From Dryococelus australis (taxonomy: Eukaryota; Arthropoda; Insecta; Phasmatodea; Phasmatidae): a DNA stretch of 64,000 nt. Below the pieces are notes generated by a model that was not told the origin of the DNA, made no database searches, and worked only from the letters and a program-made list of their open reading frames with translations. Each line of letters starts with the position of its first letter. The first letter of the stretch is position 1. Shown here piece after piece: positions 1 through 64,000 of this stretch. The position numbers and the translations under genes were made by a program. The stretch covers positions 62,729,251-62,793,250 of the forward strand of contig CM056994.1 in the NCBI GenBank assembly GCA_029891345.1. The letters are read 5' to 3'.

Positions 1-99
1 TGTCTACTGCTTCAGTGATGTCCACATCACGCAGCACAACAAGGAAGGTTGGACCTGTGCCTACAATTAATTTTAGGAAATCCTTCTTTGCCAGTTCAG

Positions 100-612
100 A
101 ACTGGTATGTATCATATGTAATCAGGGTCATGACATTTATAAATGTCCTGTGTTTGAGTCACACACTTCCTGAGAGGCGAGATGTGGTGCTGCACAAATA
201 CTGTCTGTGTTTCAATTCCCTAAAATCACATTGTGTTAATGTGTGTGCTTCAAAACTTTCAGGCGCATATTGCAATAAATGCCACCAAACATTAATTCAT
301 CCTGATTCCACATCAGATGTCAACAAGGCTAAACAAGTGCCAACAAAATCAGTTGAGATGGAAAATATTGATAGCTTAGCAGGACATACCAATACATGTG
401 AGGAATCTATGCAAGCAGTCTCACTTACTAGTTCCAGTATTAGTGCTGCCACTGTTATTCTAAGTACAGCAGTTGTGAGAGTGAAGGATGCCTGTGGTAC
501 TCTCCAGAGGGCTCGTGTTGTACTCAATACCGGATCACAAGCTTCCTTCATATCTGAGGAATGTGTGAAGAGATTGGGTTTTTCATCAGAGAAGGTCACA
601 TGTACCAATTAG
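100..612 (+). pseudogene. BEL/Pao gag zinc-knuckle and protease remnant
   Basis: The first half carries Cys/His-rich sequence spread over two frames. A segment around 200-300 reads CLCFN-LKS-C, a further Cys pair and -LIHPDS, which is the usual zinc-knuckle region at the end of Pao gag. The second half holds the retropepsin-like motif VVLNTGSQASFI near 515-550, followed by EECVKRLGF. In active Pao proteases the motif starts with D-T/S-G; here the catalytic Asp reads as Asn, so the enzyme would be dead. The frame stops at 612 before the reverse transcriptase. The N-terminal part of this open frame (49-200) is probably out of frame. Confidence 0.8.
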
Positions 613-779
613 TGGCCTAGGCCAGTCAGTCGTAGCCAATAAAAGTGCAGTAACTTGTGTGCTAAAATCGTTCCGTCATGAGTGTTTCCAGGTAATCGTA
701 GATACATTAATCCTGAATAACATAACCTCAAATTTTCCATCTGTTGCATTGCCTTAACATGTACAATCCCATAACGAGA

Positions 780-2200
780 GTTTAGGTCTTGCTGACCCAG
801 GCTTCCATACTCCATGGCCCTTTGACATTCTGTTGGGAGCTGATGTTTTGTCCTGAGATTTTTCATGGTGGGCGGTATCCAGGCGCTACCGATTATCCAG
901 GAGCTTTTCACAATAAATTTGGTTGGATCTTAATTGGAAGATTGAGCGAGGAAGCCACTAGTAACCCAAATGGCCTTGTTTCACTATTTGTTACTTCACC
1001 AAACCTCTCAGATGAGCTGCAACGATTCTGGGAACATGAAGAGTTGCTGACAACCAAACATACTGATCCTGAAGGTGACCTCTGTGAAGCTCATTTCAAA
1101 GACCTACACAGGTAGTCCAGATGGACGATACATGGTAAGATTACCCTACGAAGATGTTGAACCCAACCTGGGTGTGTCCTGCCTGCAAGCTGAAAAAAGA
1201 CTGTCATCTTGAAAATCGTCTGGCACATCAGCCACAACTGAAAGCTAAGTATTATAATTTTCTGAAGGAATATGAATCTCTTGGTCACATGCATCTTCTG
1301 AGTGAAGCTCAGATGCACCAGGCTTGGTACTACATTCCTCACCCCTGTGTCCGCAAACAAACCAGCTCAAAAACTAAATTGCGTGTGGGGTTTTATGCAT
1401 CTGCAATAACATCAACAAATCAGTCTTTAAACGATGTAATTTTCAAAGAAACTAAAATGCAAAAGGATGTAATTGAAATCATCACCCAGTCCCGTATACA
1501 TCCCATTGTGATGACAGACATTTGCAAAATGTACCGGCAGATTTGCATGCATCAAGACGATTGGCCATACCAGGTAATCTTGTGGCGCGAGTGTTATGAT
1601 CAACCTATTCAAGAGTATCAGTTGGACACTGTTACATATGGTGTATCTTCAGCCCCTTCTTAGCTATGAGGGCCCTGCATCAACTAGCTATTGATGAGCA
1701 AACTAGCTATTTTAATGCAACAAGGGTGCTAAGGGAAGATGTCTTTGTGGATGATGTGATTACAGGTGCATCATCAATGACAGCTGCTCTCACACTCCAG
1801 GAAGAGTTGATAGTGCTACTCAAAAGAGGTGATTTTGAGCTACGGAAATGGGCCAGCAATCATCCTCCAGTGCTAGATGCCATTCCAGATGACCACAGAG
1901 TGTGGCCTCTAACAATCAAATATAATGGGGATGAAGTCATAAAAATTATGGGACTACAATGGCAGTCCAAGGGAGATGTGTTCTCATATCGTACTCACAG
2001 TGCCAGTTCTAATAATATTACTAAACGTATGATGATGTCTGATATAGCTAAGATGTATGACACATTAGGTTGGTTTGGCCCAGTTGCCTTCAAGGCTAAA
2101 CTGTTTCTGCAGAATCTATTGCTTCTTGGAATTGATTGGGATGAACCTCCACCACATGATATCAAAGATAAGTGGCTCATATTCATTGCGCAACTTTACA
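780..2200 (+). pseudogene. BEL/Pao reverse transcriptase remnant
   Basis: A linker containing ILHGGRYPGATDYPGAF-like and FGWILIGRLS segments (about 790-960) is typical of the Pao protease-RT junction. It is followed by RT sequence in at least three frames: DELQRFWE near 1010, RLAHQPQLKAKYY near 1215, and VMTDICKMYRQICMH near 1510. The catalytic palm motif is DVFVDDVITGAS near 1735-1770 and retains both Asp residues of the xxDD box. FELRKWASN, a Pao-type RT hallmark, follows near 1830-1860. A stop at about 1661 and frameshifts near 610-790 and 1110-1190 inactivate it. Confidence 0.88.
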
Positions 2201-2229
2201 GTTTACACAAAGTTGATATTCCTCGTCTA

Positions 2230-2870
2230 GTGACACAAGTTGAGGGTGCAGTGTACCAAATTCATGGATTTTGGTATGCATCAGCCCAAGATCATGCAGC
2301 AGTTGTATACCTGCGGAATGCAAATCAGTCCAAACTTGTGGTCCAATTACCGTGTCGCACCATTGAAAACTGTAAGTCTCCCTTGCCTAGAGCTGCTGGA
2401 TGCTCATTTGCTTGTGAAACTCATCAACTTAATCATACCCATTTCGTCAAAAAGGATAATTGTTGAGAAGGTGGTAGCGTGGTGGGATTTAACAACCGTC
2501 ACTGCATGGATCCATACTGAACTGTATTGTCTCAAGACTTTTATCGCAAATAGAGTATCTCAGATACAGGAAAGCAAAGTAGTGCGTCAGTGGCAACATG
2601 TATCATCGTAAGACAACTCCGCAGACTGTGCAACCAAGAGAAATGATGCCAAATCAGCTCGTCAGTCATGACCTTTGGTGGAGTGGTCTATCATGGTTTG
2701 TTGAATCAGAAGACGCCTGGCCAGGTGGTTGCTCCGAATCTAGTTCCCTAGAGTATCAAGAAGAATTAAAGCTTTCAAGCGTAACAGCCCTAGCTGTGCA
2801 GACCACGATTTTCATCTCAGAGTGGATAGAGAGACCTTATCACAGCTGCAATAAGTATTAGAGTTTGTGC
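2230..2870 (+). pseudogene. BEL/Pao RNase H and connection remnant
   Basis: Two overlapping frames carry the expected blocks. One reads YQIHGFWYASAQDHAAVVYL near 2255-2315. The other frame has APLKTVSLPCLELLDAHLLV near 2360-2410, the Pao form of the RNase H connection. TVTAWIHTE, near 2500, corresponds to the usual D-S/T-TVLAWI motif, and ANRVSQIQE follows near 2550. NQLVSHDLWW near 2655 is the standard lead into the integrase N-terminus. Multiple frame changes show it is not functional. Confidence 0.78.
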
Positions 2871-3099
2871 GCTTCATTTCAAATGTCAGGCATCCATCAA
2901 GCCACTGCTGTGACCGTCTGACATCAGCAGAGCTCCCATCAGCAGAAGTTTGTTGTGTACACTAAGTGCAACAAGATGTTTTCAAGATGGAGATAGACCA
3001 GTTGTACAAGGGAAGGGAATGTTCACCACAGGTCAGAAACCTCAACCCTTTCCTCAATCCCGAAGGCCTAATTAGAGTGGACAATTACAAAACTCAAGG

Positions 3100-4295
3100 T
3101 TGTCATTCAATGAAAAACATTCAATCCTGTTACCCAAGAAGTGTCACCTCACTAATCTGGTCATAGATTACTATCATGCCTGGTCCCTACATTCAGGTGT
3201 CAGCACTGTGCATTCTGTCATCAGGCACAAGTATTGAATTTCGGAAGGCAAAGGCATGATACGATCAATAATTTCAAAATGTTGGAGGTGCTTACATTTT
3301 AAGAACTCACCTGTTGAGCCGATAATGGGCAGTTTGTCAACCAGCAGGGTTCAGAGCACAATGGCATTCCAGATTGTGGGAGTGGATTATTTAGGTCCAT
3401 TTCATATAAAATAATCTCATCTTCAGAATGCACGTGTATTGAAGGCATACCTATGTTTGATTGTATGTTTTGTTACAAAGGCCAAAGGCTGTGCATTTGG
3501 AGGTCATCTTTGCACTGACTACAACCAGATTCCTGAATACCTTTTATTGTTTCACTGCTCGTAGAAGATTATGTACAGATGTTTATAGTGATTGTGGCAC
3601 GAACTTTTGTTGGTGCTCACAAGCACTTTACTTAATTGGAAACATACTTGAGAGATAAATCCAATTCAACCAAAGTAGCAAGTAGTCTGGCAGAAAACTG
3701 TATCCAGTGGCACTTAATCCACCGTCGGCCCCTCATTTTGGTAGGCTTCAGGAGGCCAGCATCAAATCAGCAAAGGGTCATGTAAAACATGTAATAGGGC
3801 AGCAATTATTGAACTTTGAGGAATTGACCACACTGCTCAAGTAGAGGCAGTGTTGAATTCAAGACCATTATGTGCTCTTTCCACAGATCCTAATGACCTG
3901 AGTGCCTTGACTCTAGGACATTTTCTCATTGGCTGTGCATTACTAGCTCCACCAGCTACTGACTTAACAGAATTGCCTACAAAGCGCCTCGACAGGTGGC
4001 AGCTACTACAACAATCTACACAGCATTTCTGGCAATGATGGTCTCCAACAAAGACGTAAATGGTCTAAGAAAGGGTCTACAGTAAAGGTAGGAGACCTGG
4101 TATTGGTACGAAAGACCACCTTCCTCCACTTCAGTGGCAGCTTGGTCACATTGACACACTTCATCAAGGCAAAAATGGGGTTAGTCGTGAGGCAAGTATC
4201 AAGACTTGCCAGGGAGGAATCAAGAAGGCAGTTGTGAGGCTGTGCCCCCATCCCACTCAGTAACTTCTTCCTCAGTATTGTACATAGTGTAAACA
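3100..4295 (+). pseudogene. BEL/Pao integrase remnant
   Basis: The zinc-binding N-terminal part is visible as LVIDYYHAWSLHSGVST near 3155-3205 and CWRCLHFKNSP near 3280-3310. The DDE core has VGVDYLGPFH (first Asp, near 3380), TKAVHLEVI near 3475-3510, and VYSDCGTNF (second Asp, near 3580-3610), where the usual SDNG reads SDCG. The third acidic residue lies in APHFGRLQEAS near 3725-3760. The C-terminal end has LNSRPL, DPNDLSALTLGHFLIG and, in another frame, GDLVLVRKT near 4090-4120. Stops and frameshifts occur between every block. Confidence 0.85.
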
Positions 4296-4339
4296 AATTT
4301 GGTCAATTCTTAAATTTGTACCAAATTTGGTGAGCAGAA

Positions 4340-5140
4340 TGTTGGGATGTCAGTTTTATCCGAGTTGGTAGCGGTCATGATGGCGTCAAGGGCAGCGTGC
4401 TTGTGTCTGCCATGTTAGTACCTTGCTTACTCTGGTCGGAAATGGTTGCGTTCTGTCGTCCGAATCGGAAAAATAGGGTGTTCGGGATATTGCAAATGCT
4501 ATATCGACTAAGTGTGGACTATCTTTGACATTTGCGCCAGCTGTTTCATGCATTGGTGCTGTGAAATCCAATTGATGAGTTTGTGAGAAGACTTGTACAT
4601 GCATCAGGTGTGTAACGACCTGTGAACATCAAGTGAGTCAAAACAATATTCATTTTGAAACCCCTCCAATGCAGGAGTTAGCAGCATTGGAAAGTGCACG
4701 AGAAGTAGACATCATAAACTTGACCGGATTTTTTACTGGGAGTGGGGTGGGCTTTCTTTTTAGACAATTCTACGATAGCCTGTTGTGCACATGGGGGTGT
4801 GATAGAAGGTGCTGGCCTAGTTAGTATATGACTATGTGCATAGTTTGGCATTAGTTCCAAATGGCAGACCACACGATTTGAGGCTGGATGGGAAGTTGTC
4901 GGCAGACCCCAGCACTCAGAAGGGTGCAACAGTCATGTGGACCACCACTCCATAGAGACGGGACTCCCAATAGATGTGGATGGAATACAGTGTCTGCACT
5001 TGTCTGCTCCTGCAAGAACGTGTAAGGTACTTTGGAAAAAACAGGACATAGCATGAAGTAAGGTGCTGAAGATTAGTGACTGTGAGTGATAACCAACTCT
5101 GTTCTGTTTATTTCTAAGACAGTAAACACAATAACCAACA
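4340..5140 (+). repeat. Probable 3' LTR of the BEL/Pao element
   Basis: It begins TGTTGGGATGTC just after the integrase and ends ATAACCAACA, giving matched TGTTGG/CCAACA ends. Length is 801 bp. The other LTR is outside the window, so identity cannot be measured. The right edge abuts the end of LTR family A copy 1 with no base between them. Confidence 0.6.
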
Positions 5141-5745
5141 TGTACCCCGACTAGGGCCTGAAGTGCTATCCTAGAATGCCAACCGGAGTGTGATGCCTAG
5201 ACGCACTAGACATGGAGGTGCAGATGAGGGTAACCCCAGTAAAGCAGAACTTAACTTGTGTCCATTAGATGTGTGGCTAGAGAGGTAGCCAAGAAGCGCA
5301 GCAGGCTTCGGTGAGGAGCTGGGAATCATGGCGGTCCAGTGTGAAGCGAAAAGAGATGACTAGTGATGAGCCAAGGCTTGCTGCATTAATGCGCTGCCAG
5401 GCAGTATGACGTTCTATGTCAGAGTTGCGAGAGTCAGCCTCGAAACATGGGACTGTGTGTCCCTTATACAGCGAAACATAGGGACAGTGCAAGATGTAGC
5501 AGAAGAGGAAAAGAGAGAAGCACAAGTATGGCAGAATTAGCTGAAGGCTGGTGGCGCACTTCTTTGCAGCCAGGGCTGGAGGGGTAAGCAGGCCCAAAGC
5601 ATGGTGCTGGTTGCAGGTTGACAAGAGGCATCAGCTGGTCCGCTGCAACCCTAGCGTAGCTCTGTGGTGTGTACTGCTAACGGCTGTTCTTGGCGAGGGC
5701 CGTGACTGTGGCGATACTAGAGCACATGACGCCTGTGGCGTGTCA
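5141..5745 (-). repeat. LTR family A, copy 1 (minus orientation)
   Basis: On the minus strand it begins TGACACGCC and ends CGGGGTACA. It matches copy 2 (16920-17665, plus) in several blocks: the 3' end around CCTAG-ATGCCAACCGG, the block CACCGAAGCCTG-TGCGCTTCT, and TTTCGAGGCTG. A TATA-like TGTATAAGGG lies at 5461-5470. It is about 140 bp shorter than copy 2. No clear target duplication was seen, and no internal retrotransposon region is attached, so it may be a solo LTR. Confidence 0.6.
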
Positions 5746-6061
5746 ATATAATTATTTGTGAGCTCAAAACAGAAACCATGCGTAAGGTCAAGTGATAGGC
5801 CAAAATTACTGCATTTCGTGCATAGAGCGCAGTATGATTTTTGCAACAGTTCCAGAGAGCACATTTTTAAAAATAAAATTGCACCAAAAATTAGTTGCGC
5901 CTTGTTAGTAAGAATGTATGTAACAAATTTTTCTATCTTTACATTAATATGTGATATGTTTGGAAAATACATTAAGTAACTTGCGGTGCTAGAAGCCAAA
6001 ACATTGTGGCGTACTGTACGATAACTGTAAACTACAGTCGTTAAAAGATAAACATTAACTG

Positions 6062-6190
6062 CAATGGGCAGCAGGCTTCCTTTTTTTTGTTTCTTCGTTT
6101 CTTCTATGCAGTTGGGCGGCCTGCTTCCTTTCTTTTTTTTGCTTCTTTTATGCCGACTTCCCTTTTTTGCTTTTTTTACAATGACAAGCT
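6062..6190 (+). repeat. Pyrimidine-rich tandem-like repeat, related to sequence near 63.9 kb
   Basis: Two to three degenerate units begin with GCAGCAGGCTTCC, GGCGGCCTGCTTCC or a shorter form, each followed by a T-rich run with TTTGTTTCTTC-like sequence. The reverse complement of 63885-63930 has the same layout (GGCAGCCTG then a T-rich run then TTAGGCAG). Confidence 0.45.
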
Positions 6191-7782
6191 GTCTTTTTTT
6201 TGCATTACTGGAATGGGACACTTCTCTCAAAAAAAGTGTTGCCTCTTCCTTTCTCCTCCCCCTGATCATAGTTGACTATCCTGTGCATTACACGGAAACA
6301 AAGAAGGCTTGGAGGCGAGAAATGTAACAATCAGCAATATTTGCTGAATGGAGAGGAAACGTATACACGTGGAAGTTCTGCTTTTTGGCGAAAACGAGCT
6401 AAGTTGTCGTGGGATGAACATCACGCTCGTGGCTGCTGCTCGCTGGGAACTGCCCGTGACGTGAGGACCAGCGAAAGCAAGGTGCATCTGAGAGTGCGAT
6501 GGGACCATGGCAGCTTGGGTACTGCAACTATCCGCAACTCGTTGCATCCCCAGGTGGCAGATAGGGGATCCCTTTGGGATGGCTGGGAATATTGCAATAC
6601 CAGCCAGCCATTGTCATCGGCGTAGGAAATCTGGACATCTCAGTACGAGATGAAGTTCATCTGCTGGTGGTAGCCCAACAATCAAGGCAAGGAGGGGGAT
6701 CTCGAGGTGCTGAAAAATGCAGAGTGTGGCGATCCTCACTGCTAGATTCTACGGGCTGCCGACTGTGGATGCGTGATTAATTAATTGGAATGCATCAGAC
6801 CTTGGAAGCACCGCCGGTGTCAGCCTTCACTCCTGGGGTAACGGCTTCGCCACCACTGCTGGTAGGTCCCGAATGTCTCACGTTTTCCAGACCAACGGAC
6901 TATTTTGGAGGATGGGGAGGGTGTTGCTCCCGATAGCTTGTCACCCCCTTCACTCACGGATGTGATACTGGTATGGGCTGCGCAGAACAGCGAAGGTGGA
7001 GTAGGTGTCATGACTGAGCTGCCCGGTTTTCCGACACAATTGACGAGAAGCAGGGATGGTCCTGCATCCAGATGCTGCAGTGCTCGTTCACCTTCATGGC
7101 AGTATTAACAGTAGCTCAACATCAAGGGCGCCCACACTATCACTGGCATCGGAGCAGGGGCTGTTCTGTCCCCGACAATACACACCAGCTGTGCGCTCTC
7201 ATTTCACTTCATCCCTGATCAAACCAACACACGTCTTTCTTCCCGAACTAACAAATACCCTACTTTATCCAGCCCTAATCCAGTTAAAAGATATTATTTT
7301 TATCTTCCACGACGGTTGCATAGATTTTCCATGGCCCTCTCCGTTTTGCCTGGTTTACTATGCTCTTCCATCTTGACTTCTTTTTGCAACCATGGCACAA
7401 CCACCCTGAGAGACAGGATGCAAGCCTTGTGGATGGGGGAACGGGGTTGTGACCTACAACGTAACCTTAACACGAGGACTGAACAGTCACGTAGTTTCTG
7501 CGTGCAGTTCGGGTTACATTACTGATTGTTAATTTTTTTAAGGACACACTAAGTGAAAAACTGCAAGCAACTGTGTACTAATTAAACACCAATAATGCAC
7601 TGTTAGGAGAAATATTTACTTGGAAGTTATGTTAGAATTATTTAAAGTAAACAGTTTGCCACTGATTTTTTCCCCAATAAAATTAGTCACAGCTAATGGA
7701 AACAATACTTAGTATTGAATTTTTGGCGTATTTTACTGCACTCAAAATTTGAAAAAATAAATACATTTGTGAAAATGGTTAA

Positions 7783-7836
7783 AAATAATTGTAACACTTC
7801 AACAATATCAAATAATTGTAACACTTCAACAATATC
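7783..7836 (+). repeat. Perfect tandem duplication, 2 x 27 bp
   Basis: The unit starts AAATAATTGTAACACTTC and ends CAATATC; the two copies are identical and adjacent. Confidence 0.9.
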
Positions 7837-8435
7837 TACCAAAGTTTTTCTTTGTAAACAACACAATACAACCAATGGATCACAGTCACATTACTGGGGA
7901 AAAAAAAATCATTTCAGTTATCACAGTCACTCTCAGAGGACATATATTATGATGGACAGCTTACAACTCGCAGTGTAAGAAGCAAGTAAACTACCAGCAT
8001 TCATCATTACACATTTATTGCCCATGTATTGCCTAAGCACTGCCGTGAAGCAGTTGGAACAGGGACATAGATAAAAAAAAAAAAAGGGAGGTGTTAACAT
8101 CAATGGTTACGGGGGCGGGCTGAAGCGGAGGGATGAAGTGATGGGCTGGAGGGGTGAACATAAGGAGGCGCTGAGAAAGAGAGAATCAGAGAAAGAGAGA
8201 GAAGGGAGAGGAGTTATGCAAGAGCGAGATATGAGACAACAGTTCCGCTACACTTTCCTCTAAACATCTCCGGACAATTTCCAACTTCCCCTCCCCCTTC
8301 CTTAATTTTTTTTCCCATGCATATAGCACTCATCCCAGACATTTTTTCCTTTCTATTTTGGGAAAAAAAAAAAGGGTGCTCTACACACGAGTAAATAGTA
8401 AATACTGTATTTAAAAGGGACAGAAATTCAAATAC

Positions 8436-9200
8436 TCACAGTCTATTACTTCTCAAGTGGCAGACACACAAAGGAGGACACATTTTCACCCGGTAGAGTA
8501 GAACTGAACTTGAGCAGTGCAAGTCATCATGGTTCTGGCTAAGGCGACCAAGCGGACGTCTTCGGGTGTCGACATCTCGGTGGGTGGTTACTCTCATTGG
8601 CAGTCCCAAAGACAACGGAGGGACAACGGAGGGTTCACCCGAGGATGAGCTGGCTAGTGCTAGTGTTGACTGCGTTGATCGCTCTTCACTGGAGGGCAAA
8701 AAGGAACAATGAGATGAACTGATCCCAATGTCTGTGTTTGTTTCCCACACCGAGGCAAAGGCTCTTCAACTCCTGATTCCTCCGCAAAGTGGGGTTAGCT
8801 CGTGGATGGTAGGGAGGGGGGTTGTTCAGGTCTCCACACCCCAGTTTTAGCAGACCTTCCTCCATTGTTGGTCGATAAACTGGGTGCCATTTTCGGTGAG
8901 AAAGGCTTGTGAGTACCCCCAGTGTGGGAATAACTGTTTCGAACATTCGGAGGATATTCAGTGTTTCCTGGCTGGGTAGACGGAATGCTTCCACCCATCA
9001 AGAAAACTGGTCTGTGACCAACAAATACAGGTTCCCCTTGGTACTACGAGGATAAGGTCCAATCACATCAGTCGCCAGGTGAGTCCACTCTGGGATTGAT
9101 AGCCGTGGTTTTGTGGTTGGTGAGGGCACTGGATACGACTTTCTGCGGCAGCATGCCTCACAATTGGCGATGAACTAACGGACGGCCAATGGTTGGCTGG
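8436..9200 (-). pseudogene. Gypsy integrase remnant with lost catalytic residues
   Basis: Minus-strand translation in shifting frames gives a CEACCRRKSY-like zinc-finger end near 9150, then HLATDVIGPYPRST near 9050-9085 with the first catalytic Asp. VEAFRLPSQE follows near 8975. The second catalytic block reads FLTENGTQF near 8890, where active integrases have TDNG, so the Asp is replaced by Glu. The third reads YHPRANPTLRRNQELK near 8770-8815, where the family has NPTERRNQ, so the catalytic Glu is replaced by Leu. A stop interrupts QFS*WVEAF. The C-terminal part down to 8436 is open but weakly conserved. Confidence 0.85.
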
Positions 9201-9438
9201 TGCGGGGCCAGACGATGACCTCTCTGAGTTCATACTTTTGGGGTTGTTCCTGGATGAGTCGCTGCATATCTGGGTACTGCTGTTGAGGTGTACGTGATAT
9301 TTTTATCTACCAAGCAGCACCTGTAATAGTCAGATGTGGTCATCGGGGCTTCGGACAGGGGCTGGAGGAGGTGTCATCTTCTCCCATTCTTCCTCTTCCT
9401 TCGGTTCCCTATCAAGGTCCGGCTAGTGTGACAGTGCA

Positions 9439-9675
9439 TCAAGTAGATAGATCAATACATTTGTTCGGGCAGTGTTGTACCTCGAAATCAAATTCCATGA
9501 GAAACATTTCCCACCACCTGAGTTTAGTCTTGGTGTTGTTGGATTCACGCAGCCATTCGATGGCTTTGCTGTATGTTCGTAGTATGAAATGATTGCCGTC
9601 CAAGTGATACTGGTACTTTAATAATGCCCAGATCATGGCAAGGCACTCCCTTTCAATTCTGTGGGAATGACGCAC
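9439..9675 (-). pseudogene. Gypsy RNase H remnant
   Basis: The 79-residue open stretch contains RIERECLAMIWALLKYQYHL and HFILRTYSKAIEWLRES, then WEMFLMEFDFEVQHCPNKCI. These are the standard Ty3/Gypsy RNase H blocks, where LRTD-N/H-AL is usual. Here the Asp of that block reads as Tyr (LRTYSKAIEW), removing a catalytic residue. The segment sits between RT and integrase as expected. Confidence 0.85.
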
Positions 9676-9937
9676 TGTTTTGTTCAGTCACGTACTGGCA
9701 TATGCGATTACCTGCGGCTGACCAGACGGGTTTCTTGATACAGATTGGTGCCCAGTCCGTCCTGGCATGCATCCACTATAAGATAAGTGGGTTCTCCCCT
9801 ATGGTTGGTGGAGTTGTGCTATGGTGGTGGAGCTTGACTTGAGCACTAGGAAGGCGTTGTGATGTTCGTCTGTCCATCGCCCACGTATTTCTCTACGAGG
9901 TGAAGAGGAGCCATCTGGAAAGCGATGAGTCGCATTA

Positions 9938-11014
9938 CTAGCTGCATAGGCAGAGGAAGCTACAAAACTGCTTCTTATTGGTGGATTCCTCTGCCTCTTG
10001 GAAAGTTCTTATCAAGTTGGTTTGTGGACAATTACCTTCGGGTGTGACAACATGGTCGAGGTAATCTATGGATGTCTTGCCAAAATGGCTCTTGGACAAC
10101 TTGCAGGTAAGGCCTTGTAAATCTAGCCTCTCCAAGACTCGCTGGAGGTGGTAGCAGAGCTCATCCCACATTTTAGAGTATATGATGATGATATCGAAAT
10201 ACGCAAAACAAAATTGCCCTACAAACCAGTCAGCATCTCGCCCAAAATGAACCTCTGGAAGGTGGCTGTGCCATTCTTCAGCCCAAATGACATCACTTCG
10301 AATAGAAGTGTTTTGCCTTCCGGAATTGTGAATGCTGTATACTTCCGGCTGTATTTGCCGGTACCCTGACTGCGATTTGCCAGTACCCTGACTGCATGTC
10401 AAGAGTAATGAATATCAAAGCTTCCCTATGTCTCAGAGAATTGTTCAGATTTATGGCAGGAGGAGCGGTACGGTTATGTAGTTGAGGTTTTTGTAATTGA
10501 TGCAAAACCGTAACTGCCCAACCTTCTTCGGAACGAGGACAACACTTGAGTTTTATGGTGAGTTGGACAGTTCCACAATCCCCTGCTCCATCTCCTGAAC
10601 ACGTGACACAATTAAGTATCACCTCCTGGTGGACGCACTGTAACAGTCTTTTGTATATGGGAACATTTGAAGTTGGCCGTGCTACATGTTGGATGCTAAG
10701 CGTGGTTATCAAGTATTTGCCGGAGTGTGGCAAACTTTTGTGCATCTAGTTAGTGGTGTATATCGTTGGGGTTTATGAGAAATGTTCTGATCCCCGATAA
10801 ACATGTGCCTTTTTCCATTGTCCATCACACACTGTTGCTGGCTTATCACGGCTTCTGTGATGTCTGGAGACACTACGAATTCAGCTGTTGTGTGTGATAG
10901 TACGCCCATGTTTAAAGTCATTAGAACATCAACCTTCAGGGTCTGATCGTGCAGTGCCATTCTAACAAGGTGAGTTTGTGGGCAGAGTGATACCCTTAGT
11001 TCCAAGGTTATCAC
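9938..11014 (-). pseudogene. Gypsy protease-RT remnant
   Basis: On the minus strand, 10709-11014 looks like the protease-to-RT linker. PPAINLNNSLRHREAL and FITLDMQSGYWQIAV (near 10400-10460) are the RT finger/palm entry with the first catalytic Asp. The palm motif at about 10165-10200 reads FCFAYFDIIIIYSK; active enzymes have YxDD here, so the second Asp is lost. LERLDLQGLTCKLSKSHFGK and YLDHVVTPEGN then complete the thumb. Frameshifts separate the blocks. Confidence 0.85.
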
Positions 11015-11224
11015 ATCACTTTGGACAAACTTGCCTGTGGCTGCGGAATCAAGTAGAGATAAGTATTTTCTCTCATTTATCTCTACTTCTCTTCACAGAA
11101 TTTGGTTTGTTTGTGGAGGTGAATGGGCCCTTGGTTACAGGTGGTAGATATTCGGCTTGCATCCCGGCTGTGATGTTTCCCAACTGGTTGGGTCCCTTAA
11201 TCTCAGTCATGCACGGCAGTGCAT

Positions 11225-11714
11225 CTAGAGCTCACATGTTCCTCTCTTCGCCCGCTCGTCACAGATTTGACTGCCTGACAGTGGGCGATCCTTGTGAAAA
11301 TACTGGCCAAGGCAGAACCAACACTGTGGAAGCACGTTGTTGAGGGGATGGGTGTGAGAAAGTCTTGACCTTGCACTCCGGTGATTTACCTCAATCGTTG
11401 TTCTTACCAGTATGCGACTTTCTAGCAAAGACTACGCCTTGTTATTCCCCTCAATTTCTTTCACCCTTTCCAAGAGCTGGTCAACAGTGAGCGGTCTTGG
11501 ACACTGCAAGAGGTTACGTAGCTTTGACAGAAGCACGACTGCTATGTGGCGCACATAGCTCTCCTTGCTTTCGTCTGAGTATTCTTCTATACATCTGCAC
11601 CTTGTGACGTATAAGGATCTCTGCTTCTTTATTGGCTTGGGTCCAGCTGTGAAATTTCGTGGTTTGGCGCGCAAATGACATCCTTGCCTGAGTTATGTGG
11701 AGAGGTGGGAACAC
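11225..11714 (-). pseudogene. Gypsy gag remnant (capsid end and zinc knuckle)
   Basis: The minus strand encodes EYSDESKESYVRHIAVVLLSK, then LTVDQLLERVKEIEGN, a pattern found at the C-terminal end of insect Ty3/Gypsy capsids. A second frame (11225-11428) has CWFCLGQYFHKDRPL, which fits a CCHC knuckle whose last Cys has become Arg. Sequence between 11.7 and 12.46 kb should be the rest of gag but no motif could be read. Confidence 0.7.
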
Positions 11715-12463
11715 AGCTGCTCCCTCTCCATGACGAATTCCCTATATCTAGCCCACCATTCAGGAGCCTTCCCTTGGAATTATCGATGGGCCCTGCTGAC
11801 CCATTGTTCGAGTCTTATTTCGTGTTTGCGCAATTCTCTTTCGCATTCTTTGGTTAACAATGTTGGGTCTTCGTGTGATCTTCTTCCAAACTCTAGCAGT
11901 TTGAGTTCAGTGTTGCTCGGGCCGTGATAGGGCTTTGGAGAGAGCCAGCATTCAGTTGTCGGTAGTCATCTGCCTTCAGACTATACTAGGCCTGGCCTCT
12001 TGATGCTTTCATCGGGCCTCCCTATGCATACATGATGAAAGTTCTGGGCGCAGACAACAACGGACCAGGTTGATCTCCTGCCTAGTGCATGTTAGCCAGC
12101 TGCAGTAGGCAGTCTGGTGAGTGTAGCATTTGTCACACTGGTATTCTAACCGGTGGGTGTAGTGCGGCTCATACGCCCACTCCAAGCATGGGTAATGGAA
12201 GCTGTTGTGTAAGTGCACACATACAATCACATATGCCCCCATGTCAGGGCATGTGGCTATATGGCAGCGGTCGGGAGAGGCTTCAAGATTGTCTGCCAGA
12301 CTCTGTTCGGAGCCAGACATTGTGGCTAGTTTGTGCAAGCACCATTGGGTGTTTCCGACTACCCAAAGTCCACTTGAGTTGAGATTTAGACTCTCGACTA
12401 TGTCACTAGAATTCGAGGTCAGCTGGATTTCTTCTGCTTCCTAGTCTGAATTATTGCAGCTGT

Positions 12464-12482
12464 GGTCCCACATTGGGCACCA
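12464..12482 (-). promoter_or_regulatory. Primer binding site, tRNA-Lys type
   Basis: The minus strand reads TGGTGCCCAATGTGGGACC directly after an LTR end in ..TTCTCA. It differs at two positions from TGGCGCCCAACGTGGG, the complement of the 3' end of insect tRNA-Lys(CUU). Confidence 0.75.
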
Positions 12483-12590
12483 TGAGAACCCTTGACACAC
12501 GACTGCACTTGGCGGAGTGAGGTCGCCACCATCAATTTATAGATTTGTTTGTGTCTCCAGCAACATAAAAATTTATGACCTCAGTCACTA
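12483..12590 (-). repeat. 5' LTR end (U5 side) of the Gypsy element
   Basis: The segment ends ..GGGTTCTCA on the minus strand immediately before the primer site. It appears truncated or replaced by another repeat beyond about 12590. Confidence 0.5.
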
Positions 12591-12690
12591 GTGGTGGTGG
12601 ACCGGAGCATGACCGGTGTAGAGAGCATAGGACGTGGTCTTTCTACTTGGCATGAAGTCAAATCCCGCTTTCATGGTCCGGTGGAAAGGC
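12590..12690 (-). repeat. Repeat motif R1, copy 1
   Basis: On the minus strand it translates as AGFDFMPSRKTTSYALYTGHA. Related segments at 48.61-48.69 kb and 51.80-51.88 kb give the same F-P-R-T-Y spacing and alignable DNA. It is a dispersed repeat of unknown class. Confidence 0.5.
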
Positions 12691-12779
12691 GGGAACACTG
12701 TCACAGGTTTGCCCGACAAGACGGTAGCACAAGGGTGGCTGATAACCCAGCTGAGGCAGCTGTGGATTACTGATGGCGC

Positions 12780-13345
12780 TGCGACCTGGTGTTGGTGCTG
12801 CAGTTGCTGGAGCTGGTCAGAGTCCAAAAAGGGCCGGTGGTCTGATATACCCTGAATCAGGGCTTGACGATGACAAAGGGGATGTCCTAACATCTGTGGA
12901 TGGCGATGACTATCGGGTGATGGTACCCAGCTGTCTTGAGTACTGGAAACAAATGTTGGGAGGGAGCTGAGAGGTGAGGCCTCTCCAGCTGGTGGGTGGT
13001 GTGAACTCAGTCCAGTGGGGTTAGACTGTGAAGTGCAGTTCTGGTGGGGTTGCAACTCTGCTTAGCTTTGGAGGTGGTAGCAGCCTTTCTTACTATCTGC
13101 TGAGCACCACTCCTCCGAGTAAATGGCATACGGAAAAGGAACAAATACCAGCCTTGACAGAGAGGGAAGTAGGTGATGATCAACCCTAGCTATGTGAACT
13201 TCCAAGGCAGAAGCCATACACAAGAGTCGAACCTGGTGCTCTTTAGTCCGATACAGTTCCGCGCGGTGGATGGAGTATGGATTGGCTTGGATAACTACCC
13301 ACCTTAGGGACATCTTAAGGTCTAAGGGACATCTTAGGGTCTAAG
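12780..13345 (+). repeat. Repeat family B, copy 1
   Basis: It shares ordered blocks with 56640-57180: GAGGTGAGGCCTCTC then GGTGGG, later GAGGT-GTAG-GCC then GCACCACTCCT, and finally TTGGATGGAGT-like then TTGGCT. It ends with a tandem pair built on GGGACATCTTAAGGTCTAA (about 13304-13343). The class is unknown; LTR fragment is possible. Confidence 0.55.
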
Positions 13346-14140
13346 CTCTACCTTGCTGTAAACATGGTGCACGCATGCCGCTCAATCTACTAATTAACCG
13401 TGATTACAACTCATCGCTAAAAGTTCCTACTTCCAATGCTACGGACGTAGAGAAAATTTTATAGATGAATTCTCGGCTGCCTACTCTACCAAGCAACAGG
13501 AACTTATGAGCAAATTCTCTTTGCATGAAGGTTACGCAACCCCCCCCCCTCCCCCGCGGAGAGCCTACAAGCCACCTGCCACCGGGCAAGGCCGAGCACC
13601 ATCAAAGAGGCACGAAGAAGAAACGCTGACACCTGCTGACCCAAGTTTTTCGTCTCCCACACCAACCAGGGCAGGATGCTTGCCCTCCCCACAGTCCGCG
13701 CCAGCAGCCTAAAAGCTTCACCTATATAAGTCCGGAGCTGCCGGGCTCGGGCAGTCATTCTTTCTCAAACAGTCTAGCGACATCCCAGAGCACTAATTCA
13801 GTGCTGGGACCACTGAAGATCTCGTAAGCTTCAAGTATGCCCCCAGCAACTACTTACTAGGTCTCTATGCCCAGCGATCACAAACATACATATTTAACTT
13901 CATTTTGTCTCTTCCGGACACCTTTTACATAGCTCAGTTTAACTTTCATTAATTTTATATTTGTCTAGAACCAGCTATTCCCCTTTCAACATAGAACCAG
14001 GTCGCCTACACCTGGAATCGCAGTTACCTTCAGCTCTCCACAATTTGGTAGGAGGTAGCATGGGGTCACGTGTTTTTTGAGTATTCAATAAACACTCTTT
14101 GTTCACTACTCTTCTCCTTTTCATTTATAGGGCGTTTGTC
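13345..14140 (+). promoter_or_regulatory. LTR-like sequence with TATA box and polyadenylation signal
   Basis: CCTATATAAGTCCGG at about 13720-13734 is followed about 30 bp on by GGGCAGTCATTC, which fits an initiator. AATAAA occurs near 14088-14093, followed by a T-rich stretch. The spacing suggests the U3-R-U5 order of an LTR, but no matching second copy or ends were found. Confidence 0.4.
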
Positions 14141-14357
14141 TGTGTTAACGGTAAGAGACAGATTATGACGTGCACTGACAACAGGAACCAGGAGATTGCT
14201 GACATACACATTAGAAGGCTACCTGTTACTTCCCAGCCACGTGCACTAAGTTAGTGCTGGCGGGGAGAAACAGAGACGCCACAACCACTATAAACATCTT
14301 CGCAAGGGAGGGGCTACAAGCTCAGGTTATCTCTCACTTTGAGCACTAAATCAGTGC
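13790..14357. repeat. Three copies of the near-palindrome GCACTAAnTYAGTGC
   Basis: Copies are at 13790-13804 (GCACTAATTCAGTGC), 14243-14257 (GCACTAAGTTAGTGC) and 14343-14357 (GCACTAAATCAGTGC). Each is followed by TGG. Confidence 0.75.
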
Positions 14358-15368
14358 TGGAGTGACATTAGCCTGGGGTTTAAAGCTCAACCCGGTGCAA
14401 ATGCACAACCAGTAGAGACTTGGTGGTCCACACGGCTACACGTCCCTGGTCAGCCCGCATGCATGGGGGATCAGTGTGGACTCTTATCAAGCTCGTACCA
14501 GCAAGTCACTATTGGGTTACACTGTAATAACTGTTCCTGTCTAAGTGCGTTACGTAGGCTGTCAGAACACTGTGCTCTAAGCCTTACAAGGAAAGGAGTG
14601 GCAAAATAAATGGGGAATAATACCTAGCTCGCGTTGCTATCAAACCCTGGATAGTATTACCACCTCCTACGCAGGAAAGGCAGGCGGAACGGGACCGTGC
14701 TTCCCAACTTACGCACCAAGCAGTCGCACCTACTCCGGTTACAGTAATCTACTTGTCACCTTGCTTTCGCATTCACCCAGACCGCCACCCTTTGGTTGAG
14801 GGGATTGCTAAATCATACTGAGGTAGGATACGGCTGGGCAAACCCGAACTTCTAGATCCATGAAGCCTACAACTGGAATTGACGCTTCGCGAGTGGACCG
14901 GGCTCACCACTATTGGGTGAAACCCACCTTAACAACAAATCCCATGACGACAGTGTAAATAAACAATTACCAACACCCCTCACCAAACACCTTCTAACCA
15001 GATTTAACCGCCCCGCCTTTGGTCTAGCGGAAAAATTCTCGACAAATGAGTCAGTCAGAATAACAGGGCACGCGTCAACGGGTGGCCTTTTAATGGGTGT
15101 GTTGTTAACATAGATGCTTCCCGGTGAAGGGAGCCCACCTGAAGTCCTACACTATGGTTCATATTTATTTGAGATAATTCTCAGTCTCCTGCTTCACTCC
15201 AACAAACATGGTGTCTACGTAGGACTAACAAACTTACTGTGAAATAAGAACTCAGTAGTACGACACAATACATATATATTCTCTGAAGAATATATACGGT
15301 GGCCCATACTGCCATACTATATCCTAAATATATGTTGTTTTGTTGCAATCTGTACAAGGAGCACTCAC
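14358..15368. other. No gene recognised
   Basis: This is mixed-composition sequence downstream of the Nup358 exon in its transcription direction. Short open frames have no recognisable motif. Confidence 0.5.
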
Positions 15369-15537
15369 CAGCTTGACTGCAGCGAAAGGCAGCCTCCAAG
15401 TTCCAGCGCTCTGCTGCCTTCTTGCGCACCTCTGGTAAGGTGTGGAGCCACATGGCATGAAGGTCCAAGGGTGGAACCATGGCTTGAAGCAATAGAGGGC
15501 CAGCCATACTGCATGCATCCTTCCAGTTGCCCAGTTC
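15369..15537 (-). CDS. Nup358: Nup358/RanBP2-like nucleoporin, coding exon (3'-most of three)
   Basis: Internal coding exon of 169 nt on the minus strand. The acceptor is gaatggccag before GAACTGG and the donor is AGCTG followed by gtgagtgc. It enters in phase 0, matching the exit phase of the exon at 41.7 kb, and leaves in phase 1. The product includes ELGNWKDACSMAGPLLLQAM and ends in AERWNLEAAFRCSQAG. The pattern NW-(R/K)-A, then a hydrophobic helix, then R-SQ-G resembles the corresponding segment of Nup358/RanBP2, whose human protein has a similar Q-W-R-A and RLSQSG. No in-frame codon is broken. The next downstream exon was not found below this point. Confidence 0.75.
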
Positions 15538-16919
15538 CTGGCCATTCACAAGTCAAAAAACACAATTTACTCCACATGCTCATTCCTCTTCACTTAAATT
15601 TAATTTCATTGAGAACTTTGTATGCCTTATAGCTGTCTAGTAACAAAACCAGCAAAATACATCATAGAAACCTGTCACTTGGCATTTACTTCCTTCAGGG
15701 AGGCTGAAGAAACAATCTAACTACAAACATCCACCATTACGCAGAGGACATTCCCACCGCACACAACTTCATCAAAGAGTTATCTCTTGTCCCCCCTACT
15801 TTTCACCTCTCTATTCTTTTATGTATTCTGGTTAGCTCAAATTAAACCACTCTTCCACACCTTTGCAAGTAGACAATTCACGCGCTACCTCATCCAAGCT
15901 GATATTTCTTTTTGCAAGATGGTGGAATGTATGACACATATTTTAGTCTTCTAAAATTTTCTGCATTACTGCTGTTACAAACATTTTAATATATCTTTAC
16001 GGTGTACAATCATAAATTGCACAAGTAAAAATTGACGTGCATAACCAAGTAAGGCTTAATTAGTTTAAATGCAACAGTGCAATGCATGTATTTATTTATT
16101 CATTTCTGATTTTTGTACCATTTCCCCAAAAATCTGTTGCAGATTCTCAATTTTTATTAGTAAAGCCAAAAGGGTTAGGAACACTTCCATAACTTCTAAC
16201 TTCTTAACAGAACTGTCAAGTATAACACTGATTGTATTAACAGAAAAGTACAGTGAAATCCCATATAATTATGAGTAATGCCTATGTACGAGAATTTTGT
16301 ACTTATGATAGTTTCCTAATAAACCCTCATACTGTACTATACTACCAAGGCTAAATTAACAGATTAATTATCAAGGATTATTATGTATTATGTATTTACA
16401 TTTTTGCAAACAATTTGAATGAATTTTGATAAAATGTATTTGTCATTTCTAACAATTGTGGTGAATTAAAATTGCTTAAACTGTGTATAAAAGTGTGCAT
16501 TGCGCATAGTTAATCTCGTAAAACATGTATAGGTCACAATCCATGAGAAGTGGCAACACTGCAGTGCAGAAGCTGTTGCAATAATGCGCAGTCTGAATTT
16601 TAGGCAACAAACAACCACATGCCCATGCTCACATCCTTTATCTATGCCATACTGTATATACCAGTTGTGCTTTGTCTTCCTTTGCACTGATTACTTGAAA
16701 ATTGTACGGCTACAGTACATTCTCTATGAAACGTTTCTCAGGGGTCCAACAAAATTTTTTTTGATAACTGTGGAAGTTCAATGCACAAGGTCTTAAAATG
16801 AAAATGAATTAGAAATTGGAGCATATAATATGTTCCATGCATGCTAACTTTTAATCCAACTGGGTTTCAATGTATTGTGCTTTCAAATGACAAGTTCAAG
16901 TTGATGATAGGCAATAGAG
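15538..16919. other. Intron sequence, AT-rich, no gene recognised
   Basis: No coding or repeat assignment is supported. A weak pair of CAGT ends around 16251-16338 might be a degraded MITE. Confidence 0.5.
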
Positions 16920-17665
16920 TGACATTCCGTGGGCATAGTCATTCATCCGATCTAGCCTCGCCACAGCTGCGGTCGCCTCCTAAGAGACATTAAGCCGCAC
17001 ACGCCACAGCTCGCCTAGAAACCCAGGGTTAGCTTCGCCCAGATTATGCATCCTGCTGTGCCACAACCTGCTCCACACCACGACGCCGCTCTCTTCCCCT
17101 CTGGCCATCGGCTGCGAGAAGGGAACAAGCCGGCTGCCTACGGCCATCTCCACCATTTATCCACCGCGTTCTCTCTCTACGACCTCTCTGCTACTCTCAC
17201 AACCCCTGCACTGGCCCTGTGTGCCAAGTATATATAAAGCCAGCAGCCCACAGTTCGAGGCTGTCTCGCATCAGTCAGTCGCAGAATGTCACTCTGCCCG
17301 TGCGCCTACCGACTTGGCTGTTTCACACAGTTCAGTTGCAGTCTATTACTCTGCCCAGGTGCCTACCAACTTCATGTCAAATCTGTCGCAGAACATTACG
17401 CTTATCGTGAGCATACAGACTTCATTTAGCCATCACTCCTTTATGCAGCTTTGTAGAGTTGTTACTCTGCACGACACTGCCACGCTGCTAGCCAGCACAC
17501 CGAAGCCTGTTGCGCTTCTAGCTACCTCGTAGCTCAACCACAGTTGTCACGAGTCAACCATTGACTTGGGGTCGCCCCCCGCCCAGCATCTTCCAAGGCT
17601 AGGAAACATTCAAACATTCCGGTTGGCATCCTAGGATCGGCCTTTCAAGCCCTAGTCAGGGTACA
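16920..17665 (+). repeat. LTR family A, copy 2 (plus orientation)
   Basis: It starts TGACATTCC and ends CAGGGTACA, 746 bp. TATATATAAA lies at 17229-17238 and TCAGTCAGTC, an arthropod-type initiator sequence, at 17271-17280. Just downstream is a 57-bp tandem unit marked by ACTCTGCCC at 17291 and 17348. The 3' third matches copy 1 at 5141-5745 in inverted orientation. No adjoining retrotransposon body was recognised. Confidence 0.6.
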
Positions 17666-18835
17666 GGCTGGTATATGTGTTTACTGACCAGTCAAAAAAC
17701 AAACATAATCCAAAATTGGTTGAGTTGTCACTCCTAGCACACTGCATTTCTCTACTTTGTTTCCGTTATCTCCTGCTTAGTCACCATGCCTCTTACCTCT
17801 TACACTCTGGCACGAGTAGTCACGAGACGGGACCTCCGTCCCCTACCACAGCACCTTGAAGGACTATCTCGACATGGTGCTTGGGAAGCCTGTATTCCTG
17901 GGTAGCACAAGAGCAATTACTGCCATGAACTGCCACTCCCACCAGTATGTGCCCAAGTCTGCCAGTAATGTTCCACTCGCAAAGTTTCTTGCTGGAGAAT
18001 GATAGGCCAACCCCTGACAAGGAGTCCTGTTTCTCCGTGTATACTTGGATCCGCCAGCGATGTCCTGCTCGTCAAGTAGACACTAGAATGGATGCCCAAA
18101 CCATGCTAGTGATACCTTCTGTCAAGTGCTTGGGGTCTGCCAGCAAAGTCCCACTCGCCAAGCCACTTGACTGAAGGCCAATAGATCAAGCTGCATATCC
18201 CAATCCGACAGTCTCAACTTACATCCTTCAGGCCATGCCTACCCCTTGGAACATCCACAATCTGCCTTTCTGTTGTCTCACTCCTTATGCGTAATCATAG
18301 GGCTGGGCAGAAAAGAGCTGATAAGCAGGGTCTAGAGGCCTGGAGAGTGCAAAGCTAGGTGCAAACCAGGTGTACTCCTGGAAGGAGGAGGAAGCTGCTC
18401 GCCAGAGAGGCTCAGCCACTAGCACAGCCAGGGTACAACAGTGTCTGTTCTGACACATGCAACGTGCCATGATGCCACTGCCACCGACACCACCCAAGAA
18501 AGCAACAACTTTTCCCTGTCCTGCTTGCACTGATAAGGTGGTCAAACGCCTTAACCTCACACCAGGTTACACCCTGATACGAGTACCCACTCGGCCCATG
18601 TTAGCCAGTGCACCTCCCAAGGCTCAGCGCAATGTGATCGAGGTTATGAAACCAACCACCACCGGCCCCATGAATAACCCCATCAGAACGGCGATGCTTG
18701 CTTCTCAGTTGTAAGGGGGGAAGAGTCTTGACATTGCCCACCAGACCCAGTAGAATGCAAGTCAAAATATTATCTCTAAATTTAAGACCATTCAAGAATA
18801 CAAAAGAAGTAGTTGCAGTAAAACAGGCATTCCAT
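17666..18835. other. No gene recognised; contains an 89-bp tandem repeat
   Basis: Open frames on both strands lack recognisable motifs. A repeat marked by TCYGCCAGYRAWGT recurs at 17958, 18050 and 18136. A purine-rich AAGGGGGGAAGAG tract at 18715-18727 could be a polypurine tract, but no LTR pair was found. Confidence 0.5.
17958..18170 (+). repeat. Three diverged tandem units of about 89 bp
   Basis: Units start TCTGCCAGTAATGTTCCACT, TCCGCCAGCGATGTCCTGCT and TCTGCCAGCAAAGTCCCACT at 17958, 18050 and 18136. Confidence 0.6.
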
Positions 18836-18851
18836 TGTAACAGGTGTTACA
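18836..18851. repeat. Subterminal palindrome TGTAACAGGTGTTACA
   Basis: One of six related 16- to 18-bp sites around the transposase relic; a candidate transposase-binding site. Confidence 0.6.
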
Positions 18852-19190
18852 GTTGGACAGGTAAAACAACCCATTTTTATAAGCAAATTAAATTTTACTA
18901 AAATATAAGTAACACAAAGAGAGAGTTTTTGTTTTTTTACTGTATAGTGATGTAGTATTCCTGAAGGCAATCTTTTCTCTCAATTTAAGTATTAAAAACA
19001 TACAGTAACGGGTGTTACATAAATGCAACCTAGTTGCTGCCGTAACCAGTGAAAATCAATAAAACATGTGAGATGACAATTGACAGAAATGCACAAATTT
19101 CAATTCACAGAACAGAAAGGCCAGAGAAACCACACACATTTTTAGAAACAAAATAATGACTCAATATTTCTCACAATTTAACTATTTTGA

Positions 19191-19206
19191 TGTAACGGGT
19201 GTTACA
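19191..19206. repeat. Subterminal palindrome TGTAACGGGTGTTACA
   Basis: Identical to the site at 23644-23659 on the other side of the transposase relic. Confidence 0.65.
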
Positions 19207-19562
19207 TGGTTCACGAAACACCCCATAAATAAGTAAAACTGGCAAAGCACTTAACAGATTAAACAAGACAAAGGTGTATAACCATCAATTAACGTAAGAT
19301 TACTTATTTGAAGGAGAAAAAATAATAATAGTTTTCTAAGGATATGAAACAATAATGCAATATTCTTATGAATCCCTTTTTAAAAGTTGTGGTTAAAAGT
19401 AAATTTGTTACAACACAACAATATTGAAACATAAACTTGACAATACTTACATATACACAACATAACAATACTTAAATATACACAACATAATAATACTTGA
19501 ACATAAACATACATATACACATGTAAGTCAAACCCTTACGTTCAAATTCTCTGTATTTTATT

Positions 19563-22500
19563 TTAAAACTCAACTGCACTGCTGAATTCATAATAAAGGC
19601 TATTTCCTTTCATTTTTATGTCAGGTATTGGCAATTTTCTAACAACAGAGTTTAAAGACATAATTTTCACGTTATCATCAAGATCACTCTGGCAGATACC
19701 AATGTATAATGTTCTATGAGTTGATGAAATTTTCTTCTTTTCCGACAAAAGCTCCACCAACGCAAACACACCACTTTGAATACTTAATGCTACAGGTTTG
19801 CTTGTTGCCATAGATTGCACAGGTGGATTAAATTCCTCATCTTCTGAATCTGTTTAAACGTCAAAGTACATTAATTTTCTTCTAGCATTGGCAGGAATTT
19901 CATTTTTGAAAACACTTAGTCTTTCCATTTCTGATTGGGATGATTTAGCAATAAGCAAATCAGTTTGGTTGTACAATCTAAATTGGTGGGTTGTTTGAAT
20001 ATGTGGAATGGCATGAATTGAATGGCATCTTCTGTTTAAAAGAATAATTTTTTCCTCAACAGCTTCTTTACTGACATATACACACTTTACAACTTTCAAA
20101 TGCTCTTCCACATATTCATGAAACTTCTTGATTTCACTCCAGTCCACACGCACCACTTCACAGTTCCCCCTATTCCATCCACAGCACCTTTCCCATGTGA
20201 ACTAGCAAAAAAAGTTCCATTCACAATCATTGATGCCAAAATCACTCGCCACAAAACACATATTGGATAGAGTAAATCTGTTTTTAAATTGGCAGGCACA
20301 GTTGTCACTAAACATATACAACTTGTTTACGTCTTGATGGGTAGCTTTCAAGTCTTTTATAATCTCGTGTCAAGGAAAGTCCATACAGCATATTTACTAT
20401 GTGACAAATCATCACTTATTATTGCATATGACTTGACATCACTTGAAATCCAAATGCAGCACATAACACTGTCACTTGGGCGTGGCTCCAATGAGCAGAC
20501 TGTATCTCATCGTGACTTACCAAAGCATAATTTTCGGCAAAATCTACCTCCACTACCACTTCTCTGTCTGGCAAAATTTCATTTTTGCATACTGAAAATT
20601 AGGGTTGGGCGAAGCTGGATATTTCATTTTGAAGTAAATTCAAAGCAAATTTGTTATAATATTCACGAATTCGAATCGAATACCGAATTTAATATCAATT
20701 CAAAGTGTTTTGTTGGCAAATACCTATACATTGCACCAAATATATATTTTTTATCAATTCAATAACTATACATTTTTACAAGATAGGTAAAAGGCAGATA
20801 AACAAGAAAGTTTTCCACCAATTTAAAAAAAAAAGAATTAGTCTTTTACCACGTACCATATTTACCTGAAAGGAAGACGAGGTTTTTTTTGACAGAAAAG
20901 GAATATAAAAAATATAGGGTCGTCTAAAATTCAAATCCTAGGACTACAAGTACCATAAATGTGTGACACTGCTAGTGCAGTATTTAAGTTTGTCTTACAT
21001 GCACAACATTACTATGGACTTCTATTCATAATTTCATACTCAAGAAGCAGTTAATCCTCCAAAATTGGCATGCTATGAGACAGAGGATTTTGACAAATAC
21101 TTTTCATGCTTAAATACTGTGTGTCCTATGGTTGTACATATTTTTGTAGTGCTGAGAGTGTGCCTGTCAACTTTGACAAGGGCCCCCTTATCTGATGTCA
21201 CCCAGAGAAATAAAATGCTTTAGTGGTAGTAGTAGTAGTGGTGGTAATGGTGGCAGTGGTGGTAGCGGTCGTAGGGGCGGGCGGTTTATAATTCACTAGG
21301 CGAATGACATCATGATGGGATGGCCTAAAAATAAAGTTTCCAGATTAAGAGCTAATCCGACTAATGGCTACTCCTAATCCGATTAATTTGCAAATGGCTT
21401 CAAAGAGGAAGCACTTTGCTGGGAAGCAAAATGGCTCAAGTTACATAATATATGATGTACAATTATGTTTTTGCTTATGACAAACCTTCAAATCTGTCTG
21501 TGAATACACTGACAAAATGAATTTTCTCAACTAAATTTGATTCATCAAATCATAATCGCGTATGTAAAGAGCCGATACAATACTTCTGGCATGAAACCAC
21601 ACTTGTCTTTTATTAACAATTTTCCGTTTTTTTAAATTACATTATTGAAAAGTGAGATTTGAATAGCAGTGGGTTCAATTTCACACTTTTCACAGCAGTT
21701 AAGTCTGTAAAACATCCAGTTTAATATTATATTTATCACACTGCAAAACTCTGCTGTACATGAGGAAAATAAACATATAATACAGATTAAAATGGGAGAT
21801 GCCGAATTAAATTATGAAAGATAATGAAGTAAGTGTTTAGTAATATAAAAATATTTTCCCCCAATAATTCAGTTTTGCTATATTGTGAGTAAAATTAGAT
21901 ACTGACAATTATTTTATACCGAATGCAGTTTGAACTAATTTGTGGGGATTCTGTTGAGTTGAGGTTATGTTTTCATGATTCACTAGTCATATGTGTGGCA
22001 AACGTGGAATAAAAACATTGATATTATTAAGTGCACATTGTCTTCTTCCACTTTTTGGGCGAATAATAATAAATAATTAAAGTTGCCCAAAAATATTTTT
22101 TTGTTTCAAAGTTCGAAGCAAAAATTTTGTTTTGAATATGAAGCCCAATATTAAAAATATTCTATTCAAATTCTCAAAGCTTCGCCCACCCATACTGAAA
22201 ATACTCAGCTTGTACATTTTTAATATAGGAATGAATTTTGAACTGTGGTATTTTCCTGCCAAGTTCACCCAATGCATCCTGCAACTTCCCCACTGTTGCC
22301 ATACTATAACCCAATTTAAATCAACATTGTCAGGAATAAACTTTTGCACACCATGTACAAATGTTTGTCATGCACTTTTCATATTTTGTGTCGCAGCATA
22401 ACTGCTCTATAAGTTCTTTATGGTGTTTTGGAAATGAAGGAACAACTTTTACAATTGACTGAAGGATATAACTTAAATTTGCATGGTGCTTGCATACGCA

Positions 22501-23181
22501 GACATTGTGTGGGGTATCTGCAACAGGTAAAACATAAGGTGGGTGCAATTAATAAAACTTATATTTTCCTACTTCAATATCTGGGTAGAATTTTTTAAAT
22601 TCTTGGTATGCTTCCCCTATTGTCGAGACCATGTGTCTTTTTTGTGTCAACTCTCTTTTACCAGTTTCTGGACATTTTCAGAATTTATATCCTGCTTTCC
22701 TGGAGCTTGACAGCTTATGTCTTCCTGACAAAAAAATCTTTCAATTAACTTTATATATTCATGTCGTAATTTTTTTTTTAATGTTTTAACACCTTACACA
22801 GGTGTGATTATATCTTGTCCAATACATTGTCACCAATTTTTTTAGCACAGCTGTATTCTTACCTGGACTATTAGAAGCATTAGTTTTGCCATATTCAATG
22901 CCTTTCCAAATGATTGGCGACACTTGAATGTACCTATTGCAGATTCTCACTGTTCAACCAGAATTGATTTTAACACTTTTTTTTCCGTGCTCTCTAATTC
23001 TTTTCAGTATCTTCCTTCTATTTTCCTTAATCATCCGCATATTTTCTTTCCTTTTTTCTTTACTTTTTTGTCATCTGATCTTGTCAAGATCCTTCTGCAA
23101 GTGGTCTTCACCTCTTACTGGATCCTCTTTCATTTTCTTCCTGTATTTTGTCATCCTTGTGTTTTTCTTGGGTCCCATTTC
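19563..23181 (-). pseudogene. DDE-like transposase remnant, split by a hAT insert
   Basis: Read on the minus strand, it starts MGPKKNTRMTKYRKKMKEDP at 23180 (a basic N-terminus). It continues with QAPGKQDI near 22700, VCVCKHHANLSYIL near 22490 and HHKELIEQLCCDT near 22425, with clustered Cys residues. The coding sequence is then interrupted by a 1595-bp insertion. Below the insertion come VVVEVDFAENYA near 20530 and QSAHWSHAQVTVL. MFSDNCACQFKN near 20290 and FFASSHGKGAVDGIGGTVK near 20170-20230 follow. The Asp in VDFAENY and in FSDN look like catalytic acids of a DDE nuclease. Stops and frame changes break every block. The last block (19563-19820) is lineage-specific. The family recurs in invertebrate genomes to my knowledge, but its name is uncertain. 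Confidence 0.65.
20600..22194. mobile_element. Non-autonomous hAT-type insertion
   Basis: It starts TAGGGTTGGGCGAAGCT and ends AGCTTCGCCCACCCATA, imperfect inverted ends. It is flanked by identical 8-bp copies of CTGAAAAT at 20592-20599 and 22195-22202, the target size of hAT elements. The insert is 1595 bp, AT-rich and has no transposase. It sits inside the reading frame of the surrounding transposase relic, so it arrived later. Confidence 0.85.
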
Positions 23182-23643
23182 TACAACAAAAATGCTTATT
23201 AGTAATTGAATGTAAAACCAGACTATTTATTTTATTTTTATTGTCTTTAATTTCTAAATATTTACAGTGGCTTTTGAGTGCAGTCTGCACTTACTGTATT
23301 ATTTCTACAAAGAAATTTTCTTTTCATATTAAAATATTTTACATTTTCTACATAATAGGCTTGTAGACTACCTAGCAATAAGTGAGACATTTCAACATTA
23401 AGTTTAATAAATCAAAAGTCAAACTGAATGTAGCAACGGGTATTAAAATGGAACTGGTGTGCATGTAACACCCATTACATAAATATTGTAACACATCCAT
23501 TACACACTTTTAATAATTTAAATATGAAGTTTATAATGATTATATCCTAACTATTGTTGAAAATAAACTTAATCTCACTTCTAGAGAAGGTCGTAGCAAA
23601 AGAAAATCCAGGTAGCCAATAAAACCAACTTTTCTACTTTTTA

Positions 23644-23659
23644 TGTAACGGGTGTTACA
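23644..23659. repeat. Subterminal palindrome TGTAACGGGTGTTACA
   Basis: Identical to the site at 19191-19206. A reverse-oriented variant (TGTAACACCCATTACA) lies at 23464-23479. Confidence 0.65.
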
Positions 23660-24235
23660 CAGAGCAGGCATTAATTATAACAAACTCAACAGAAACATTA
23701 ATATAAACATACCTTTACTCTGTGTATCATTTCACTGAGGAAACTTCATGTCAAATCACAAAGCAAAATGGCCATTTTTTTAATAAATAACAAATCATTC
23801 TGCCAACATTGTAACAAAATAATATTTGAAATACAATAATGATGCATCCCAAACAAACCCGGTAAAATTAATTACATGTTAAAACACGCTATTTTTTATT
23901 ACTGAACCTAACCATTTGCATATTAAACTATTCATAAAATATAAAAACAATACCATTTATGACAGTTTACAAAATTATGATAAGGTTGCAGTTTTCGTCG
24001 AATCCATGAAAAGTGAAATAAGTAAACGGTACAATTTAAGTTGGACCAATTTTTTCAATATTAAAATAATAGAGACAAATTTAAAGATGCGGTGCCAAAC
24101 TCTAACATGCACAGTAAGAACAAAACAATAAGCAAGGCTGATTCAAAATTGGAAGATGTGCTCAACTAATAGTACTCACAGCAACTTGCTGCAAGCATGC
24201 CAATAAACGGATCAGTAATTCAAGTGACAGTTAAC
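23660..24235. other. No gene recognised, AT-rich
   Basis: Only short AT-rich open frames without motif. Confidence 0.5.
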
Positions 24236-24920
24236 AAATTGTTGCTCCAGATGAATATCGTGTGCATAATTCATTTTTTAGCACTGTGAATGCAAAACAA
24301 CGCGGATAAATCGCAACTGGTACTATCAATAATATTGCTTTATGCTTATACATTCCGCAAGAGTTTTTTGTGTTCTATGGACTACTTTTATTCTTCTTCT
24401 AACATCTCTACTACATTTGTAGTTTGGCAGCTATGAAAGAGCATCTCGTATTCTTAATCATCTTACGCATTAAATGCACTCGTAGGTTGGCGACAGTGAG
24501 AACAAATCACTGTATTCAACAATACACTGTCCTTTTATTGTAAATTGAATTTGGAATAAGGTAACAGTGGCTGTATTTTGATGGACGTGATTATTATCAA
24601 AAACTATCAGCTGCAGGTTTCATTAAAATCTTAAATGTTTGAAAGAAAATACTCTGTAAGTCATGATTAGCACAAATTGTTACAAATAAATCAGTTTTGG
24701 TAATTTTAACTGAGGAATTGAGCATAGCTCAACAGATGAAGGAACACCTCAGAAAAATATTCATATAAAACAATTAAATTTAGCCGAATTCCAAGAAATG
24801 AAATTTTTAGTTTAATGTGAATAGTTATGACACTAATAAGTTGTTTTTATTGATATCTTTATAGGCTGTTGGTATTATGAAGTTATGTACAATGTTTCTC
24901 AGCTCCAAAATCCAAGAACG
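24236..24920 (+). repeat. Repeat family C, copy 1
   Basis: It aligns with 53110-53770 in the same orientation. Shared blocks include TGAATGCAAAAC, AAGAG-TTTTTGTGTT, TTGCACTCGTA-GTTGG and a TCTAAAATCCAA-like end. Spacing is preserved over about 650 bp. Non-coding, class unknown. Confidence 0.65.
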
Positions 24921-25371
24921 CATGCATTTTTTCCCGCATGCTTCGATTTTTTCTAATTATGTATCGAGAACCCACTGTATATGTAACAGTAAAATGGCAA
25001 GCCACACAAAGATAAAGAGTATTTTATGTGAAACAACTGATGTAATATGTCTATTTGCAGTGGTCATAAATAATGGGGTAGTTCAGACAAGAAATGTCAC
25101 TTACTCTGCAAAAACTGTTGGATAAAATACAATATCTCTGCAACTACCACATAACCCTCCTGTAGTTTTAATTATTTTTCTAGGAAGTATTGTACAGCTC
25201 CGCTACAGTATTAGTCTAGTCAATGAAGGGGTTGTAGACAGAAATGTCGGGATGGCAAGAATTGACTTCAGGACTTTGTCTGGACTAGTTAGGAGGTAAA
25301 CATACTAAATGTCCTGGAACCTAGGATTAGAGCAAGATGAGAAGGGGAGGGAGAGAGGAAGATGATCCAGT
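24921..25371. other. No gene recognised
   Basis: AT-rich, then a purine-rich stretch (GGGGAGGGAGAGAGG) at 25340-25360. Confidence 0.5.
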
Positions 25372-25611
25372 TTTTTTTTTTGTTTTTCACTTATATCTCG
25401 AAAACTGTCAGCCAAAGCATCATAAGCACTATATACAAAATTGAAAAACATTAAATGTCAAACAAGAATATTCTTTTTTTTTTCGTATCTGTTTTAGTTT
25501 AGGAGACACACACTTGTGAAAATCACAAATTCAAAAAAAAATGTTTTTCCAAGTTTTATCATTAACTTTTCCTTTTATCTTCTTTGCCATTCAATTGAGA
25601 AGAACAGTTCT

Positions 25612-25806
25612 CAGAAAACAAGTTGTAGAGACTTAATAAAAGAGACCTATAAAATGAGTACATTATACACTATTTTAACTTCAAGAGACCAAAAGTTAGA
25701 GCAATTTGAAAATGTTGTGTTAATTCCGAGATATATGACACAAAACCGTGTATAGCAATTTCTCATTTCTTATAATGGTTATTCCATTGAAAAAATTCTA
25801 TATATG
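25612..25806 (+). repeat. Left long inverted repeat arm
   Basis: Reverse complement of this arm matches 28483-28680, including GGTTTTGTGTC and CAAATTGCTCTAACTTTTGG. Confidence 0.7.
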
Positions 25807-26099
25807 GTGTACGTACACCATAATACCTGGGGAAAAGGAATTTATATAATAAAATTAACCATTCAATGAAGTTGAATGTAATAAAAAATGAATACAATAA
25901 AATGTAATACAAAATTGAATACAAAAAAATTTATGCAAGTGCATATAAAGTGAATTGTAATTATTAAATGTAATAATAATAAATTTAATAGGAAAATTAT
26001 TAATAATAATGCATATTGATTAGTAATAACAATGACGAAATTAAAGCAATTTGCTTCTTTTAGGATGGGAGGGTCCAGGTTGAGGCTCGTGCCTTCATC

Positions 26100-28370
26100 C
26101 TCTTATGTTTTCTTCCATATTTTTGTCCAGTTCAACGAGTGTGGAAGGGAACTCAAGCTCTTCATCATCGTCATCTCATTTTCTAGTTTGCAGTTCAGAC
26201 AATTCCCGTAACAGTTGTGACGAATGGAGGAGTATTTCAGAGATGCTTTCCTGCACCCACATTTGTCATTGCTGCAGTCTTTGATGCACTGGCCAAAAAT
26301 CAATTTTAAAATTTCCTCTGGTCTTCTGTATGCACAGCTGCCCTCTCGATCGTTGGAAGTGATGAGATGTCAGGTTCTGTTTGCTACTGACTTCACAAAC
26401 ACTTGGTAGCAGTAGAGGTTCAGGGATGTCTCCTTAGCGGTCACACCATACCATCTCAAGAGAAATTTCTTCCCCTCTTCCTCAACCTGAGCATGTGTTG
26501 AGGTGGATTTTGAAAAATCTTAAGTGGCTTTATGAATGTAATGGTTATTTTGATACAGTTAAATAAAACCAACTTTGCTCTTCCTGAATGCTTCTGAGAT
26601 TATAACACAGCCTGTGAATGTGTGTAGGAACATAATGGGTTTTAGCCCCAGTTGTTCCATCTCTTTTGTGGAATATACATTTGTCTTTATTTTTTCCCCG
26701 GCCAGGGTTTACTAATAAGATGTCTCAGTCGGGTGGAGTCTTTGCCATTAGGAGAACTGCCAGATCAACATCTCCTCCAATGACAGCAACTGTGGTTTGT
26801 CCAATGGTTTGGATTTGTCGATGGCTGTCGTAACAATCAACAAGTCAGCATCACCTGGAGCTTGTCGACTCTCAATCCCATTCTCGTTAAGTTGTGATTT
26901 GAGTAGGATAATAAGCCTGCTTTTATTGTGCTCATTGGAGAAAGAGGTCTTGCTTGACAGTGATTTCAGTATTCAGATTTAAGTTTATATCTCATGACTT
27001 CGTCATCCGACACCATTGTTCCCGTTCAGCTGTATTTGTGCTGTTCGATGAGTTGGGGTATCCATCAAATACAACACAGCAGCTCCTCCCAGGATAGTAG
27101 CTCTTGATGTAGCCCTCGCAAATGGTGGACACTGTGCATCCTCTTGGCCAGATCACTTTATGCATAAGAAATCCCCCATAAACTACAATGTCAAAGTTTG
27201 ATGGGTTCCAAACATTTTTGGTAATATGAAAAAGGGTGTACATGCCTGATTTCTTTATCTTTCTCATTCTACTTTCATTGAATAAGGCTAATGGGAATGG
27301 TGCCAACTCGTATTCCAAATACATCCTCAAGTCATTGTCCACTTTTTAACTGATGGAGATTCTTTGAAAAAGGAAAGGGTCTATCGCAACAGTGTCGTTT
27401 TGGATATTGATTGATGAGGTGACAGATGACAGAGGTAGAACCCGATCTTTTCATGACGGCGTAATACCCGAAAATGGGATACCGTCTATTTCCCCATTGC
27501 CTACTTTCCAATTATGGCAGCTTCACAGAAGTTGATGATCGTACAGTCTCCCACAACTCCTGTAGCTATCAACATAATTCCACTCATTATAGGAAAGAGG
27601 GGATGATTGTCAAACCACGCTGCTAATTTGACCAATGGCGGCAATATTTCTAGTAATGTAAGACATACTAAAATTGACATGTTGCTCAGATGAGGAAAAG
27701 AGAACGCCACAGAACTCTTCCAGAGATGCACAAATGTCATGGGTCGCACTCACCTCCACAATCCACTTCTTATCACACTATCTGAGATTCCTCATCCACA
27801 TGTTACGCCAGTATTGGTTTTGAAGGATCGCATTAGCTTGGTTTTCAATGGTCATGTCTGACCACACTCCCAACCAATAGCAATCCAATCCTCCCATTGT
27901 GAAGTAATCACATTTCGTAAATTTGTGATATTCGCCTGCAGTCATTTTGGATGAAAGATCCATCATGTCCTGCACATACAGCTGACTAGATTTTGCATGT
28001 GGGAAGTGGCCTGATCCATGAAAATAGGGTATCATTCTCTTTACACAATCAATATGGGGAGACCAATCACCTGGCCATTCAGCATTGATAAGCTCTTCCA
28101 TCAAATTTACAATCTTGAAGTACTGATTCCACAACTTTGCTATTGGTCCATTTTCATCGCGCTTTTCCACTTCTCCAAACTTGCTGGCCAACATTATCAG
28201 ATATGGATTTTCTTTCAGTGAGTCTAGTATTGGAGACTGGTGGTGGTGGTGGTGGGGGGGGGGGGGGGGGATCCCTACCCGCCATTTTTTTTGTTCCTCT
28301 GGCGGGTGACTAACAGGTCTCCTTTCGTGTGCCTCCAAAGCCAGGACCGACCAAGATAAGCTCATGACAA
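26100..28370 (-). pseudogene. FEN/XPG-like nuclease with CXC cysteine cluster, decayed
   Basis: Read on the minus strand, an N-terminal block has KLWNQYFKIVNLMEELINAE and YFHGSGHFPHAKSSQLYVQD (28.1-28.0 kb). A central block has YELAPFPLALFNESRMRK near 27300. Three blocks then resemble the FEN/XPG nuclease superfamily in order. CCVVFDGYPNSSNST with TAERE near 27030-27080 is like the XPG N-region. RQAPGDADLLIVTTAI (about 26820-26860) is like the GEAEAQ block. AVIGGDVDLAVLL (about 26740-26780) is like the ED-D block. LHTFTGC near 26610 could be the start of the helix-3-turn-helix. A cysteine cluster FGQCIKDCSNDKCGCRKASL (about 26240-26300) fits a tesmin/TSO1-type CXC domain. Frameshifts and stops separate the blocks. 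A (GGT)n/G-tract at 28240-28270 disrupts the N-terminal part. I recall similar multicopy proteins in invertebrates; the nuclease reading is my inference. Confidence 0.6.
28241..28270 (+). repeat. (GGT)n followed by a poly-G run
   Basis: Several GGT units run directly into an uninterrupted G run of about 17. Confidence 0.9.
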
Positions 28371-28482
28371 AAACATACCTAAAAAGATAATTATATCCTT
28401 TAGAATTTGTTGGTGAAACCCCCCCTCCCGTGGTCACGTACCAATGTAAAAACACATGTCTTATGTACATAACTAAATACAC

Positions 28483-28680
28483 GATATAGAGTATTTTTGC
28501 AATGGAATAACTCATACATAAAAATAAATTGCAATACATGGTTTTGTGTCGTATCTTGGAATTTGTACAAAATTTTCAAATTGCTCTAACTTTTGGTTAG
28601 TTCAAGATAAAATAATGTATAATATATGTTAAAGTTCTGTTTATTTTATTGGTGAGACGTAGAACTTTAGTTTGTCACAT
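28483..28680 (+). repeat. Right long inverted repeat arm
   Basis: Inverted partner of 25612-25806. Open-frame sequence running into this arm is probably not true coding sequence. Confidence 0.7.
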
Positions 28681-28948
28681 TTATCATCTTTCGCAAGACG
28701 AGGTTGTCGCGCACCTCTTCTTACGAGAAAGTAGCAATTATAACTGCTAATTGTTTTGATGATGCACTACAAAATTTTACTCATATGGAGATAACATTCA
28801 AATTACTATAATTCAAAAGTTGTAATGTCACCGAAAGAACAAAATGTGATAAATATGACGCTTTTATTTGTACCAATGCGGGAATTACACAAACAATTTC
28901 ATTTAAGTTGAAAATCGTTAGGATTTTTTATGAACTACACTATAATCA

Positions 28949-29085
28949 GTGAAATCAGTATGGATTCCAGTCAGTAATGTAGACACTGAAAAGAGTTTTT
29001 TAGTCTCTGGGAATATAATGACTGACAAAAGATCAAACCAAAAGCCAAGTAACGTGGTAGTAATTAAGTGTATGCTACTTTATTT
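28949..29085 (+). pseudogene. hAT dimerisation-domain fragment
   Basis: The start of this open frame reads VWIPVSNVDTEKSFLVSGNI then MTDKRSNQKPSNV and MLLYF. The pattern P-V-S-x-V-D-x-E-x-S-F followed by L/M-x-D-K-R-x-N is the C-terminal dimerisation domain of hAT transposases. No catalytic part is next to it on the left, where the long-inverted-repeat element ends. It is therefore an isolated 3' end of an older hAT gene. The reading frame runs on to 29173 into unrelated sequence of the pogo-like element. Confidence 0.65.
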
Positions 29086-29093
29086 TTGTGTAG

Positions 29094-30290
29094 CCAAAGC
29101 ACTGTCCAGGGTTGTGGCCATCTGCAACGTCCGTGTACAAAGTTGGCAGGTTTCTACTCTCAGTTGGGTGTAGTATAACTACTAGTTGGATGAGTTGTGA
29201 TTGTTTGTATTTAAAATATGTGGGAGCGGCACGCATCAAGGTGGTAGAATTTGTGCGGTCACAATGACAAAATGGGATGCTGATATTGTGTGATGTGATT
29301 TAGCTGAAAGCAAGAAAGATTAAAAACCTGCAGAATATTCCTCGGCAAGATTTTAAGGCAAGGAGAGGTTGGTGTACTCGCATGATGTGGAGAAAGAGCC
29401 TTTGTTTACATCCGAGAACTTCACTTTACAACAAATTGCCATCTAACTTTCAAGGAAAAATTGGTGGCATTTCAGCATCACATAAAACTTTGCAGAGCAA
29501 ATGATTAGATAAATCTGAAATGCTAATGAAACCCCAGTCTTATTCGGCATGCCACACCACTACATCGAGGATAATACAGGTGCCAGGCGAGTCAATATGA
29601 AAAATTAAGAGTTACTGTGATGCTTTCAGTATCAACAGATGGCAGGAAGATACTGCCATATTTAATTATTAATAGAAAAACTATACCAAAAGAAATCTGC
29701 CTACAGGGATGTAATCAGGTACTGGCATAAAGGTTGATGACTAGTAAAGTGATGCAAAATTGGTTGAAAATGCTGTGGAACAGGAGACCTGGAGCACTAC
29801 TGCGAAAGAGAGGCATGCTTGTGTTGAATGCCTCGAGCAGGCATATGACTCTTGAAGTGAAGTCAACAATTGCCAACATTAATACTGACCTTGTGGTAAA
29901 ACCAGAAGGAATGACTTCCATACTTCAGGTTCTGGATGTTTTAACTATTTTACACTTTTTAACGGTTTTATTCTGAATGGCTTTTGGGTGGTAACCATTC
30001 CTTAACACCCACAGTAAAAATTAAAAAAACACATGTGTAGCCCTATGTGCCACTGGATTAAGTTGGCATGGGATAAGTGTCACCAGACATCATTGTAAAT
30101 GGTTTTAAAAAGAGCTGCATATAAAATGCCTCAAATGGAAGTGAGAATGACGTTTTATGGGAAGATGAACGAGTAAATTTATGCAAAAATGACAGTAAAC
30201 ATGACAAATCAGACAGTGAAGGAACAGAAAGTGGGACCAATAATGAAGAAACAGGAGACATTGACCGAATCATTTTGACATTGTTTTCTG
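29094..30290 (+). pseudogene. pogo-like (Tigger-related) transposase remnant
   Basis: The plus strand in several frames carries QDFKARRGWCTRMMWRKSL near 29335-29395, the second DNA-binding helix region of pogo/CENP-B-like transposases. NANETPVLFGMPHH follows near 29517-29560; active enzymes have N-x-DETP, so the first catalytic Asp reads Asn. The best open part (29734-29946) has MLVLNASSRHMT, where LVLD is usual, so the second Asp is also lost. NTDLVVKPEGMTSILQVLDV retains the third Asp. WIKLAWDKC near 30050 and an acidic tail DSKHDKSDSEGTESGTNNEE near 30188-30250 close the protein. The 5' end is duplicated at 31755-31885. Confidence 0.8.
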
Positions 30291-30715
30291 TTCTGAAGAT
30301 TGTACCTATGGAGAGGGACTGGAAATAGTAGCATGTAATGATAACGGTCCTGTGTGGCGCATGCTTTGTTCAACCACTCCAAAAATTCACTGTTTCTGAG
30401 TTTAACGTGCATGTCATGTTTTCCCAATGCCGGGCAGCTGCTGGTACGAAGTGAACCAGACCTGTAACGACAGCAGTGGCGGGAGGCTGTCGGCTGCAGC
30501 CCGCCAGTGATGTAGAAACCGACCGACAGCTGCCGCGCTGCAGAGGATCTAGGCTCTCGCCCAGCTACGTGCACACTGCAATGTTTTTGCTGCTAGCCCC
30601 AGCACACAAGTGATTTAATTTTGAAAATGTATCTTCAAATATATCATCAATAAATAAAGTGCTGTATTTTTTAAAAATGTATCCCCCATTGTTAACGAGG
30701 GATCACTAAGCAAAT
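30291..30715. other. No gene recognised
   Basis: The minus-strand open frame here shows no motif. AATAAA occurs near 30650. Confidence 0.45.
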
Positions 30716-31600
30716 ACTTCCACCAGCACCTAGATGCTCCGGTACAGTAACAACTCAAGCATACTGTTTCTCCTTGGTTGGAAGAGTTACTAATGGTTGG
30801 GGCTCCTCTGTTTATCCCACCAGCATCTAGGTGCTCCGGTGGAATAGACCAGGCGGCCGTCGAATGTGAGTGTTTTAGGACTGGTGGACTCCAGAGGGGG
30901 AACCCCAGTCATAGCTAGTTCGCATTGAATGTACCCGGTCTCAGTCGGCAGTGCACAATTCGTATCCTTCCAAGCTAGCATATTTAAGATTACTCTATAA
31001 ATAAGACTCATGACCAGAAGAAAAAAGACGTGTATTAGTCATAATAAACACACGTGACTCGTGCTAACTCCTACCAAGTAGACAGGTTGCTGGAAGTAAC
31101 CTATGCAATCCAGGTGTATGTTACCTGGTCCTAGGCTACTCTGGAAATGAACTGACTGACTGTTAATAAATAATACTATACGAAGCTAACTAGTTAAGGG
31201 GATGTCTATACGAAACGGAGAAGTTGAAGTCCACTGCTCTAGTAGCAGAGTGTGTTGAATGTTCAATGCTACTGAAGAAGCAGCTTCTAGTAACTGGTAG
31301 GTATTGGCATCACTGCAGCCTCTAGTCGCTGTTGCTGCAGAAGCTTCTGGTGACTGCAGTGGTAGCAGCTGCTGGTGGCTGTTGAATAGTTGACGCCACT
31401 TGGGGCAACCTCTGGTAGGCTGAAGAAAAGATTATAGTAGTTGAAGGCCCCAGCACAAGAAGTGGTGGAGCGAGCTCACGAAGAACTAAAAGAAATAACT
31501 TGCGAGCCAGGCCTTGCATGCACTTATATAGTCAGAACTGCAGGGTGCAGCAGCAGGACGCGGGGGGAGGGGTGTGACGTCCCTCTGCTGTGAGGCCGGC
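30716..31600. repeat. LTR-like repeat family D, copy 1
   Basis: It shares scattered blocks with 57.2-57.85 kb (CTAACTCCTA, then CCAGGTG, then AAG/GAG-TGGTGGAGCGA). A TATATAAGTGCATGC core is present on the minus strand at about 31518-31535. Two direct copies of a motif containing AGCAYCTAGRTGCT start at 30721 and 30818. Which strand is the sense strand is unclear. Confidence 0.4.
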
Positions 31601-31754
31601 ATGGGAGGTAAGAACCCTCTCATCAGCACTAGGCTTTGTGAATGTTCTGCTTTGCTTGTGGCCGCACCCCGAGGTGGCTGTCAGCTTGTTGGCACTCAGT
31701 GCGGAGGAGGCGGCATGCTCGTTAGGTTATGCAACCTAGATATCCACGTATTTA

Positions 31755-31885
31755 GGCACCCTCCAGGATTGTGGCGGCCAGCAACGTACGTGTACAGGTT
31801 TGCGGGTTGAGTAGGAATACGTGACATGATTTAGCGATGAGTCGTAATTTTTTAAGTAGGACAAAAAAGCGGGCGCGCGTCATTT
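31755..31885 (+). repeat. Second copy of the pogo-like element's 5' end
   Basis: The sequence CTCCAGGATTGTGGC.GCC and GCAACGTACGTGTAC aligns with GTCCAGGGTTGTGGCCATC and GCAACGTCCGTGTAC at 29103-29140. Both copies continue to a GATGAGT and CGTAATT-like stretch. Same orientation. Confidence 0.6.
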
Positions 31886-32560
31886 TGTAAGCTAGTTATA
31901 TTTTTCTGTCATTGATTAGCCAGGGCTTTCCATTTTCATTTATCCCATAGTAAATTTATGTGAACTTTAATTTTTGTCCGGTTATCATTATTTCTAGATT
32001 AATCCCTGTGTCGTTACCATTTTTAATTTTCAGTGTGTCAGTACAGCTTGTGTTAGGTTCAGTAATTAAATTCGACTGGAAACTAGCAGTGCGGTACGCT
32101 GAACTCTACAGGAAATGTGATCTTGCAGAATGTATTAGTCTGCAGAGGACATACCGAAGCTCCTGGGTTTCCAGCGTTCCCACGCCCACCTCCAGTGATT
32201 TCCCAATACCGGACTGTACGTCAGGATCACGGGACTAGATAGATGAACACTAAGAAGGGTGACATACAGTACCGTAAAAGACGTAGGGAACGCAGTGCTC
32301 TAGCAAGGGCTCTCATAGCCAACCCTGTTAAAAAGGGCATAGGTAAAGTCGAACCTCAGACTCCAACAACTGAAGCAGTTCCTCGTACAATATCCCCCTT
32401 TGTTCCCCTTGACCATTGGACGTCCCTATATAAATACATAGGTGCCTGTTGGTTAGAGTATGACCCAGAGGGAGATCAGCTTGATCAGTCTGAATCTTCA
32501 CCCCTAGTAACCAGTGCTGCCCCCATTAACACAATCTCCGATAAAGCTCCTACCACTGCT
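31886..32560. other. No gene recognised; ORF without motif
   Basis: A 138-codon plus-strand open frame (32243-32659) has a basic start but no recognisable domain and runs into tRNA-like repeats, so I do not call it a gene. CCCTATATAAATAC lies at about 32427-32440. Confidence 0.4.
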
Positions 32561-32570
32561 AATATAATAA

Positions 32571-32690
32571 AGTTGGCATCTGGAAACCTCATATGGGTTC
32601 GACACCCACTGGAGACGGATCTATCCAACTTCTGTGTAATCAAATTAGCGTCGGGGTAAACAGTACGGGTTCGACTCCCGCCAAAGCAGT
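32571..32690 (+). repeat. Two tandem tRNA-derived units with B-box-like motifs
   Basis: GGGTTCGACACCC (32595-32607) and GGGTTCGACTCCC (32667-32679) lie 72 bp apart, and the sequences just upstream of each also align. This fits a dimeric tRNA-derived SINE head. No foldable complete tRNA was found. Confidence 0.5.
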
Positions 32691-32838
32691 CCCCAAACTA
32701 GGTGCGCATCTCCCAACACAAATTACATTCCTGCACATCAACCCACTCGTTCCATTCGAGTAGCCTCAATTCCTCCAGCCAGGCAATCCATCTCCACCCC
32801 CACGATCGCTTAAACTGCATCACCACCTCATATACCCC

Positions 32839-33060
32839 AAGAACAACTGGCATTCCGATTATTGGCAATCGTGGTAGTGAGGAAGATAGAACTCCCTGGT
32901 CGCGAAACTATCTCATTCCGCCTCACTCTGGGTTTGACTCCCCTTGGTTCAGGCGGTACCCTGCCACTACGTGGCCTTCCACAAAATCCAAACCACCCAC
33001 AACCCGTTGGGCCTATAACACTAGCCAATCACGCTACAGTAGGCTTACCTAAGATCAGGG
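32839..33060 (+). repeat. tRNA-derived SINE-like repeat, copy 1
   Basis: It begins CTGGCATTCCGATTATTGGC, has TCGTGGTAGTGAGG (A-box-like) and GGGTTTGACTCCC (B-box-like, 32930-32942). It aligns with 51980-52180 in the first 100 bp. Confidence 0.55.
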
Positions 33061-33814
33061 GAGGGCAGTCAGCATCTTAACCACTTACCCACCGAGGTAG
33101 GGTGCACATCAGTATATACCGCTTTTGAGGGTGCCAATGTCATGATCTATTCACCAGTTTTTGGGATCTCTAGCTATGACTCACCAAGAGTTATAAATTA
33201 TGAAAGGAAGTGGCATTTACCATTAGTATTACAAAATATGAACAACTTGATTGCAAATGTAATTGCGGAACCATTTTGTCAATAATTTTGTTTCTCTCCG
33301 TCAAAAGTCAAATGAACAAGTTCAACTGTATCATAGTTGATATCGCTAAATCAGGGTTGCTACACATTTTCAGATATGAAATTCCCCAACTTTTCCAGTT
33401 TTCCAGTCCAGATGAAAAATTTTTCATGCCACTAAAATAACGATTGTACTCATACATAGTGCAGTTACGTAATGTATGTTGGACTGTTGATGCTCGGTAT
33501 CTAACTGTGCTTAATTTCATAAATAATGGTATTGAAATTTGTACTAATTATTAACAAAAACACAACTTTTAATATACTTACTCATAAAAACCCACTTTTC
33601 AGTACACCAGGATGACTTTCACAGTTTTAAAAATGCCAATTGAATAAATTTATGATATGCTGGTAAACAACTTTTTTACATCAGCAAAATGTCCACTGTT
33701 TGTCATGGATGCATATGAACAATAAATAATGAATAAATATTCAAAATGCTGGAAACAAGTGCAAACTCACAGGAACCCATAAAAAAGTAGCAAAAAACTA
33801 TAAAATATCAAATA
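33061..33814. other. AT-rich; possible hAT end
   Basis: CAGGGTTGCTACACATTTTC starts near 33353 and is followed by TTTTCCAGTTTTCCAG, as seen at ends of some hAT elements. A related GAAATTCCC..CTTTTCCCAGTTTTCC block lies at 37375-37405 but in the same orientation, so inverted ends are not proven. Confidence 0.4.
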
Positions 33815-36079
33815 AATCATTAGTCACAACACTTTCACTGCTTGGCAATCTAAGAGATTTCATCATCTAACAGCTGAGCTTCCTTTTGAGCATCTTCTAA
33901 AATTTTTCTTTTCTTCTCTTTTAATGATTTGAACAATTTCGGCTGATCTTTATTCTTTCCTTAAAATGTCAAGTTTCATTTTCTTCCTTTTTTTAATTGT
34001 TCCAAAGCTTCAAGGTATCTTGAATGAGCGTTACGAGCATACTGCATCATACTCTTTGTTATTTTCAGTTCGCTAATACTTCCTGCATTTCTTACACCTT
34101 CCCAAACACACCTCTGTGCGACTAAAGACTCTTCCGACTGGTTGTCAAGAAGACACTCACGATTGACCGAAAACCCCCTTTCCACAGCAACATTTCCATG
34201 CCAAAGAAGAAAAACTTTCTTCAATAATAGCATTAAATCAACTGACCCAGTATATTCGAGCACATCTTTCCAGAAGTTGTCTAAGCGTTTCTCTTGAGTA
34301 CTGTTTCATTTTTTCAATGAAAATAGTGTTCAAACAAAGTGATTCTTCGCTTTAATCTGTCTGCACAAATCCCTGTAATCCATTTGTTTTCAACAAATAT
34401 TTCCAAACAAACCTTCAGTCGCTTTGAAGTAATTTCTGTGTTTTTAGAAATTACATTCGGATCACAGAAAGATAACCCTCTAGTTAAAATAAACGTCAAA
34501 GAAGACCCATCAAGCATTTTGTTGCAGAATGCTTGCAAGCATTTCAAGCAATCTCTCTTGAAGAGGAGAATGTCTTTAGAGTTGTTATCAACCACTTTTC
34601 TAATGGTCTCACTTGCCTCATGTCCTACATCCACTTTCTTAACATCAATAAAATTTTCGCTGTTGTTTATGTTAATCTTCACAACATTCGGGGTTTTTGC
34701 CCCAGACTTCATTTTTACAAACCTGGGCATTACATTTGAGACTAGTAGTAACAGATCTCTATACAAGAAAAAAGGCATTGGCTGTTCAGATTGAAAAGCA
34801 GTCAAAAATGGCTCAACTTCTGAAGCTAGTACTTTAAAAAATGCTAACTGAGATCCTAGTATTTTATCTTCTAGGCACTTCATCAAATGGTAACTGGCAG
34901 ACACTGGTTCCTTTTTCTCTCTAGTAGCCACTTTGACATACTCTTATAAATGGTTTACAATGTCTCCAGCCCTGCTTGCAACTTCAATGTTTTGAAGCCA
35001 ACGAACTGCACAATTTTTTTTTTGGAAATGCAGTGAACCCAGAAATAGACATATAATCACTTCTCAGAGAAGGGGTATTTTTAAAAACATTATATATAGC
35101 TCTCGAAAATTCAACAATATTCCAACCTGTTGACTTGACAGCTATCTTGAAAGCATTGAGTAGGCCACAGGTACCAATATCTAAAATTACAGTATTATCT
35201 GGAGCTTGATGAAGCTCTTTCTTTAAATCTCGAAGAAACTTGATGTTTACATTGGGACCATACATTGCAACATGCAACATATGCTTCAAATTGAAGGGTG
35301 AGAGTTGCTTTCTAAACACTGCTAATAAATCAGCAGATGTAGTGTGACCTAAAAATGACGACCTCAAATACCTGCTATCAACTTCGTTTTTATCTTTGCT
35401 CCAGTATCTCACTACAATATCCATTTGTTGTGTTTAACTTATTTTATTAAGACTCCTCAAAAGATACAGCGAAGCAATCACTGTCTAATACATAATTTCT
35501 AACCTGAAGCTAAAAGTAAGGACCTAGTCCATGGACAATGGTGTATGTCATTTTTGCCCTTACAAGTGCAAATCCTTTTGCAATCTGACTATCTGGAAAC
35601 ATAACTGCAAAAATCTCAGTAGTTTTTCTAGCAGCAGACATTGAAGAATGCACAGAGCCAGATTGTAGACACCACAATATTTCTGCTTTTGTTATATTTT
35701 CTTTCACAAGAATTGTTTCCAATCCACGTTTAAGTTTATGAGGATTAAGTTTGGACAGTGATTCCACTGACGGAGTGAGAACCGGTTCATTAGCCGACTC
35801 TACTTTTTCTTCATTTACTGGTTCAAAAACAGTTTCTTTTGATGAACCTGCTGTCATCTCCTGTGAAGCTTGCTGTTTCCTCAGCATGAACACTCCGATA
35901 CCGTATGACATATCCCTACCACTCTTTGCTAAAATATGTTTTTGTCCTCTCACGTGACTTATTAGTGCTTGTTTCCCCATGTTACCCAGGCGCACAGTTT
36001 TTTTACATTTGCAAAAGATTGAAAACCTGTCTTTTCCACAAGCCACCACCTGTGATGATAAATCTGGGTCATTCAACAA
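33815..36079 (-). pseudogene. hAT-like transposase with N-terminal zinc finger, broken
   Basis: Reads from 36079 down. The N-terminal part has a C2H2/BED-like finger: CKCKKTVRLGNMGKQALISH then RGQKH. A second frame (35424 down) has QMDIVVRYWSKDKNEVDSRY with FLGHTTSADLLAVFRKQL; DIGTCGLLNAFK follows. A third (34931-34314) has YHLMKCLEDKILGSQLAFFK. The last (34263-33976) has LLKKVFLLWHGNVAVERGFS and NRECLLDNQSEESLVAQRCV, the hAT-type dimerisation block with its E-R-x-F-S core. A Lys/Glu-rich tail ends near 33815. Four frames and internal stops make it a pseudogene, though each segment is well preserved. It matches a zinc-finger hAT-like family common in insects. Confidence 0.75.
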
Positions 36080-37588
36080 CTGTGGGTTGAATTATGTTTT
36101 TTTATACTTTGAACACGACATGGAGCGAGGGAAACCAACCTGCAAAGAAGAATGAAAATGAGATGAAATGTAAATATGGCTTACATTATCATCTGTATAA
36201 TTTTTGTCTCCAAAATAAACAATAGGATTAAGTTCTAGACCTAAGTTAGGGCTACTTAAATGAAAAACCTAGGCCTAGTCCAATAAACTGTGATGCAATT
36301 TGGTAATAGTCCGTAGTTTCTGGATTGAAAGCTTCATTAAATACAAGACACAAAAATATCAAGTCGCGAAAGTCGTCATGAATCGTTTAACCATTCTTTG
36401 AACAAAAAACTTTGAGCTGTTAATATATGTAAATAACACAAAAGGGTTTTCAACTTACCGCTGCCACAAAATAATTAAAGGCACGCAATTACAAGCAAAC
36501 TCTTGAGACACTCCACGTCAGGATATTATATTGGGGTTAAATTTAAATTGACGATTTATTAAACAAAAAATAACATCCGCTGCGCTTTTGCATGTTTTTG
36601 TTCCACATTGCACTGATGCACTTCAAGTCTTCCATAAGTTACTCGATTTGCTCATATCAACTTAAAAACAAATTGAGCTTCCACTATTTAATTATGTATC
36701 ATTTAAATCAAACAATACAAAAAACTAATATAATTACATGTTTAGTTTACAGTCTCTCAGAATCGTATTTTCAAAACACTTCAGCAATAGCCATTTTATT
36801 TTGCCGGTAGATGGCGTCAGAGTTACTCATGTACATTTTCCATACAAAGTGAACATTCTTGTACAAACACCATAAATCACGAATGAACGTAACACATGGC
36901 AGGGCACATTATATTGACCTAAGTGCAACTACTAATTTTTTCCACTATCATCATTAAGTCAGTATTAATTTATTTAGTACGCCTTCTCACAGACGTTTAA
37001 ATAGTTTCCTGTTGGCATTGTCGCCATTCCAAAGTACTACACTTACGATACCATAAACTATAGCAAATTCACAAAAATTCAGGAATGAATGCCATGGCAT
37101 GGATCCAGTTATTTTCACAATCGACTAGTAAAAATCGAGAGAAGAGAGAAATGTCGATTGCGTTCTGGTTGTATATTCTGTGGTCGTGCAATGTCTATGA
37201 AACGTTTGTTTTGAATGCAGTGCGATGGAATTAAAAACATCAACAGGAAACTTAAAAATATATTTAAACTGCGGTTGGACAAATTTGTATTCTTTTATTT
37301 CTACATGACTGTACCACAGTTCTTAGAAGAATCCAGTATTCTTTCAAAATTTCACTGACTTTTCCAGGTCCATGAAATTCCCTTACTTTTCCCAGTTTTC
37401 CCTCACGTAAATATCTTCTCCTTGAACACCATTGTGAACAACTCTTACTACTATGGAAATTTGTTTTTTTTAAGTTGGAAAAATCACATTAAAAGAGCAA
37501 TCCAAACACAAATAATTGTTTACCATATGTGTGTAATCTTTGTACAACACACCGTAACTTTCCTTACATAGGCATTTAATTGAATATA
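36080..37588. other. No gene recognised, AT-rich
   Basis: Short open frames only. Sequence between the hAT-like relic and the Tigger-type element. Confidence 0.5.
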
Positions 37589-37925
37589 CAGTGACACCTC
37601 TTACATACACTGTTGAAGGAGACCAAGGAAAAAAGTTTAAATTGAGAGAAAACTCTAAAATTTCATCTAGTAAACAACTCTTTCATATATTTCTCATTTC
37701 TTCTGCAGTGAACACTTTCCAATTATAAAACATCCAACTACACACAAAAAATTACAGATTTTGTCTTAAATTAAATAAAGCTTCATCCACTAACATAGCC
37801 AACGTGTAAATTAAATAAAAATAGGGAAATCTTCAACTCGCACATAAAAATTAATCACATTTTGTCAAAATAAATAAAGCATAATCCACTACAAATATAA
37901 ATTAAAAAAAAAATCACTCAAAAAT

Positions 37926-38211
37926 ATTTTTCATTTCTTTGAACTTTGAAGCCATCATATATTTTTTCATTTCTTTGAACTTTGAAGCCATCATATATTA
38001 ATTTTTTTCCACAATTGACTCGCAATGCGCAAATTTTCTGTGATGGTTTCACGGTTATTGATAATCTTGTTAAGCATGCTAACTGGAATACACAGTTATT
38101 TTGACAGATAAACACGTGTACCCCAGGCTTCTCGAATTTGGATATTATTTTTAGTTTATCTGCAACAAAAATTGTTTTATGCACTTTTACTTTCTCCATT
38201 GCTTTCCACAA
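37926..38211 (-). pseudogene. CENP-B/Tigger N-terminal DNA-binding domain fragment
   Basis: The minus strand encodes KVKVHKTIFVADKLKIISKF, which matches the first helix-turn-helix of CENP-B/pogo-type transposases (usually LSI-DKLKIISxLEKG). A one-base frame change then leads to SMLNKIINNRETITENLRIA, the next helix. The 36-bp tandem duplication at its end (37931-38001) repeats YDGFKVQRNEK. The remainder of the transposase is missing. Confidence 0.65.
37931..38001 (+). repeat. Tandem duplication, 2 x 36 bp
   Basis: TCATTTCTTTGAACTTTGAA recurs at 37931 and 37967 in identical copies. Confidence 0.9.
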
Positions 38212-38688
38212 ATATAAAATTTATACAATAAAAAAAAGTGTGCGAAAGGTTATGTTCAAATTAAAACAACATACTGCACACAAATTCATTTAGGGCTACC
38301 AGACATCAGCTAGTTACACGTTAACCTTTATCTTAGGAAATCCCCATAGAATAAAACACACAGGTTACGAACGCACAGTTTTGATGATAATACAGCAGCA
38401 GCATTGTTACCAGTCACACTTTTGAAGGGATATATATGTACAAGCTACCATCTTGCTCTGAGACACGTTTCAGGTGCATAATGTAAAATAAAGAATTCCC
38501 GTGTGCACTAAGTTACCAGATGTTAACCCATTTGATGTCTTATACGTTATTCAAAAATTTATTTCTGCAAGAAGGTGTTATCTGAGACTGAGAAACAAGA
38601 TGTAAATTAATTGTTTGTAACTGTTTTGCAAGGCATTAATAGCAGGAATATACCAAAATTTTGTGATGCAATTTGAGGGAAAGTGTTA

Positions 38689-41354
38689 CAGTAAAAGTCA
38701 GATGTAGCAAGTAAGCTTTATAACGAAAAGTCCGCTATAACGATAACTTTTATTGGCACCGCCAATTGCCTTCAGTGGGAAAAAGAAGTTGGTAATAATG
38801 AATGCAATGTGGGCTTACTTTCGCTGTAACGATAGCTTAAATAGCCGCACTCAGCAGCTTCCTTCAAAAATAATGCAAGAAGAAATGATTGCATACAAAA
38901 AATAACCAAAAAGTTCTGGTTTCCGTGCGTAAACTTCGTAAAACATGGCAACATTGCTGCTGCCAGCTGGCCGCGTGCCGACTTGGTAACACCGCACAGC
39001 TTGCCTGATGTGGCCGTGTTACATTGCATTCTGCTTGTGCGCTCGCCAATGTGTATTGTGTAAACGCAAAGCGGAAAGTTTCAATATCGGCCAAAGCTAA
39101 TAGTGAAATGAAATGTGAATATGTCCCAAAAAAAAAATTGAATAACTTACCTACGGATTAGTGTTTTTACTTAAACTTCATTGAGTCAATAATTGGAAAT
39201 TACCATATTTTTTCATGTGAAAATATAGAATGCTGCCTATACATAAGACTTTTTGGGGGGAAAAAATGGGTAAATTGTAAAAACGTTTCTGGCCATAGTA
39301 AAATAACATCTAAGGTCCTGCACTGCATCGTCAAGGAATAGACCTGAGAGTACAAGTAAATTATTTATACATGCTATATTGCACTGAACAGCTGCTAAGA
39401 ACTGAGTAATCTGATCGCTGGCATATTGTGCAATTGAGTCGCCAGCAAACGTCTGGATTAAATTCTGTTACGGGAATGTGTTTGTTAGTTGCAATTTTCC
39501 TAACTTCAAACGGAAGCATTTCTGTGGTGACAGAAAATCCATTATTCCTAGTGGTGCGCACGTGATGAAACAGCTATTATTCCAGTTCCGGGTATTTACA
39601 CATTTTGCCCCGCAAACACATTTTTTGGGCAATTTTTACAGCATATATTTTACCCCGCACCAGCACCGTACATTTTTATCGTCGACCATCTGTCCTTTTT
39701 CCATGTTAATGTGAATATTTCACAACCATCAATTTAAATTTTGCATACTAACTCACATGTTCCTTTTTCATTATCACGAGACAGTGTTCCAATTGGCACT
39801 TTTTGTTAACAAAATGCTCATGTGACCTGTTTGTCTATAAAATCTACGACGTATTTTTTTAATTTGCATTTTGACATTTTCGAAGTTGACAAATTACCAA
39901 ATTGCACCATATCAGATATTTTTGAAATAATGATAACACCGAAATAATACAGTATTGCATGCTAGCCAGTTAAACGTTGTATTGTTTAGACTAAACCTTA
40001 CAAAATGCACAATACAAATTAAGAAAAATGAAACTAGAAACAAATTGGAACACAGCCTCACGTTTGTTTATCTGTGAAGCAGGAAGCAAACACGAGATAG
40101 AGGTTGGGGGGGGGGGGGGGGGAGAGAATGAACTGAAGCATCAATATGGTACCAGCGGCACAGCTGTAAACTGCCTTGCCTGCTGTCAAGACGTAGGGTC
40201 ACATTAGTCATGCATATGTGCATCACAATTCACAATTCTGCTGTTGATGAAGAATGCCTGCAAGTGCAATCGTTTCACGGGAGCATGTTGTTGACAAATG
40301 CCAGTTGTTCCCGCACATGAACAAACCTCAGGATTTAAAAACAGTTCCATGCAGCATGTACATGCTAAAATACAATATACATTGTATGTAATACTACACG
40401 TAGCAATTGTTTGGGTGACATTATTTATGAAAATTACCATTTCATAGTACGGATTATGCATTTGTAGACATTTTTGTTTTGTGTTCAGAAAATATGTTAT
40501 TGTTTTCATACTAATATTAACGTCACGTACATTAGGGTAGCCACCTGTCGGGCGATTTTAAGATTGCCAAATATTTTTATATTATCATACAGTATAAGAC
40601 GAGTACGTATAGAAATTTTAAGGGCCTAAATTACATAACTGCCTTGCACACATGCAAATACCACGTATACATTTGGAGAGTTGCTAACTTTCCAAGAGGT
40701 CCTGTCATTTCTCATAAAGGTAAGTTGTTAAAGCAAACAAACATTGATTCTTATTTCAAGAAAGAGTGATTGCGATAGTTTTTTTTAAGTTTATTTTGGT
40801 GATAACTATCACACATTTTGCTAATTAATGTTTATATTGCGAATTAATCTGCATTTTTAAAGTCACTAACGAGATGGAATTTTTGTTAACTGTTAATAGT
40901 GTAATAAAATTTCTTCACTCAATTTTAGCAAAAAAATGTGCCAAGTGACAGTTGTACATAATAACTTTGCGAGTAAACGTTACCCGTACGTCTCCATGTT
41001 CCCACCCACAGCCGCCGCTGTTGCATCAGGAAGTGTCAGGACCTTGGTCGATCTTGCGCGTGGAGACAGCTGCGCAACATTGCACGTTATCTTGCCACCC
41101 TCCCCGCTCCAAAATCTTGCATGCGTAACGATCTATTCTCCGCTAGTGATTGAATTTTACGCCATATAAATTTAATTTTACTGAGTTATATTATCAGTCT
41201 TTTCACTTTTCTGGGTTGTGCCATTAAAGTTAATATACAGCACAAATAAAAAATTTGTAAACGTGGGGTTTTTTAATATTTTTTATAACGAAAGTCCGCT
41301 ATAGCAACAATATTTTGTGCCAATATAAACTATAGTTACAACTGACTTTCATTG
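38689..41354. mobile_element. Nested non-autonomous Tigger/pogo-type element
   Basis: The left end is CAGTAAAAGTCAGATGTAGC and the right end, reverse-complemented, is CAATGAAAGTCAGTTGTAAC. TA flanks both (38687-38688, 41355-41356). TATAACGAAA(A)GTCCGCTATA occurs near both ends in direct orientation. The interior shows no transposase. Includes a G run at 40106-40122. Confidence 0.75.
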
Positions 41355-41746
41355 TATATTCCTTCTTATGGCACAAACGGGACATGAAGAAAATGATGGA
41401 AATCATGTGAAGACATTAATTCCGAGAACGTTAATAAGAGGTTTCACTATAAATTTCTTGTGATGCACAGGTTATTCTTTAAATGACATTTTATCACATC
41501 AGTCCTGTTGATTCAAAGATTTTGATCTCACTTATTTGAACTAATGGAATTGAAAATCAACAACCGAACAGTACCTTTCCTGGTTGAAATAATTGGTTAT
41601 GCTTCACAAAGAAAACACTACACAGCAAAAATATAAGCTTTGTTCCTAATCAATCTCGCACACCTTTTTTAAATGCCAAGACTGGATAAACATAGTCAAA
41701 ATGCCATCACAACAGAAGTGTAATCATATGGTGGGAAGTACTTTAC

Positions 41747-41885
41747 CTTGTTGGTCCTCTTGCAAATGTAAGTGGCAAGGTGCAGACAGAGCTGTGCTCT
41801 CATGTGAGTGAGATACTGCTTATACAACTCCCGCTCGCTGGGAGGAGCGACCTGCTGACTTGCCTCCTCCAGTTCCTGATCAAAC
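41747..41885 (-). CDS. Nup358: Nup358/RanBP2-like nucleoporin, coding exon (middle of three)
   Basis: Internal coding exon of 139 nt on the minus strand. The acceptor is ttgttgcag before GTTTGATC and the donor is AACAAG followed by gtaaag. It enters with one base that completes an Arg codon left open by the exon at 50.1 kb, and it leaves in phase 0. The product carries FDQELEEAS, then LTHMRAQLCLHLATYICKR, which parallels the stretch of RanBP2 after the N-terminal TPRs (a hydrophobic helix followed by a Trp-containing helix). The matching phases on both sides strongly support a genuine spliced gene. The intron to the next exon is about 26.2 kb and is filled with transposons. Confidence 0.75.
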
Positions 41886-42041
41886 CTGCAACACAAGCAT
41901 CTCAGTCTTAAATACGCAGCACACCATCCAAGAGGCAATGTTACGGACACTGCTTTATTATTTTTCGCAACTTCATTTCACTGGGAAAAAGAAACTAATC
42001 AGTGATTGGTTGTCTGAATTTTAATATTAGTGAACTGGTGC

Positions 42042-45000
42042 CAGAGATGTGGGTTTTCTGGAAAGTTTTGCACGGGAAAATTTTCCGAACTCAAAATGGA
42101 TCAAGGATTTGGTGCCACTAGTGTAGTTAATTTCATAAACAAATCTGAAGTTCTAAATTTTTCAACTAAGCAACTCATACATCAATAATGGTTTGTTGAG
42201 TTTGAATTAAACACACAAAACATAAAAAAGAAATGTGACGGTAGACTTTAAATAATACTGTAATGTAATAATTCCTGAAAGACAATGCGTTTGAAAAGAG
42301 AATACAATACACATACTGAAAAAATTTCCTAGAATCTAAATGATACCTTATAAGGCCTGGTAGCAATATGCTCGAGAAGTCACAAAATACACAGTCAAAA
42401 CTGTTTCCTAGACTAATAAATTTATAATTACTGACAGGTTACACTATCCACTTGGATTAATAATTTATAGCAAATGAAATTACTTAACACACCACAGTAC
42501 AATGCCATTGTGCAAAAAATGTAGTTAGCCTTCACACTCACTGTCGGTTGTGTCCATGTGCATAGAATTGCTGCAGTTCGTATCACAAGATTCTGGTTTA
42601 CTTGGATTTGTGGATTCTCTTGCAGTGACAACAAAGAGAGATTCTGAGAAACAGAAACCAGCTTGGCAGTGCATTCACTTGTTGACCTCTTGTTCTTTTT
42701 GGCTTTAATTGTGCTGAAAGCCTTTCAGTTCCGTTCATATGAGGCAGCTATTGGTGAGATACTAAGAATCCTTACAGCAACTTTACATAACTGCAGAGTT
42801 GTGCAATATCAATTCCACCATTAAGAGGAGAGATTCTCTGCTTTCCGCCAAATGATCTCAACTCCACAAAGTATGTTTGGCATGGTATTCTTTCAAGTCT
42901 TATATGATAGTTACTTCATCAATGTTTGGGATGTTTATGCAACATCCATGATTGTATATGGTGCAGCAAGTAATTCGTCTTCTAACAATTCAGAGGCACA
43001 AAATAGTATTAAAAAGTGCATAGTACACGAATAATGTAGTAGAAGTCGACCACACCGAAGGTACAGTTTAGGTGATGTTTCTGTAGTAATTGGTATTTAA
43101 GGGTGCACCATAAGCACTAGTGTCGCCTTAAAAAACTTTCATGGCTTCATGTGAGACACTTCCTGGCTTCATGTGAATTGACCACCTCCACAGCGACTTG
43201 GCATTCCCTTCGAATATCCTTGGTTACCCTCTCCTTCCTCCCCCCTGCCACTGCTTGCATCACAAGGTGTTTGTGAAATTATATAGGCCATACGCAGTTT
43301 TGCCCTTCTTCTGGTTCAGTTCATCGCCTAGTCTGGTTTAACTTCTCGGCCATCAGCCTATAGCCTCCATTGCATCAACGCTGTAGGCATTGGGTTAATT
43401 TTACTAGCCTGTGTGCTGGGTTCGAGTTACGCCCAACGCATTTCAATCTGCGTGAAAGAACCTACTTGCCATGATTGCAACCACAACTAAAGGCCAATTG
43501 TGGTGTGATGCAGGTGTTAGCTGACAGCTGGATATTAATGGTTTTTCGGCTGTAAAGTGTTAGGGTGGGTCAGTGACTAGTTATTCTAAATTATGTCTTG
43601 GTGGCCGCAGTTGTATAAAATTTGGTTTGGAATTATACTTAACTGCGCCCAGTTCCGCTTGTAAGAAATGCTGGTTAGATGCATTTTTGTTGAAACCAAT
43701 CTGCACACCACAACTTGCTTGATTTAATTTCTCCCCAGCTCTTTTAATGTACAAATGTAATATTCACAATAGCATTTTGGTCACATTTGGTCATGAATGA
43801 AAATGTTTGTGAGCTTACAGTATTTCCTAATACAACAGTGTCAAATTCTTAGTGTATGCTGGTTCATAAGTATATAAAGCCACGTTTATTGTACATTTTA
43901 ATTGGTAAGGTTTAATCAGCCTTCGGGAATGTTTCCCGCGCCATTAATAATTGTGTCTAAATTGAGAACACAAGTGAGAACACGGTGCAATTTTATGTGT
44001 TGTGTTTATTATTATAACAAATTTTTAAGACAGCGTTTTAATAAATATAAAAAATTCATGTCAACAGAGTACATAATACATGTGGTATACTGATTGAAAT
44101 CATTACTGTAAACCTTTCATGGTGAGAATATTTTATATATTAGCGCTATTTGTGTGAAAAAAGTAAAATGGTTCAACATCTGGATGCGTCACAGGTCTAG
44201 TGTGTAGCGTTTTGAATTATTGCCCAGTTGTTAACACTTTGGTCAATAACATTGCGTCGCCACTGGCGAGGCGGTCCACTTTGGTCGCACGCGGAGAAAA
44301 TATATTAAAACTGATTGAGGTGAAACCTTTCAGAAAGGAATTCATATATGCATATTTACAGCCTGCTAGTAAATGTTTGCAGTTTTTCTCAGAGTTTTTG
44401 TGTAATGCATTTTGGTAATCAAACATGTTAACCACTTGTGAACAATTATAGTCATCAGAATATTTTATGTATTTTATATACCTTGCAGCGGCAATCTAAG
44501 TGTGAAGGTGCATGTATATTTAAGTACCCTCATATGTGTTGAACCAAAAATATTTGAAGTAATCCTGATACGAGAATGAAAGTCATGACCTCATTTAAGC
44601 ATAAATTCCTGGTAGCTGGCTTACTTATTCATGTGTGAATCCCTGTATGAGGGAAATAATTAAAAACATTAGAGCACTTTCCTAGCTTTTAAATGGTATT
44701 AAATTGTGTATACCACAAAATGTAAATGCATTTAAAATCAGCTCTAAATATAGTACAAAGTTTTGAATTTTCCGAGGTGAACTTTATCAAGGTGTCTTAA
44801 TTATGATACCTAGTTGAGAACTGCCGTAAAAACAAAGCTCCCTTTTCATTTGTTAACTCCTACATGAAATACATATACTGGAGACAGTATATATCATGTG
44901 CGAACCAAGTGTGTGTTATAATAAAAGATTTGACACAGTAGGTCTTCTTGTACTATAGATGGTACAAGGGCTCAATTCTTAGATTTTAGATTCTTGATTA

Positions 45001-46118
45001 TACGATTCCTTAAGAATTGAGGGTATCGTGGAAATAAAATTTGAAATTCCTAAATTTGATACGTAAATTTTATTTGCTGTATGACTAAAAATTTGAGTAT
45101 AATTGAACTCAGTTTCTGAGGATTTATTAAAATAATATTTCTGAGAAATCTTTTACTTCCTACTGTGAACAGCATGTAATTGAATTTAAAAAATAAATAT
45201 ATTTATGTTTGATACCCGATTATTTCACTTCTCCCAAAAATAACAGATTTTTGTATTAGACTCCGGTACAAGGATTGTATCCTTTGGGAAATTTTCGCAC
45301 GTTGTCATATGTATTCAGTTTTGTTGCATTATTTGCATAAGTTTGTCCACAATATTTACACCTTCCTGTTATCTTTGTTTTTCCCTCACAGACTTCAATA
45401 TAATGGTGGCACACACTAGTTTTTTTCACAAATGGGCATTACTTACAGTTGCACTTTACATTTACTTAACTAGATAAACATAATGTGTACTTCGAAACTT
45501 GGGGCTCACTCACAACATTTCAGATATAACTAACTCACAACTACACAACATACCTGTTAACAAAGTAAAGTAAATCCCCTGCAAAAGGGAAATCCCTTTA
45601 TCAATTTATCATTGTTTAGCAACATGAACCCCCGTATTACAGTAAAACTCTGTTAAGACATTTATGAAGGGACTTAAAAGTAATGCTTATTAACAAGGAA
45701 AATTTCTTCAAAGGGTCAAATTACACATGTTAAGATAGACAAGGTGCACAATCATTCAACTTATTAAGCAGGAAAACTTCTTAAGTGGGAACTTCTTAAC
45801 AGGGTTTCACTGTACATAGAAGCACTGAGGCATAGAATTCCCCATATTTTCTCACTAGTTTCTTTTGCAAGGTGGCTCACCTATTGTGAAGACAGGAAAT
45901 TCTTCTTGAATTTGTATTTCCATTTAATTTTCCCTTTTTTAGTTTGAAGCATTTGTTAAACAAATATTATAGTAAAGTGAATCTCTATATTCACTTGATC
46001 CCAAAAAATTTTTAATAAAATATATCATTTTCAAATTAGGAAATTTTCCAAAAAGATGTATTAGAAAACTGTCTGTAGATTATTTCATATTCAGAAAATT
46101 TTCCAGCCCACATCTCTG
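42042..46118. mobile_element. Non-autonomous hAT-type element
   Basis: Ends are CAGAGATGTGGG and its exact inverse CCCACATCTCTG. The inner similarity CTGGAAA-TTTT continues after a 4-bp indel. The 8-bp flanks ACTGGTGC (42034-42041) and ACTGGCAC (46119-46126) agree at 6 of 8 positions, as expected of an aged hAT target duplication. No transposase remains in about 4.1 kb. Confidence 0.75.
45640..45812. mobile_element. 173-bp pogo/Tigger-type MITE
   Basis: Ends CAGTAAAACTCTGTTAAGA and, inverted, CAGTGAAACCCTGTTAAGA; TA duplicates flank it (45638-45639, 45813-45814). It is nested within the hAT-type element. Confidence 0.85.
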
Positions 46119-46126
46119 ACTGGCAC

Positions 46127-47585
46127 CAAGAACCAAACTCAAAATTCAACCTGTATATGTAGATCATTTCCATTATTATTGCTTACAGTGCTTAGTGTGC
46201 AAAAAGCAACACTATTTTCTTTTTTTATGTGTTAATACAACAAAGTCAAGTAGACATGGGATTTAGTCCATTTTTATTAAGATTCCCTGCAACTTGAATT
46301 TCATGCGACATTGTGTACCACTGCAAACAAAACTATGACAACTACTGCCTGCCCCTTGTGAAACAATGCATGAAAGACACAAGCTATTTTCACAATGATA
46401 CAGCTAACATCTACCTGGCAAGCTGCAACACTACTGATATAATCTGTTAATGGTAAAGTGAGAACTATTTAAGACCACGATAAAATTTTCCTTTTAGCCA
46501 ATTTCTATCTTTCCGCCACTTTTTAATATAAACATTGCCGTGTGGCCAACAAACACAGTGTATACATTCCAACACTCCCAAACGCTAACGTCTAAGGCTA
46601 CCATAAAATAAATTTATTAGTGATTAATGACTATAGGAAGGGCCTTAAAAAGTGTTCACTTTATCATGAACGATCACCACAAGCTTATTCCGACTTGCAG
46701 GAATGACCAAAATCACATTCTACTACCTAAAAACTACACAAAAGCAAGGTGTAAATATTTTGGAAATCTTATAAACCTCACTAAGTATCTCCGGGTGTCT
46801 AAGCATAGTAACCTGAGAAAATTCATGTACAATTCCTGTAAACATGTATAAAAAATTGTAAGTACCACACAAACATTTCAGAATTCAAAAACATCCATCT
46901 ACTTTCACAACAAAAAATTATTTGACTTTTATTTGTGTTTAAGTATTGTTTTCAATTCATGGTGCTAAATTTGCTAAATATTTTAATTAAAAATTTAGTT
47001 TCTTCCAAATTTTTACAAAAACATGGAACATTTTAAAAAATTACGAGCCAAATCAAAAAATTTTAATACTACGCATTTTGCTATCAAAACATAATCTCTT
47101 TTCATAGCGTGCAAGTACAAATTGGCGACTGCAAAAATTTTAAACAATTTAAGAATGAAATATCTGAAGAAGAGACCCAAATTCCTTTGAATGTTACATT
47201 TTTCAAATACAAGGGCAAACCCTTGTTAGTAAACGTGTGCAAGTGTTTCAGTCCACGTCTTTACACAACACTTTGCTACTTTACAGCGAGCAGGAAGTTG
47301 TCATGAAAAAATAAGGTACAAAAATTAATCGAACAATCCTTAATACCATACTTTTGCATGTATAGGTTGTGCACATACAGGCCGCACAGTGACTTTAAGC
47401 CTCTAAAACTGAAAAATAAAAATCTTGTGTACTGGCCACAGAAGATTTTTTTTAAGTCTGAAGTTTGTTCATGTACACTAACAACTGACATTTGGTACGC
47501 GACCTTCCTAGGCTGTTTTACAGCTGTGCTGACATCAGTTGCTTCATTGCATCCACTTTCTCTCGTCTGCGCTTCCCAGATAAAC
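46127..47585. other. Intron sequence, no gene recognised
   Basis: Open frames on both strands near 47.1-47.6 kb have no motif I can name. Confidence 0.45.
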
Positions 47586-47790
47586 ATGAGGGGCAATGGG
47601 TAAAGGAACGAGCCAGTTATAATGCAAAATCAAAGTTGAAACTTGTGGAATATGCATGTGAACATGGAAAAAGCGCAGCTGGTCGACAGCTTGACATACA
47701 CTATAAAAATGTACTGCATTTGTGCAGGGAAAAAATAAGAGAGAAAAATAGCCTAAAAACAAATGTGCTTTGTGAGGCAAACAGTTGAAA
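47586..47790 (+). pseudogene. Transposase DNA-binding-domain fragment (Brinker/CENP-B-like)
   Basis: ERASYNAKSKLKLVEYACEH then GKSAAGRQLDIHYKNVLHLC and REKIREKN fits the N-terminal helix-turn-helix of pogo-type transposases. The usual pattern is R-x-S/A-Y-D/N-A-x-F/S-K-L-K-V-V-x-Y-A-E-x-x-G-N-x-A-A-G-R. The usual W of the R-x-W-R-K motif reads L-C-R. The catalytic domain is absent downstream. The frame continues to a stop at 47788. Confidence 0.65.
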
Positions 47791-48600
47791 TAACCAGAAT
47801 ACGACGAAGAGCTATTTCAGCACGTGCTCACTACTTAACCCAACCAGACAGGAGTCAAGCCAGAAGACTAAAGCACAAAGCTAAATACCCACACCTTAAG
47901 AGGCCACTTGAGTTCTGCCAAACTGGGTGTCCATCGATGGAAGTCCAAAACACTAGGTACACATCCACCAAGTGAATTGAGTAGACTAAGTCATTCCATA
48001 CTCCACCACCACTTATTTTGGGGACCAGAATGAAGCTGGGATTACTTAAACTGGTCAACCCCCTGTGGAGACTTAACTTGGATATTCAGTCAGGAAGCAG
48101 CCCTAGAATATCCGCATTCTATCCTGCACTTCTTTTGGGGCCAGATGATAAGAACAACTTGGGTACCACATGCTGCAAGAATGAATATTAAGCCATACTC
48201 CAGGAAAAGAGGATATGGAGGAGTCCGAAAACTGTTACCGAATGCTTCAAAGATAAAATTCCACATGCCCATTTCATACTAATCCACAGGGCAGAGTTCA
48301 AACCATCTGTGAGATATCCACTCCATTGTTTCCCCCATTAGAAAAACTTTAAGGCCCTCTTCATCCTATTTTAGAGCCCTTCCGGCAAGGAGACAAACCA
48401 CCTCTAAGCATAGCTAATCCTTGGTTGTCCAAACCTGATTTCCTCTTTACAACAACCAACAGCCCCCAACAGATTACCAGTTGTCCACAGCATACGAGTT
48501 TACCAGAACCCGTTGCTGTCTAGTCACCCACCGAGCCGCTGTGCCAGCCCCCGAAGAGGGGCCTCCTCCCAGCCTTTCAAAGGTAAAAGGTAAGTCTGGG
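47791..48600. other. No gene recognised
   Basis: Moderately GC-rich sequence with no motif; likely older repeat sequence next to repeat R1. Confidence 0.4.
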
Positions 48601-48604
48601 AGAA

Positions 48605-48695
48605 GGACTGTGACAAGAGCTGTGAATTTCATTCCAACAAGACAGTCCACCAGGTCAGTCTTGTATAAAGGCCATGCACCCACGAGTCATTAATG
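48605..48695 (+). repeat. Repeat motif R1, copy 2
   Basis: Translates as TRAVNFIPTRQSTRSVLYKG and aligns with the copies at 12590-12690 (minus) and 51800-51880 (plus). Confidence 0.5.
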
Positions 48696-48699
48696 TCCC

Positions 48700-50058
48700 T
48701 GACTCACTCATGTTCCTTGGGGTACTGGCATTGCGATATAAAACCTCTACCATAACTTATACTAAAACCACTTGTATTACAACCTATTTTACCAAGTTGT
48801 CAGTTCCAAATCCAACATCAAAAAGCCCAATGTGTAGAACCACATTCCAGCTGGGAATGCATCAAACTTTATAAAAAAATAAGTCCACAACTAGGCCAAG
48901 TGATGAACATTTGGAATTGTGCATTTGACTCAGTGTAACCAGTTATTCACCAAACATCAAAACTATTGTTAAGTAAAATTTCTTCCAAGTTTCCCACTGA
49001 GTAAGTGGAGAGGTTATTCATTATTATTGTAATGTAATGTTTAGTGTTTCATCTAAAGTCAACAGGTCTATTTGTATATTTCCATGATTATTTAATTATA
49101 GGTAGAATGGTAGATATCAAAATGTGAGAACTTACTGAGTATATCACCAAAATTTCCAGGTTGCCTACCTCTGCTGTACTGTAATGTTCGGTACTCGCCA
49201 TACTGCTGCAGAGCTACATGTTTTAAAGTTAATCAAAAAAAGTAATTTTTGAATCTTTCACTGCATTTTGCTCTCTTCTACACTACGTAAGGTAAAATAA
49301 GATTAGACAAAGAGGGAGGAAGCTAGTTCCTGATGATGGAACCTCCCCAAACACAGGAGCACATGCCGAACTTGTCATGGTGGTTTCACGTACAAAGAGT
49401 GAGTGAAAAAGTGATTACCACAGCACATGAATACAATACTGGTTACTGGTGCCTCAAACAGATAAAGTTCCAATCGCTCATAGAGTGCTCTGTTGGCACC
49501 AAAAATGGCACACAACCATAACACATGTTCTGCAACTAGAAAGTTGCACTTCTGGCAACATAAGTGGACAAAGTATAGCAACAGCGTCACAAGCTCTTGT
49601 GGAATGCAAACACTGCAAGGCACATCCAATGCTAACAAACTGCTGTGAGCTACCAACAGGCCTCCACCCAGGAATGGGATACAAGAGGAAGCTGAATATA
49701 GCCTCCCTGATATTATTTTCATAAGATATCTGCCAACTAAAATAAATTTGTGTTTAATTAAACAACATATCATTTTTTTCCCTACGAGTGACTAAACACA
49801 GACTTCGTGCAAAAAAAAGTTGCAAAATTTAAAGATCAGGATTGGGGGTGTGTCAAAATAGCTCCATAATAACCCAAAATATTTATAGCAACCTTCTTTC
49901 TATAACAACCTAATTTCTGGAAACTGCGAGGGGTGATTTTTTAAAGGTTCTACCATATGTTTCATAATACTTCTGGCAATTCTTTTCAGCACCTGTGAAA
50001 AAAAATTCAAATTTTGCTAAATTTTGGCAATTATGAAGGTGGGAAGTGACAGTGGTAC
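48700..50058. other. Intron sequence, no gene recognised
   Basis: Overlapping open frames on both strands at 49333-49773 lack a known motif. This lies just downstream of a Nup358 exon. Confidence 0.4.
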
Positions 50059-50207
50059 CTGAATAGAGCCTGCACGCAGTCAACCAGCTGCATTCGAGAT
50101 CCTGGCAGCTGCTCCTGTATGTAGAGCCACACACTCCTCTCCAGTGCCCACACATAGTGCATGTGGAATTGCCAATCCTTAACAGCATCCACCCAACCTT
50201 GGTATAC
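50059..50207 (-). CDS. Nup358: Nup358/RanBP2-like nucleoporin, coding exon (5'-most of three)
   Basis: Internal coding exon of 149 nt on the minus strand. It is bounded by an acceptor (tttggcag then GTATACC) at the high-coordinate side and a donor (TTCAG then gtacca) at the low side. It enters in phase 0 and leaves in phase 2. The roughly 50 residues are helix-rich and include WVDAVKDWQFHMHY and LPGSRMQLVDCVQALF. Joined to the next exon they resemble the N-terminal TPR/alpha-helical region of Nup358/RanBP2, the cytoplasmic-filament nucleoporin that binds Ran and SUMO machinery at the nuclear pore. The family call rests on remembered spacing of residues around the -RFD- and -DW- positions, not on a search. 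It is the most 5' exon I could find; upstream exons were not seen between here and the window end. Confidence 0.72.
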
Positions 50208-51799
50208 CTGCCAAAGCCACCACACATCCAATACCTTTAGTATATTGAAAAACAGTACAACTTCAAAAACTGTACCCAAACATTTATCACCAACATAAGT
50301 CACTTCATAGGGCTGTACTGAAATTTCCGCATACAAAATCAATTATGGAAAATCACAGTACTCATTTCAAATTTCACTTGTATTTCACTTCAACGTTATC
50401 ATCTATTCAACTCTCTAACTTACGGTATGTAATTGGCAGTATAGTTCACTCTCAGTACTTCTAATCAAGGCAAAAAGATTTTCTTCAACCGCGTAAACTG
50501 CAAGTCAATGTTCTTTAATTTCTTAACCTAAGCTAACATATTACGTTTTGACTACTGAAATAGTTTTGGCAAGGAAGTGGAATTAGCCTGGGTGTCGTTT
50601 ACCAGCACGCTCACAGTGCTTCATCACTTGATACTTTACATTATTATACAATTTTGATGTCATAAATTACGCCCAGTGACACAGTGTTAGGAAAGTCGAG
50701 GGTGTGCATTCCAGCGTGTCCACTTCAAGGTCATGTTACCATGCAGCTCATTACTTCTTAACCGTGATCACTTACTTCCTGTAGCTTTACTCTATTTCTC
50801 TCATAACTAATAATAATAATACTTAAAATTACTTATTACCAGGGTGAGCATGTGTGTGGACAAGAGTCATTTCGTAGTAAAATTATATATTAGAATTTAA
50901 TTTAAACCTCTTTTTATGTACAGAACCAGACATCCCTTTGTGTTTCACAAATATAATAAATTCATTTGTGCTAAACTTGAATCCCCCATTATTCATTCCA
51001 TTTACCTCACGTCATTTAAATTGGAAATTGAGAAATTTTCAACAATAATATTTGTGGCTCATTTTAAACAACGTGACCGCTCCGGGATAGACGCGAGTAG
51101 GCAGAGCATCCTGAGACTACTGGTGCCTGAATAAAGCTATAGTCCGTACAAGACGTGGGAGATCTTCGAAAGTTTCCGGACCTCTTGCCCATACCTAGAG
51201 ACATGTTCATGGCTGTCCAGAACATCTAACCCGCTCATTACCTCGATTCGTCTGAACAAGACTGAACCCAGAAGGGCTTGAGCTATGCTGGATAAGTCGG
51301 CGGTATGTCATCCTAACTAAGAGTAGTGTGAACCAAAAACAAATGAATAATTATTTTCTTTTAATATTTTTTTTTGTGAAGAACAGTTTTCTAAATGCAA
51401 CGTATAGGGGGAGGTCATAGCATTCAGTTACACCAATTAGCCCGTCATGCCTTACAACAACAATTAAGTTAAGCAACTACTACGGTAACTTCCAGTGCAC
51501 CCAGTGGCCCCCGGGGAACTCTCAGCCTGCTGAACTTCTGAATAATCCGCCCAAAGAACTACCCTCGATAACGGAGGACTGTAATTCTTTCTTAGATTCA
51601 CTACTAGGTATTTGTTGGCAGTGGACGGACTTAGAATACTTACGTAATATAGAACCACGACTAGTTGAAGTTGAACCAAGCCCCCCCGTCACGACCGGGT
51701 CCAATCTGAAACCCATCCACCAACACGTGCCAAATACACACTGTAGTCCGAAAAGTGATCACAGTCAGCGCATCCTCCCTAAACCGGCTCAATCCTGCA
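50208..51799. other. No gene recognised
   Basis: Sequence upstream of the first visible Nup358 exon in its transcription direction; presumably intron. No earlier exon could be recognised. Confidence 0.4.
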
Positions 51800-51885
51800 A
51801 AGGTGTTAGGCTTGCTCTCGATTTTGTCCCGGTAAGGAAACCAACTAGACTGGCCCCATATAAACATCCAGGCAGCTTCAGAGAG
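51800..51885 (+). repeat. Repeat motif R1, copy 3
   Basis: Translates as LALDFVPVRKPTRLAPYK. It lies about 100 bp upstream of SINE-like copy 2. Confidence 0.5.
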
Positions 51886-51974
51886 GCTGAACAGGAACTG
51901 CCAGGAGGGAGTGGTTCACCGTCATTTCAATAATTCAGCAGCTTCATTAATCCATTTTTTTTATTATTATTTAG

Positions 51975-52180
51975 TTAAATGACAGCTGGCATTACGAATA
52001 TTGGCAGCCTTTGTGGTGAGCAGGACCAAACTTCCGGAAAACTTGGAGTTTGATTCTCCTCCCCGTCTAACAAACGACCGCCAAGAAAGCGTCCCCCCAA
52101 GTTCTCCCAACGTGGGCAGATCCACGACCCTGCCAGGCAAAACCCATTAAGAACACGACTACACTGTCGGACAAAGTACA
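51975..52180 (+). repeat. tRNA-derived SINE-like repeat, copy 2
   Basis: CTGGCATTACGAATATTGGC, a GTGGTGAGCAGG A-box-like element and GGAGTTTGATTCTCC (52045-52059, B-box-like) follow the order of 32839-33060. Confidence 0.5.
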
Positions 52181-53109
52181 ATATAGAGGAGCAAATCTGT
52201 GCTCAGATGTGTGACCGAAAGAGCACGAGTGTGTAAGTCATGGAACCACAAATTTAAATCAGCACTATAGAATTACGGAAGATCATATTCAATAACTGTC
52301 ATAAAACCACAAATTCAAAGCAGAACAGTAGACTCAAGGAAGAACACATTAAAGACAAATTAATAAATTGAAATTTTTGGTCTAAACGCACTAAAACATG
52401 AAGCAGGTAAAAAGGTTACTTCTAGTAGAAGTAACCATACTTTCGGAAACAATTGCCAAGTGGCACTCCAGTGGGAAGTAGATCGGTAAAACAAATACGA
52501 TGACAAAAGCATTCACGTGTTAATAAAATAAAAACAAAACCTTAACTAATATATTACTTGGTCATACCAAAAATAAAACAGTGCCACATACAAGTCGTCC
52601 TAACATAAACTTGATCATTTTAAAAACATGTTTCCATAAACATAACCAAAAAAAAAAAAAATTGGTAATAATGTACATATACAAATCTATGGAGTGTACT
52701 GTGTGTCTTTGCTGAATAAATGTGCAGCCAGCACCTAGTGGCAACGGAAAATATTACGATTTTTTATGTTAATATTCAGTAATTTTTCTATTTATTACAT
52801 TGGTATACCACCAACGAAAGTACACTAATTGTGCGACGAAAAGTGAAGGACAAAATGCAAATAAAATTAGTAGGGATGGGCCGATGCCGATAAACCGGCC
52901 GATACCATCGGAAACATCTGAACATTAATTGCTGATTATTACCCACTGATTAGTAGCACTAATTTATTTAATACAATGTTAAATAAACCGGCATGCTACA
53001 TTTCGTAAAGCAGTAATTTACCACATCCATCGATCATTCTGTCCAAAACAATTGATTTTTGATGATTTACTCCAGTTCTCTTAATTTTACTGCATTTTTT
53101 GTTGACATA
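52181..53109. other. AT-rich; one possible transposon end
   Basis: TAGGGATGGGCCGATGCCGA at about 52871 resembles a hAT-type end and follows AAAATTAG. No matching inverse end was found. Confidence 0.4.
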
Positions 53110-53770
53110 TTCACTATGATGTTGTGCATCACTTATTTTTGAACACTACGTGAATGCAAAACGTGGATAATAGTCAACTGGTGCCATCAATAGTACTGAT
53201 TACATCAAATACACTAATTACAGCCCACAAGAGATTTTTGTGTTATATATTCTTCTTACGATTTTGCTGCATTCATAGCCTGGTGACAACGAAAAAGCAC
53301 ACTGTATGCTTATTTTTATATATTTATTGCACTCGTACGTTGGTGAAAATATAAACGTACCACACTAGAACGATGTATTCCGCTATCTGTGGTGGAGGTG
53401 TTGTAAATGGAAAGTAAAAGGTTATATAGCAGTGGCGGAATTTGACTGGTGTAGTTCTTATTGGAAACAGTTGGCTGCGGTTTTGGTTAGAATGTTAAAG
53501 GTCTGAATACGACTCGGCAAGTAATAATTTGCCAAATTGTCTCAAATGTCATTTTAACCAATGGGATTGAGAATGGCTCGGTCAATGAATGAATACTAAG
53601 CAAAATTATTAATATAAATAAAAGATTTATTTTGCTTAATTTCAAGTGAATATATTAAATTGACTTCAATAAGTTCTTTTTAATTACATCTTTACATTCG
53701 TGGTTTAAACAAACGTGCATTTTTAGGTTATGTATGGTATATCTTAGATCTAAAATCCAAATCTGCATCA
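53110..53770 (+). repeat. Repeat family C, copy 2
   Basis: Aligns with 24236-24920 in the same orientation and with preserved block order. Confidence 0.65.
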
Positions 53771-53870
53771 GATTGCCTGTAAGTTTTGAAGGTTGTCTTT
53801 AATGGACTCAGTTTGTAATGAATGATGTATTGTCTAGTGATAAATTTTGATTGACTGTTAAGTCACATAC

Positions 53871-53915
53871 TTGCAGGTTCTGGTGCAGGTACAGCACCCA
53901 CACCAGAACCTGCAA
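53871..53915. repeat. Perfect 15-bp stem hairpin
   Basis: TTGCAGGTTCTGGTG (53871-53885) is the exact inverse of CACCAGAACCTGCAA (53901-53915), with a 15-nt loop. Confidence 0.9.
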
Positions 53916-56490
53916 ATTTTTTTACTAGCTATGCATGAAGCTAATGGCTAGGGTGTATTTTCAAAGTTTCATAAGTTGCTTCCAATCGGAAATGGACTAC
54001 AGACTAGTTATCTTTGTCTGCAGACGTGTTGAGACAAGACATTGGGCAGTATGCGAACTGCAAAGCGCAATGGGGATTGCGCTGTGCACTGTGCTGGGCA
54101 GCATAGATGATGCTGTACATTTTTAAATTTAGTTTTGAGTGCCTCATTTCCGTGTGCTTTGGAGATTTCTCCTTCCCATTTTCCCTTCAACTTCCTTGTC
54201 TTTACCCCTCCCTCCTGCTCATGCATGCCTTAAGTCATTTCTGATTGCATCAGCGCAGGCCTCTTGAGACTTCAAGTCTGCTCGTCTTCGTCATAATACC
54301 CTTCTGGTATTAAGCTCTGCAAGGTCCCTTCAGGACTCTGGAAAATTATTGGTAGTGTGAGCTGACATGCTGCCATGTGTGGGCAGCAAATGTTTGAGGT
54401 GGGTTTGCCTTTTGATGGAATGTAGAAACTTTATCGTGGTTGGAGAATAATTTCTTCTGTGTTTTCTCAGCTTGCATTCAAAATTTAGTTTGGATTTCGG
54501 CGTTAAATTCTTTTTGGCTTTAACTTGTATTGCTGTGGAGCCCGCTAACGTAGTTTGCTTAGTCTAGTTTGGAAGTATTTTTTATAGTATGGTAAATGTT
54601 TGAGCGATGCACGAGTGCCTGTAAAGTTGATGGCAGTAAGATGGAGCTCGCATCACTTTGTGTTTGCTTGGTTCAATAGTTTTCAGGTAAACCACCTTTC
54701 TTTTAAATTTTCCAGCAGTCTCATGCTTTAATTTGGTCTGAAAGTAAAGACAAGATGTGGAATGGTATTAAAAGTATTGTCTTAAATGTGTCTAATTTTT
54801 AATAATTTTAATGGAGGGTTTTTAAGTGATTGGACTTTGGTAGACTATGGCTCCCTGCTTCACGGCTTGTTTTTTAATGACCCTTTTAATGTATTCAATT
54901 AAATTTAAATTTTGCAATTCTAGGATTCTGGTCAACGAATTCAAATTTTCCCAGTAGTGGAGTTAATTTTTTCACGTTTGCAGTTTCTCAAACTTACTTG
55001 ATAAATTATCAGAATTCCCAGAAAAAAAGGAATATCGTACTGGGTTGACTTAATGATGTCATGTTTATTCCATTTTAAATTCACATTTTTAGAATTTTAT
55101 TTTGCTCTCGACTTTGCTGGGCCGCATAACGGCGCCCGAGAAGAGATATTTAATTGTTCTTTTTCCAAATAATGATAATGATAACCAGTGTACAGAGTCC
55201 TGAACCTTTTTGTAAAATAAAATTAAGAGCAATTTTGAAATTTTCTGTTTGTGTGAAGTGGTATTTGTGTCCCGTCACGTTAGACAGAGCGCTGCGGAGC
55301 AGATATAAACGGCAGCACACATGGCGTATTTGCATAAAACACCAGCTTAAAAACTATAGTTGTGGGAAATATTATGCAAAGGGACCCTAAATAACCTTTG
55401 ATCCATGCTCCATACAATTACGATACAAGCGGTTTAATGTGTTTTTCGTGAGGTATGCCATTTTTTGCAAAAAAAAAAAAAAAAAAAAAAATGTACTTCA
55501 TAATTTTGCATGCTGTGAAAAACAAGTGTGTCCAGTTATGGCTGACTTGATGTTTACAAATGCTGCTCCCATGTTCCGATAATTACACAGTAAATTTACA
55601 CCTCTTTCCCATGCTGTAAATACCAAGTTATTAGTAAATATTCCACTGAAGTTTTGTGAGACTGTTTTTATAATCTGCCATGATGAAGAGTGGGCAATTC
55701 CAATAAGTTGTTAAAGGCAAGTAAACCTCAATAGCTATGTCAAATCCTGTATTGAATTCTTGAATATTAGAATCCCGTGGATTCTAGGGATTGGACAGAT
55801 CTTGGATTCAACAGTTTCAATCCCTAATTTCTTTTTTTTTACCCTGATGTACACATGCTTCAGTACTAACAGGCCCCGGCAGCTCAAGACACTTTTGTAC
55901 CTGCTAGAACTCATCCTGTCAATAAGTTAGCCCCTTCCAAGGTCATCCACCAGGTTGTGACTGTTTCAGCCAAGTAGGGCCCATTATTAACCATGCAGCA
56001 TCCAACCAACCCCATAAATACGGTACTAAGACCAACTCGCATCTAGACTAGTCTCTGTAAGGCATCAATGTATCACTTCTTAAACAATGGAGAACCACAA
56101 TTAAAAACAATGATAATATAATTGCCTGAACAAAGAGGTAGGAAGTGAATTTAAAATTGAGACAACTACAAAGTCTAACCATATTTTGATGCAAATTTTA
56201 CTCTGGATGGAGACTAACCACTTCCCACCAGTTGGCCAAGTGAGGGAGAACATGACTACACTGCAGTAGTTCAGACCTAAAAAACAACTTCTCCTCTCGT
56301 TGGATGTATATGGAGGAAGTGATATTGCACCTAGATGTGACAAGCTACAACCAAGTTGTGAGACTACAGCTGAAGGGAGCTCATAATTAAGTGTGACAGT
56401 TGAATGACGACAAGGTCACGGTTGGGCAAGATTTTACTATGCCTGTCAAATGGGCTATCTAACTTGATTTACTTTATTGGTTGATAACCA
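53916..56490. other. No gene recognised
   Basis: Mostly AT-rich. It includes a 23-base A run at 55469-55491. No host exon or transposase motif was seen. Confidence 0.45.
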
Positions 56491-56499
56491 GACCCCAAC

Positions 56500-57190
56500 T
56501 GGTATATATACTGGGGCGCGTGACTTAATGGCACTGCACGAAGTCTGGTGTGGGCTTAGCGGTTCTTCGCACTACTGGTTTGCACACAGACACTGGTTCT
56601 CCTGTAGTGGGCGTGGCCTGGGGTATCTACTGACTTGAAAGCTGCTGTTGCTGCTGGTGATGGCTGGAACTCAGGCCCAGAACTTGGGCGAAGGCGGTAC
56701 TGCAGCTAGCAATGCTTGCTGGAGCCCACGGAGAGCCGCTGGTTCTGCTGAGTCTGAACCATGAGTTGGCTATTCCCAGTGGTACCAAGTCCTTGGTGAA
56801 ATCTCTTGATGATAGGATACGGCTCGAAGGCGGTCTTGTAGGGTGGGAACTGGGAGGTGAGGCCTCTCAGTTGGTGGGCAACTTGAGCTTGTTCCCGGGA
56901 GATTAGAGAGCAGTTGGTGCTGGGTTGCAGTACAAACTAGACTCAGAGGTAGTAGCTGCCCTCTTAGCTCTCCACTTTGCACCACTCCTATAGGTGTATG
57001 CATCTAGGAAGGAACTAAGGTCTGCCCTGCTGAAAAGCAGGCGACTAAGATCTCTAGCTAGGTGTAGAGCCAGTCATGACTGAGCCACCCAGATTGAGTC
57101 CAATAGCTCCTTTCTGCGAAAATAACATGTTGGATGGAGTGAATTGGCTGGGCTGGCTGACTAGCTGTCTTATAGATTGAGTTTCCAGTG
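56500..57190 (+). repeat. Repeat family B, copy 2, with upstream TATA sequence
   Basis: GGTATATATACTGGGGCGCG at about 56501-56520 looks like a core promoter. The 56640-57180 part matches 12780-13345 in ordered blocks (GGGAGGTGAGGCCTCTC, then GCACCACTCCT, then TTGGATGGAGTGAATTGGCT). Possibly one LTR. Confidence 0.5.
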
Positions 57191-57900
57191 GTAGTGACTC
57201 TACTGTACGTGTGTACCAGGTACCTTGGCATACATGATCCAGAGTACGGGTGGTCATCTAATGTGTGTGAGATGTACGTGCACCCAGTTCAGGCAGCCCG
57301 CAGTCCTACTCTAGGATTGGCAAAAAGGGTTTTAATAACACTGTCTCCTGCCTTTTCCTTATTGAACCGACATCTACTTAGGATTAAAGTCACAGTCACC
57401 TTATAAAGGAGTATTCTAAGGTTACACAAGATTGTGTGTTTATTCCCAAAAGAACTGACATGGTGGCCCATACTAACTCCTAAATAACAATGAACTGTAA
57501 CGGAAGTATACTACGGTGATACCAGGTGAAGGGTGCCTGCGAGACAAGAGCAGAGATGTGGCTAGGTAGCTATAATACTATCTGACCATAACTAAATCTA
57601 ATGCTGTTGTCCAGAAGGGACTCAGGTGTCACTACCAGAGTGGTAGTGAGTGTTAAGGGTACGAAGACTTCTTCGGGGGTTGAAAGTCTGGAAGCAGATG
57701 TATCGAAAGTAGCGGCGGTCCTTCGTGAGGAAGGCGGCAGTAGCAGAGAGCTCCAACACACGAGGTGGTGGAGCGAACTGCTTAGTATCAAATGGTGTTC
57801 CAGGGGCTGGACTTTTGCCTATATGGTCGGCTGGACTGCCAGGCCCTTCGGCTGGTTGGGTGTCTTTGGACTCGAGCTCCTCCCTTAGTGGCAAAGGCCA
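57191..57900. repeat. LTR-like repeat family D, copy 2
   Basis: Block similarity to 31.0-31.56 kb, including CGAGGTGGTGGAGCGAACTGC versus AGAAGTGGTGGAGCGAGCTC. Continues directly from repeat family B. Confidence 0.4.
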
Positions 57901-58006
57901 CTATCTCCCGAGGGAGACGAAAAGCGGTTTTCCTCATATGCGAGTTGCATCATTCCCGCGAGCTTAGGGGCAGCGCTGGGCTGCTTGGCTGGCTTCTATT
58001 ACAGGT

Positions 58007-58024
58007 GGGGGGGGGGGGGGGGGG
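58007..58024 (+). repeat. Poly-G run
   Basis: Eighteen consecutive G, followed about 50 bp later by a (TA)n run (58079-58097). Confidence 0.9.
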
Positions 58025-58093
58025 AGGCGTGAGGTCTGTCATAAAGGTGAAGACTTTCTTGACTGCCGTGTGTGTCTATATATATATATATAT

Positions 58094-58187
58094 ATATGGT
58101 GTGAATATGGTCTCAATTGGTCCAGTGGTTTGTCAGCGGCATCACTAACAAACCACTGGACCAATTGAGACCATATTCACACCATAT
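58094..58187. repeat. Perfect 40-bp inverted repeat with 14-nt loop
   Basis: Arms 58094-58133 and 58148-58187 are exact inverses. The outer sequence is ATATGGTGTGAATATGGTCT and the inner end is GGTCCAGTGGTTTGT; the loop is CAGCGGCATCACTA. Confidence 0.95.
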
Positions 58188-58597
58188 GTTATTAAGGTGA
58201 TGAGTAAAGTTTTTACAAATGTTTCATTCCGACAGGTGGCGTTGGAGTCTAATTTCTATATTTATGGGCGGATTTTGCTCATACTTACAGGAAATGTTTG
58301 GTTAGGTTTAGAATTGGAAGGGAATCCCAAATATAGAATTTACATATTCATCATATTGATCTACAAGGGAAAAATGCCAGCAATACCATGGCCAAACATC
58401 GGTCAATGTACTAGACGTAAGAGAGAGGACACATTGAGAAGGCAAAATAGAATGTGAAAACACGCTGCAAAAACTGAAGAGGTGCGAACACAAAATCGAG
58501 AAGCACACAGCACGAGCATAAGAGAAGCACGTGCATGCCAAACAGATTCTAATAGACAGTTAATAGACAATTGAATCAAGCAACAAATTGAACAAGA

Positions 58598-60830
58598 ATG
58601 CAAACACGTCATCGTGCATTATCTTTATCATTGTTTAATTGTATGGCATTCCAAAATGATCCTGAAATTTATTACTGTTCACATTCCAACATTGATATTA
58701 GTGCAATAGATAAAGTATGTCAACATCGCAATGCGTTGAAATTAAAAAAAAATGAAAAATCTGAAATGAGTTATGCAGATGAAAATGTTGTCTTACCAGA
58801 ATTGAATACACCACCTGAACCATTAGCATCATTTATGTTGGGTGTGAGCCAAGAATCAAAATTGTTTTTGAGCAAAATTAAAAAATTTAACTCATGCTTT
58901 CAAATGACTGTTTGGTGTAACAAAAATAATTACCAATGATGATGGAAGAAATTTCTAAACATCATTTCAGATTCAAGGACAAGTGTATCCTCAAATAGGA
59001 TCTTTACTCCCCATGACAGAAAATGCACCAAAATTTTTGCAAATTAATCTTCTAGGTGATTAGGAGATTCAAGTTACTTTACACTGTCAATACAATCATA
59101 TTGAAAACATGCAAGAACACTCTACTGTTGAATCATTGGAAACATTATTGGAAGAAAGAAATCAATTGATTCAAGTATTCAAACAAGCTTCAACCAGAAC
59201 ACAAAATAATAATTATAAGGTTGTCATTAAAGCAAACAAAGATCCAGGTGGTCAACATCCAGGAAGATATAATAAACCAACAATTAATGAAGGATCGATT
59301 GTCATAGTTGGTGAACAATTTGAATGTGATATCAAAATTATGCGCAGAAATAACACAGTTCAAACCATACAAGACACACATCGATCATACAATGCTTTAC
59401 AATATCCACTTATATTCTGGGAAGAAGAGGATGGATATCATTTCAATTATAAGCAAAGAAATCCAACAGCAGATGCTGGGAAAAAAAAAGAAAAAAAAAA
59501 GTTAGCGCTAGAACTTCTATGCGTATCGAATAATGGTTCGACAAAATAAAGACAATCATATTGAGATGTCGTCAATTGTTTCACCAATACATTGTGGATA
59601 TGTATGCAAAAATTGAGAGCGAACAGTTGAGATATATTCATTTAAATCAAGCCAAATTACGTTCTGAGGAATATATCCATTTACGTGATGCAATTAATAG
59701 CAACATAGATAGTAATTTGATTATCAATGATATTGGATCTATGTATACTCCCATCTTCTTATACTGGTAGTCCACGTCATATGAAAGAATACATACAGGA
59801 TGCAATGACATGTTCGGGTTTATGGTCAACCAGATTTATTTATTACATTTACTTGCAATGCAATCTAAAGTAGGATGAAATTAGTAAACTTTTGTTGAAT
59901 GGACATACACCAAGTGATCGACATGACATCACTGCAAGTGTTTTTAAATAAAAATTAATAACTATCATTGATTTTAAAAGTTAAGCATCATGTATTTGGC
60001 AAAACATGCTGTTGGCTGTATTCTATAGGGTAGCAGAAACATGGTTTGCCTCATGCTCATTTTTTTAATTTGGTTGACTGAAAAAATTGATCAAATTATT
60101 TCAGTTGAGATACCAGACCCAGAAATTGAGCCTGATTTATTTGACATAGTTACTACATATATGATCCATGGCCCATGCGGTGCACAAAATCCAAATTCAC
60201 CATGCATGGATAATGGTAAATGTACAAAAGATTCCCAAAAGATCTATTGACACACACTATCACTGGCATTGATGGTTATCCGTTATATTGTTGGCGATCA
60301 ACAGAAAATGGTGGACATTCATTTACATTGAACATGCGAAAACTTGAGTTGACATCGATAATCAATGGGTGTGCAATATTCACCATTGTTATCAAAAACA
60401 TGCAAAGCACATATTAATGTTGAGTTTTGTAGTTCTGCCCAACCAACCAAATATATATTGAAATACGTGCATAAAGGAAGTGATATGGCTATTTCTGCAG
60501 TATACAACGTCAATGAAAATGATGAAACAGCAAGATATCAAATGATAGGGTATATAAGCACTAATGAAGCTGTTTGGCGTATTTTGTCATTTCCAATACA
60601 TGAACATGATCCAGCTGTTATTCATTTGGCTATACATATTCAAAATGGGCAACGCGTATATTTTAATGAACAAAATGCACTAACCAGAGCATTAACAGAA
60701 CCAAAAACAAAACTGACTGAATTTTTAAAATTATGCAAACAGTAAACACCTGTTGGTCAATTTGTAAGAACTTTACTTTATGCTGAACTTCAAACATATT
60801 TTACATGGAATAAATAACGCAAAACTTGGG
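58598..60830 (+). pseudogene. Helitron N-terminal/Rep part remnant
   Basis: MAFQNDPEIYYCSHSNIDIS and LPELNTPPEPLASFML near 58640-58850 begin the conserved Helitron-like N domain. After a frameshift come QGQVYPQIGSLLP near 58980, then TVESLETLLEERNQLIQVFK and HPGRYNKPTINE (59120-59290), and YPLIFWEEEDGYHF near 59405-59450. RCRQLFHQYIVDMYAKIESE (from 59561) and NQAKLRSEEYIHLRDAI continue in a new frame. In other frames, DLFDIVTTYMIHGPCGAQNP near 60138-60200 and FCSSAQPTKYILKYVHKGSD near 60425-60485 belong to the Rep nuclease part. Frame changes throughout make it inactive; the HUH and Tyr motifs were not read securely. Confidence 0.82.
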
Positions 60831-61179
60831 AACTTCGCAAAAAAAAAAGTAAATCAGTTGCAAATTATCCAGGAATATTTTCAACAAACATCTTAGGGAG
60901 ATTGCATACTGTTCTTCCAAAACAACGTGAATGTTTCTATTTGTGATTATTGCTGATCAACGTTCATGGACAAACTTCATTTGAATTTTTGAGGACAGTT
61001 AATGGTCAATTATATGCATTGAATTATGACACATGCACAGAATTACAATTACTAGAAGGTGATTATCATTGGAACACTACACTTAATCAAGTACGAGCTT
61101 TGTTTGCTATTTTGTTGACAACATGCTTCCCAACAAAATCCAATCAATTGTGGGAAAAATTTAAAGGATTCAATGAGTG

Positions 61180-62534
61180 AAGACATATTACATACATTAT
61201 GTACAATACTTCAAAATCCAAATTTAGCAATCTTGGTTGAAATATATAATGAAGCATTGATAAAGATTGAGGTTATATGTATGGTCATCAATAATGAGCC
61301 ACTCAAATTTGGGAATGCCATCAACTAATCGACTAGCCACTGATCTCTTCAATATTGATTTACGTGAACTAATCATTGATGTTAATGATTTGAATGGATT
61401 TGTTCAAACAAATGAACCTAAATTACTTCCAAAACAAAAAAAACTATTTACGAAACAATTAAGCATTCAATCGCTGCTCGACAAGTGCTTTTTTGGGATG
61501 CGACAGATGGAACAGTAAAAACATTTTTAATTGCAATAATATTATAAAAAATTTGTTCTAATGGTATTATTGCTCTGGCACTTGCTTCGTCCGGAATTGC
61601 AGCAACTTTATTGGATGGTGAACGAACAGCTCATTTCGCTCTTAAATTGCCTTTAAATATTCAGTCCAACGAAAATGCTTTGTGCAACATTTAAAAAATT
61701 TCTTGCATGGCTCAAGTACTTCAGCTGTCACATTATTGTTTGGGATGAATGTACAATGGCTCATAAATATGCATTAGAACATCTAAATCAAACACTTAAG
61801 GATTTGAGAGGAAACGACAGACTTTTCGGCGGTGCTTTACTTTTATTGTCTGGAGACTTCAGACAAACATTACCCATAATACCACATTCAACATATGCAG
61901 ATGAAATCAATACATGTTTAAAATCATCATCATTGTGGCAAAATGTACATACACTAAAATTAACAACGAACCTGCGTGTAAGACTTCAATATGATTTATC
62001 TGCTGAAAGATTTGCAAAACAATTGTTGGATATTGGTAATGGAAAAATGGACTACAATGATAATACTCTTATCAATTACATTGCCCAACGATTTTTGTAC
62101 AATCACGGAAACAAAAGATGAATTAATTGACAGCGTTTTTCCTGATATAAGACAATGGTACCAAAATCATCAATGGTTAAGTGAACGTGCGATATTGGCT
62201 GCTAAAAATATTAATGATGATGCTATTAATATAAAAATACAGGACATGTTACCACGCAAGGCAAGTTACTTTCAAATCAATTGATACTGTTGTAAATGAA
62301 GATGAAGGAGTCAATTATCCCACCAAAATTTTAAACTCAACTGACTTATAAGGCATACCACAACATATATTGAAATGAAAAATAGGTTCTCCAATATTAA
62401 TATTAATGCACCCTGCCTTTGTAATGGAACGAGATTGGCTGTGCGAAAAATAACAGGCAATGTTATAGAGGCTACAATTTTGATTGGCAAATTCAATGGG
62501 GAAAATGTCTTGTTGCCACAAATTCCAATAATAC
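61180..62534 (+). pseudogene. Helitron Pif1-type helicase remnant (first part)
   Basis: FGMPSTNRLATDLFNIDLRE near 61310-61370 leads into the helicase. The Walker A region near 61505-61545 reads DATDGTVKTF where active enzymes have GGTGKT, so it is degenerate. IALALASSGIAATLLDGERT follows near 61565-61630. Walker B is intact: HIIVWDECTMAHKYALEHLN near 61730-61790. LLSGDFRQTLPIIPHST (near 61850), LKLTTNLRVRLQ and QLLDIGNGKM follow. The C-terminal blocks LSERAILAAKNINDDAIN (near 62170) and APCLCNGTRLAVRKI (near 62405-62450) are in different frames. The sequence is interrupted at 62534 by the solo LTR. Confidence 0.85.
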
Positions 62535-63396
62535 TGTTACGTGCTGCAGCTGGCGCAGACTCAGCTGCCCCACGCCGTCAACTGAGACCCACCTCGCCCT
62601 CCCCTCTTCCTGGAATGATGCACTAGCTGCCTCCTGCACCCCCTTCTGGGAAACCCGTAAATACAGACAGCGACAAGACTTGCTAGCGTCGCAGACCTCC
62701 TCTCACCTGCTAGAGTTGCCGATATGTTTAGCAACGATGCAAGAATGTTCTGGTGAGACTGGCTGGCGCCTCAGCGACGCATCACGCGAGTTGGGGAAGA
62801 TTCTAGGTGGCGGCCTAAGACACTATATATATTGCAGCAACACAGCAGTCTTTGACGGAGGCTGCCTGGCCGAGTGTGTGCAAGTGAACTGAAGAGTGGA
62901 TGACAACTGGAGATTGTGGGACGATGGCGAGTGAGGTGTTCGTGGCATGAATGGACAAGAGGGTGTGGAACCGACGAGTGAAGCCTACTGTGCATGAGGG
63001 CGCTTGGAGGACTCTAGAACATTGTGACTGGCAGGACATGGACTGAACTGAGGTGGGACTGAATGGAAGTGTAATATTGATTTTATTGTAAATATTTGAA
63101 CTGTCAAATATGGACACACAAATTATAAAATAATGGTTGATACACTGTCTATTGGGACTCATATTCAATTATTTAGTTTCTTTGATGTCTGGCGCAATAA
63201 TAAATTTTATTATTTGGTATCAATTGTGAACAGTTAGTGGTATCCATTCCTTGTGAGAAGTTGAGTTGAGAGGATTTTTGCTGTAGTTATTGTAAATAAA
63301 ATTAGAAAATTATAATGAATTCTTTTATTTGATTAAGACCTCCATCCCTCAACAAACTTTGTTTAGCACACTTAATTTCTAGAGAGAATTGTAACA
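62535..63396 (+). repeat. Solo LTR inserted in the Helitron helicase
   Basis: It starts TGTTACGTGC and ends TTGTAACA, giving TGTTAC/GTAACA ends. CACTATATATATTGC at about 62821-62835 looks like a TATA region and AATAAA is at 63295-63300. The flanking tetramers are ATAC and AAAC, an imperfect target duplication. Removing the LTR and one flank rejoins the helicase reading frame. Confidence 0.75.
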
Positions 63397-63632
63397 AAAC
63401 CAAACGACACACCATTTCAGTTTAAAAGTTTACAATTACCTATTCGTTTGGCATTTGCAATATCAATCAACAAATCACAAGGAAAATCAATGCAAATATG
63501 TGGAATGATCCATGTTTTTCTTATGGACAATTGTGTATTGGATGTTCGCACATTGGTAAACTATCTGATATATTTGTTTATGCACAAGATGGAAAAACAA
63601 AAAACATTGTTCTTCAATTAGCTTTACAATAA
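63397..63632 (+). pseudogene. Helitron helicase remnant (C-terminal part)
   Basis: DTPFQFKSLQLPIRLAFAIS then INKSQGKSMQICG is the last conserved block of Helitron/Pif1 helicases (family pattern P-I-x-L-A-F-A-x-T-I-N-K-S-Q-G-Q-S). After a one-base change, the frame ends with DGKTKNIVLQLALQ and TAA. It continues the helicase from 62534 across the LTR. Confidence 0.85.
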
Positions 63633-64000
63633 ATGATTGTTAAAATAAATTATTACAAATGAGTATTGAAATTTCATATTGTTTTAAATTATAGTAACCA
63701 AAAAAGAATGCAAAATAATTTAATAAGCAGTGTTCAATGTTTATTTACATATTTGTTACACCAATTGAATTTAATTAGAACATGTAAAATATAATAATTT
63801 TACGTTAAAACAATTATCTTCATAAAATATCATACAAATTACATTTACGCCTTATTTACTATGAAGAACAAAAAAATACCAGCAGGCCACTGCCTAAAAG
63901 AAACAAAAAAAGAAAACAGGCTGCCCAGCCTGTTGACTGACATTTCTCTTTTAAGGACTGGCACTGCATGCTTTTAGCCCCAGAGTTATTTAATTAAAGT
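63633..64000. other. AT-rich 3' flank of the Helitron
   Basis: No gene. Contains the hairpin AACAGGCTG-CC-CAGCCTGTT at 63915-63934 and an A/G-rich stretch whose complement resembles the repeat at 6062-6190. Confidence 0.5.
63915..63934. repeat. 9-bp stem hairpin with 2-nt loop
   Basis: AACAGGCTG and CAGCCTGTT pair perfectly around CC. CTGA follows at 63937-63940, so a Helitron-type 3' end is conceivable but unproven. Confidence 0.6.

Follow-up and report, generated by a model that had tools for sequence, protein, structure and literature searches.

Academ transposons and the window element

The nuclease of AcademX transposons is of the XPG kind. Excerpts of PMC10045372 name two Academ lineages, AcademX with target duplications of 3 or 4 bp and AcademH with 9 or 10 bp, and this difference seems to be tied to the nuclease and the helicase that they encode, respectively. 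A RecQ helicase is mentioned in Academ in an excerpt of PMC3627910, and bivalve Academ elements have a mean length of 5,565 bp according to an excerpt of PMC10294476.

We analysed a stretch of 64,000 nucleotides from the insect Dryococelus australis (64 kb, hereafter the window). With a probability of about 0.86, the element it contains belongs to the cut-and-paste DNA transposons, fits AcademX of the Academ superfamily, and is a dead, non-autonomous copy with an internal deletion. The element most likely fits an already known transposon kind, and was set beside AcademX by description. AcademX and the elements studied here are alike in the combination of a DDE transposase with a nuclease, duplications of 3 or 4 bp, inverted repeats and a length of about 5–6 kb. 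The excerpts of PMC10045372 name just a "nuclease", which in the elements here is a FEN/XPG domain. The window copy departs from AcademX in being an internally deleted remnant. Neither the helicase nor the longer duplications ascribed to AcademH in the same excerpts were seen in our elements. In a search for helicase-bearing sister proteins, none of the 120 entries listed, out of 200 matches, was labelled a helicase, and a crude string test for helicase marked 6 of 341 proteins.

Boundaries and coding remnant of the window copy

The window copy comprises the following features.

25209–25211, plus strand: TAT, site of the left-hand 3-bp target duplication, with the length taken from other copies
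25212–25811, plus strand: complete left terminal inverted repeat of about 600 bp that opens with TAGTCTAGTCAATGAAGGGG and has 81% identity over the full length to the repeat of L018, one of 20 nearest-copy loci (L017–L036)
26160–28194, minus strand: decayed coding remnant, about residues 735–1458 of the 1,460-residue relative P0134 (tblastn and open frames)
about 26193–26293, minus strand: Cys-rich CXC-like CIKDCSNDKCGCRK cluster (open frames, tblastn), cysteines conserved in relatives
26560–27345, minus strand: FEN/XPG-like nuclease domain remnant (VFDGYP, DAD and GGDVDL; family profile match to Exo1; fold of a relative)
about 26607–26615, minus strand: TGC block (open frames, position counted by hand)
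about 26750–26779, minus strand: GGDVDLAVLL block (open frames, counted by hand)
about 26832–26861, minus strand: APGDADLLIV block (open frames, counted by hand)
about 27055–27072, minus strand: VFDGYP block (open frames, counted by hand)
27841–27864, minus strand: WSDMTIEN, the block with the catalytic E of the DDE (RNase H-like) domain, aligned to E436 of relative P0077
28240–28270, minus strand: CCA/poly-C tract, about 45 bp from the start of the coding match and near the internal deletion
28478–28680, minus strand: only the inner part of the right terminal inverted repeat (clear at 28478–28626, weak to about 28680)

Positions 25659–25811 and 28478–28626 pair in inverted orientation over 155 columns with 82% identity (E = 9.5e-35). 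Beyond 28626, a weaker likeness of the right arm, judged by eye in the alignment, extends up to about 28680. The first-pass annotation of this DNA had described inverted arms of about 195 bp; such arms are present, but they are only the inner portion of the true terminal repeats, of which the left is about 600 bp long. The left boundary at 25212 was set by comparison with other copies, which share the same end, and the first letters of the left repeat, with the L018 repeat as query, are TAGTCTAGTCAATG. When the whole 64-kb window was searched with the L018 repeat, the left repeat and the right remnant were recovered, the remaining rows were short (E of 0.4 or worse), and about 400 bp of the right repeat, its outer two thirds, were absent. 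The element span given previously, 25372–28805, was wrong at both ends, since the left end lies at 25212 and the outer part of the right repeat is missing. As the right end of the window copy is lost, the partner of the left TAT duplication is gone.

The coding remnant is interrupted by stops and frameshifts. It had been annotated as a single decayed protein with VFDGYP, GGDVDLAVLL, TGC and Cys-rich blocks, and all of these were located on the minus strand. Relative P0077 matched the window by tblastn at 28194–26680 (E = 5.9e-45) and 26963–26193 (E = 2.7e-16). The catalytic E block of the DDE domain had been overlooked; the E region is all that the window copy keeps of this domain. In the FEN/XPG-like remnant, VYGG replaces IDGG and GCV replaces GCD, with Y at D665 and V at D854 (P0077 numbering). 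The Q that the residue table gives for both middle FEN acids stems from a drift of the alignment between frames; APGDADLLIV is the actual reading of the open frame. Pfam searches with the broken pieces of the window protein gave nothing above the cut-off.

Domain architecture of the longer relatives

Longer elements in the genome are about 5.9 kb in size, and their repeats, about 600 bp long, start with TAGTCCAG. The protein of the longer relatives has about 1,450 residues and comprises two N-terminal Cys/His motifs, a DDE domain, a FEN/XPG-family nuclease and a CXC-like Cys-rich tail. Named public relatives (among 120 listed of 304) derive mostly from insects and other arthropods, plus the cnidarian Dendronephthya and the mollusc Patella. 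Named members of a more distant group (among 120 listed of 200) include sea cucumber, amphioxus and Nematostella, and two entries carry the label of a bacterial metagenome bin.

Residues D20, D191 and E436 (P0077 numbering), in the first half of the protein, are invariant across a 74-row alignment, which holds 74 of the 112 relatives from one protein search. Foldseek returned no significant match for the predicted model of the DDE part, and a second look at model comparisons gave matches to RNase H-like folds, Hermes among them; in the HIV reverse-transcriptase rows of this second look, the matched residues 318–417 belong to the connection domain and not to the RNase H domain itself. No PDB chain was matched by the sequence profile of the DDE part, and a phmmer comparison of one relative with PDB chains led nowhere. 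NCBIfam, applied to three relatives, gave two weak 5'-3' exonuclease matches in one of them, far below the cut-off. Motif expressions for DDE and FEN proved too strict, every one of them being satisfied in 6/70 and 0/63 long proteins (CXC-like expression, 61/70 and 54/63); they conflicted with the alignment, so the alignment columns were relied on. The longer relatives bear a predicted RNase H-like DDE domain ahead of the FEN domain.

In the second half of the protein, the same alignment has D665, D706, D775, D798, D800 and D854 invariant and D773 conserved at 90% or more. The relatives hold the acids conserved in FEN/XPG active sites: the N-terminal D, the D of VFDG, both middle acids, those of DxD and the D of GCD. 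The family profile of the nuclease domain matches Exo1, and the predicted model of a relative has a FEN/Exo1 fold with a strong fold match. The FEN/XPG likeness reported for the protein is borne out by this profile, fold and set of acids. The nuclease domain of the relative has only about 15% identity to the FEN1/Exo1/XPG flap-nuclease family, from which the elements here also differ in that the nuclease is fused behind a transposase domain and the middle acids are DAD instead of the EAD of Exo1.

The first-pass annotation had gone further and proposed a possible novel transposon type whose FEN/XPG fold carries out transposition on its own account and replaces the RNase H-fold transposase. The conserved FEN-like active site and the strong fold match suit such a nuclease. 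So do the nearest-copy loci, as the first two D's of DDE are present in four of the 20 (L022, L026, L029, L033) and gave no match in the other 16, yet some such copies multiplied. This type is nonetheless very improbable: long-frame relatives have the invariant D, D and E before the FEN domain, together with the RNase H-like match of the predicted model, and the deleted copies can be accounted for as derivatives, since other copies in this genome have all three DDE residues. A FEN fold as the sole catalytic part was rejected on account of the DDE domain in the longer relatives.

The Cys pattern of the tail is invariant in 15 tails of relatives, and some public relatives bear Tesmin/TSO1-like CXC names. 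The previously noted Cys-rich cluster is real and its cysteines are conserved, but its tail profile matched no CXC chain among PDB sequences and Pfam listed no CXC.

Young copies and a shared deletion

Four young copies from the same genome (L009–L012), of 5.93–5.98 kb by end coordinates, retain both catalytic sites (4/4): the three DDE residues are complete, as are the seven FEN acids apart from an E in place of D773 in L009. Their coding frames are split into two or more open frames (longest 799 aa), so none of these four is fully intact, and Pfam gave nothing above the cut-off for their pieces. Of 618 candidate repeat ends of this young family, 40 were scored, and the 39 beyond the query are 97–98% identical to it, which indicates recent activity of the family.

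Inverted self-matches of 373–614 bp were found in eight of the 20 nearest-copy loci (L017, L018, L019, L021, L022, L023, L027, L035). The inverted pair of L034 is split into three pieces, and the remaining loci have none, short ones or unrelated ones. The match to P0134 starts at residue 717–736 in the window copy and in L017, L018, L019, L020, L023, L034 and L035. This deletion start is common to several loci, and a deleted derivative therefore multiplied. L033, the eighth locus compared with the window copy, matches P0134 from residue 320, unlike the other seven.

The two ends of an element are not alike: at one of them, TAGTCCAG is followed by a longer stretch of different sequence, and only then by the shared repeat. 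Unequal ends were noted in L037–L044 (the ends of the four young copies), L017, L018, L023, L034 and L035. In the young family, the longer form is found 5' of the gene in L037 and L043 but 3' of it in L039 and L041, as would result if recombination between the repeats had flipped the interior.

Target-site duplication

With the element start set at TAGTCC, the 3-bp flanks are identical in five of ten two-ended copies (crossed pairs, 0/90). Further young-family copies have exact 3-bp duplications in three of four cases (crossed pairs, 0/12), giving a total of 8/14 against 0/102; three deleted copies (L019, L023, L034) carry exact duplications. This count includes six of the 20 nearest-copy loci, those with both ends found. 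From the young family, 20 of at least 40 copies were tried; 16 lacked a second end at the expected full-length distance and were left out, and the four with a second end are those already known to carry coding sequence. An exact 4-bp duplication occurs in none of the 14 two-ended copies. When the ends are taken one base shorter, a 5-bp duplication is exact in 2/10, both copies lying in A or T runs, and other lengths above 3 bp gave no exact pair at the three boundaries tried. Copies share the same ends, and the 3-bp duplication is exact in 8 of 14 two-ended ones; this is the opposite of copies lying in general outside inverted repeats and lacking target duplications.

A host gene or host-derived cargo lying between chance inverted repeats had also been considered. 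Some relatives are indeed annotated as host proteins, by Tesmin/TSO1-like names or inside chimeric thrips gene models. Against the many dispersed copies with the same ends and the exact duplications just described, we give this origin next to no credence. A host gene with chance repeats was rejected in view of the dispersed copies with shared ends.

Probable affiliation with AcademX

The only Pfam label for the DDE part is DUF6589, found in 5 of 12 members, and literature searches for DUF6589, or for the combination of DDE, FEN and CXC-like parts, found nothing. Together with an AcademX likeness judged from descriptions, this leaves room for a separate, undescribed superfamily with these three parts that merely resembles AcademX. 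We consider this unlikely, as the DDE domain plus nuclease, the 3-bp duplication and the length of the young copies all fit AcademX. Literature linking Academ with XPG was not found with the term combinations used. Target duplications of hAT elements are 8 bp long, compared with 3 bp here, and the hAT transposase Hermes was not among matches of the DDE-part sequence profile, which hit no PDB chain.

The find is modest: one more decayed copy, in an insect host, of a DNA transposon whose kind is most likely known. Its by-product is a clear family picture, with young near-intact copies in the same genome, both active sites conserved, a 3-bp duplication and a confident predicted model in which transposase and flap-type nuclease are fused.

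Proposed mechanism

The order of parts, the conserved active-site residues, the repeats, the 3-bp duplication and the shared deletion are direct observations. In a putative transposition cycle, the DDE domain would cut and join the element ends, staggered by 3 bp. The flap-nuclease domain may act on branched DNA or on DNA with 5' flaps, trimming it at the element ends or in the donor gap, and the Cys/His motifs and Cys-rich tail would bind DNA. Deleted copies were probably spread by protein from full-length copies, and the window copy presumably lost its right end and then decayed. A bolder and improbable proposal is that elements with DDE, FEN/XPG and CXC-like parts form a superfamily of their own, that the flap nuclease is obligatory in transposition, where it would resolve hairpins, flaps or gaps at the ends, and that the amplified, nuclease-only half-elements were selected for supplying the nuclease. 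The role of a flap nuclease in DNA transposition is now approachable by biochemistry.

Other features of the window

Open frames at 1139–2466 and 9938–10745 resemble, by eye, pieces of a retrotransposon polymerase, and one at 61657–62121 resembles, likewise by eye, a piece of a PIF1-type helicase as in Helitrons. Three adjacent long open frames of one protein lie at 34314–36091 on the minus strand.
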